A stretch of 32,333 bases of DNA, from the IMG/VR virus record IMGVR_UViG_3300042868_002498, positions 1 through 32,333 of that record. One strand, given 5' to 3'. This DNA comes from a virus. The notes beneath the pieces are model-generated. The model did no database searches and was not told the origin of the DNA. It worked only from the letters and a program-made list of their open reading frames with translations. A program made the translations under genes and the position numbers. Below, in pieces: positions 1-32,333 of the stretch. Each line of letters begins with the position of its first letter. Position 1 is the first letter of the stretch.

Positions 1-131
1 TCAGAGTCTTTCACAATTGCATCTATCTCAGTCTGGTGCGACTGCTTGAGGGCTTTGGTCAATGGGCTGTCCAGCCAAGCGTGGTAGTCGGCTGTTGAAA
101 GTTTCTGGTGCATGTTGTGATTTCCGCTCAT
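1..131 (-). CDS. Hypothetical protein, C-terminus cut by window edge
   Basis: Forty-three codons are visible before the window ends, so the gene is partial. The ATG at 131 overlaps the TGA of the upstream gene (ATGA), which is the usual junction in this operon and the reason for choosing this start. A second ATG at 113 (MHQKLSTADY) could be used instead. The visible part is hydrophilic, with Trp, Asp and Lys residues (ADYHAWLDSPLTKALKQ). I do not recognise a family. It is the last gene visible in the leftward early block. Confidence 0.6.
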   Translation of the reverse strand, partial: MSGNHNMHQKLSTADYHAWLDSPLTKALKQSHQTEIDAIVKDS

Positions 132-355
132 GATGCGTACCCATCCGTAATGACTTTGTTCTTCGCCTCTTCCAGCGCACCGATCAGCATGAGCCGGTCA
201 GGCACAGTGGATACTTTGATCTTGAACTGGCCCCTGTCTTTCCAGAAGCACAGCACGATCACGCTGTCTGGCAACTCGTCAATTGCCTCGTTCAGCACCA
301 CCTTGGCCTGCACCTTGTGGTGGTCAGGGATGGTCAGGGTTTTGAGCTTGCTCAT
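128..355 (-). CDS. Small hypothetical phage protein (75 aa)
   Basis: The start at 355 is chosen because AAGGGGG lies five bases before this ATG and because ATGA overlaps the stop of the upstream gene. A longer reading frame reaching 388 would overlap that gene further. The protein begins MSKLKTLTIPDHHK and has a predicted alternating beta/helix pattern. No signal peptide, membrane segment or metal-binding cluster is seen. The family is not recognised. It is translationally coupled to its neighbours on both sides, so it is co-expressed with the small-protein cluster of the leftward operon. Confidence 0.7.
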   Translation of the reverse strand: MSKLKTLTIPDHHKVQAKVVLNEAIDELPDSVIVLCFWKDRGQFKIKVSTVPDRLMLIGALEEAKNKVITDGYAS

Positions 356-750
356 TCTTGCCCCCTTGCTCGGATGGCGGCGGCGCAAAGGTCGGCGGCG
401 TTTGCATGACGCCCGTTATCGTATTCGTCACACACCTTTGCACACGCCTCACGCTCGCTTTCCCTGACCTGCCACCTCAATTCATCAAGCAGTTGCTCTA
501 TCGTGTCACCGTGGCCGGTGGCGTAGCCCTGCACCTGCATCCATAAAGCCAGCTTTTTGCGCTCGTCAGCACGGGCTGCGGCGGCGAAGCGCTCAAGTAT
601 TTCAATTGTGCGCTTATCACCATAAACAACGTCATTGGGGTGAGGGTGCGGATCAAAAAGTTTTTGGTCAGTGAGACCATCCCAATGACCTTCCGAATCA
701 AAAGCGTGATAAATCCCGGCCTCCTTCGCCATGCGGATGATGTCATCCAT
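352..750 (-). CDS. Conserved phage protein with ACAKVCDE/AAIRARG C-terminus (132 aa)
   Basis: The start at 750 is preceded by AAGGAGAAGAACA. The C-terminal half carries ESEREACAKVCDEYDNG and ends AAAIRARGQE. This Glu/Arg/Cys/Ala pattern recurs in many small phage proteins of unknown function in Proteobacteria (family recollection; not searched). The N-terminal part, MDDIIRMAKEAG, is followed by a His- and Pro-rich stretch (DPHPHPND). It overlaps the upstream 46-aa gene by 8 bp and the downstream gene by 4 bp. A related sequence pattern (ERRACAQMLMDMAD) occurs in the protein at 7158-7418. Function unknown. Confidence 0.75.
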   Translation of the reverse strand: MDDIIRMAKEAGIYHAFDSEGHWDGLTDQKLFDPHPHPNDVVYGDKRTIEILERFAAAARADERKKLALWMQVQGYATGHGDTIEQLLDELRWQVRESEREACAKVCDEYDNGRHANAADLCAAAIRARGQE

Positions 751-883
751 TGTTCTTCTCCTTGAGTTTGTCAAAGCAATGCCAGCACATATAGCCATGT
801 CCTTGTACTGCCCACCATACAAACGACACAGGGCTATTGTTAAATCTGGTTTTTAAACATTTTGGGCACTGTTTTATTTTCAT
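743..883 (-). CDS. Small zinc-ribbon-like protein, CPKC...CWHC (46 aa)
   Basis: A 46-codon frame runs from ATG at 883 to TGA at 743. AAGGAG lies about 9 bases before the ATG, and the ATG overlaps the upstream stop as ATGA. The protein has two cysteine knuckles: CPKC at residues 6-9 and CWHC at about residues 33-36. This is the spacing of a single treble-clef or zinc-ribbon fold. It is rich in Lys and aromatic residues and probably binds nucleic acid or protein; this is inferred from the knuckles only. It overlaps the next gene by 8 bp, and its last codons (KEKN) also encode that gene's ribosome-binding site. Confidence 0.7.
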   Translation of the reverse strand: MKIKQCPKCLKTRFNNSPVSFVWWAVQGHGYMCWHCFDKLKEKNNG

Positions 884-1596
884 GTGTTCTTCTCCTTTAT
901 GCCGTGGGCGGCTTCGATGGCAAGGCCGTAAGCGTTGACCCGGTCTTTCAGAGTTGGCTTATCTCCGACACTGCTCCATAGTCTTTGTTTCTGGCCCAAC
1001 GTCAGCGGCTTGCGCTGTGCTGCGGGTGGGGTGTCATCAAATAGCACCCTGTAGTCATGCAAAGACGCTTTTAAATTGCCAAGTGTTGTTGAGCCACACA
1101 AAGTCATTGCAAGTGCCGGTTGCTTTTTGATGAGTATGTCAATTGCAAATCTGCATTCGCGGAGCAGCGCTGCTTGCTCGCTTGCCTTGTCTTGCCAATG
1201 GTCAATAGCATGGTGCAACGTGTTATCGCAAGCAGCTACAGCCTCTTCAAACTCAGTCATGGGTGCTGGCTGTGCGGGCACTTCACCACCAGCCTCAAGG
1301 CCTTGTAAACATTGGGTTTTTGCCGATTTTTCATCAACTTCACCACCAACCTGCTGTGCTGCGGGTGGGGTGGTGAGAGGAACCCATGAAACCGTGTGGC
1401 TCATGTCTTGCGTAGTCACGTCACCCGTTACGGCGCTTATCCACGCCACAGGCTCCTGCTCTGGCTGTGCCAGCCTCTCGCGCAGGGCGGGGATAATTTC
1501 AGGGGCGGCGTACATATCAAACACTTGCGTGTCCCCCGTGCGATGCAAATGCTCCATCGCTTCAAGCGCCTGCTGCATCAGTTCGCGGTCAGTCAT
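880..1596 (-). CDS. Conserved phage protein with TPPAAQ motifs (238 aa)
   Basis: The protein starts MTDRELMQQALEAMEHL, with a strong upstream GAGGAGGATGAGGA. It contains PEQEPVAWISAV and two TPPAAQ motifs (about residues 76-81 and 190-195). The layout of an N-terminal helix, a QPEQEPVAW linker and TPPAAQ modules is shared by many phage proteins of Burkholderiales and Pseudomonas whose function is unknown (family recollection). The low-complexity modules look mosaic, as if copies of a short domain had been joined. The stop codon overlaps the start of the zinc-ribbon gene (ATGA). No enzymatic motif is seen. Confidence 0.8.
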   Translation of the reverse strand: MTDRELMQQALEAMEHLHRTGDTQVFDMYAAPEIIPALRERLAQPEQEPVAWISAVTGDVTTQDMSHTVSWVPLTTPPAAQQVGGEVDEKSAKTQCLQGLEAGGEVPAQPAPMTEFEEAVAACDNTLHHAIDHWQDKASEQAALLRECRFAIDILIKKQPALAMTLCGSTTLGNLKASLHDYRVLFDDTPPAAQRKPLTLGQKQRLWSSVGDKPTLKDRVNAYGLAIEAAHGIKEKNT

Positions 1597-1697
1597 TCCT
1601 CATCCTCCTCATGCTCTGCCTCGTACTTGGCCTGGGCTGCGGCCACCAGACGCTGGATGTCCAGCGCAACTAGCCTGTCAAATTGTTCTTGTGTCAT
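1593..1697 (-). CDS. Acidic micro-protein (34 aa)
   Basis: A 34-codon frame runs from ATG at 1697 to TGA at 1593, one base after the stop of the upstream gene. Its stop overlaps the next start as ATGA. The protein is helical and ends in an acidic run (EAEHEEDEE). The Glu/Asp-rich DNA at its end also supplies the GAGGAGGATGAGGA ribosome-binding site of the 238-aa gene. It may therefore serve mainly as a translated leader that couples the two genes. No family recognised. Confidence 0.5.
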   Translation of the reverse strand: MTQEQFDRLVALDIQRLVAAAQAKYEAEHEEDEE

Positions 1698-1698
1698 G

Positions 1699-1917
1699 TC
1701 AAGCAATCAGGTTGAAGTTGAGGTGGCCGAACACCTTGTGCTCACCGCAGTCAGAGCACAAAGCGCGGTAGGTTTCAGGGGCAATGTCCTCGTGCATCTG
1801 TGTGCAGTGGGCGCAAAACGCCAGATTGTCCTGGGTCAGGTATCTGGCCCCGATAGGGGTCAGACGGCACGCGGTCTGACCATCTTGGCCCATGAACTCT
1901 TTGTACAAAATTGACAT
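1699..1917 (-). CDS. Zinc-ribbon protein CAHC...CSDC (72 aa)
   Basis: The start at 1917 has AAGGA seven bases upstream. An open frame continues to 2001 but lies inside the regulatory module, so the shorter start is preferred. The protein carries CAHC near residue 35 and CSDC near residue 54, a two-knuckle zinc-binding pattern, and ends HLNFNLIA. It is the first gene after regulatory module 1 (1929-2026), so it is probably the promoter-proximal gene of a small transcription unit running to the left edge of the window. Function unknown; nucleic-acid or protein binding is plausible. Confidence 0.72.
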   Translation of the reverse strand: MSILYKEFMGQDGQTACRLTPIGARYLTQDNLAFCAHCTQMHEDIAPETYRALCSDCGEHKVFGHLNFNLIA

Positions 1918-1928
1918 TTCGCTTTCCT

Positions 1929-2026
1929 TTTCTGTGTTACCTGCGATAGTGCAGTGAAGATAGTGTAATCTAGAATTAAACGATACAACAGTCCCTTGCA
2001 AATATTTTTTAGGTGCTTACCCTAAT
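1929..2026 (-). promoter_or_regulatory. Regulatory module copy 1 (promoter, leader and palindrome)
   Basis: The interval 1951-2026 matches 5590-5665 without gaps at 54 of 76 positions by my hand alignment. A further conserved block (TTTCTGTGTTACCTG, 1929-1943) matches 14 of 15 bases at 5556-5570. On the minus strand the shared core reads CGTTTAATT, then TTACACTATC, then AACACAGAAA just before the gene. TACACT or TATCTT could be a -10 box; the -35 is unclear. A palindrome TTAGG-N7-CCTAA (2009-2025) overlaps the stop codon of the methyltransferase gene. Confidence 0.6.
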
Positions 2027-4192
2027 GTTTTCTTGGATGCGTCTGCCGATCCAGGCCACCACAGGAACCGCCCAAGAGTTGCCCAGAGCCTTGTAGCGGG
2101 GGCCGTCTGGGGTTGCTTTGCCCTTGAGCTTGATGTCTGTGTACCCGTCTGGAAAGCCCTGTAAGCGCTCACACTCGACAGGCGTGAGGCGGCGCACGGC
2201 CATGTTAGGCTGCATGACGCCATCGTGCCTGCCACCAGCGCCGCCTCGCTGGAGGGTGCCAGCCAAATCAATACTGGCAGTCAATTCCTCCGACCATCCA
2301 ATTGGCTGCGCCGCAAACAGGCTGCCATTGGTGGCACTGGCATTGCCGTTCCACTTAGTCCCGTAAGCTGCCGTCAGACAGTCGGCAGTCTGCTGGAAAG
2401 CAATTGGCTGCATCACCGCTGTGCCGCCTTGATGCATGGATGGGTTACTACCAGATGCATCAATGGTTTTTGAAATATTGGCATCTGTGACATGGATGTC
2501 ATCTTTTAATTTCCCTTTGCCCGGTGCGATGTTATAAGCCATAGCCTGCATCACTGCTGTGCCGCCCTGCGCACAGGTCGGGTTCAGCCCTGTGGCGGCG
2601 TCCAGCGTCTTGCTTGTATCTTCACCCATGCGAACATAAAACCCACCTTCAGGTCGATCTTGGCGCTTGTTGCCGCCGTAGATGTTTAATGGCTGCGCCA
2701 CCGGCAAAACATGCCCTGCATCCACCGCTTGATTGCAAGCGAAGTTGCCAGCATCGTGGCCGTTGGGGCCAGTGTTGCAGGCAAGAGCGCCAACAACGTG
2801 CGCGACCATCACCGTTGCGCAACCGCCAGCCGACCCAGTGCCCATCGCGTGTGTGCTGCCATCCTCGCTGTTGATCGGGTCTTGCGTGGGGTGGAAAGCA
2901 ATTGGCTGGGCCACCGCATGGCTATGACCCTTGGTCAAAGTGAAACTAGGGTCGCCGGGTTGACCAAAGCCCAGACCGCCAGACGAGTGCCCCGGTGTCA
3001 TGTTCATTGTGTCAATCGGAATTGCTTGTGCCACCCCCTGAGTTGCGTGAGTGTCGACCGTGTATGCCGTGCCATCGTCGTTCCAGCCGCGTCCGTTTTG
3101 TGCCTTCTCGCGGGGTGTAACGTCTTGTAGGGCAATAGGCACCAATGTAGTGTCTTCAGTTGGACATTGGGTTGATGATCTGCTTGCCGTGAGAGAGTGG
3201 GCAATTACAGGCGTCTGTCCCTCATCTACAGTGCTGTTGATGCCCTTGTGCATCCGGGCTGTTAGGCAGTTGGCGACTGGGTAGGGCTGGGCAAGTAACG
3301 TGTCGGCTTTGGTGATGCTGTCCTGCGCTCTCAAAGTTGCTGCTTTGTCTCCTGCATCAAGCCAGTACCCGTGACCGCTACTGATTGCAGCGTTTATGAT
3401 TGGAACAACCTGTGAATCGTAATTGCCGTTGTGCCCTATTCCTCGTCCTGGCACTCCTTTGTCAAGTGTTCCTGCGACATCGTACTCACTGATCGCAGCG
3501 CTTTCTCCAGTTGTGGGGGCAACTGCTTTCCCCGTTTCTCTGCTCGGCGCAGTATCCCGGCGCACGCCACCCCACTCAAAAAGTACCTTTGCGGGATCGA
3601 AGTCTGCTCTAGCACTTGCGACAACGAACACACGGCGGCGTCGTTGGGCCACTCCGAAATATTGGGCATCCAAGACGCGCCAAGCTGCACTTCTCTGGGG
3701 TCCATCAACGCAACCCGCATTCGGCCAGCCGTCGGGCGCATTAAGTGGCTCATCACCCCCGACGAGCGCTGCGAGAAAGCATCCGAAGGCGTTGTCGGTT
3801 GTGCTGAGGACTCCTGGGACGTTTTCCCAGAATACGATGGAGGCGGGCAATCCGCGAACAAGTCGAGTGTCATCGATTGCATTTGCTATCTCGCAAAAAG
3901 TGAGGGAAAGATTGCCCCTAGCATCGCCCAAGGACTTGCGAAGGCCAGCGACTGAGAAGGCTTGGCACGGTGTCCCGCCACAAAACAGATCTGGGGCTTC
4001 CACCTCGCCTGACAGGATGCGCTCAGGCAGTGTGGTCATGTCGCCCAGGTTGGGCACGTCCGGGTAGTGGTGCTTGAGCACCGCCGACGGGAATGGCTCA
4101 ATCTCAGACAGCCATGCCGCCCTCCAGCCAAGCGGCTCCCAGGCAACTGATGCCGCCTCAATGCCAGAGCAGACAGACCCAAATTTAAGCAT
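2009..4192 (-). CDS. DNA (cytosine-5) methyltransferase with giant target-recognition region
   Basis: The enzyme transfers a methyl group from SAM to cytosine C5, probably shielding phage DNA from host restriction. The start at 4192 has GGAGAAAAAAG upstream; a frame open to 4228 is less likely. Motif I is FGSVCSGIE (residues 4-12). The catalytic PCQ is at 75-77 inside GGTPCQAFSVAG. ENV is at 123-125, QRRRR at 183-187, and motifs IX/X (RRLTPVECERLQGFPDGY, YKALGNSWAVPV) occupy about 665-727. At 727 aa it is far longer than typical 330-450 aa enzymes. The extra length is a roughly 465-residue region (200-665) of repeated modules ending in words such as VAQPIAF, VMQPIAF and VMQAMAYNI. No restriction endonuclease is next to it. 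A second frame within it is also open (3436-3882). Confidence 0.95.
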   Translation of the reverse strand: MLKFGSVCSGIEAASVAWEPLGWRAAWLSEIEPFPSAVLKHHYPDVPNLGDMTTLPERILSGEVEAPDLFCGGTPCQAFSVAGLRKSLGDARGNLSLTFCEIANAIDDTRLVRGLPASIVFWENVPGVLSTTDNAFGCFLAALVGGDEPLNAPDGWPNAGCVDGPQRSAAWRVLDAQYFGVAQRRRRVFVVASARADFDPAKVLFEWGGVRRDTAPSRETGKAVAPTTGESAAISEYDVAGTLDKGVPGRGIGHNGNYDSQVVPIINAAISSGHGYWLDAGDKAATLRAQDSITKADTLLAQPYPVANCLTARMHKGINSTVDEGQTPVIAHSLTASRSSTQCPTEDTTLVPIALQDVTPREKAQNGRGWNDDGTAYTVDTHATQGVAQAIPIDTMNMTPGHSSGGLGFGQPGDPSFTLTKGHSHAVAQPIAFHPTQDPINSEDGSTHAMGTGSAGGCATVMVAHVVGALACNTGPNGHDAGNFACNQAVDAGHVLPVAQPLNIYGGNKRQDRPEGGFYVRMGEDTSKTLDAATGLNPTCAQGGTAVMQAMAYNIAPGKGKLKDDIHVTDANISKTIDASGSNPSMHQGGTAVMQPIAFQQTADCLTAAYGTKWNGNASATNGSLFAAQPIGWSEELTASIDLAGTLQRGGAGGRHDGVMQPNMAVRRLTPVECERLQGFPDGYTDIKLKGKATPDGPRYKALGNSWAVPVVAWIGRRIQENIRVST
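3436..3882 (-). CDS. Candidate overprinted gene inside the methyltransferase gene (148 aa)
   Basis: This frame is shifted by one base relative to the methyltransferase and stays open for 148 codons, from ATG at 3882 to TAG at 3436. An in-frame TAG lies two codons before the ATG, so it must initiate on its own. The product contains LFADCPPPSYSGKTS, MPNISEWPNDAAVCSL, then QRYFLSGVACAGILRRAEK and RGKQLPPQLEKAL. I recall a conserved phage hypothetical family with the same order of words (YSGKTSPES, then FLSxxACxGILRRAEKRGKxLP). Caution: the first two words are out-of-frame images of methyltransferase motifs VI (ENVPGV) and VIII (QRRRRVFVV). The LRRAEKRGK part lies where the methyltransferase enters its variable region. 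The ribosome-binding site is weak (GAGA). Confidence 0.4.
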   Translation of the reverse strand: MQSMTLDLFADCPPPSYSGKTSQESSAQPTTPSDAFSQRSSGVMSHLMRPTAGRMRVALMDPREVQLGASWMPNISEWPNDAAVCSLSQVLEQTSIPQRYFLSGVACAGILRRAEKRGKQLPPQLEKALRSVSTMSQEHLTKECQDEE

Positions 4193-4490
4193 CTTTTTTC
4201 TCCAACCGAAAATGGGCAAGCAAGGCAATCACATCGTATTGGTGTTTCGCTGACCACGTCTCGATCTCCCGCACTATGAAGTCGCACCCAGCTTCAAAGC
4301 CTGCGATGTACTCTGTTGACACGGTCTCAGCAATAGGGGCCTTGCAGCCCTCATGCTGGCTGATGAAGTGGTCCATCGCGTCAATGATCACATTGATGGG
4401 CGCAGGCATATGCGGTGGTGACTCAGTCGCCCCGCAGGCCAAGCAAGTGAACTTGCCGGTCTTGGCCTCAGTGAAGATGTGGTCAGTCAT
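4185..4490 (-). CDS. Hypothetical protein with CLAC knuckle (101 aa)
   Basis: The start at 4490 (MTDHIFTEAKTGKFTCLACG) follows GGAG by seven bases and overlaps the upstream gene by 8 bp. CLAC near residue 15 and later His/Cys residues (HFISQHEGC) suggest a single zinc site. The C-terminal half is helical (YIAGFEAGCDFIVREIETW). The gene ends 8 bp inside the methyltransferase gene, so the two are coupled. The family is not firmly recognised; similar CxxC-His proteins are common in phage early regions. Confidence 0.72.
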   Translation of the reverse strand: MTDHIFTEAKTGKFTCLACGATESPPHMPAPINVIIDAMDHFISQHEGCKAPIAETVSTEYIAGFEAGCDFIVREIETWSAKHQYDVIALLAHFRLEKKDA

Positions 4491-4839
4491 GGGTAACTCC
4501 GGTGGCTTGCGCAATGGCCTTGCGGGCTTGGACAAGCGCCCAAGCATCAGGGCAGTGAATTAAAAGGGCGTCGGCTGCGTCAACCAGGGCGGTCAACAAC
4601 TCAGGTGCAGCGGCTATCAGGCGGGCGTTGGAAACTTTGTGTTCTGAACAATCAATTCCGTCATCAGGAAGGTAGTAGCCATCTTCATCTTGTGCTGGAT
4701 ACTGGCCTTTGGCGTAATAGCCCTCGGGGTCAACCACCACCAGCGTGCGCGTATGCTCAAGAACGCCATATACCGTGTCGCCAAATTGATTGCGCTGCAT
4801 TTCCACCATCCACGGCTTAGGTGTGTGTTGTGTGCTCAT
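4483..4839 (-). CDS. Conserved phage protein of the HTPxPW/NARLIAAAPELL type (118 aa)
   Basis: The N-terminus MSTQHTPKPWMVE and the central NARLIAAAPELLTALVDAAD are hallmarks of a very common phage protein family of unknown function (family knowledge; no search run). The start at 4839 overlaps the upstream stop (ATGA). The middle part is acidic and Tyr-rich (DEDGYYLPDDGID) and may form a small beta-sheet; the C-terminal third is helical. No catalytic motif is visible. Confidence 0.85.
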   Translation of the reverse strand: MSTQHTPKPWMVEMQRNQFGDTVYGVLEHTRTLVVVDPEGYYAKGQYPAQDEDGYYLPDDGIDCSEHKVSNARLIAAAPELLTALVDAADALLIHCPDAWALVQARKAIAQATGVTHD

Positions 4840-5021
4840 GCTGCCACCTCCATACGAGCCTCTTGGCGACCACGATCCACGAAGTAGCGGGCCTCGGCCC
4901 TATCCTCGATCTTTTCGGCCTCTACGGCCTTTCTGATGGCCTGGGCAACGGCTTGCGCCGCCCCCGCTGTCTTTGCCTTCTCGTACTTGTAGCCGAGAGC
5001 GATGTACTGTGCGTCAGTCAT
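4836..5021 (-). CDS. Small helical protein (61 aa)
   Basis: The start at 5021 (MTDAQYIALGYKYEKAK) overlaps the upstream stop as ATGA. An open frame extends to 5150 but would lie wholly inside the neighbouring gene. The sequence is Ala-, Glu- and Arg-rich (AVAQAIRKAVEAEKIEDRAEAR) and probably forms one or two helices. It has no membrane segment and no metal site. Function not recognised. Confidence 0.7.
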   Translation of the reverse strand: MTDAQYIALGYKYEKAKTAGAAQAVAQAIRKAVEAEKIEDRAEARYFVDRGRQEARMEVAA

Positions 5022-5209
5022 GCTGTCACCTCTTTTGACAATACGACCTGGAGGTTTTTGAGCATCTGCTCTGCTTCCTTGCGGGTCAGGGTGCAGTGCA
5101 TGGACGAGCCACGAGCCTGCAAGCCAAGCCAGACGCCTCCGTTGTCCCACTCGTCAACGCTGATGCGCACTTCGTCTTCGGTGTAAATCGTTGTTTCAAT
5201 ATCGCTCAT
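5018..5209 (-). CDS. Small hypothetical protein (63 aa)
   Basis: The start at 5209 (MSDIETTIYTEDEVRI) has GAAAGCGAA upstream. The protein has a predicted beta-rich N-terminus (DEWDNGGVWLGLQARG) and a helical end (TRKEAEQMLKNLQVVL), a small alpha/beta arrangement. It is the first gene after the hairpin at 5237-5250, so its expression may depend on read-through of that hairpin. It is coupled to the next gene by ATGA. I do not recognise the family. Confidence 0.7.
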   Translation of the reverse strand: MSDIETTIYTEDEVRISVDEWDNGGVWLGLQARGSSMHCTLTRKEAEQMLKNLQVVLSKEVTA

Positions 5210-5236
5210 GATTCGCTTTCGTTTGGGTTTAGAGAT

Positions 5237-5250
5237 GGGGCCGAAGCCCC
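5237..5250 (-). terminator. Intercistronic GGGGC-UUCG-GCCCC hairpin
   Basis: On the minus-strand transcript a perfect five-base-pair GC stem closes a UUCG tetraloop, one of the most stable RNA hairpins known. It starts 7 nt after the stop codon of the 96-aa gene. No U-tract follows (ATCTCTAAACCC), so it is more likely an attenuator or an mRNA 3'-end stabiliser than a complete terminator. Confidence 0.5.
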
Positions 5251-5257
5251 GGTTGAT

Positions 5258-5548
5258 TTACTTGCTGGTGACCTTGACGCTGTAGACGGCAGTGGTCTTA
5301 GTGTGGGTGGCAATCTGCTGGGCGGTAGCACCCAACTCAGCCAACAGGGCTTTGTAGTCAACCGACGAGCGGTTGGACTCAGAGTAGGTGGCTTTGAAGA
5401 GGTCGCCCTCGACGACCTTGTCGCCGCCCATGCTGGCGCTGTCTTTGATGGCATCCTTGATTGCGTCTGCCTGCTTGGTGAGCAGGGCGATCTGGGCCAA
5501 GAGTGCGCCAAGGGTGTCAACGTCGTGGGTGATAGTGAGAGTGGTCAT
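5258..5548 (-). CDS. Gp157-like conserved phage protein (96 aa)
   Basis: The protein has an N-terminal helix with a LLAQIALLTKQADAIKDAIK pattern, then VVEGDLFKATYSESNRSSVD and YKALLAELG. The order of helix, xVEGxLFxATxSExxRxxVDxKAL and basic/aromatic end resembles a phage family sometimes labelled Gp157-like; the assignment is from memory and moderate. It is the first gene after regulatory module 2, and a strong hairpin follows it. It may therefore be transcribed at a higher level than the genes downstream. The RBS is weak (AGAAAGA). Confidence 0.75.
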   Translation of the reverse strand: MTTLTITHDVDTLGALLAQIALLTKQADAIKDAIKDSASMGGDKVVEGDLFKATYSESNRSSVDYKALLAELGATAQQIATHTKTTAVYSVKVTSK

Positions 5549-5555
5549 CGCTGTC

Positions 5556-5665
5556 TTTCTGTGTTGCCTGACTGTGCGGTGTTGCTGTGTCAGTGATGAT
5601 AGTGTAACCCCAAATTAAACGACACCAGCACTTCATCCAATTATTTTGTAGGGACAAACCCTAAT
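5556..5665 (-). promoter_or_regulatory. Regulatory module copy 2 (promoter, leader and palindrome)
   Basis: This is the second copy of the module seen at 1929-2026. In both copies exactly 27 bases separate the CCTA arm of the palindrome from CGTTTAATT, and both have TTACACTATC followed by a conserved leader (CAGG[C/T]AACACAGAAA). The palindrome here is TAGGG-ACAAA-CCCTA (5649-5663) and lies over the last codons of the HNH gene. The core half TTTAATTTG differs by one base from TTTAACTTG, the half-site of the inverted repeat at 10223-10261. Confidence 0.6.
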
Positions 5666-5943
5666 AAGGATCGAACGTCCTCCAGCAGATCCGCTTCAGA
5701 GAAACCATAGTGCTTAGGGAAGCCCTTCGTGCCCAGGCCGTGGACTCCGAGCTTGCCTTGGTGGTGTTGTCGGCACAGAGGGAGAACGCCCATATGACTT
5801 GACCTTTGGGCCATGCCAGCCCCGCCACGGGGGTGGTGAAGCTCGACAGGGCCTGGGTCATGCGGCCCATGCAGCCTGAGACAAACGACGCAGCCAAGCT
5901 CGGCCACCCGACTCATGTGCTTACGCTCGGCTGCGGTGGTCAT
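5641..5943 (-). CDS. HNH nuclease, Ref-like (100 aa)
   Basis: This is a probable metal-dependent DNA endonuclease. It reads CVVC (18-21), VELHHPRGGAGMAQR (about 33-47), LPLCRQHH (54-61) and H68. This layout of a Cys knuckle, HH catalytic pair and LCxxHH is that of phage P1 Ref (a RecA-dependent nuclease) and related HNH proteins found in phage recombination loci (family knowledge). Neighbouring RusA, the PD-(D/E)XK nuclease and the SSB-like protein fit a recombination role. The start overlaps the preceding gene by ATGA. The last codons and stop overlap regulatory module 2. Confidence 0.88.
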   Translation of the reverse strand: MTTAAERKHMSRVAELGCVVCLRLHGPHDPGPVELHHPRGGAGMAQRSSHMGVLPLCRQHHQGKLGVHGLGTKGFPKHYGFSEADLLEDVRSLLGFVPTK

Positions 5944-6101
5944 AACGTGGCCCTTGATTTTGCGTAAGCCTCTTCCATGGCTTTCGACATTTTGTTTGTG
6001 GCTGTAACCACAGCACGCACAAACTTATCAAACGACCAGTCCCAGCCTCGGTTGCGGCGTATGCAACCCTGAGTGCGCTTGCGAAGTTTTCTCACCTTCA
6101 T
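5940..6101 (-). CDS. Basic small protein (53 aa)
   Basis: A 53-codon frame from ATG at 6101 to TGA at 5940 is coupled to both neighbours by ATGA overlaps. The N-terminus is strongly basic (MKVRKLRKRTQGCIRRNRGW), followed by a helix (FDKFVRAVVTATNKMSKAM). Net positive charge suggests nucleic-acid binding, but this rests on composition only. No family recognised. Confidence 0.65.
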   Translation of the reverse strand: MKVRKLRKRTQGCIRRNRGWDWSFDKFVRAVVTATNKMSKAMEEAYAKSRATL

Positions 6102-6442
6102 AACGTGGCCTTCCCTTCAGCCCGATTGCTAGCCTCCTGTGACCGCCAGACCTCGATACGAGCCTGGGCAGCTATCAGCATCCACCTAAGCTCCTCGCGC
6201 ACCTCCACGGCCTGCTGGAGGGCGAGCAAATGCTGCTTGTAGGGGTGGCTGGCATACGCCTCCCTCTCCTGCATCGCAGCGGTCTTGTGGCCAAGCGTCT
6301 CGGCCTCAATCATCTGCTCGGCCTTGATGGTCTTGCGTAGCTCCTCCATGTAGACCTTGTTGGCCTCGGCCTGGGCATACGCCCTGGACTTGGCAATCAT
6401 GAAGTCCACCGCCGCCTGGGGGTCAATCAGTTTTTCTGTCAT
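6098..6442 (-). CDS. Conserved phage protein ending LRWMLIAAQARIEVWRSQEA (114 aa)
   Basis: The start at 6442 (MTEKLIDPQAAVDFMI) is chosen because GGAG lies seven bases upstream; an earlier TTG at 6454 is less likely. Almost the whole protein is helical. Its two best-preserved parts, QEREAYASHPYKQHLLAL and RWMLIAAQARIEVWRSQEA, match a widespread small phage family of unknown function found beside replication and recombination genes (family recollection). No catalytic residues are evident. It overlaps the upstream gene by 20 bp. Confidence 0.82.
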   Translation of the reverse strand: MTEKLIDPQAAVDFMIAKSRAYAQAEANKVYMEELRKTIKAEQMIEAETLGHKTAAMQEREAYASHPYKQHLLALQQAVEVREELRWMLIAAQARIEVWRSQEASNRAEGKATL

Positions 6443-6593
6443 CTTGCTCTCCAATGAAATTCTGGCGCTCCCACATCATCTGGCTGGCCAGGACGTAGGC
6501 ATGCTCTGCTAAGTTTTTTGACTTGCCGTTTGCAGCCAGTCCAACGCTGATGAACATGGCAAACAGGTCAATCAGTTGCGGTTCTTGTTTCAT
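6423..6593 (-). CDS. Small helical protein (56 aa)
   Basis: A 56-codon frame from ATG at 6593 (overlapping the upstream TGA as ATGA) to TGA at 6423. The first half is hydrophobic and helical (LIDLFAMFISVGLAANG) but too short and interrupted for a clear membrane span. The second half is polar (HAYVLASQMMWERQNF). It overlaps the next gene by 20 bp, and the GGAG for that gene lies inside it. No family recognised. Confidence 0.65.
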   Translation of the reverse strand: MKQEPQLIDLFAMFISVGLAANGKSKNLAEHAYVLASQMMWERQNFIGEQDDRKTD

Positions 6594-6793
6594 GCGTCCT
6601 CCATGAACAGTGGGTCACCCGCTTCGAATGGAAAGTACGCGCCCCAGGCCACAACCTGCTGCACGTCCATGTGCTCAAGGAAACCATCCACAACGCTGAT
6701 GCGGTACTCAGTGTCACCGTCATCCGTCAGCACCTTGGCAATGCCGACCTTGCCCTTGTTGCCGGTGAACCATTTGACTTTTTGCGCTCTCAT
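6590..6793 (-). CDS. Small hypothetical protein (67 aa)
   Basis: The protein MRAQKVKWFTGNKGKVGIAK... has a beta-rich pattern (VKWFTGNKGKVGIAKVL, then EYRISVVDGFLEHMDV) that could form a small barrel. The start overlaps the stop of the RusA-like gene by ATGA. No family is recognised. It sits between the resolvase and a chain of small proteins and is co-transcribed with them. Confidence 0.7.
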   Translation of the reverse strand: MRAQKVKWFTGNKGKVGIAKVLTDDGDTEYRISVVDGFLEHMDVQQVVAWGAYFPFEAGDPLFMEDA

Positions 6794-7161
6794 AGTTCCC
6801 TCACATGCACTTTGATCATCCCGCCGATGGTGTCGGCCCAGTAAATTCTGAGGTCGACGATGTTGCTGTCGTCTTCCCAGACCCCTGCGTGAGTGCAGCC
6901 ATCAAGCGCCGCCTTCAGCAGGTTGTCGAGGTCTCGCTTGCGCTTGTCCGGACGGTATGCCTCAATCTCCACCACCAGCTTGCCCTGGTAGCCTTTTAAG
7001 CCGCCTTGCAGCATGACCTGTTCAATGACCGCCTTGCGGTATTCCCGCCCCTTGGCACTGATGATCATGCGACCCTTAAAGGTTCGCCAGTAGGTGTTCA
7101 TGCTGGGCGGCCAGGGCAGCGTCAAGGTGACGCCGTTCATGAACATGGTGATGTCGCTCAT
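6790..7161 (-). CDS. rusA: RusA-family Holliday junction resolvase (123 aa)
   Basis: The product cuts four-way DNA junctions formed by recombination or replication. It has the family's N-terminal PWPPSMNTYWRTFKGR (about 16-31), the acidic core RKRDLDN with D77 and D79, and WEDDSN with D97/D98. These match the Asp residues that hold the metal in E. coli RusA. Length is normal for the family (about 120). The start at 7161 overlaps the upstream stop (ATGA); an upstream extension to 7221 lies inside the next gene and is rejected. Resolution of branched concatemers before packaging is the likely role. Confidence 0.93.
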   Translation of the reverse strand: MSDITMFMNGVTLTLPWPPSMNTYWRTFKGRMIISAKGREYRKAVIEQVMLQGGLKGYQGKLVVEIEAYRPDKRKRDLDNLLKAALDGCTHAGVWEDDSNIVDLRIYWADTIGGMIKVHVREL

Positions 7162-7418
7162 TGATGCTGTACCGGTATGCGGCTCATCACCGCTTGGGCT
7201 GCATTGCGCATGGCCGTACAAACCTCACCCTCATCCTCAGCGTCAGCCATGTCCATCAGCATCTGGGCACAGGCCCTGCGCTCCAAGAACATGGCCTGCT
7301 TCGTGGTCTGGATGGCCACGGCCATGATCTCCGCCTTGGCCTCAGACAATGCTTTGTCAAACTCAAGCTGCGTGAACAGGGTCTGACCCTGCGAAAAGAC
7401 GTTTTTCTCAAAGCTCAT
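7158..7418 (-). CDS. Conserved phage protein with ERRACAQMLMDMAD motif (86 aa)
   Basis: The start at 7418 has GGAGAAATTAA upstream. The protein is helical. ERRACAQMLMDMADAEDEGE, then AMRNAAQAVMSR, resembles the Cys/Ala/Arg helix pair of the protein at 352-750. This suggests that the two are distant relatives or share a common phage domain. No enzymatic motif is seen. It overlaps the upstream gene by 11 bp and couples to the resolvase gene by ATGA. Confidence 0.75.
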   Translation of the reverse strand: MSFEKNVFSQGQTLFTQLEFDKALSEAKAEIMAVAIQTTKQAMFLERRACAQMLMDMADAEDEGEVCTAMRNAAQAVMSRIPVQHQ

Positions 7419-7656
7419 TTAATTTCTCCATTTGTTGTTTCCAATCTCCGTCTGCGCCTCGGTTTCCAAGGCCCCACTGGACTCGAACATCTCTCTCAAG
7501 AGGTGAGCCGGGATGAAGTTCATTCCAGCCCTTGTGACGACGGCCAGTGTGGTCAGTGTGACCAGTGAGCCATCGGTGTGCTGCATCACGATCTTGTATC
7601 CGCTGTCTGATGACGTGTCGAACGAGACAGCGATACATATGCTCTTGGTCATTCAA
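7408..7656 (-). CDS. Conserved phage protein with GxxHKGWNELHPxSxLExxV motif (82 aa)
   Basis: The protein reads MYRCLVRHVIRQRIQDRDAA, then RRHKGWNELHPGSPLERDV, then QWGLGNRGADGDW. I recall this order of words from a widespread phage protein of unknown function found near replication genes. The start at 7656 forms an ATGA overlap with the helicase stop. A second frame here (7419-7652) is also open but lacks any recognisable pattern and does not fit the overlap scheme. Function unknown; basic and Trp-rich, possibly DNA binding. Confidence 0.75.
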   Translation of the reverse strand: MNDQEHMYRCLVRHVIRQRIQDRDAAHRWLTGHTDHTGRRHKGWNELHPGSPLERDVRVQWGLGNRGADGDWKQQMEKLNEL

Positions 7657-8663
7657 AATGAACCCCGCTGATCAAAGGACATCGGCATGCCGCCGGTCTC
7701 GTCAACGAACTGTTGGGACTCCCTGTTAAACCAGAGGGAGTACCACTCCTCAGCCTCCCCGTTGCGCTGCTTCTCGCACATCAGCAAAGCGTCGGGTTTC
7801 TTGTGGTCGGGCACTTGACCGTTTTGGATGTCGTGCTCTTTTTTCTTGTTGCGCCACATGAGCAAGACGTTGTCCACCTGATCGGCAATCGCACCAGACC
7901 CCTTGATGTCCGTCTTGCTTGGCTGCATCTCCTCGCTGCCCAGCTTGCGGATGTGGTGGATCAAATGAATGTGGATGTTGTGGTCACGAGCCAGGGCCGT
8001 CAACTCGTCAACAAAGCTCTTCTGTGCGTTGTAGTCGTCCTCGCCGGTCACGCACTTCATCAAGCTGTCGATGAACACATGCTGCACGCCCAACTCAATT
8101 GCGCAGTAACGGGCCATGGCAATCACTTGCTGGCTTGATGTAGTCCCCTGCTGGTCGTAAAGCCACAAGCCCTCCCGCGAGAAGTCAACAAACCTGCCCA
8201 AGATGCGGCCAATGTAGGTGGCCTTGTCGGTGTAGCGAGGCACATCAATGTCCTCACCGGCAAACTGCCTCAGCATCCGGTACAGCGTGCGCTTAGGCTT
8301 CATCTCAAACGATGCAATGCACACCCGCTGCTTTTGCTTGATCAGGCCCAGGGCAACCTGCCCGGTCACCAAGGACTTGCCGCCGCCATTGCTGCCAGCG
8401 TAGAGGGTCACCTCGCCTGGGCGGAACTTGAAGGTCGAGTGAGTCTTCGCCCAGGGCATGGTGCTGCTCAGATCCTTCTCTGGCGGGTTCACCAGATCGC
8501 TCTTGATCTCATCCAACCAAACCGATGCCTCGTGGACTTTGTGGGTCACATCGTTTGCCTTGAGGTACTTCTCAGTGTCAATGTCCTGGGACTTGATCAG
8601 CCTGACCTTGCGGGCCTGATCAAGGTCTCTGGCCCTTTGCTCAATTGCGCTCACGTTAGACAT
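7653..8663 (-). CDS. DnaB/T7 gp4-type replicative helicase (336 aa)
   Basis: This is a RecA-fold ATPase expected to unwind the replication fork. Walker A is GSNGGGKS (90-97), Walker B is HVFIDS (195-200), followed by HIHLIHHIRK (about 231-240) and a GSGAIADQVDNVLLMW segment (about 255-270) typical of DnaB-family motifs H3 and H4. The roughly 70-residue N-terminus is not a DnaB N-domain or a primase domain. The protein is therefore a helicase core with a linker, as in phage enzymes whose primase is encoded separately. The adjacent upstream gene supplies a CHC2 zinc domain (8-bp overlap), consistent with a split primase-helicase. Confidence 0.93.
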   Translation of the reverse strand: MSNVSAIEQRARDLDQARKVRLIKSQDIDTEKYLKANDVTHKVHEASVWLDEIKSDLVNPPEKDLSSTMPWAKTHSTFKFRPGEVTLYAGSNGGGKSLVTGQVALGLIKQKQRVCIASFEMKPKRTLYRMLRQFAGEDIDVPRYTDKATYIGRILGRFVDFSREGLWLYDQQGTTSSQQVIAMARYCAIELGVQHVFIDSLMKCVTGEDDYNAQKSFVDELTALARDHNIHIHLIHHIRKLGSEEMQPSKTDIKGSGAIADQVDNVLLMWRNKKKEHDIQNGQVPDHKKPDALLMCEKQRNGEAEEWYSLWFNRESQQFVDETGGMPMSFDQRGSF

Positions 8664-9084
8664 TTGCGTACCTCACTGCCTCGTCGATTCGTTGGTAAGC
8701 CGTCAGCATCCGCTCACGGGTCTCTTCAGTTGGCAACTTGCCATGGGCTATGTCATAGGCCACGATCTGCACAATCAAAGCCTCAAAGTGGATGATGCGC
8801 ATCAAGTCGCTTGCGAAGAACGCAGGCTTCATGCTGGGCTTGCTGACAACATCGCGGCGCTTGTCACCAGCCGGGAACAGATCGCTCATGTCCATACCGA
8901 TAGAGGCCAGCACGTCTGCCGTAGAGCAGCCGCCAAAGCAGTGCAGCAGCACCCGTCCGTCCTCACCCTCACGCACAGCCAAGGACGGACTCTTGTCCTC
9001 GTGGGCAGGGCATCTGGCAGTCCAAGCACCGTTGCGGCCCTTGACCACTTGCAGGCGCGAGATCAAGTTTTCGACTGGGGTCAT
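8656..9084 (-). CDS. CHC2 zinc-finger primase-like protein without TOPRIM domain (142 aa)
   Basis: Residues 21-53 form a CHC2-type zinc site: C25 and H28 in ARCPAHEDKSPSL, then C49 and C53 in LLHCFGGCS, followed by DVLASIGMDMSDLFP. This is the template-reading zinc domain of DnaG/T7-type primases. The rest (about 70-142) is helical (FFASDLMRIIHFEALIVQIV) and shows no TOPRIM acidic motif. The start at 9084 overlaps the upstream stop as TGATG and sits just after GAGGGAG. Either a polymerising domain is encoded outside the window, or this protein loads host or phage primase onto DNA. It precedes the helicase directly. Confidence 0.9.
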   Translation of the reverse strand: MTPVENLISRLQVVKGRNGAWTARCPAHEDKSPSLAVREGEDGRVLLHCFGGCSTADVLASIGMDMSDLFPAGDKRRDVVSKPSMKPAFFASDLMRIIHFEALIVQIVAYDIAHGKLPTEETRERMLTAYQRIDEAVRYANV

Positions 9085-9287
9085 CACTCCCTCGCTTCCA
9101 ACATGGCATCGGCCAACGAGTAACACCAGTTTGCAACATCCTCTGGTGAGGAATAATTTCCATCAGCATGGTAAGCAATGATCGCCTTGGCAGCGAAGTA
9201 GTCCCTGAGCGTCATCCCCGCAGTCACCGGCTCATGCAGGTGCTCGATAACGTGAGGGAAGGCATAGCCACCAGTGTCTTTCGTCAT
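9084..9287 (-). CDS. Conserved phage protein of the GMTLRDYFAAKA family (67 aa)
   Basis: GGYAFP near the N-terminus and GMTLRDYFAAKAIIAYHADG in the middle define a very common small phage family of unknown function (family knowledge). The end is helical (DVANWCYSLADAMLEARE). The start overlaps the stop of the YdaU-like gene by ATGA, and the stop shares a base with the primase start. No enzyme motif is seen. Confidence 0.85.
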   Translation of the reverse strand: MTKDTGGYAFPHVIEHLHEPVTAGMTLRDYFAAKAIIAYHADGNYSSPEDVANWCYSLADAMLEARE

Positions 9288-9949
9288 ATCACTCTCCTGT
9301 TGAAAATGGAACCGTTAACCGAATCGGTTTCTGAGTCGTCCTCCCACCTCTTTTGATTCAAGAACGTAAGTGGGGCAGGATCAAAGCCCGTTAACCACTG
9401 CTCAGAGGCCCGTAAACGGGTCACAGAGGCGATTATTTTGTCGGCGAAGGGGTCTAGTGCTTGACGCTTCCATTTCGCCTCACAGGCCGTTTTAGCGACC
9501 TTGCGTTTTGATGGTGGCCATGCTGACCAAAAGTCGTTAAAGCGTGATGTTGTCGGTGCAACCGACGATATGGTATTTATATCTTTATCTTCTTCTTTTA
9601 GGGTTAACTTTGGGTTTCGCTTCGGAACCAATTCGGTTTTCTTGGGTCTGCCACCCATCTTGCCCAGAGAGCGGTTGGTCTCAACTTGCCTGTTGTAGCG
9701 TGCGATTTCGGCATCGCAACGACTGTTGAAATAGCCCTCATCAGTCCTTTCGAAGAACTCTCCAAGCACTGTTTCAACGATGTCGAGGTCAATTCGGATT
9801 TTCCTGGAAACCGATTCGGTATTGAGTGGGATTTGCTTTTCGCTGATGTAGTACAAATCCAGCAGGCGGCGGTAAGCCAAGTCCTCTGCATCGCTAAGAT
9901 GCGTGGTGTGGGTGATGTAGTCACCAAGGTGGAATTTGTACCAAATCAC
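9284..9949 (-). CDS. YdaU-like (DUF1376) replication-associated protein (221 aa)
   Basis: The N-terminus MIWYKFHLGDYITHTTHLSD and AYRRLLDLYYISEKQIPL (about 20-45) are the DUF1376/YdaU signature. The C-terminal part, RFNDFWSAWPPSKRKVAK... ending LTFLNQKRWEDD, resembles the C-terminal module of phage replication-initiation proteins. The start is GTG at 9949, overlapping the stop of the YdaS-like regulator as GTGA. YdaS and YdaU also occur together in the Rac prophage of E. coli (established knowledge), which supports both calls. The likely role is recruiting the helicase to the origin; this is inference. Confidence 0.88.
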   Translation of the reverse strand: MIWYKFHLGDYITHTTHLSDAEDLAYRRLLDLYYISEKQIPLNTESVSRKIRIDLDIVETVLGEFFERTDEGYFNSRCDAEIARYNRQVETNRSLGKMGGRPKKTELVPKRNPKLTLKEEDKDINTISSVAPTTSRFNDFWSAWPPSKRKVAKTACEAKWKRQALDPFADKIIASVTRLRASEQWLTGFDPAPLTFLNQKRWEDDSETDSVNGSIFNRRVI

Positions 9950-10155
9950 TTTAAGTCCCCGAAGATGTCAGGTCTGAGGGTTGTGCGCTTTACCTGACCC
10001 CTGGTGTAGCGCTCGATGGCCCCGCTCAACTCCGGTGAGGCCAAAGCCCTTCCAGAGATGACAAGGCTCATCCACGTCTTGCTCACGCCGAGCTTGGTGG
10101 CCATCGCCAGCTTCGCTCCTCGTGGCTTGTCTTCAAAAAACTCTGTCAGCGTCAT
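9946..10155 (-). CDS. Cro/YdaS-like HTH regulator (69 aa)
   Basis: The protein MTLTEFFEDKPRGAKLAMAT followed by KLGVSKTWMSLVISGRALAS is a compact helix-turn-helix of the YdaS/Cro type, ending DLRPDIFG-like (LRPDIFGDLK). AAGGAG precedes the ATG at 10155. It is the first gene of the leftward operon. Its leader contains a promoter, and the divergent rightward promoter overlaps an inverted repeat at 10223-10261 that is the best candidate for its operator. No CI-like partner or integrase is in the window, so lysogeny cannot be claimed. Confidence 0.88.
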   Translation of the reverse strand: MTLTEFFEDKPRGAKLAMATKLGVSKTWMSLVISGRALASPELSGAIERYTRGQVKRTTLRPDIFGDLK

Positions 10156-10181
10156 CCGATCTCCTTGGTTGGTTTAAGCGC

Positions 10182-10209
10182 ATCATACACCAGAAAAAAA
10201 GATGCACAA
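10182..10209 (-). promoter_or_regulatory. Leftward early promoter
   Basis: On the minus strand TTGTGC (10209-10204) and TATGAT (10187-10182) are separated by 16 bp, a good sigma-70 pattern. The start would lie near 10175, about 20 bp before the ATG of the YdaS-like gene. Confidence 0.6.
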
Positions 10210-10214
10210 GGGGC

Positions 10215-10243
10215 TTGTATGCTCAAGTTAAATTTGATACAGT
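10215..10243 (+). promoter_or_regulatory. Rightward early promoter with extended -10
   Basis: TTGTAT (10215-10220) and TACAGT (10238-10243) are separated by 17 bp. TGA directly before TACAGT gives an extended -10. The start would be near 10250, 20 bp before the first rightward gene. The inverted repeat 10223-10261 covers the -10 and start site. Confidence 0.6.
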
Positions 10244-10261
10244 GGCTGCACTTTAACTTGA
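10223..10261. promoter_or_regulatory. Ten-base inverted repeat, candidate operator
   Basis: TCAAGTTAAA (10223-10232) and TTTAACTTGA (10252-10261) are perfect inverted copies with a 19-bp spacer. They flank the -10 box and start site of the rightward promoter. A dimeric regulator such as the YdaS-like protein bound here would block rightward transcription; the link is inference. Confidence 0.6.
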
Positions 10262-10270
10262 AGGCACATT

Positions 10271-10375
10271 ATGAGTGGCTTTTTTACAGCGATTGTTCGG
10301 TTCTTGCTTGGGAAGGGGAGCGGCATCTGGTTCTTCCTCTTGTTGGCCTTTGGCTACTTCATGGCGAAGGACTGA
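10271..10375 (+). CDS. Single-span membrane micro-protein (34 aa)
   Basis: A 34-codon frame, ATG at 10271 preceded by GAAGG at a good distance, is the first gene of the rightward operon. Residues about 18-31 (GIWFFLLLAFGYFM) form one membrane segment, with a basic N-terminal side (VRFLLGKG) and a short AKD tail. Tiny early membrane proteins in phages often alter the host envelope or block superinfection, but nothing in the sequence identifies the role. Its last codons carry GAAGGA, the ribosome-binding site of the next gene. Confidence 0.7.
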   Translation: MSGFFTAIVRFLLGKGSGIWFFLLLAFGYFMAKD

Positions 10376-10377
10376 CC

Positions 10378-10542
10378 ATGAGTGGCGAGGACCACCAGCT
10401 CATGCTGGAAAGAATGCAAATGCTTGAGGAGGCCCTTCGCCGGGCCATCGCAGGCGTTGCTACCACCGACGACTGGGAGATGATTTGCATGGAATGCGGC
10501 ATGCCTAGGTCGTCTATTTTTGAAACTGAAAAGGAGCGATAA
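10378..10542 (+). CDS. Small protein with CMEC knuckle (54 aa)
   Basis: The start at 10378 is chosen because GAAGGA lies six bases upstream; a frame reaching back to 10165 would run through the promoter and the preceding gene. The N-terminal half is a charged helix (QLMLERMQMLEEALRRAI), followed by DDWEMICMECGMPRSS. The CxxC pair could bind metal only together with other ligands or as a dimer. The stop TAA is followed at once by the ATG of the SSB-like gene. Family not recognised. Confidence 0.65.
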   Translation: MSGEDHQLMLERMQMLEEALRRAIAGVATTDDWEMICMECGMPRSSIFETEKER

Positions 10543-11190
10543 ATGAGTTTGACAGCGAGAGACAGCGGCGGCGGCAGCTTTACGCCCGTGGCCCCAGGCA
10601 TGCACCTTGCCCGGTGCTACCGCATCGTGGACATTGGCACGCAGAAGACTGAGTACCAAGGACAGATCAAGCACCAGCAAAAGGTGATGATGCAGTTTGA
10701 GGTTCACGGTGAGGACGACAACGGCAACCCGATGGTCACCAGCAAGGGTGAGCCTTTGTCCATCAGCAAAAACTTCAGCCTGTCATTGGCTGAGAAGGCC
10801 ACCCTCCGAAAAGACCTTCAGGCTTGGCGTGGGCGTGAGTTCACACCCGAAGAGCTTCGTGGCTTTGAGTTGAAGAACGTGCTGGGTGCTTGGTGCATGT
10901 TGACTGTGGCTAAGGCCATTGGCAACAACGGCAAGGAGTACACCAACATCATCTCGATCAACCCGGTTCCTGTGGCGATTAAGAAGGCTGGACTCCCGGA
11001 AGGTTTCAACAAGATGTCCATGTTCGTGATCGACAACCCAGACATGGAGTTGTTTGAGACCTTCGGCAGCAGCCTCAAGGAGAAGATCCAGGCCACACCT
11101 GAGTGGCGTGCCCGCAACGCTGGTCAGCCCGTCAGCAAGCCCGCCCCGTCAGGCTCTGGGTTTGATGACATGGAAGATTGTCCTTTTTGA
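10543..11190 (+). CDS. Phage SSB-like single-strand DNA-binding protein (215 aa)
   Basis: The central part has the pattern of a phage OB-fold ssDNA-binding protein: MHLARCYRIVDIGTQKTEYQ, QKVMMQFEVHGE, then ISKNFSLSLAEKATLRKDLQ, WRGREFTPEEL and LGAWCMLTVAK. It ends with a Pro/Ser/Gly-rich linker and DDMEDCPF, close to the DDDIPF tip with which SSB proteins recruit partners; the usual Ile-Pro is Cys-Pro here. It should coat ssDNA during replication and recombination. The gene follows the preceding stop without a gap and heads a group that includes a PD-(D/E)XK nuclease. Confidence 0.82.
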   Translation: MSLTARDSGGGSFTPVAPGMHLARCYRIVDIGTQKTEYQGQIKHQQKVMMQFEVHGEDDNGNPMVTSKGEPLSISKNFSLSLAEKATLRKDLQAWRGREFTPEELRGFELKNVLGAWCMLTVAKAIGNNGKEYTNIISINPVPVAIKKAGLPEGFNKMSMFVIDNPDMELFETFGSSLKEKIQATPEWRARNAGQPVSKPAPSGSGFDDMEDCPF

Positions 11191-11192
11191 CC

Positions 11193-11477
11193 ATGCACAT
11201 CGAACCACGCAAGCTGGCTCGAATCGAAGACCCGGCAACTTCTAAGAAGTCGGCTCTTCGAGTTGATGAGTTCGCGGGCAACATCTGCGCGAAGGTCTAC
11301 CAAGAACTCAAAAAGGGCGAGGGCACTTTTGAGCAACTCGCGGCCCGCCTCGGGCTGCGTCCAGATCAAATCTGGCGACGACTCCCTGATCTGCAAAAAG
11401 CAGGTTATGCGGAGCCGACTGAAAAAGAAATCCTCGGTCAAGCTGGCCGAGCACAACGAGTGTGGAGGGCTTTGTGA
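11193..11477 (+). CDS. Winged-helix-like protein (94 aa)
   Basis: The start at 11193 (MHIEPRKLARIEDP) lies two bases after the upstream stop; an in-frame TTG at 11178 is less likely. Residues about 43-74 (GTFEQLAARLGLRPDQIWRR, then LPDLQKAGYAEP) read as a helix-turn-helix with a wing, as in MarR- or phage-type DNA-binding proteins. It may bind DNA as a regulator or replication accessory protein. The stop overlaps the next start as TGATG. Confidence 0.72.
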   Translation: MHIEPRKLARIEDPATSKKSALRVDEFAGNICAKVYQELKKGEGTFEQLAARLGLRPDQIWRRLPDLQKAGYAEPTEKEILGQAGRAQRVWRAL

Positions 11478-11644
11478 TGGAAGACGTACTACCAATTGTT
11501 TTGGTGATCTGGGGCTTTGCTGCCTGGATCACGCACATCGTGGTCTGCCTTCAGACCGCAGCCTGGGGCTTCCTGATCGCAGGGGCCATTTTGTTTCCCA
11601 TCGCCTGGATTCACGGAACTGGCGTCTGGGTTGGATTTTTCTAA
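11477..11644 (+). CDS. Two-span membrane micro-protein (55 aa)
   Basis: The start at 11477 overlaps the upstream stop (TGATG). Two hydrophobic segments, about residues 4-25 (VLPIVLVIWGFAAWITHIVV) and 30-49 (AWGFLIAGAILFPIAWI), leave little outside the membrane. No holin neighbours are present; it sits among early replication and recombination genes. A lysis role is therefore unlikely and an early host-envelope role more likely. Function unknown. Confidence 0.7.
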   Translation: MEDVLPIVLVIWGFAAWITHIVVCLQTAAWGFLIAGAILFPIAWIHGTGVWVGFF

Positions 11645-11653
11645 GGAGCAACT

Positions 11654-11896
11654 GTGTTTATTTCTAAAGCCGAAAAACTTGATCTCATGCTGCGCGTGTC
11701 TGTGCTGGAGACAATGCTTGAAACCATGCGCATGGAGCAGAAACTGAAAAAAGAAAGGCAGCGTGAGGCGTCAAAGCGTCACTACGAAGAAAAGAAGACC
11801 GCCCGGAAAGCTCGGTCTGATGAGTCACGCGCCTTGGCAAGTGAACGCATGAAGGCGATGTGGGCAGCCAAAAAAGCTAAGGCGGCAGCGCAATGA
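11654..11896 (+). CDS. Basic coiled-coil protein (80 aa)
   Basis: The start is GTG at 11654 with AAGGAG seven bases upstream. The protein is almost entirely helical. It begins with SKAEKLDLMLRVSVLETMLE and continues in a Lys/Arg/Glu-rich heptad pattern, ending MKAMWAAKKAKAAAQ. A cytoplasmic nucleic-acid-binding or scaffolding helix is possible; no family is recognised. The stop overlaps the nuclease start as ATGA. Confidence 0.68.
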   Translation: MFISKAEKLDLMLRVSVLETMLETMRMEQKLKKERQREASKRHYEEKKTARKARSDESRALASERMKAMWAAKKAKAAAQ

Positions 11897-12663
11897 GCAT
11901 CACAGCAAAGGAGCCTCGCGCAAGCGAAAGCAATCACTGGTACACCCGTGATGGCATCCCTCGGTACACGGTGATCGGCAAGAACGGCAAGGAGCGCAAC
12001 ACAACGCTTCGAGACGCTCGAACCGAAAGCCTTGTGCCAAGCGTCACCACGGTGCTCAACGTGATGGCCAAGCCTGCGCTCATACAGTGGCTGCAAAAGC
12101 AAGTGCTGATGGCCGCTCTGACTCTGCCTCGCATCAGCGAGGAGCCGGAGGATGACTACATCGCCCGGATCATGACCGACAGCAAGGAGCAGGGGCGCAA
12201 GGCCGCAGATGACGGCACGGCCATCCATGCCTCAATCCAGGGCTTCTATGAGGGCACAGTGAGCACCCAGCATGAGGAGCACGTCAAAGCCACTGTGGCC
12301 GCTCTGGACGCCGCCTTCGGGCAGCAGCCGTGGATTGCTGAACGGGCCTTCGGTCACAGCCATGGCTTTGGCGGCAAGTGCGACCTGCACAGCACCATCG
12401 GTGAAGGGATTGTGGCCGACATAAAGACTAAGGAGTTCAGCGACCCTGACAAGATTGACCTCTACGACGACCACCTCATGCAGTTGGCCGCTTACCGTGT
12501 CGGCCTTGGCATCCCTGCTGCACGCTGTGCCAACGTGTTCGTCTCTCGCAGTGTGCCGGGGCTTGTCGTTGTGAAGGAGTGGGAAGAAAAAGATCTCAAG
12601 CGCGGCTGGGCCATGTTCTGCGCTTTATTGCAATTCTGGCAACTCAAAAATCAACACACATGA
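11893..12663 (+). CDS. PD-(D/E)XK exonuclease, RecB/Cas4-like (256 aa)
   Basis: The motifs of a RecB-type nuclease appear in order: GTAIHASIQGF (108-118, the GxxxH helix), E150 in WIAERAF, D164 in GGKCDLH, DIKTK (176-180) with the metal-binding Asp and catalytic Lys, and QLAAYR (197-202). It should degrade or trim DNA ends for recombination. Its position in one operon with an SSB-like protein suggests a phage recombination pair, although no annealase is recognised in the window. The start overlaps the upstream gene as ATGA. Confidence 0.9.
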   Translation: MSITAKEPRASESNHWYTRDGIPRYTVIGKNGKERNTTLRDARTESLVPSVTTVLNVMAKPALIQWLQKQVLMAALTLPRISEEPEDDYIARIMTDSKEQGRKAADDGTAIHASIQGFYEGTVSTQHEEHVKATVAALDAAFGQQPWIAERAFGHSHGFGGKCDLHSTIGEGIVADIKTKEFSDPDKIDLYDDHLMQLAAYRVGLGIPAARCANVFVSRSVPGLVVVKEWEEKDLKRGWAMFCALLQFWQLKNQHT

Positions 12664-12875
12664 AATCCATTACCGCATTTGAGACCACTGACGGCAAGCT
12701 GTTTATAAAAAAGGATGACGCTCAAAAGCATCAAATGTTTTTGTCACAGAGCGATGTCATTGAGAACTTTTTGGAGAGCAAAGGGAACCCTTACCAGGGC
12801 CTTGCTCATATGTCAATTGCCCGCACCACAATCATCAACTGGGAACACTGGAAGGTAACAAATGAAACTAAGTGA
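12660..12875 (+). CDS. Small hypothetical protein (71 aa)
   Basis: The start at 12660 overlaps the nuclease stop (ATGA). The protein reads MKSITAFETTDGKLFIKKDD, then a helix and IARTTIINWEHWKVT. The N-terminal pattern FETTDGKLFxxxxDAxxH occurs in a known type of small phage protein (weak recollection). It is probably an alpha/beta protein of unknown role. It overlaps the next gene by 14 bp. Confidence 0.7.
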   Translation: MKSITAFETTDGKLFIKKDDAQKHQMFLSQSDVIENFLESKGNPYQGLAHMSIARTTIINWEHWKVTNETK

Positions 12876-13083
12876 AGAACTGGTCAAGCAAGTCTTTTTT
12901 CACAGCGATGAGAAGCGGCCAGATCCGCTGATCGCTGACGAGGTAGACATCTTGCAGTTTGCTGAGAAGCTGGAGGCCGTGATCCGTCCCATGATCGCCA
13001 TGGAGGAGCACAAGCGCTGTGTCACCATCGTGGCCAACATGAACCAAGAAGTGGCCAAGGCCCTGGCAACACAGCTTCCTTAA
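12862..13083 (+). CDS. Small helical protein, last gene of rightward operon (73 aa)
   Basis: The start at 12862 has GGAAGG six bases upstream. The sequence is helical (SEELVKQVFFHSDEK, then VDILQFAEKLEAVIRPMIA and MNQEVAKALATQLP). No metal site or membrane segment is seen. The stop TAA directly abuts the terminator hairpin at 13082-13113. Function unknown. Confidence 0.68.
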   Translation: MKLSEELVKQVFFHSDEKRPDPLIADEVDILQFAEKLEAVIRPMIAMEEHKRCVTIVANMNQEVAKALATQLP

Positions 13084-13113
13084 AAAGACCCCCTACCCTT
13101 TCGAGGTAGGGGG
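13082..13113 (-). terminator. Intrinsic terminator of the late operon, between convergent blocks
   Basis: CCCCCTACC (13089-13097) pairs perfectly with GGTAGGGGG (13105-13113) around a 7-base loop. On the minus strand the stem is followed by TCTTTTTA, a proper T-tract. On the plus strand no T-tract follows. It should stop late leftward transcripts before they run antisense into the early rightward genes. The remaining 13114-13174 holds no gene that I can see. Confidence 0.85.
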
Positions 13114-13174
13114 CTGGAAGTACCGTAGGCAACTGCAAAGCCACGGCAATCCAAGCGTGGAGGAGTCGCTTGAA

Positions 13175-14806
13175 TTAGGGGAGAGGTCCGGTCATTTCAT
13201 CCAGCAAAGGATGTCTGGCCATTCCCTGCATTTTTTGCCTGAGATATTCCTGCATCTCTGGGTTGTTTCGATATTCCTGTGTAAGCGCAGATCCAGCCGC
13301 CAAAGCCCCGCCAAGATATGGGTTTTTGTTAGCCAATGCCATGCCTGTTCCCAAGATGCCTGTTGCGCTTAAACCCGCGCTCGTAAGGTCTTGCTGATCT
13401 TCTGGTTTGCGCAATTGCTGCGCAATGTTGACACCTTCACCGGCAATGTTGGCCAAACCTAAAGGGGGTAAAACGTATTTAAGAGCGGTTGAAGTGGCGG
13501 CTGCCACTGGCCGTATCATGCCCTTGAACAGGTTTGTCACAGCCTCAAGCCCGGACGGTGGCTTTGGAGGGATCGGAGTTGTCGGAATAGGTTGCCGAGG
13601 TGGTAGCTGAACCAAAGTTCCCTGGGGCGGTGGCGCTGCTGGACCGGGCATAAAGTTTGGCGGCAAGTCAGCGGCTGGAAGCGCACCCTGCATTTTGAAA
13701 GACTGACGCGGCCCACCACCGGCACCCTGGTCTGGCGTCATGATGCCGCCAAAACGGGGGTTCTCAATGTACCTATCGCCGGGGAACAGGCTTTGAATCT
13801 TGCCCAAACCCTCACGGCGCAGCGTGGTCAAGTCGTGAACACCGCCTGCCTGCTTTGTCATATCCAGCGCACGACCAGCCTCAATGTCGGTCAAGCCTGC
13901 GGCCTTGGCGTAGTTGTACGGCATCGTGCCTGTCTGCCCTGGGGCCATGCGGCCAGCGTCCGGACCGCCCGAAGGTATGGGCTGGCGCATGATGCTTTGG
14001 CCAGGAGCGACTGGGGCAACAGGGGCTGCTGGAGAGCCAGGAAGGGCTATAGAGGGCGCTGCCGGGGCTGTAGGTGCGCTACCCTGCATCCCTGCCCTGA
14101 AGCCCTCTCCTGCGCGTTTTCCGCCTGCCTGTATGACTGCCCCTGCGCCAGATCCGGCCAGCCGGGCGACAGAGATGCCAGCACCTGTGCCAGCCCCTAT
14201 CATTTGAGCCTGACGCTTTTCTTGGGCATCCATAGCCGCCTGAATGCGGGCATCACGCATTTCATCGGTCTCTTGAGGTTCTTCGGCTTGCGTCTTTTGA
14301 GGTTGCACCACAGCCGCTTGCGCTTCAACAGTTTGAGGTTGTGCCGCTTGAGGCTGTGCGGCTTGAGGCTGTGCCGCTGGGGCAGCAAAAGCGCCGTAGC
14401 CCTTCATGGCCTTGAGGTAGTCCACAGTGACCTTCGGCAACTCACCGCCAGAAAAGAACGGGCTGTCCGTCCCTGCGTTGTAGCCAATGGTTGCAAGCCG
14501 CGCATCACCCTCAAAGGCGTCCAAGTTCTTCTTGAGGTACTTTAAACCGGCCTCAATGTTCTTGTCGGGATCAGCCAAGTCCTTGTTGGTGTACCCCATG
14601 CCCTTGCCGGTGTTGGGCATGACTTGCATGATGCCGAACTCGCCACTTGAGCCGCGCCCAACATTGGGATTCAAGCGGCTCTCATGGTAGGCAATCGAGA
14701 TGGCCAGGGCAGGCGGTATGCCCATCTCCTTGGCCTTCTCGCCGATCCTGCGGGCGTACTCAAGCTGCTCTTCGTTGAGTTGATCAAGAAATGAAAGTTT
14801 GGCCAT
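13175..14806 (-). CDS. Virion protein with N-terminal lytic transglycosylase domain (543 aa)
   Basis: Residues about 15-115 are a soluble lytic transglycosylase domain: catalytic E42 in AYHESRLNPN, GEFGIMQVMPNTG (55-67) and ATIGYNAG (105-112). It would open peptidoglycan during DNA entry. Then follow an Ala/Gln/Pro repeat (AAQPQAAQPQ), a Gly/Ala-rich middle, a long Pro-rich stretch and hydrophobic segments near the C-terminus (AATSTALKYVLPPLGLANI and LSATGILGTGMALA). The layout suggests an ejected internal protein that inserts into the envelope, comparable in role with T7 gp16 though much shorter. It is the last gene of the late operon. Confidence 0.88.
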   Translation of the reverse strand: MAKLSFLDQLNEEQLEYARRIGEKAKEMGIPPALAISIAYHESRLNPNVGRGSSGEFGIMQVMPNTGKGMGYTNKDLADPDKNIEAGLKYLKKNLDAFEGDARLATIGYNAGTDSPFFSGGELPKVTVDYLKAMKGYGAFAAPAAQPQAAQPQAAQPQTVEAQAAVVQPQKTQAEEPQETDEMRDARIQAAMDAQEKRQAQMIGAGTGAGISVARLAGSGAGAVIQAGGKRAGEGFRAGMQGSAPTAPAAPSIALPGSPAAPVAPVAPGQSIMRQPIPSGGPDAGRMAPGQTGTMPYNYAKAAGLTDIEAGRALDMTKQAGGVHDLTTLRREGLGKIQSLFPGDRYIENPRFGGIMTPDQGAGGGPRQSFKMQGALPAADLPPNFMPGPAAPPPQGTLVQLPPRQPIPTTPIPPKPPSGLEAVTNLFKGMIRPVAAATSTALKYVLPPLGLANIAGEGVNIAQQLRKPEDQQDLTSAGLSATGILGTGMALANKNPYLGGALAAGSALTQEYRNNPEMQEYLRQKMQGMARHPLLDEMTGPLP

Positions 14807-14807
14807 G

Positions 14808-16454
14808 TCAGTCTTTCAAAATAGCTTCAACTCGTGCTCTTGCAGACCCATAATCTTTTGCTTTGCCAGGAGGTGGTTTTGCAGCAGCAGCCTCCTCTTT
14901 TCGCACTCGCGTGGGCACGGCCTTGATGCCGCCAAAGATTTTCTCGGTCTCATCTGCAAAGTTCTTCTTGATCTCTTTGTACAAATCAGACTTGCGCTCA
15001 AACTCAAGGTATGAGCGGCCAGGATTCTTGTCTTGCCATTCGCGGAATGCGTCAACCACATCTAAGTCAAACTGAGCACGCGACTTGAGAAGCTCCATGC
15101 GAGTGCGCAGCACCTCGGGGCTGCTGCTGGTGGTGCCGGGAATGGCGCGAACAATCTTGCGCTCACCCTCGGTCACCGCGCCCTGCTTGGCCAAGTACAA
15201 ACGAGTGTAAGTAAGCTCCATTTCGGCCAACTCTGCCGCAGCCTTGCTGATGTTGTCCAAGTCTTTCATGGTCACATCGGGCATTGCTTTACGCATGCTG
15301 TCCTCAAACCCGGCAAGGTTCAGCGTTCCGCCTGGGGTCTGAATGCCTTCTTTGATCAAATTGCCGATTGCGGCTGTAACGCCTGGGCGGGCAAAAATGC
15401 CAAAGAATTTTGGACTTAGCTTGAGATAATCGGCAACACGGGTGGTGCTCCCGTAAAGGCGTTGTGCTGCCGCATAAGTGTCTTCAATGGACGCCTCTTT
15501 TTCACCTGCACTTTTAGCCAGTACACCAGCGCGTGTTTTGGCCTCTTCTTGCCGCACCTCAGACTCTTCTCTGGATGGGAGGCCACCGCCAGGAGTTGCT
15601 GAAGATGCGCCCTGGGCGTCAGGCTTCTTGCTTTGCGGCCCTTGGGTAATCCTCTCTGCAAGGGCATAGTAGTTGTCGGCATCATTGTTTCTTGCATACT
15701 CGTACAAATCAATCGCATCCTTGGCTGACACTTTGTACGTCCCCGTCGTGCCGTCCTTTTTAAAAATTTGCACATCCTCAGTTTTGCCAGTTGGGAACTG
15801 GTACGCCATGCCAGTTCCTATATTGAAGGTAGATCCTTCTCTTACTTGAATGCGGCCCTTTTCTATGGCGTCCCATTTCGCAAGTGCGTCAGTGAGGGAC
15901 ATCCCATCAGCTTGGGCTGAAGCAAGAAATTGTTGTCTGCTGACACCCGGAATTGCGGGCGCAATTTGAATGCCCCTTGGTCCTGCGATTGGCATTGCTT
16001 GCGCAAGAGCACCGGTAGCACCCTGACCGCCAGATGGAAGTGCGCCAGATGCGGCAGCAGGCGACTGAGCAGCAGCAGTCAGCCCGCCTACGGGAGCAGG
16101 CTGCTCACCAAAAGCGCTTCGGAACATGGCGTCCTTGCCCTTTTGGCGCTGAAGCTCTACGCCTCGGCCAGCAAGCTCAAGACGCTGCTGTGCGATGGTC
16201 TGATCCTCTTTGATGCCAGCCTCTTGGGCTTTCCCGATGTTTCCAGCCACGCGGCCAAGAGACTCAAAAAAGTCAGGAGACCCAGGCTCAAGGAATCCCT
16301 GTGCTGCTGCCAAGTAGGTCGGATCAAAAAACCGATTCTTGCGCTGATCAAGTGACTGGGTCAGTTTTGCAAGGGCGTCCTGATAGGCGCGGTTGGCCTC
16401 TATTGCAGCCGGATCTTGACCGGGGGCAAAAACCGAATCTGTTTTCGTTGCCAT
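14808..16454 (-). CDS. Putative internal virion/ejection protein (548 aa)
   Basis: The gene lies between the transglycosylase and a 386-aa virion protein, and its start follows AGAGGT. The N-terminal half is helical and Gln-rich (DPTYLAAAQGFLEPGSPDF, then EDQTIAQQRLELAGRGVEL). The C-terminal half contains LAKQGAVTEGERKIVRAIPG and SSPEVLRTRMELLKSRAQFD, a pattern I recall from freshwater phage proteins beside ejection genes. No signal peptide or catalytic motif is seen. An internal-core or ejection role is inferred from position and helix content. Confidence 0.7.
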   Translation of the reverse strand: MATKTDSVFAPGQDPAAIEANRAYQDALAKLTQSLDQRKNRFFDPTYLAAAQGFLEPGSPDFFESLGRVAGNIGKAQEAGIKEDQTIAQQRLELAGRGVELQRQKGKDAMFRSAFGEQPAPVGGLTAAAQSPAAASGALPSGGQGATGALAQAMPIAGPRGIQIAPAIPGVSRQQFLASAQADGMSLTDALAKWDAIEKGRIQVREGSTFNIGTGMAYQFPTGKTEDVQIFKKDGTTGTYKVSAKDAIDLYEYARNNDADNYYALAERITQGPQSKKPDAQGASSATPGGGLPSREESEVRQEEAKTRAGVLAKSAGEKEASIEDTYAAAQRLYGSTTRVADYLKLSPKFFGIFARPGVTAAIGNLIKEGIQTPGGTLNLAGFEDSMRKAMPDVTMKDLDNISKAAAELAEMELTYTRLYLAKQGAVTEGERKIVRAIPGTTSSSPEVLRTRMELLKSRAQFDLDVVDAFREWQDKNPGRSYLEFERKSDLYKEIKKNFADETEKIFGGIKAVPTRVRKEEAAAAKPPPGKAKDYGSARARVEAILKD

Positions 16455-16477
16455 GTTTATGACCTCTTTTTAAACCA

Positions 16478-17638
16478 TCAGGGACCGGTGAAGTAATCGT
16501 CTTCGCCAAGAACATTAAACAGGTTGGTGTATGCCGCAGTCACGTCTTCAGGAAGCACGTCTGAATAATTGTTTTGCAGCCCAGAAATAAGTGCTTGATA
16601 GTCGTCATAAACGCCAGCAGCTTTAAGCGCATCAATTTCACCCTGTCCAACGGAGGCAGTCGCTGCACCTGATGGATAGAGCAAGCTGTTAATAATGTTG
16701 CCACCTCTTGCGCCAGTACTTTGCAGAATGCCGAGGAGCCTACTGAAGCCCTCACCCTCTTTGCCTTCTTTAGCGCCACCAATTAAGGAAAGCACGCCAG
16801 CCATCTTGCCGAGGTCAGACTGTTGGTAGTAATCCCGAGTCTTCGGCCCTGTAGCAGTCTTCGTTTGATCCAACGGAAGTGCCAACCCACGCATGAGGCC
16901 AGAGGCTTCTTTTGCGATTGCAAGCGGAGCATCAAGCAAACTCTGCTGGTATTTCTGACGCTCTGCACCGGCCTTGGTCAATGCACCAGCGCCAGCGATG
17001 CCAAGATCTTGCTCTTGCTTGGCAATGTCGGCCTGCGTCTTGGCAGCAAGGTTCATCAATTGGGCCTCGTCTAGCGCACCCTTCAAGGCTTGGCCGAAAC
17101 CCGCCGAAAGAGCGCCAGTCTGCTGGCCTGTCAGGTTGGCCTGCATTTCAGCCAAGCTCTGTCCAAGCGCTCCAGCGTACCTCTGGCTACCTAGCCCTCC
17201 AGTTCCCACAAAACCCGCTTTAAGGCCCGGCAAGAGGCTGCGCTCCATGTTCTGGTTGGTCAGGCGTGCCATCTCGTTGACCACGTTGGTGGTGTACGGG
17301 TTCAGCAGTGCCTGTATGCGCTCTGGAGTGATGCCCTGAGCCGCCCGGCCCGCAGTCTGACCGGCAGCAGTCAGCCCAGGCTGGTACGCACCCACGGCAG
17401 ACTGAAGCTGGTTGTAGCCCAGGTTCTGCATCGGGTCATACCCAGCAACAAGGTCTGCGCCGGTTTTCAGGACGGTTGTCTCTTTTCCAGCCGTATCCAA
17501 ACCTCCTGACTTGGTGAGCGCACCAGACCCGGCCTTTGCTAAGTTCTCAAGATAGCCCGTGTAACCGGCAGGAGCCTTGTCCGTTGTGGTCGTCGTTTCG
17601 GTGACGTTGGCAAGCGGTGAGCCTTGAAGGATTGACAT
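16478..17638 (-). CDS. Putative internal virion protein (386 aa)
   Basis: CCAGGAGATAAAA precedes the ATG at 17638. The N-terminus is Thr/Lys-rich (NVTETTTTTDKAPAGYTGY). The middle, LLNPYTTNVVNEMARLTNQN followed by GTGGLGSQRYAGALGQSLA, resembles the NPY...GGSR pattern that I recall in small ejection-type proteins of podovirus-like phages. The rest is Ala/Leu/Gln-rich helix. It is the second of three consecutive ejection-like genes after the 1416-aa protein, comparable in place to T7 gp14/gp15; direct homology to those is not visible. Confidence 0.7.
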   Translation of the reverse strand: MSILQGSPLANVTETTTTTDKAPAGYTGYLENLAKAGSGALTKSGGLDTAGKETTVLKTGADLVAGYDPMQNLGYNQLQSAVGAYQPGLTAAGQTAGRAAQGITPERIQALLNPYTTNVVNEMARLTNQNMERSLLPGLKAGFVGTGGLGSQRYAGALGQSLAEMQANLTGQQTGALSAGFGQALKGALDEAQLMNLAAKTQADIAKQEQDLGIAGAGALTKAGAERQKYQQSLLDAPLAIAKEASGLMRGLALPLDQTKTATGPKTRDYYQQSDLGKMAGVLSLIGGAKEGKEGEGFSRLLGILQSTGARGGNIINSLLYPSGAATASVGQGEIDALKAAGVYDDYQALISGLQNNYSDVLPEDVTAAYTNLFNVLGEDDYFTGP

Positions 17639-17640
17639 TT

Positions 17641-20600
17641 TTATCTCCTGGCCTTGGTGGATTTTTTACCCTTGAGGTAATCCAGCGGTGATTTCTTTGC
17701 GGGAGGGGGCAGATCCTTCGGCTTGGCTGACCTGTGGTATGCCCTGATGGAGTGCATCATGTCGTAGAGTTTATCGCTTCCAGCCTTTGTTGAGCCATTT
17801 CCAAGCGCAGCAACCACGTCAGCCGGGAACACAAATTCTCCATCCGCAAGCATCGCGGGGATGTCGTCAGACTGGCCATCGCCTGGGCCGGTCACCGCAT
17901 CTCCCTTGCGGAAGTCAACCCGCTGCTTGCCGCTGTGCTGAACCACGTTCAGGCCACCACCGGCATACTGCCCGTACCGGGTGCCTCCAGCGGCCATCAG
18001 AGGCACAGCCAAGCCGCCCTGGTTGAACTGGAGCGCCCCATCCATCGGCTGGTCTGTGGGAGCCTGACCGAACTGCGAGTACAGGTTGTTGTCAATGTCA
18101 GACTGCTGGCCGTAGCTGAAGTAGTCCGAGCCGCCCTGGGGGTAGGTCAATCTGTCGTTCATGTTTCCCGCCTGCTGCTGCTGTGGTTGTTGGGGCTTGG
18201 GAGTAAACGAGGACTCCGTTGCAATCTTGAGAAATTGATCCAAGGGGCCTTGGAATTTTGATTCTTGTGGCATATCTGGCAAAGCCCCTCTCATGACGGG
18301 ATCGTCGTTAATCGAAGGAGCGGTAACGATTGGCCGCTCCGTAGAAGGAAACAAAAATGGGATTGTCGTGGCAGTCCTTCTGACTGGCGTGCTTCCGCCG
18401 CCACCCCCACCGCCACCGCCACCCCCGCCTCCGCCGCCGCCTGTGGTTGCAGCCGGTTCACATAACCCGGTTGTAAGGTTCCGGACTTCACCTATTTGAC
18501 ACTCTTGCGTCTCAGGCTTATCTTCGTCAGACACGCACAAGCCAGTGCCGTCGTCGTGGAACCCTGGCTCACACACAACTGGCTTAAGCGGCTCGGGATC
18601 AACAACAGGATCAACAATAAAAGGCTCTGGCGGTTCAGGCGGTTCGGGATCGACGACAACACTTGTAACAGGGCCTAAACCGTCTTCAACAATAACAGGT
18701 GTAACTTCACCTCGATCATCACCCACAGTAGGAGTCAGCCCGAGCAAACCATCAAGGGTGTCATCTCCCGTTCCAGCCTTAAGGGTGTCGTCACCAACAA
18801 CAACACTTTCAACGGGGCCTAGACCGTTCTCAACGATAACAGGCGTGACTGCCAATGGGTCAACTTCCGTAGGAGTTAATCCAAGAAGAGTGTCAAGGCG
18901 CTCGGCCTCAATTCTGGCTGCCTCAACAGCCTCTTGGCGCACTCTTTCAGCCTCAGCCTGTGCCTCGGCAATGATTGCCGCCTGCCGCTCCGCCTCATCC
19001 TCCGCTTCCTGAGCAAGCCTTTCAGCCTCCGCTTGGTCTTCAGCCTCTCTGGCAAGTCTTGCGGCCTCAGCAAATTCTCTCTGTCTGGCCGCTTCGTTTT
19101 GGGCCTCCAGCCTCGCCTCGTCGGCCAGCCGCTCAATTTCCTCTTGCCGCAATATCTCAGCCTCAGCCTCTTCTTGGCGAATCCTCTCGGTTTCAATGCG
19201 CTCGGCATCCAATCTTGCAGCTTCAACCCTTTCGGCCTCTATACGTTCAGTCTCAATTCGTTCAGCCTCAAGGCGTGCCGCTTCTGCTCGTTCAGTCTCT
19301 AAACGCTCTGTTTCCAACCGTTCGGCCTCAGCCAGTGCAGCAGCATCCTTGGGTAACTCTGCCTGCCGGTCAGCCTCTTCTTGCCTCGGCCTCTCAGTCT
19401 CAGCCGCCTCTTGGCGCAGACGCTCAGTCTCAGCCTCTTGCTGACGCACCCGCTCCGCCTCCTCTTGACGCAACCTCTCAACTTCAACTTCTTGGCGTAC
19501 ACGTTCAGCCTCAGCCTTGGCTTCAGCGGCGATCACAGCCTGACGGTCAGCCTCGTCTTTGGCATCTTTGGCGGCTTTTTCCGCTTCCGCTTGATCCTCG
19601 GCTTCCTTGGCCAGCCTTGCCGCCTCTGCTATCTCAAGTTGCCGTGCGGCCTCTTTTCTGGCTTCAATTTGAGCCACTTCTGCTTGACGTTGAATTTCTT
19701 CTTGACGCGACACCTCGGCAGCGGCCCGTTCAGCCTCCAGCCTTTCGAACTCTATCCGCTCGGCTTCAATTCGGTCTGACTCTATTTTTTCCGCATCGAC
19801 CCGTGCAGCCTCTTGCCTTTCAGCTTCTGCTGGGTCAACCTCATTTTCTGCATCAGATATTGCCTTCTCAAGATCGGCCTGAACTTCTTCGTCCTCGGCC
19901 TTCAGTATGTTGTCAACATCTTCTTTGGATGTGCCGCCGACTATGACCTCTGGAAGAGTGCCGCCAGGGGCAACATTGGTCAGGTCAATCACATTGCCCT
20001 GAATGTCACCCAGCGTTACCTGACCCCTTGCGCGTTCTATCGCGGCCAAGTCCACAAGGTTTGATCCACCGGCAACATCCGCAGATGAGCCAGAAAGCAA
20101 GTTCCCCACGTCACCGATGTTCTCTGGCGTGTAGGTGGGGCCAACAAGGTTGCCAGAAGTCGGCTGCAAGGACGCCAAGTCCTGCTGTCCAGTGCCCAAA
20201 AACTTGCTGCCAAAATCTTTCAACCCAGACAAAACAGTGTCAAAACTTTTAACGTTGTCTGGCGCTTCTGCCAAGGTGATGCCAAGCGACTCCTCTGCGC
20301 CTCCGAGGAAGTTCTCGGAGTTGGGATCAACCAGATCAGCCACGAAGTTGGTGTCAACAACATCAGCAACCCTTTGGCCATCAGCATCAAGCGTTGTGGT
20401 CGGGCTGTTCAGGGCCTTCTGAATGTTTGGAGCAGTGCCAAAACCCACCGCCGCCTTGAATATGGCCATTGGGTCTTCGCTCTCTATGGCCTTGACAAGG
20501 TTCACTGCCTTCATGGCGTCAGACACCGTCAGGCCAGTGTCGCCAATCTGCATGGAGCCGGTTCCCAGCGCTCCAGCAGCGGAAGTGGCAATTGCCATGA

Positions 20601-21891
20601 CGTTGCCAGTTTCGATGGCGTTGACTAAGTTGACGACCTGATTGGCCGTCTTAATCGCCGTGGCAACGTTGGCAAGACCAGCAGCACCAGCCGCCTCACT
20701 GACGCCCGGTATCCCCGCAAGTGACGCAAGTCCACCAAGGATGTTGCCGTTGTCAATGGCAATCAGCGCATTGGCGGCTGCTGCGAAGGGCTGCAATGGG
20801 GTTGGAATAGCAGCAAGAAATGAGATGATCGGGGCGATGTCAGCCATGCTGCTGGTATCGCCTCCAAATTGCGTGTAGAAGTAGGGCGTGCCGTCAGCAG
20901 CGAACTGAACACCGTAGCCAGTACGGCCATGCCCAATATATGTCCCGCTGAAGATGTTGCCCTGCGCCATGTCGTAGTTCTGGGCATCAACGAACGACTG
21001 CTTTGTGACCTTGTTGCCGAAGGTTTCCCCATATTTCGGTATGCTGGCTATAGCGGTTGTGGTCGGATTTCCTTCGTTGTCAAAACCAATTTCCTGTCTT
21101 ATGTTGACATCTTTTGGGACATCCAAAGTACGCCCGGTTGGTCGGGCCTCGCTTTTATTTATGTTCTCAAGTTGGTCAAAATAATCAACATTTTCAAGTT
21201 CATCGTAAACGTAACCTTTTGATAGGTCTGCTGGGTCTTTTGGGCGCACCAATTGATCTTGCCGACTCACAACACCGTTGAACTTGCCGAAGTCCTTGAT
21301 GTCTGTAATTCCCGTGTTTGCAAGCATCCCCGCCATGACCTTGGCGTTCTCTACAGGCCCGCCATAACCCGCACCCGTCCACTTGCCGGTTGTGCCTTGG
21401 TCAAGAATCTGCTTAGTTAGGTTGTACTGATTTACTGCCCCTTGGTTTGGCAGCGAGGACAAGTCGTACTTGTTGTCCTTCAGAAACTTCATCTGCGCGT
21501 CAAGAGCGGTGAAATCACCACCAGTGCCAAGACCATTGAAATTTACATTGCTTGCGACCCAACTAACTGGGTCTGCCATTGCTCGGTCAATTACACTTTG
21601 ACCCGTTACATACCCGACTTTTTGAGTTCTGTATGCTCCAATGCCACTGCCTTCATAATCAACACCACCGCCCGATGGATCATAAACTTCCTCATCTTTA
21701 TAAACTATGTCTTTGCTGTTAACAGGAATTAACTGCTCATCTTTGTAAATGAACTGACCCTGCGTGCCATCATCGTATGGATGGGTAACCACACGCCCAG
21801 TCATGGCGTCGGCGGCCTCCCTCAAGCCGGGAATCTGCTCCGGCGTAAAAGACTTCTTGAAATCCGCTCCTGCTCCACTGTATCCAGGCAT
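17641..21891 (-). CDS. Giant coiled-coil virion protein (1416 aa)
   Basis: The N-terminal ~330 residues are a soluble, beta-rich domain (FTPEQIPGLREAADAMTGRV). Residues about 340-470 alternate short hydrophobic helices (IISFLAAIPTPLQPFAAAAN and ATSAAGALGTGSM). Residues about 670-1000 are an almost continuous Glu/Ala/Arg coiled coil with a 70-residue internal duplication. Then come two copies of an LLGLTPT...VTPVIVE unit, a Pro/Glu linker, a run of 16 glycines (1151-1166) and a C-terminal domain with GDGQSDDIPAMLADGEFVFP and AALGNGSTKAG. I recall this last domain in other phage virion proteins. Together with its gene position it suggests an ejected or tail-internal protein. Long helices could span the periplasm; this is inference. 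Confidence 0.75.
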   Translation of the reverse strand: MPGYSGAGADFKKSFTPEQIPGLREAADAMTGRVVTHPYDDGTQGQFIYKDEQLIPVNSKDIVYKDEEVYDPSGGGVDYEGSGIGAYRTQKVGYVTGQSVIDRAMADPVSWVASNVNFNGLGTGGDFTALDAQMKFLKDNKYDLSSLPNQGAVNQYNLTKQILDQGTTGKWTGAGYGGPVENAKVMAGMLANTGITDIKDFGKFNGVVSRQDQLVRPKDPADLSKGYVYDELENVDYFDQLENINKSEARPTGRTLDVPKDVNIRQEIGFDNEGNPTTTAIASIPKYGETFGNKVTKQSFVDAQNYDMAQGNIFSGTYIGHGRTGYGVQFAADGTPYFYTQFGGDTSSMADIAPIISFLAAIPTPLQPFAAAANALIAIDNGNILGGLASLAGIPGVSEAAGAAGLANVATAIKTANQVVNLVNAIETGNVMAIATSAAGALGTGSMQIGDTGLTVSDAMKAVNLVKAIESEDPMAIFKAAVGFGTAPNIQKALNSPTTTLDADGQRVADVVDTNFVADLVDPNSENFLGGAEESLGITLAEAPDNVKSFDTVLSGLKDFGSKFLGTGQQDLASLQPTSGNLVGPTYTPENIGDVGNLLSGSSADVAGGSNLVDLAAIERARGQVTLGDIQGNVIDLTNVAPGGTLPEVIVGGTSKEDVDNILKAEDEEVQADLEKAISDAENEVDPAEAERQEAARVDAEKIESDRIEAERIEFERLEAERAAAEVSRQEEIQRQAEVAQIEARKEAARQLEIAEAARLAKEAEDQAEAEKAAKDAKDEADRQAVIAAEAKAEAERVRQEVEVERLRQEEAERVRQQEAETERLRQEAAETERPRQEEADRQAELPKDAAALAEAERLETERLETERAEAARLEAERIETERIEAERVEAARLDAERIETERIRQEEAEAEILRQEEIERLADEARLEAQNEAARQREFAEAARLAREAEDQAEAERLAQEAEDEAERQAAIIAEAQAEAERVRQEAVEAARIEAERLDTLLGLTPTEVDPLAVTPVIVENGLGPVESVVVGDDTLKAGTGDDTLDGLLGLTPTVGDDRGEVTPVIVEDGLGPVTSVVVDPEPPEPPEPFIVDPVVDPEPLKPVVCEPGFHDDGTGLCVSDEDKPETQECQIGEVRNLTTGLCEPAATTGGGGGGGGGGGGGGGGSTPVRRTATTIPFLFPSTERPIVTAPSINDDPVMRGALPDMPQESKFQGPLDQFLKIATESSFTPKPQQPQQQQAGNMNDRLTYPQGGSDYFSYGQQSDIDNNLYSQFGQAPTDQPMDGALQFNQGGLAVPLMAAGGTRYGQYAGGGLNVVQHSGKQRVDFRKGDAVTGPGDGQSDDIPAMLADGEFVFPADVVAALGNGSTKAGSDKLYDMMHSIRAYHRSAKPKDLPPPAKKSPLDYLKGKKSTKARR
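18394..18441 (-). repeat. Sixteen-glycine codon run
   Basis: Sixteen consecutive GGN codons (residues 1151-1166 of the 1416-aa protein) form a flexible hinge just before the C-terminal domain. The codons are mixed (GGC, GGT, GGA, GGG), so the run is not a simple triplet microsatellite and is probably kept by selection. Confidence 0.9.
18648..18888 (-). repeat. Two tandem 47-codon units (LLGLTPT...GLGPVxSVVV)
   Basis: Units start at 18888 and 18747, 141 bp apart. Both encode LLGLTPT, then VTPVIVE[N/D]GLGPV and SVVV. They lie between the coiled coil and the Pro-rich linker of the 1416-aa protein and look like a small duplicated beta module. Confidence 0.85.
18931..19699 (-). repeat. Internal 70-codon duplication in the coiled coil
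   Basis: Copy 1 (19699-19491) and copy 2 (19140-18931) both follow the order EI.R, EA..EAARQ, AEAARLA[K/R]EAEDQAEAE and ADRQA/AERQA, then AEAERVRQE. They are separated by about 350 bp of more degenerate ERxEAERxE repeats, indicating growth of the coiled coil by duplication. Confidence 0.8.
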
Positions 21892-21903
21892 GTCAATTCA
21901 CCT

Positions 21904-22164
21904 TTAAGTTGACTGCGGCGCAGGATTTACAGCATTCACTAATGCTGCGGCCCAGTCAAACCAGTTGTCAAACTCCTCAGTCCTTGGCAACGCCTCGTTC
22001 GCAAAAACGTCAATCGCACCCAACCCGTTGCCCCAGGTCTTCCAGTCGGTCTGAGGGTCAGGAATGATCAACTGCTGGGCAGCGTACAACTCCACCATGA
22101 GCGATGCCCACGACTCAAACGTGTGATACCTCGGGTCATACACCAGCGCAGGATTAAGGGCCAT
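21904..22164 (-). CDS. Small Trp-rich virion-region protein (86 aa)
   Basis: The start at 22164 has GAGG upstream and overlaps the end of the nozzle-like gene by 11 bp. The protein begins MALNPALVYDPRYHTFESWA, has several Trp residues (DWKTWGNGLGAIDVF and EFDNWFDWAAALVNAV) and no membrane segment. Its place between nozzle-like and ejection-like genes suggests a small structural or assembly protein. T7 gp13 occupies a comparable slot, but no sequence similarity is claimed. Confidence 0.72.
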   Translation of the reverse strand: MALNPALVYDPRYHTFESWASLMVELYAAQQLIIPDPQTDWKTWGNGLGAIDVFANEALPRTEEFDNWFDWAAALVNAVNPAPQST

Positions 22165-25147
22165 AGGGCCTCACGTCGCCAATCTCGGCGTTCAGGAGCA
22201 GTCGACCAAGTTGGTAGTCCCCACCGGCCACATCAGAAATAAACCGGAGCCGCAACTCACGGCGCTGCTCCCTCATGTCAATCTTGCCGATGTTCGGGCC
22301 AAAGACGTAAGGGTCAGACTCCTTGTCCTCGCCCTGGGCAAACGGCCTGCCGGTGACCACCACAGACATCTCGCCCTGCTGCAAGAAGTCTGGCTCAATC
22401 CGCTCAATGCGCAGCCAGCGATTTAGACCCTCTACAGCGGTCTGAGACGGCCCTCCAGCGGTCAAACTGAGGTCGCTGGTCTCAAAGTAGCTGCGGATGG
22501 CCAAAACGTTCTGGCCGTCCACTGCGTCAGTGCCAATCTCGTTTTGAAAAATCCTGACCAAGCCAGCTTGAGTGGAGAACGTCAGAGAGGTTGACCCACC
22601 GGCTGTGGCGGCATTCGACATCAAAATGGCCTGGGCATAAATTGCCGACACAGCCACTGCAAAGCCTGACCCTGCCCCGCCAAGGTTTGTGTTGCTGGCA
22701 CTCAGAGAGTCTCCAACTTGATAGCCTGCGCCCCTGTTTGTGATGGTGACGGATGTGACCGCGCCACTAGAGACAACAACGGTTGCCCTTGCGTTTTCTC
22801 CCGCGCCAAGAGTCAATGGCACGTTCGTGTAAGTATTGTCGACGTAGCCTGAGCCAGGGGTGATCGCACCAAGTGTTTCAATGTTGCTCGATGTGATCGC
22901 GGTGACCAACGTATTTGTAGGGATGCCCGTGCCGGTAATCACCTGACCGATTTGGACCTGTGTGTTGTAGGTGCTGAGGTAGATCAAAGCGCTTGTATTA
23001 ACCAGCGTCATTGTCTGAGTGAAAACCACTTCTGCCTCGCTGGCATCCCAGTCAGCCGCCACGGGAAACGCGAACACCTGAGAGAAGTACCCGGCAGATC
23101 TGCGGGCACCAAGAGCCTCTCCAGCGTCATACCAGACGTTCTCGCGCACGTTGTAGATGATCGCATCAGTGCATTCCGTCGCATCCCCGCGAGGGTAAAA
23201 CCACCAGATCTCTCCGTACCTCGGAACTTTGGTCACCCAAACTTTTTGGCGTTGGGCGTAGTTCAGGTTGTCGAAAAAATAGTTCTGGTTCATCGTGTTG
23301 GGGATTTCCTTCACCACACCGTTGTAGAGCAGGAACCGGTCAACACCGCACCAGTAATAGATGCCGTCGTACTCAATGGCCGACTGGCTTGAAAGGATCG
23401 AAGACTGGCTGCTGATGATGTCATACCGCCAAAATTGCGGGGGTGTGCCAGTGCCGCCGATGAAGGACACCCGGATGAGGCTGTCAAGGCTCCAAAACAG
23501 CCCAGAAGGCGCGTTTGAGCCGCCCCTGACGGGTAGCCCTTGGACAACCTTGCCGGTGGCTACGTTGGTCGCATTGGCGTCCGTAGACACCCAGTCGTTG
23601 GTGTTGCCAGCCGAGCAGTTTTGGATCAGCCCGTTGTTGCCATACACGAACAAATACGGGTGCAGGGACACAAGCCCGCCAGACACCGAAATGTTGTTGT
23701 TAAAGGTCAGGGTTGACTGGCCGGTGCCCGTTGCCGCATTAGAAATCACCACCTTGGTGTACAGCCCCAACGTGAACACCAGCCCGGTGGTTGCGTTGAC
23801 GATGGTGGTGATTGCCGCCCCGTTAATGGTCGCCGACAGGGTAAAAGTCGTCGTGAAGTTGGTGGCAATGATGTAGTAGGTTGTGCCTGATGCAAGGCCC
23901 GTTGCCTTGGGAACAGAAAACGTCAGCCCAGACAGGCTGTTTGCGGCGGTGCTGATTGAAGCCCCGCCGATTTCGTTTGACAGGGTGAACGTGGAAGTCC
24001 CGTTGGTCGCCGTGATGAAGTAGGTGACCCCGGAGGTGACGCCAGTAAAAAGCCTCACCGTGAACGTCAGTCCGGTGGTAGTCCCGGCAGTCGTCGTCAA
24101 GGCCGTCCCGCCTGGGGTGGCCGACAGCGTGAACGTCGAGGTTCCGTCAGTTGCAATGATGTAGTAAGTGAAGCCAGAAACGATGCCTGTGGCAGATCCG
24201 CTCAAGGTTCCAGAGACCACTACAGCTTGGCCGATGAACAAACCATTGACAGCCGTGCAGGAGCACTGCCCAGCCGTTCCCGTGACCGCTACAGCAGCCA
24301 AGGCGGTTCCGGCTTGCGTCCCTGTGACGTACACCGGCTGGTCAACGTAGAGGCCCGTGGTGGCCGTGCAGGAGAATGTCCCACCCGTTCCCGTGATGGC
24401 CACGCTTGCAAGCGCCTGAGAGCCTTGGACGCCAGAGACGGTCACCGACTGGCCAACAAAAAGCCCAGAGGTTGCGGTGCAGGAAAGCGTTCCGGCAACT
24501 CCAGTGATTGACACCCCGTCCAAAATATCGGAGGCGTCCACCTTCGACACCACGGTGGTGCTTCCCGGTATGTTGGTTCCGGTGACGGTTTGACCCGCTC
24601 CGATCAGAGAGTTTGCCTGCTTCAGTGTGACCGAGGTGCTTGAGTTGACAAGAAATGCGTTGGCCTCTTGAAAGACGCCGATTTGTGACATGGTCAAACC
24701 ATTGATGTCACCAGACAACACCGGGGTGTCTACCGTACTGTCGATTGCAGCAAGGTTTTGCCCTGGGTGGGCAACGATGGCCTGGACGCCAGCGCCCGTG
24801 ACATCGTAAAAACCATCAAACTGCCACAAGTTCAAATTTGATTGCGTAAAGTTTGACAGCGTAAAGTTGTTGGCGTTGACACCGATACCGTTGTTGTCAA
24901 TCACCAGCGACTGAAGACCGTTGTTGTAGCCGCTAAAAATTGTGGTCAACGAGTTTTGCGGGTTGACCCAAATGCCCCTTGATGGGCCATTCAGGTTGCC
25001 TGAGATCACCCGGTAACCGCCCATCTTTCTGGGTCGCCCACGCTGAAAGCGTACCCACTCGCCATCGTTGTAGACGGTTTTGTCGTACACCGTGCCATCC
25101 CGCTGGATGCCCGGCAGCGTGTCAACTGAGAAGACTTTCTGTCCCAT
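22154..25147 (-). CDS. Nozzle/stabilisation-like tail protein (997 aa)
   Basis: The N-terminus GTVYDKTVYNDGEWVRFQRG followed by RPRKMGGYRVISG begins a beta-propeller-like protein of the type used for P22 gp10/T7 gp12-like tail hubs. The C-terminal end, RWLRIERIEPDF, then VVVTGRPFAQGEDKE and REQRRELRLRFISDVAGGDY, fits the same group (family recollection). An adaptor-like gene lies one gene upstream, as in T7 (gp11-gp12) and P22 (gp4-gp10). Residues 210-463 are an insertion of two kinds of tandem beta repeats (three units each). It should form the tail tube end and channel DNA. The RBS is weak. Confidence 0.75.
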   Translation of the reverse strand: MGQKVFSVDTLPGIQRDGTVYDKTVYNDGEWVRFQRGRPRKMGGYRVISGNLNGPSRGIWVNPQNSLTTIFSGYNNGLQSLVIDNNGIGVNANNFTLSNFTQSNLNLWQFDGFYDVTGAGVQAIVAHPGQNLAAIDSTVDTPVLSGDINGLTMSQIGVFQEANAFLVNSSTSVTLKQANSLIGAGQTVTGTNIPGSTTVVSKVDASDILDGVSITGVAGTLSCTATSGLFVGQSVTVSGVQGSQALASVAITGTGGTFSCTATTGLYVDQPVYVTGTQAGTALAAVAVTGTAGQCSCTAVNGLFIGQAVVVSGTLSGSATGIVSGFTYYIIATDGTSTFTLSATPGGTALTTTAGTTTGLTFTVRLFTGVTSGVTYFITATNGTSTFTLSNEIGGASISTAANSLSGLTFSVPKATGLASGTTYYIIATNFTTTFTLSATINGAAITTIVNATTGLVFTLGLYTKVVISNAATGTGQSTLTFNNNISVSGGLVSLHPYLFVYGNNGLIQNCSAGNTNDWVSTDANATNVATGKVVQGLPVRGGSNAPSGLFWSLDSLIRVSFIGGTGTPPQFWRYDIISSQSSILSSQSAIEYDGIYYWCGVDRFLLYNGVVKEIPNTMNQNYFFDNLNYAQRQKVWVTKVPRYGEIWWFYPRGDATECTDAIIYNVRENVWYDAGEALGARRSAGYFSQVFAFPVAADWDASEAEVVFTQTMTLVNTSALIYLSTYNTQVQIGQVITGTGIPTNTLVTAITSSNIETLGAITPGSGYVDNTYTNVPLTLGAGENARATVVVSSGAVTSVTITNRGAGYQVGDSLSASNTNLGGAGSGFAVAVSAIYAQAILMSNAATAGGSTSLTFSTQAGLVRIFQNEIGTDAVDGQNVLAIRSYFETSDLSLTAGGPSQTAVEGLNRWLRIERIEPDFLQQGEMSVVVTGRPFAQGEDKESDPYVFGPNIGKIDMREQRRELRLRFISDVAGGDYQLGRLLLNAEIGDVRPYGP
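23759..24190 (-). repeat. Three tandem 48-codon beta repeats (TYYIIAT...TFTLS)
   Basis: Three units of exactly 48 codons encode TG..SG.TYYI.AT..T.TFTLS....G..I/L, then GL.F. In the nozzle-like protein they cover residues 320-463. The pattern recalls the FCCH-like beta module seen in phage structural proteins. Confidence 0.92.
24191..24520 (-). repeat. Three tandem 36-37-codon beta repeats (SCTAxxGLxxxQxVxVxG)
   Basis: Three units of 36, 37 and 37 codons encode V.ITG..G..SCTA..GL....Q.V.V.G. They cover residues 210-319 of the nozzle-like protein and directly abut the 48-codon array, so one insertion holds two different repeat families. Confidence 0.9.
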
Positions 25148-26383
25148 TTAGAACGTACCACCAGAAACGCCGCCAGTAAAAATACCAGTCCCCGGCACGG
25201 TCACCCCAGTGGCACTGAGTGCAAACATTTCAATACCCAGAACAGCAAGCCCAAACTCACCCGAACCGGGTCGGAAAATACCAGTATTTGTCTCTGACCC
25301 AAAGTTTAAAGATGGCGCACCAGCCGTACCATCAACAAGAGAGATGTTTGCCGCGCCCGCTGCAATCGTGGTGGCGTTCAGCAAGTTGACTGAGTCGCAT
25401 AGCAAGATCACCTGCTGGCCTGCGGGCACACTCGCAGTACCGCCGCCAGAACCTGTGGTGAACGTAATTGAGTAAGGCCCTATGCCGCCATTTGTCTGGT
25501 TCGTGATGTAGTACACCTGCACCGTCTGCGGCAAATTTACCGTGACGTTTGCTGTGAGTGTTCCGGTGTACTTCTGCACCACGTTTGCCGCTTCAGCCGA
25601 TGTAAGCGTGTAGGAGCCAGAGACCACCGCTTTTGTCAACTGAGTAAAGTTGAACTCCGTGTTGCGGCCAAGGCCAACCGTAAAAAAGGCTGCTCCAGAG
25701 CACACAATGATTGCAGAGTCCCCAGGCTGAAGAGCAATTGTGCCAACTCCATTAATCGGTCCGGAATCTGGCGATACCGTAAGTGTTCCCGTCCCGCCGT
25801 TGCGGATCATGAAAAACCAGTCGTTGTCCAAAAGGGAGGCTGCCGTAATGCCTAGAGTTCCAGATCCGCCCGTCCAAACGTAGGATTTGGCCCTGTCAGA
25901 AGCGATGGCCGTGTAAGTGTTTGAAAAGGTCTGAACGGTGTGGGATTGGTTCAGGGTCGTTGTGACAGCTTTTAAGCCAAAACCGGCAAGGGTTGCCGCA
26001 TCAGCGCTTGAGCTTCCAACACCAAAGGAGATGATTCCCCAAGTTCCAGCCGTGGTGGCGTTGGTGGTGATGTAGATGTACTTGGCCTCGCCGGACGCAA
26101 CAGAGACGATGGTGTTGCCAACATAGTCAGCCACCGTGAAGGTGGTCGCCCCCACGTTCCGGATCAGCGCATCCTGGCCAACAGATGCCTGATTTGCCGG
26201 GGGCATCTGAAGCAGCAGGCTGCCCGCAGTGGCCGTGACGTTCATGATCCTAGCGGCAGCATTGTCCGTGTCGCTGCCGTTGATCGGCCATGACAAGGTT
26301 GTGGTGACGCTCAGGGTGATCGCACGGAACGAAACGTCCGTCGGCTGGATCACTTGGCCTGTGAAGGGCGAGGTAAAGCTCAT
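25148..26383 (-). CDS. Beta-rich tail fibre or appendage protein (411 aa)
   Basis: The protein is Thr/Ser/Gly/Ala-rich throughout. The N-terminus MSFTSPFTGQVIQPTDVSFRA leads into a series of beta segments (AAFFTVGLGRNTEFNFTQLT and IGPYSITFTTGSGGGTASV). The C-terminus GAPSLNFGSETNTGIFRPGS then ALSATGVTVPGTGIFTGGV is a shaft motif usually found in the middle of tail fibres, ahead of an S74 chaperone or receptor-binding tip. Here the gene stops there, so it may be a shortened fibre or a connector. The start overlaps the adaptor stop as TAATG. Confidence 0.78.
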   Translation of the reverse strand: MSFTSPFTGQVIQPTDVSFRAITLSVTTTLSWPINGSDTDNAAARIMNVTATAGSLLLQMPPANQASVGQDALIRNVGATTFTVADYVGNTIVSVASGEAKYIYITTNATTAGTWGIISFGVGSSSADAATLAGFGLKAVTTTLNQSHTVQTFSNTYTAIASDRAKSYVWTGGSGTLGITAASLLDNDWFFMIRNGGTGTLTVSPDSGPINGVGTIALQPGDSAIIVCSGAAFFTVGLGRNTEFNFTQLTKAVVSGSYTLTSAEAANVVQKYTGTLTANVTVNLPQTVQVYYITNQTNGGIGPYSITFTTGSGGGTASVPAGQQVILLCDSVNLLNATTIAAGAANISLVDGTAGAPSLNFGSETNTGIFRPGSGEFGLAVLGIEMFALSATGVTVPGTGIFTGGVSGGTF

Positions 26384-27018
26384 TATGAATCCCTTGCAAT
26401 TGCCTGACGGTCAGCCACCCTGGTGAGGTTCTCTTCCTTCAGGACTTGAATGATGCGGTCATAGTTGCCCTGCCACATTGGCATGCGCTCGTCGTTCTTG
26501 AGGAACGGCATAGCCTGCAACAGGGAGCCGTAAAGCAGCGCCTGGGGGGCGTACTCTGTAAACCAATTCGACTGGTTGCTTGAATCAAGAGGCTGCGCAC
26601 GCTCGTAGTACAGCACCTCGTAGGCGTAGGCCAACGCTGGTGTAGGGCCAACCAGCCAGTGCTCGTAGTCGTAGTCGCAGAAAAACAGCGGCACGTCCGT
26701 TGTCGTTGGGTCTGGCCAATACTCTCGGATGTACTCGTAGGTGCGCAGCAAGACGGGCTGGCGCTTGCCTGCCACTGTCACGTTCATTGAGACCGTCTTG
26801 CGCCATCTTGCAGGCTTTGCAATGACGTTTGCGGCCTGAACCATGTTGCTCGTGACCACCACCAAGTTGCCGAGGAATTTAATCTCAGACGCGATGATCT
26901 GCTCCGCCAGCATGATGAACTGGGGGATCTTGTCCAGAGTCTGCTGGTCGGTACGCTCCAAATAAGTCTGGATGTCGTCGACCAGCGAGTCATACGTCAT
27001 TACGGCAGCGACTGTCAT
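26383..27018 (-). CDS. Head-tail adaptor-like protein (211 aa)
   Basis: The protein begins with helices (TYDSLVDDIQTYLERTDQQT, then KIPQFIMLAEQIIASEI) and continues in a beta-rich part (GKRQPVLLRTYEYIREYWPD) with VLYYERAQPLDSSNQSNWF and APQALLYGSLLQAMPFLKND. This order of AE..I, YY...P.L, NW and P..LLYG..L.A is that of phage adaptor proteins of the SU10/T7 gp11 type (recollection; a structural search would confirm). It would form the ring between portal and nozzle. GGAG precedes its ATG at 27018. Confidence 0.8.
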   Translation of the reverse strand: MTVAAVMTYDSLVDDIQTYLERTDQQTLDKIPQFIMLAEQIIASEIKFLGNLVVVTSNMVQAANVIAKPARWRKTVSMNVTVAGKRQPVLLRTYEYIREYWPDPTTTDVPLFFCDYDYEHWLVGPTPALAYAYEVLYYERAQPLDSSNQSNWFTEYAPQALLYGSLLQAMPFLKNDERMPMWQGNYDRIIQVLKEENLTRVADRQAIARDS

Positions 27019-27029
27019 TTTGTTCTCCG

Positions 27030-27371
27030 TTATCCGACGTTGCGCTCAAAATGAGGGCAGTCAACCAGCGACTTAAAGTTGCCTCCCCAGCGGTTTTTGG
27101 GGTGCAAAGACTCCCAGAATGCGCCCAGCGGAGCGAGCATTTGCTTGTCCCAGATTATCTTCCCGTCCTTGAAGAAGTTCAAGTCGATGGCGCAGCGCTT
27201 GAGGTGGATCGAATTTAAGGTCTTGGAACGGCCCGTCTTGACGTAGATGGCCTGTTGCTCAGGGGTACGTGATAACTCGCCTCCTGTGACCATCCAGCCC
27301 TGTCCTGTGGCATATTGGATCAGCTTGCAGGCGTCCAGAAGGAACGCGGCTTGTTCTTGGCTTAGGCTCAT
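27030..27371 (-). CDS. Endolysin, M15 family peptidase (113 aa)
   Basis: This is a single-domain zinc peptidase expected to cut peptide bonds in peptidoglycan. It has SIHLKRCAID (54-63), the S-x-H-x6-D motif with zinc ligands H56 and D63, and DCPHFE with H107. GELSRTPEQQAIYVKTG (31-47) is the conserved N-terminal part of M15 phage endolysins. No signal peptide is present, so it depends on a holin; the holin gene is immediately upstream (ATGA overlap). Length is normal for the group. Confidence 0.92.
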   Translation of the reverse strand: MSLSQEQAAFLLDACKLIQYATGQGWMVTGGELSRTPEQQAIYVKTGRSKTLNSIHLKRCAIDLNFFKDGKIIWDKQMLAPLGAFWESLHPKNRWGGNFKSLVDCPHFERNVG

Positions 27372-27886
27372 TTGTCGCCCCCCTTCCGCATCTCCATGAC
27401 CTTCTCAACGGTGCGGCCACCAAAGTAGGCGGTCATCACCAGCATGCCCCACTGGCCCAACAGGGCGACGTAGGACTCTTCCACCTGAATGCCAGCAGCA
27501 CTCAGACCGGCAAAGACCACATAGGCCGTCAAAAGATAGATCAGCGTGCCTGGGCGGATGTTCTTGGACAACCAAGAGTCGGAGGACATGTCAGCCTTCC
27601 AGCGGTCGCTGATGTTGTTTTCTTGGTTTGCCTGAGCCGCCAGCAGTGCCTTGAGTTCCTCCTGCTCCAGGCGGGCTTTTTCAATGCCCAACTCAAGCAG
27701 CCGCTCTTCATGGTCGTACTGGAGTTGGCGCAACTTGCTGACCTCCTCCGGGCTGGGGTCGTCGGAGATCTTGATGCCGAGCTTTTCCTCGACCACCTGC
27801 TTGCCCTTGGCTTGAATGGCAGATGACAAAAGGCCCAGACCGTTCTGGGCCAACGTACCAAGCAGTGACGCAACAATTGGAATCAT
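27368..27886 (-). CDS. Holin, three-helix GTA-type (172 aa)
   Basis: The N-terminal segment MIPIVASLLGTLAQNGLGLL is an amphipathic or membrane helix. A charged coiled coil follows (LRQLQYDHEERLLELGIEKA), then DSWLSKNIRPGTLIYLLTAY and LGQWGMLVMTAYFGGR give two membrane spans. The order of coiled coil, xSWLSKNIRPxTLI and two spans is that of the holin family known from gene-transfer agents and phages (GTA_holin_3TM type). It would open the inner membrane for the M15 endolysin encoded next. AAGGGG precedes the ATG. Confidence 0.88.
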   Translation of the reverse strand: MIPIVASLLGTLAQNGLGLLSSAIQAKGKQVVEEKLGIKISDDPSPEEVSKLRQLQYDHEERLLELGIEKARLEQEELKALLAAQANQENNISDRWKADMSSDSWLSKNIRPGTLIYLLTAYVVFAGLSAAGIQVEESYVALLGQWGMLVMTAYFGGRTVEKVMEMRKGGDK

Positions 27887-27888
27887 GG

Positions 27889-28344
27889 TTACCCCTTCAG
27901 GTCAAAACTTAAATTAGGGTGGCGCGGGTACTGAACAACGCGCTCACCCTCTGGGCATTTGTACTTGATCGTTGCAAGCAGGGTGGCCTTGCCATCAGCA
28001 ATTTTCTCTTTCTGCACCATCGTCAATTGGTAGGTGAAGGTGTCAATCTCTGGCCCTGCTGGGCCGCTGAACTTGCTTGCCGTGGTCGTTGCCGCATGGA
28101 CCATCCCCGCTGCGTCACGGATGCTGGGCGTAAAACTCTCAACAGAGCAGTCGTCCCGCTTCTTGATCCGCGCAACCGTGACGTTGATCGGCTTTCCAGC
28201 TTCTGCGGTGATCTTGAAGTTCTCCGGCGACCACTCAATGATGGCCCGGTCAAACCAACCAAACTTGTCAGCCAAGGTGTAGCTGCCGCCAAGTGCCGCA
28301 ACACTGGCTGCGACGGCTCCAATTGCTTTGGTTACGTCAATCAT
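27889..28344 (-). CDS. Membrane-anchored protein in lysis region (151 aa)
   Basis: Residues about 5-27 (TKAIGAVAASVAALGGSYTL) form an N-terminal hydrophobic anchor. The rest is a beta-rich domain, probably periplasmic (ENFKITAEAGKPINVTVARI), with two or three Cys (DDCSVE, KYKCPEGE) that could form a disulphide. It sits immediately upstream of the holin. A spanin-like or superinfection role is possible, but there is no lipobox or coiled coil typical of Rz/Rz1. Function unknown. Confidence 0.68.
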   Translation of the reverse strand: MIDVTKAIGAVAASVAALGGSYTLADKFGWFDRAIIEWSPENFKITAEAGKPINVTVARIKKRDDCSVESFTPSIRDAAGMVHAATTTASKFSGPAGPEIDTFTYQLTMVQKEKIADGKATLLATIKYKCPEGERVVQYPRHPNLSFDLKG

Positions 28345-28348
28345 GGCA

Positions 28349-29539
28349 TTAAGTCAAAGCAACAGTCGCGGTGCGTGTGGTCCCATCAGATCCACGAACG
28401 GAAATGCGAAGCGTGGAGTTGTCCACGAGGCTGAAAGTCAATGTTGAGTTTGCCGTCAGTGTGGCGGCGGTGGTGTTGACTCGTTGGATCAAGTTACCCA
28501 GAATGTCAATCCGAGCGCGTTCAACGCCGCTGGTGTTAAAAACAAGCGGGTTGGAAGTCAGCGTGCCTACAACAAAGTTGTTTTGGAATGAGGCGTCTGA
28601 ATATGCTGACCCGCCTGTGCCAATGTAGCCAGTGGCCGAGCCAGAGGCCCCCTGCAATATCCGTATGATGTTGGCCTCGGAAGTCGAGGTGCTGGTGTTG
28701 TTAAAACTTGCAATAAACGGGGTCACAAAATTATTGACCGACTGCACGTCAAATTTGTAAAACGCCGAAGCCACTCCAAGGCCCAAATTTCCACTGACAA
28801 AGGTCAGGCCAGTGCCGTTCGCAAGCGTTCCGGCAGCAGACGCATACAACACGCCATTTGCGGTGTAAGTGCTCAACCCCGTGCCACCTTTGGCCACCGT
28901 CAAGGTCTCGCTCAAGTCGGCAGAGACAAACGCCCGGAACGTGGGAACGCCAGCAGATCCATTGGGAGCAATAAGGACAAAATTGGCCGTCTTGCTGGCA
29001 TAAGGGTTCAGCGTGTCACCGTACCCGGCAGCAAGGCTGATTGCAGGCGTTGTGCCGCCGCTAGAGACCACTGGAGACGTTCCAGTGACGCTGGTGACAC
29101 CACCCCCGCCACCTGTGGCTGCAATCGTTATTGAGCCGCTTCCGTTGGTGATGGTGATGCCAGAGCCAGCAGTCAGGGTGGCTTTGGCCAGGGTGTTGCC
29201 CGTTGTATTGCCGATCAGCAACTGACCGTCCGTGTAGCTCGTTTGACCAGTCCCGCCCTGGGCCACTGTGACCGTTGCGGCCTGCTTGATCAACTTGCCT
29301 GTAACGCCATCAAACGCGGCCAAATTGTTGTTTGTCGCAGACGCCGGGCCAACGACATCACCGAAGGTTGACGTGGCCGAAGCCAGCAAAGTCACCACAT
29401 TCGAAGCGTTCTTGAAGTACAGCTTGCCGTCAGCGATGTTGAGAGCCAACTCGCCGCTTGTAAGGTTGCCCGCAACTGGCACTGCAAGCGCTGTGCTGCT
29501 GTAGTAAAGCTGGATCGGGGTGTAATTCGCTTGTGCCAT
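28349..29539 (-). CDS. Tail fibre protein with GGTGxTxYT motifs (396 aa)
   Basis: The N-terminus ANYTPIQLYYSSTALAVPVA and GELALNIADGKLYFKN is common at the virion-binding end of phage fibres. VAQGGTGQTSYTDGQLLIGN and AKGGTGLSTYTANGVLYASA are two copies of the GGTG collar motif. The C-terminal part contains SGVERARIDILGNLI and ends ISVRGSDGTTRTATVAL, a small beta tip. No S74 chaperone follows. It should bind the host surface or act as an accessory fibre. AAGGA precedes the ATG. It lies between lysis-type genes. Confidence 0.85.
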   Translation of the reverse strand: MAQANYTPIQLYYSSTALAVPVAGNLTSGELALNIADGKLYFKNASNVVTLLASATSTFGDVVGPASATNNNLAAFDGVTGKLIKQAATVTVAQGGTGQTSYTDGQLLIGNTTGNTLAKATLTAGSGITITNGSGSITIAATGGGGGVTSVTGTSPVVSSGGTTPAISLAAGYGDTLNPYASKTANFVLIAPNGSAGVPTFRAFVSADLSETLTVAKGGTGLSTYTANGVLYASAAGTLANGTGLTFVSGNLGLGVASAFYKFDVQSVNNFVTPFIASFNNTSTSTSEANIIRILQGASGSATGYIGTGGSAYSDASFQNNFVVGTLTSNPLVFNTSGVERARIDILGNLIQRVNTTAATLTANSTLTFSLVDNSTLRISVRGSDGTTRTATVALT

Positions 29540-29548
29540 GATTTTTCC

Positions 29549-29770
29549 TTACTTGTCAGCCTTGCCGTCGAGCTTGTTGAAGATCTGCTTGCAGATGTCC
29601 TTGATCTCGTCAATGTCCCGGTGGTAGTCGTCTTTGCTGACGTAAGCGCGAGGCATCTCTCGAACGTCCCGGTCAAGACGTTCGATGGCCTTGGTGATGT
29701 TGTTCAGAACCCAGCCGCCAAGAAATGCGGCAATCCCAACAATTGAATTGAAAATGAACTGCGGGTCCAT
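29549..29770 (-). CDS. Small membrane-anchored coiled-coil protein (73 aa)
   Basis: The protein MDPQFIFNSIVGIAAFLGGW has one N-terminal membrane span (about 6-24), followed by a charged coiled coil (ITKAIERLDRDVREMPRAYV, then DDYHRDIDEIKDICKQIF). This layout is shared with XhlA-type lysis accessory proteins and with inner-membrane spanins. Neither is certain from sequence. A conserved small phage protein of this exact type is familiar to me from other contigs. GGAG precedes the ATG. It is probably part of the lysis set. Confidence 0.75.
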   Translation of the reverse strand: MDPQFIFNSIVGIAAFLGGWVLNNITKAIERLDRDVREMPRAYVSKDDYHRDIDEIKDICKQIFNKLDGKADK

Positions 29771-29789
29771 GCCGGGCTCCGATTAAAAA

Positions 29790-29930
29790 TTACTCGCCAG
29801 CAGGTTCAGCAGGGGGCTTGGCCTCTTGCTGGATGGCATTGATCAGTTGGGCCACCTGTACGAAGGGCTGACTGCCCAGGTACTGCAAGATGCCGTTGAC
29901 CAACTCAGTTGAAAGTGCAATTTTTTCCAT
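29790..29930 (-). CDS. Small conserved phage protein MEKIALSTELVNGILQYLG (46 aa)
   Basis: The start at 29930 has GGAG seven bases upstream; a frame continuing to 29984 is not needed. The protein reads MEKIALSTELVNGILQYLGS, then VAQLINAIQQEAKPPAEPAG: one or two short helices and a Pro-rich tail. It belongs to a common type of short late phage protein of unknown function (recollection). With the homing endonuclease insertion it is now separated from the DUF7936-like gene by about 860 bp. Confidence 0.75.
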   Translation of the reverse strand: MEKIALSTELVNGILQYLGSQPFVQVAQLINAIQQEAKPPAEPAGE

Positions 29931-30022
29931 GAAAACTCTCCGTGTTGTTGCCGCTGTCAGGGCCAGCGGTTTGCCCGTTTTCAATTATGCCGAAGGGGTG
30001 GCCCAAGGCAAAGGCGGCTGGA

Positions 30023-30028
30023 TACAAT
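30023..30028 (+). promoter_or_regulatory. Possible -10 box for a leaderless homing-endonuclease mRNA
   Basis: TACAAT ends seven bases before the ATG at 30036, so transcription would start at or next to the start codon. No Shine-Dalgarno sequence is present and no good -35 is seen. The rest of 29931-30035 holds only the GGAG of the 46-aa gene on the minus strand. Confidence 0.35.
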
Positions 30029-30035
30029 CCATCTC

Positions 30036-30815
30036 ATGGACTTCTTTGTGTACCTTCACCGTCGCGCCTCCAATGGCACAGTTTTTTACGTTGGCAAGGG
30101 AGCCCGTTACCGGCACAAGTCCAAGTGGAACCGCTCTCAGCATTGGCATAACATCGTTAAAAAACATGGCTATACCGTTGAAATCATACAGCACGGGATG
30201 CAAGAGTGGTGGGCCTTTGAGCTAGAGCGTGAACTCATTCTCAAGTACCAAGACCAAGGGCTTTGCAACCGGACTGATGGCGGGGAGGGGGCGTCTGGAA
30301 CGATTGTTTCTGAGGCAACAAAGCGCAAACACAAAGAACGAAACGCAACTGAAGCGTATCGAAAAAACCTTAGTGTCAAAGCCAAGGCGCGTTTTTGTAA
30401 CCCAGAGTACAAACGGGCACACATAGAGCGACATGCAGAAATTGTTAACCGTGCTGAAGTTAAACAAAAGTTGCGAGATGCCGCAATAAAACAATTTGCC
30501 AACCCAGAGGCACGGGATAAAGCTCGACTGACTGCGTTAAAACAATTCTCCGACCCAAAAGCCGTTGAGGTTGCCAGGGAGAATGCTCTGGCCCGTTTTA
30601 ATACGCCCGAAAAAAGAGCCGCGCATGCACAGGCCAAAGCTATTCTTTGTGTTGAAACCGGACTTGTTTTTGGCACAAGCACCCTTGCGGCAGAGTGGCT
30701 TCGCTCCAAAACTGGTAGCGGCGACAACTCAACGATTTGCAAAGTTTGCAGGGGCATTGTCAAATCCTCTGGCGGTTACACATGGCAATATGTCAAGCCA
30801 ACCACGGAAGTTTAG
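30036..30815 (+). CDS. GIY-YIG homing endonuclease, antisense in the late operon (259 aa)
   Basis: Residues 1-90 are a GIY-YIG nuclease domain: FFVYLHRR, FYVGKG (17-22) with following Arg residues, a catalytic Glu in AFELEREL (about 60-67), and LCNRTDGGEGASG. The middle has repeated basic segments (RFCNPEYKR, QFANPEARDKAR, QFSDPKAVEVAR and RFNTPEKRAAH) typical of NUMOD3-type DNA-binding modules. The C-terminus (ALRSKTGSG...ICKVCRGIVKSSGGYTWQYV) is NUMOD1-like. It is the only plus-strand gene in the late region and ends 23 bp inside the DUF7936-like gene. Its GC content is slightly lower than its neighbours by hand count (45-48%). It is a selfish element that spreads into related phages. Confidence 0.93.
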   Translation: MDFFVYLHRRASNGTVFYVGKGARYRHKSKWNRSQHWHNIVKKHGYTVEIIQHGMQEWWAFELERELILKYQDQGLCNRTDGGEGASGTIVSEATKRKHKERNATEAYRKNLSVKAKARFCNPEYKRAHIERHAEIVNRAEVKQKLRDAAIKQFANPEARDKARLTALKQFSDPKAVEVARENALARFNTPEKRAAHAQAKAILCVETGLVFGTSTLAAEWLRSKTGSGDNSTICKVCRGIVKSSGGYTWQYVKPTTEV

Positions 30816-31116
30816 GCTGGATGGTGGGCGGATTTTTCTGGTTGTTGATCTGAGCCTGCACAGCGGCCTCTGTAGCGTCTTTGTTGACGCCGTTGGCCCA
30901 GCACCAGTTAAGAACTTGAATCTGCGTCAAGTCTTGGTAGGGGGTGAACGTGCCGCCTTCTGCTGGCAGCGGGAAAGAGCAAGTGGAGTACACAGTGCCA
31001 GAGTACAGCCCGTCAACGCCAGAACAGCGCCAGCCTGCGGTCAGGACAACTTCAGGAGGGGTTGCGGTGGTGGGAGTGGTCTGCATCCACTCAATTTGCC
31101 AAGTGATTGTGGTCAT
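30793..31116 (-). CDS. DUF7936-like phage protein (107 aa)
   Basis: The protein has ITWQIEWMQTTPT near the N-terminus, VVLTAGWRCSGVDGLYSGTV, FTPYQDLTQIQVLNWCWANG and a C-terminus QINNQKNPPTIQPKLPWLA. The order ExxxWRxxGxDGxYxxxVY, FxPYxxLTxxQVxxW and IxxQKNPxxxxxxLPW is that of a late phage family (DUF7936 from memory), located next to tail fibre genes. AAGGAAATCACC precedes the ATG. Its last 23 bp overlap the end of the antisense homing endonuclease. It is probably a small virion or fibre-associated protein. Confidence 0.8.
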   Translation of the reverse strand: MTTITWQIEWMQTTPTTATPPEVVLTAGWRCSGVDGLYSGTVYSTCSFPLPAEGGTFTPYQDLTQIQVLNWCWANGVNKDATEAAVQAQINNQKNPPTIQPKLPWLA

Positions 31117-31126
31117 GGTGATTTCC

Positions 31127-32333
31127 TTATTGGAGGGTTGAGGATTCGAGGGTTGCTACACGGGCGCGGAGGGATTGCAACTCGGCCACAAGGTCAGCAA
31201 TGACCTCAGAGGTGCTTGCTTGCATGGACTGATACACAGGCTTGCCTTCAGCGTCCACAGCATCTTTAGTACCGCTTACGCTGCCTGCGTACACCTCTTG
31301 GAACTGATGAGCCAAGAAACCGCGAGTGCGCGTGCCGTTGCTGTTCCATGTGTACTCAACAGGCTGGAGTGCATCAATGCGCTGGCCTGCGTCGGCCACA
31401 GGGCCAATCACCGTTTTCAAGCGATAGTCGGAGGTAGTGTTATAGACAGTAATTGTTCCAGTTGATGAAATATCCCCAACGGCATTGTTATTACAATAAA
31501 AAGTAACAAGAATACCTGATGATGCTTTGTTATTTACATAAAGAGGAGAACCGGAAGTTCTTGTAAATATGGCGGCTCCAAGTGTTGAGCCAAAAAGAGT
31601 AGTACCCGCCGGGTCTGAAGCAATTCCAGTTTGAGCGGTTGTAATCCCAATCAGCAAGTCCCCGCCGCTGGTAATACGGGCTGCATCCGCTGGTGCTGTA
31701 CCCGCCACTTGAAAAGCATCAGTTGAGCCAGCAGTTCCTGCGCCCTTTACTCGGAATGTGCCGTCGGAGGAAATACGGGCGCGTTCTGTGCCGTTGGGGT
31801 TAAAAGTTATTGGTACTGAACCAACTGTCCCAAGAATTGCTTGTGATGCAATACTATAAAGATACGCAGTGGTTGTTCCTCCGACACGCAAAACAAAAGC
31901 CGCATCGCCTGTGCCGTTAACATCTATATTTTTATTTGCAATAGCAGAGGACGATGTAAAACCCACCATCAAATTCCCACTCGCATCCAGCGTCATTGCT
32001 TGGGTGAAGGTGATGGCGTTGCCTGCTGTGCCGGAGGGGGCGGTGAGCCAACGGTGCTGGCCGGAGGTTTGCTGATAATTAGATGCAAACCCGTTATTTA
32101 CATATTTATATGCGCCATCCCAAAAGGCATTTTGCATAACCTCAAAAAACGCAGTGCCGGTATAACTAGCAATCGCCCCGCCGCCAAACTGCATAACCTT
32201 GTAATCAGTCCAAGCACTCGGAGTAACCCCCAGGCCGAGGTTGCCTGCGGAGTCAAATGTTGCACGAATTGCTGAATTTGTAATTACATAGAACGGATTA
32301 GCGCCATCTGTTGCAACAAAAGAAGAATATGCA
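31127..32333 (-). CDS. Tail fibre with C-terminal S74 chaperone, N-terminus cut by window edge
   Basis: The reading frame stays open to the right edge (at least 401 codons visible), so the gene starts outside the window; the ATG at 32194 is internal. Upstream codons read TFDSAGNLGLGVTPSAWTDY, a familiar fibre-shaft motif, followed by AFTQ-type shaft repeats (TFTQAMTLDASGNLMVG and NGTERARISSDGTFRV). The C-terminus holds a peptidase S74 intramolecular chaperone: TTSDYRLKTVIG with the self-cleavage Ser/Lys region, DALQPVEYTWNSNG, RGFLAHQFQEVY and a terminal coiled coil (VAELQSLRARVATLES). The chaperone folds the trimeric fibre and is then released. The middle part is AT-rich. Confidence 0.92.
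   Translation of the reverse strand, partial: AYSSFVATDGANPFYVITNSAIRATFDSAGNLGLGVTPSAWTDYKVMQFGGGAIASYTGTAFFEVMQNAFWDGAYKYVNNGFASNYQQTSGQHRWLTAPSGTAGNAITFTQAMTLDASGNLMVGFTSSSAIANKNIDVNGTGDAAFVLRVGGTTTAYLYSIASQAILGTVGSVPITFNPNGTERARISSDGTFRVKGAGTAGSTDAFQVAGTAPADAARITSGGDLLIGITTAQTGIASDPAGTTLFGSTLGAAIFTRTSGSPLYVNNKASSGILVTFYCNNNAVGDISSTGTITVYNTTSDYRLKTVIGPVADAGQRIDALQPVEYTWNSNGTRTRGFLAHQFQEVYAGSVSGTKDAVDAEGKPVYQSMQASTSEVIADLVAELQSLRARVATLESSTLQ

Follow-up and report, generated by a model that had tools for sequence, protein, structure and literature searches.

Does the long open reading frame nested in a second frame of a phage methyltransferase gene encode a protein and, if so, what might this protein do? 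The window that we analyzed, a viral stretch of 32,333 nt (IMG/VR record IMGVR_UViG_3300042868_002498), also carries helicase, tail and lysis-type genes. The product of the large gene matches PF00145 (E = 2.4e-33) and phrog_116 (E = 3.9e-87) and scores above the cut-off of TIGR00675; the PF00145 match and the presence of motifs I-X identify it as a C5-cytosine enzyme. Motifs I-VIII lie upstream and motifs IX-X at the far end, all in one frame, and an equivalent of the motif IX-X tail was seen in 78/92 and 51/57 relatives. The small nested frame, hereafter OP, spans motifs VI to VIII in the +1 frame. It begins at an ATG (3882), two codons after an in-frame stop, and ends at a TAG (3436), as originally predicted.

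2009..4192, minus strand: C5-cytosine DNA methyltransferase (MTase, alpha frame), 727 aa, from the ATG at 4192 to the end at 2009
3436..3882, minus strand: ORF nested within the MTase gene in its +1 frame (OP, putative beta-like subunit), 148 codons and a TAG stop
2033..2212, minus strand: alpha-frame segment with MTase motifs IX and X, RRLTPVECERLQGFPD...RYKALGNSWAVPVV

Between OP and motif IX lies a very long variable region (about 2212-3484, minus strand), which presents many repeated segments of the type TLxAxxxxGxxG.

One explanation for OP is that there is no gene and that the frame is merely an automatic image of conserved MTase motifs. The words that OP spells over motifs VI and VIII are indeed largely automatic, as the original prediction had pointed out. 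Because part of the OP sequence is dictated by the MTase motifs, we tested OP against the expectation imposed by the MTase frame. Relatives were fetched using only MTase residues 1-101, upstream of OP, as the query, which yielded 66 complete loci. The OP frame was open over residues 104-225 in all 66, whereas the other same-strand frame was open in none of them, with 3 to 9 stops each. The matching test in phages of Firmicutes gave 76/77 open frames for OP and 0/77 for the other same-strand frame. When synonymous MTase codons were shuffled within each gene, OP stayed open in approximately 8% of cases, such that 7.8 open frames were expected where 92/92 were observed, and 4.5 where 57/57 were observed. 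Finally, the equivalent frame was open in 0/28 ordinary bacterial C5-MTases. Homologues with stop codons in this frame, which would have spoken against the prediction, are therefore absent or rare, also when all 326 loci examined are considered. The motif FLSxxACxGILRRAEKRGKxLP, named in the original prediction, proved to be real and near-invariant. That prediction was also right in that its LRRAEKRGK...LP part is the informative one: there, amino acid identity reaches 0.89 in the OP frame vs 0.68 in the MTase frame. The OP frame is thus conserved where the MTase frame is not, and we consider the automatic-image explanation to be refuted.

Two long antisense ORFs on the plus strand (window positions 3423-4067 and 3431-3955) overlie the OP region. 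Of the 66 relatives, 45 keep one antisense frame open, which is probably a by-product of double coding.

An overlapping gene is expected to reduce synonymous change in its host frame within the overlap only. We estimated the ratio of observed to expected synonymous change in the MTase frame, with the upstream portion of each gene as the reference. Across 92 sequences, this rate was approximately 1.0 up to the start of OP, dropped at the ATG, lay at 0.5-0.78 across the N-terminal half of OP and reached 0.15-0.21 over its C-terminal domain, before returning to 0.95 past the OP stop and 1.00 in the motif IX-X tail. The C-terminal domain is the most constrained part of the product:

3484..3633, minus strand: OP residues 84-133, predicted three-helix domain, SLSQVLE..IPQRYFLS..ACAGILRRAEKRGKQLPPQLEKAL

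The Firmicutes-phage clade (57 sequences) presented rates of 0.12-0.16 over the C-terminal domain and 1.05 in the tail. In a third clade, which includes the pneumococcal Streptococcus phage MM1 (8 sequences), the rate was 0.65 inside the overlap vs 1.00 outside, and returned to approximately 1 past the stop. The expectation for an overlapping gene is therefore met. Excess constraint had been predicted for this interval; it is limited to it and is strongest in positions 3436-3600.

Low synonymous change alone is no proof of coding, and constraint could instead act on the nucleic acid, as an RNA structure or a DNA element. Several observations have largely refuted this possibility. In the C-terminal domain, variation is greatest at the third positions of OP codons, i.e., the three-base periodicity switches to the OP frame. 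Amino acid identity over this domain is also higher in the OP frame (0.89-0.96) than in the MTase frame (0.68-0.69). Together, periodicity and identity indicate that selection acts on the protein encoded by the OP frame. Moreover, the boundaries are conserved, a peptide motif recurs at different offsets near the N-terminus (see below) and the same peptide domain is found in phages of different phyla. Both the frame and its start are conserved beyond what the MTase frame imposes. The open frame, the synonymous constraint and the OP-frame periodicity all support the original reading that both frames are under selection. As judged from sequence comparison, the frame, start and amino acid sequence of OP are under purifying selection in at least three MTase clades. 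On this sequence evidence, and without any expression data, it is close to certain that OP is a real overlapping gene.

Is this gene translated from its own start codon? Two signals bear on this question:

3880..3882, minus strand: conserved OP ATG, formed by the end of an AAT codon and the following G
3889..3892, minus strand: Shine-Dalgarno-like GAGA, 6 nt 5' of the ATG, weak in this window

The ATG is kept in 66/66 relatives. Its A and T are the second and third bases of an MTase codon for Asn or Asp, and its G is the base that follows. This Asn/Asp codon is AAT or GAT in 66/66 relatives and never NAC, while the adjacent codons vary. Relatives present a Shine-Dalgarno-like GAG or AGG before the ATG. 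In phages of Firmicutes the signal is a strong GAGGTG, stronger than in the synonymous redraw in 57/57 cases. In the proteobacterial clade, to which the window belongs, it is weak yet above the redraw (p = 2e-11, uncorrected for relatedness). The choice of NAT codons and the strength of the Shine-Dalgarno signal argue for independent initiation of OP, although they do not exclude programmed frameshifting. A programmed +1 ribosomal frameshift would yield a truncated MTase fused to the C-terminal domain, with no start codon for OP. Such an event would fit the position of the most constrained domain behind motif VIII, and in one contig (L609) both frames are fused by an indel. We nevertheless regard frameshifting as improbable: constraint starts at the conserved ATG, the codon choice and the Shine-Dalgarno strength are themselves under selection, and selection in the OP frame acts on an N-terminal motif beside the ATG.

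The L609 fusion, in which the MTase frame runs straight into the OP C-terminal domain through an indel between motifs VI and VIII, is a mutation or an assembly error.

We then consider where OP occurs. Searching with OP by tblastn returned 155 phage records, 532 plasmid records (mostly P1-like) and approximately 450 IMG/VR stretches, and OP lay in the same register inside an MTase gene in all 326 loci examined. A DNA pattern built on the C-terminal domain only, and blind to the MTase, identified 80 loci: in 78 the domain followed motif VIII in the +1 register, and the remaining two were at contig ends, where the gene is only partly visible. The original prediction had proposed a search for homologues encoded without a methyltransferase, and none was found in the 326 loci, the 80 pattern loci or the phage tblastn lists. 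More generally, protein searches in phages, plasmids, IMG/VR and genomes and the C-terminal domain DNA pattern did not reveal any standalone OP. Among the loci searched, OP thus appears, on sequence evidence, to occur only inside C5-MTase genes. When viral C5-MTases were sampled by motif IV alone, the C-terminal domain was present in the +1 frame in 44/80 among the matches listed, a fraction that is only indicative. It was rarer in bacterial genomes (5/299 in a phylum sample and 16/199 in a genus sample).

One annotated protein, gp104 of phage Thibault (81 aa), was considered as a standalone OP and rejected, since it is actually the C-terminal domain of an MTase interrupted by an HNH insertion. 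In Thibault (locus L087, 2345-3177) and in Bombitas (L425), an insertion with HNH genes lies right after motif VIII and splits both the MTase and the OP frame; the OP C-terminal domain survives with a new ATG, giving gp104 in Thibault. No Rfam intron match was found at the Thibault insertion. In two IMG/VR loci (L053, 1679-4373, and L077, 1568-5207), the MTase is interrupted by an intein-like insertion directly in front of its catalytic cysteine, with junctions GGTP/CFTAGH...VVHN/CQAFSV (slashes mark the junctions) and OP intact downstream. Finally, in Escherichia phage 813R1 (L427, 2498-3007), only the nested ORF is annotated (WMM35488.1, hypothetical protein), and the upstream frame of this P1-like dmt looks disrupted.

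What the product might do is suggested by its C-terminal domain. AlphaFold models the N-terminal half of OP as unstructured and places helices at residues 87-93, 104-117 and 123-143. The model is confident for the C-terminal domain only (pLDDT 92-95 over residues 101-130), and a model of OP from a Firmicutes phage shows the same helices with lower confidence. The domain consensus, SLSxILE..VPEKYYLSxKACxGILRRA, is similar to the stretch that ordinary C5-MTases have after motif VIII in the MTase frame, e.g., KLGSILEPHVDEKYTLTPKLW. Pairwise profile comparisons between the two gave modest support (E = 2.5e-4 and 4.4e-5; probabilities of 43 and 69). In ordinary C5-MTases this element is in frame, whereas it is missing in frame from OP-bearing MTases. 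Among the matches listed from the 80 sampled viral MTases, 0/44 OP-bearing enzymes had the ordinary element in frame and 19 others had the element in frame without OP. The +1 OP domain and the in-frame element are therefore mutually exclusive. Common descent of the two, as opposed to convergence, is not proven because the SLSxILE part overlaps motif VIII itself. Foldseek searches with the OP models yielded no significant match in the PDB or in a viral library, where the two best hits (not significant) were Thibault gp104 and a cytosine methyltransferase. Sequence searches with OP gave no match in the PDB and no meaningful match in Pfam or NCBIfam.

The N-terminus of OP carries a second feature. 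The published consensus of the beta-clamp binding motif is Q-phi-x-[LM]-[FL] (PMC11139829), and OP presents a degenerate form of it:

3856..3870, minus strand: OP residues 5-9, TLDLF, a degenerate clamp-type motif without Gln

The N-termini of many related OPs carry complete forms (QLDLF, QLTMF and QMSLF) at several offsets. These were found in 13/33 and 9/39 non-redundant N-termini vs 0.25 and 0.09 in synonymous redraws. In the third clade, 7/8 proteins present Q[ML]xLF, as QMTLF, QMSLF, QMNLF or QLSLF. Neither the Firmicutes clade nor the P1-type phages have the motif. The N-terminus that bears it is modeled with low confidence by AlphaFold and is predicted to be disordered.

These features leave room for a different role: OP might be a phage effector in its own right that has no part in methylation, for instance a clamp binder acting on host replication. 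A clamp-type motif in a predicted disordered N-terminus would suit such a protein, and the DNA overlap by itself would force its co-inheritance with the MTase. We find this role unlikely, although it cannot be dismissed, since no search returned a standalone copy, the C-terminal domain resembles an MTase element with which it is mutually exclusive, and two clades keep this domain without the clamp-type motif.

One of the closest known systems is found in the third clade of MTases, which has a long +1 ORF, in most members with the C-terminal domain and clamp-type features. In MM1 itself (DQ113772), orf13 and orf14 are annotated as "C5 methyltransferase alpha subunit" and "beta subunit," with beta nested in alpha. 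Like OP, MM1 beta is a short protein (141 aa) whose ORF lies inside a C5-MTase gene in the +1 frame; it has a C-terminal SLSDILEEEVDERYFLS element, and its overlap shows synonymous constraint. Its N-terminal QMTLF is of the type seen in many OP relatives, while the window has TLDLF, without Gln. The profile of the OP C-terminal domain matches MM1 beta with 25.6 bits, and the C-terminal element SLSxILE..V..(K/R)YFLS is present in OP. In contrast to OP, MM1 beta lacks the GILRRA..RGK..LP extension, and MM1 alpha belongs to another C5-MTase clade. The name of the beta subunit is an annotation only, for which we have seen no functional proof. Two further phage entries overlap with our results. Phage P1 Dmt, a bifunctional methyltransferase, also harbors the OP frame, with 52% identity across residues 18-133 and a GGAG in front of the ATG; this frame is unannotated in P1. 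Dmt differs in being annotated as methylating adenine too. PHROG 16143, a 139-position phage family labelled DNA methyltransferase, was matched by 56/113 nested products, and its label does not mention a nested frame.

Nested genes whose products act together are known from phage lambda, where Rz and Rz1 lie one within the other in shifted frames; these are lysis proteins without sequence relation to OP or the MTase. In the M.EcoHK31I system, too, the small gene is embedded in the large gene and read in a different frame. Both M.AquI and M.EcoHK31I are known two-polypeptide C5-MTases (PMC3404938). M.EcoHK31I (YGGCCR) pairs a large polypeptide with a small one, and both are required according to the title of a 1995 report cited in PMC3404938, and its small subunit carries motif IX (PMC3404938). 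In our window, motif IX (RRLTPVECERLQGFPD) is in the MTase frame and OP lacks it; the locus therefore does not belong to the exact M.EcoHK31I type. M.AquI is made of two chains split in the variable region, one with motifs I-VIII and the other with motifs IX-X (PMC3404938). Like the proposed OP pair, it is a natural assembly of a C5-MTase from two chains. These chains are, however, successive parts of the enzyme, whereas the large frame of the window already holds motifs I-X and OP is read from the same DNA in another frame.

Our preferred reading is that OP is a genuine overlapping gene with its own ATG and that its product most likely serves the MTase as a small accessory subunit of the beta type; we assign this reading a probability of roughly 60%. 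The subunit role is inferred, without expression, peptide or interaction data, and we hold it with only modest confidence; that the MTase would form a complex with it is likewise an inference. OP would be translated from its own ATG inside the phage C5-MTase gene, and the two products may then form a complex in which the OP C-terminal domain docks on the MTase in trans, as in natural two-polypeptide C5-MTases. Where a QLxLF-type motif is present, OP might also tether the MTase to the host beta sliding clamp, an inference that is weaker still, and we propose that newly replicated phage DNA would be methylated as a result. Without binding data, clamp tethering is a tentative lead. It is similarly speculative that these nested genes encode adaptors whose N-terminus binds the clamp while the C-terminal domain replaces in trans the missing element after motif VIII. 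Since the window MTase has all of motifs I-X in a single frame, it is not obviously incomplete without a partner. The clamp role is weakened by the degenerate TLDLF of the window and by the absence of the motif in two clades.

We did not find any report of this overlap in phage methyltransferases in the open-licence literature. Nested beta subunits have been proposed before, as the MM1 annotation shows, and the OP arrangement is widespread and mostly unannotated. What appears to be new, relative to the open literature, is the breadth of the distribution, the evidence for constraint, the presence of the frame in P1 dmt, the clamp-type motif and the way in which OP and the in-frame element exclude each other.

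These results imply that the MTases of hundreds of phages, including P1 and P1-like plasmids, contain a nested gene that is unannotated save for isolated cases such as MM1. If OP is required, tests of phage C5-MTases that were cloned as one frame may have lacked control over a partner encoded by the same DNA, and deletions of dmt-like genes removed two genes together. The locus also represents a case of long-lived dual coding across phyla, in which two proteins are selected and the balance shifts between frames along the gene. Finally, the clamp-type motif offers a direct way to test whether phage DNA modification is linked to replication. If the adaptor reading is true, phage DNA methylation would be coupled to the replication fork by one doubly coded gene, as a bacterial counterpart of the DNMT1-PCNA link.
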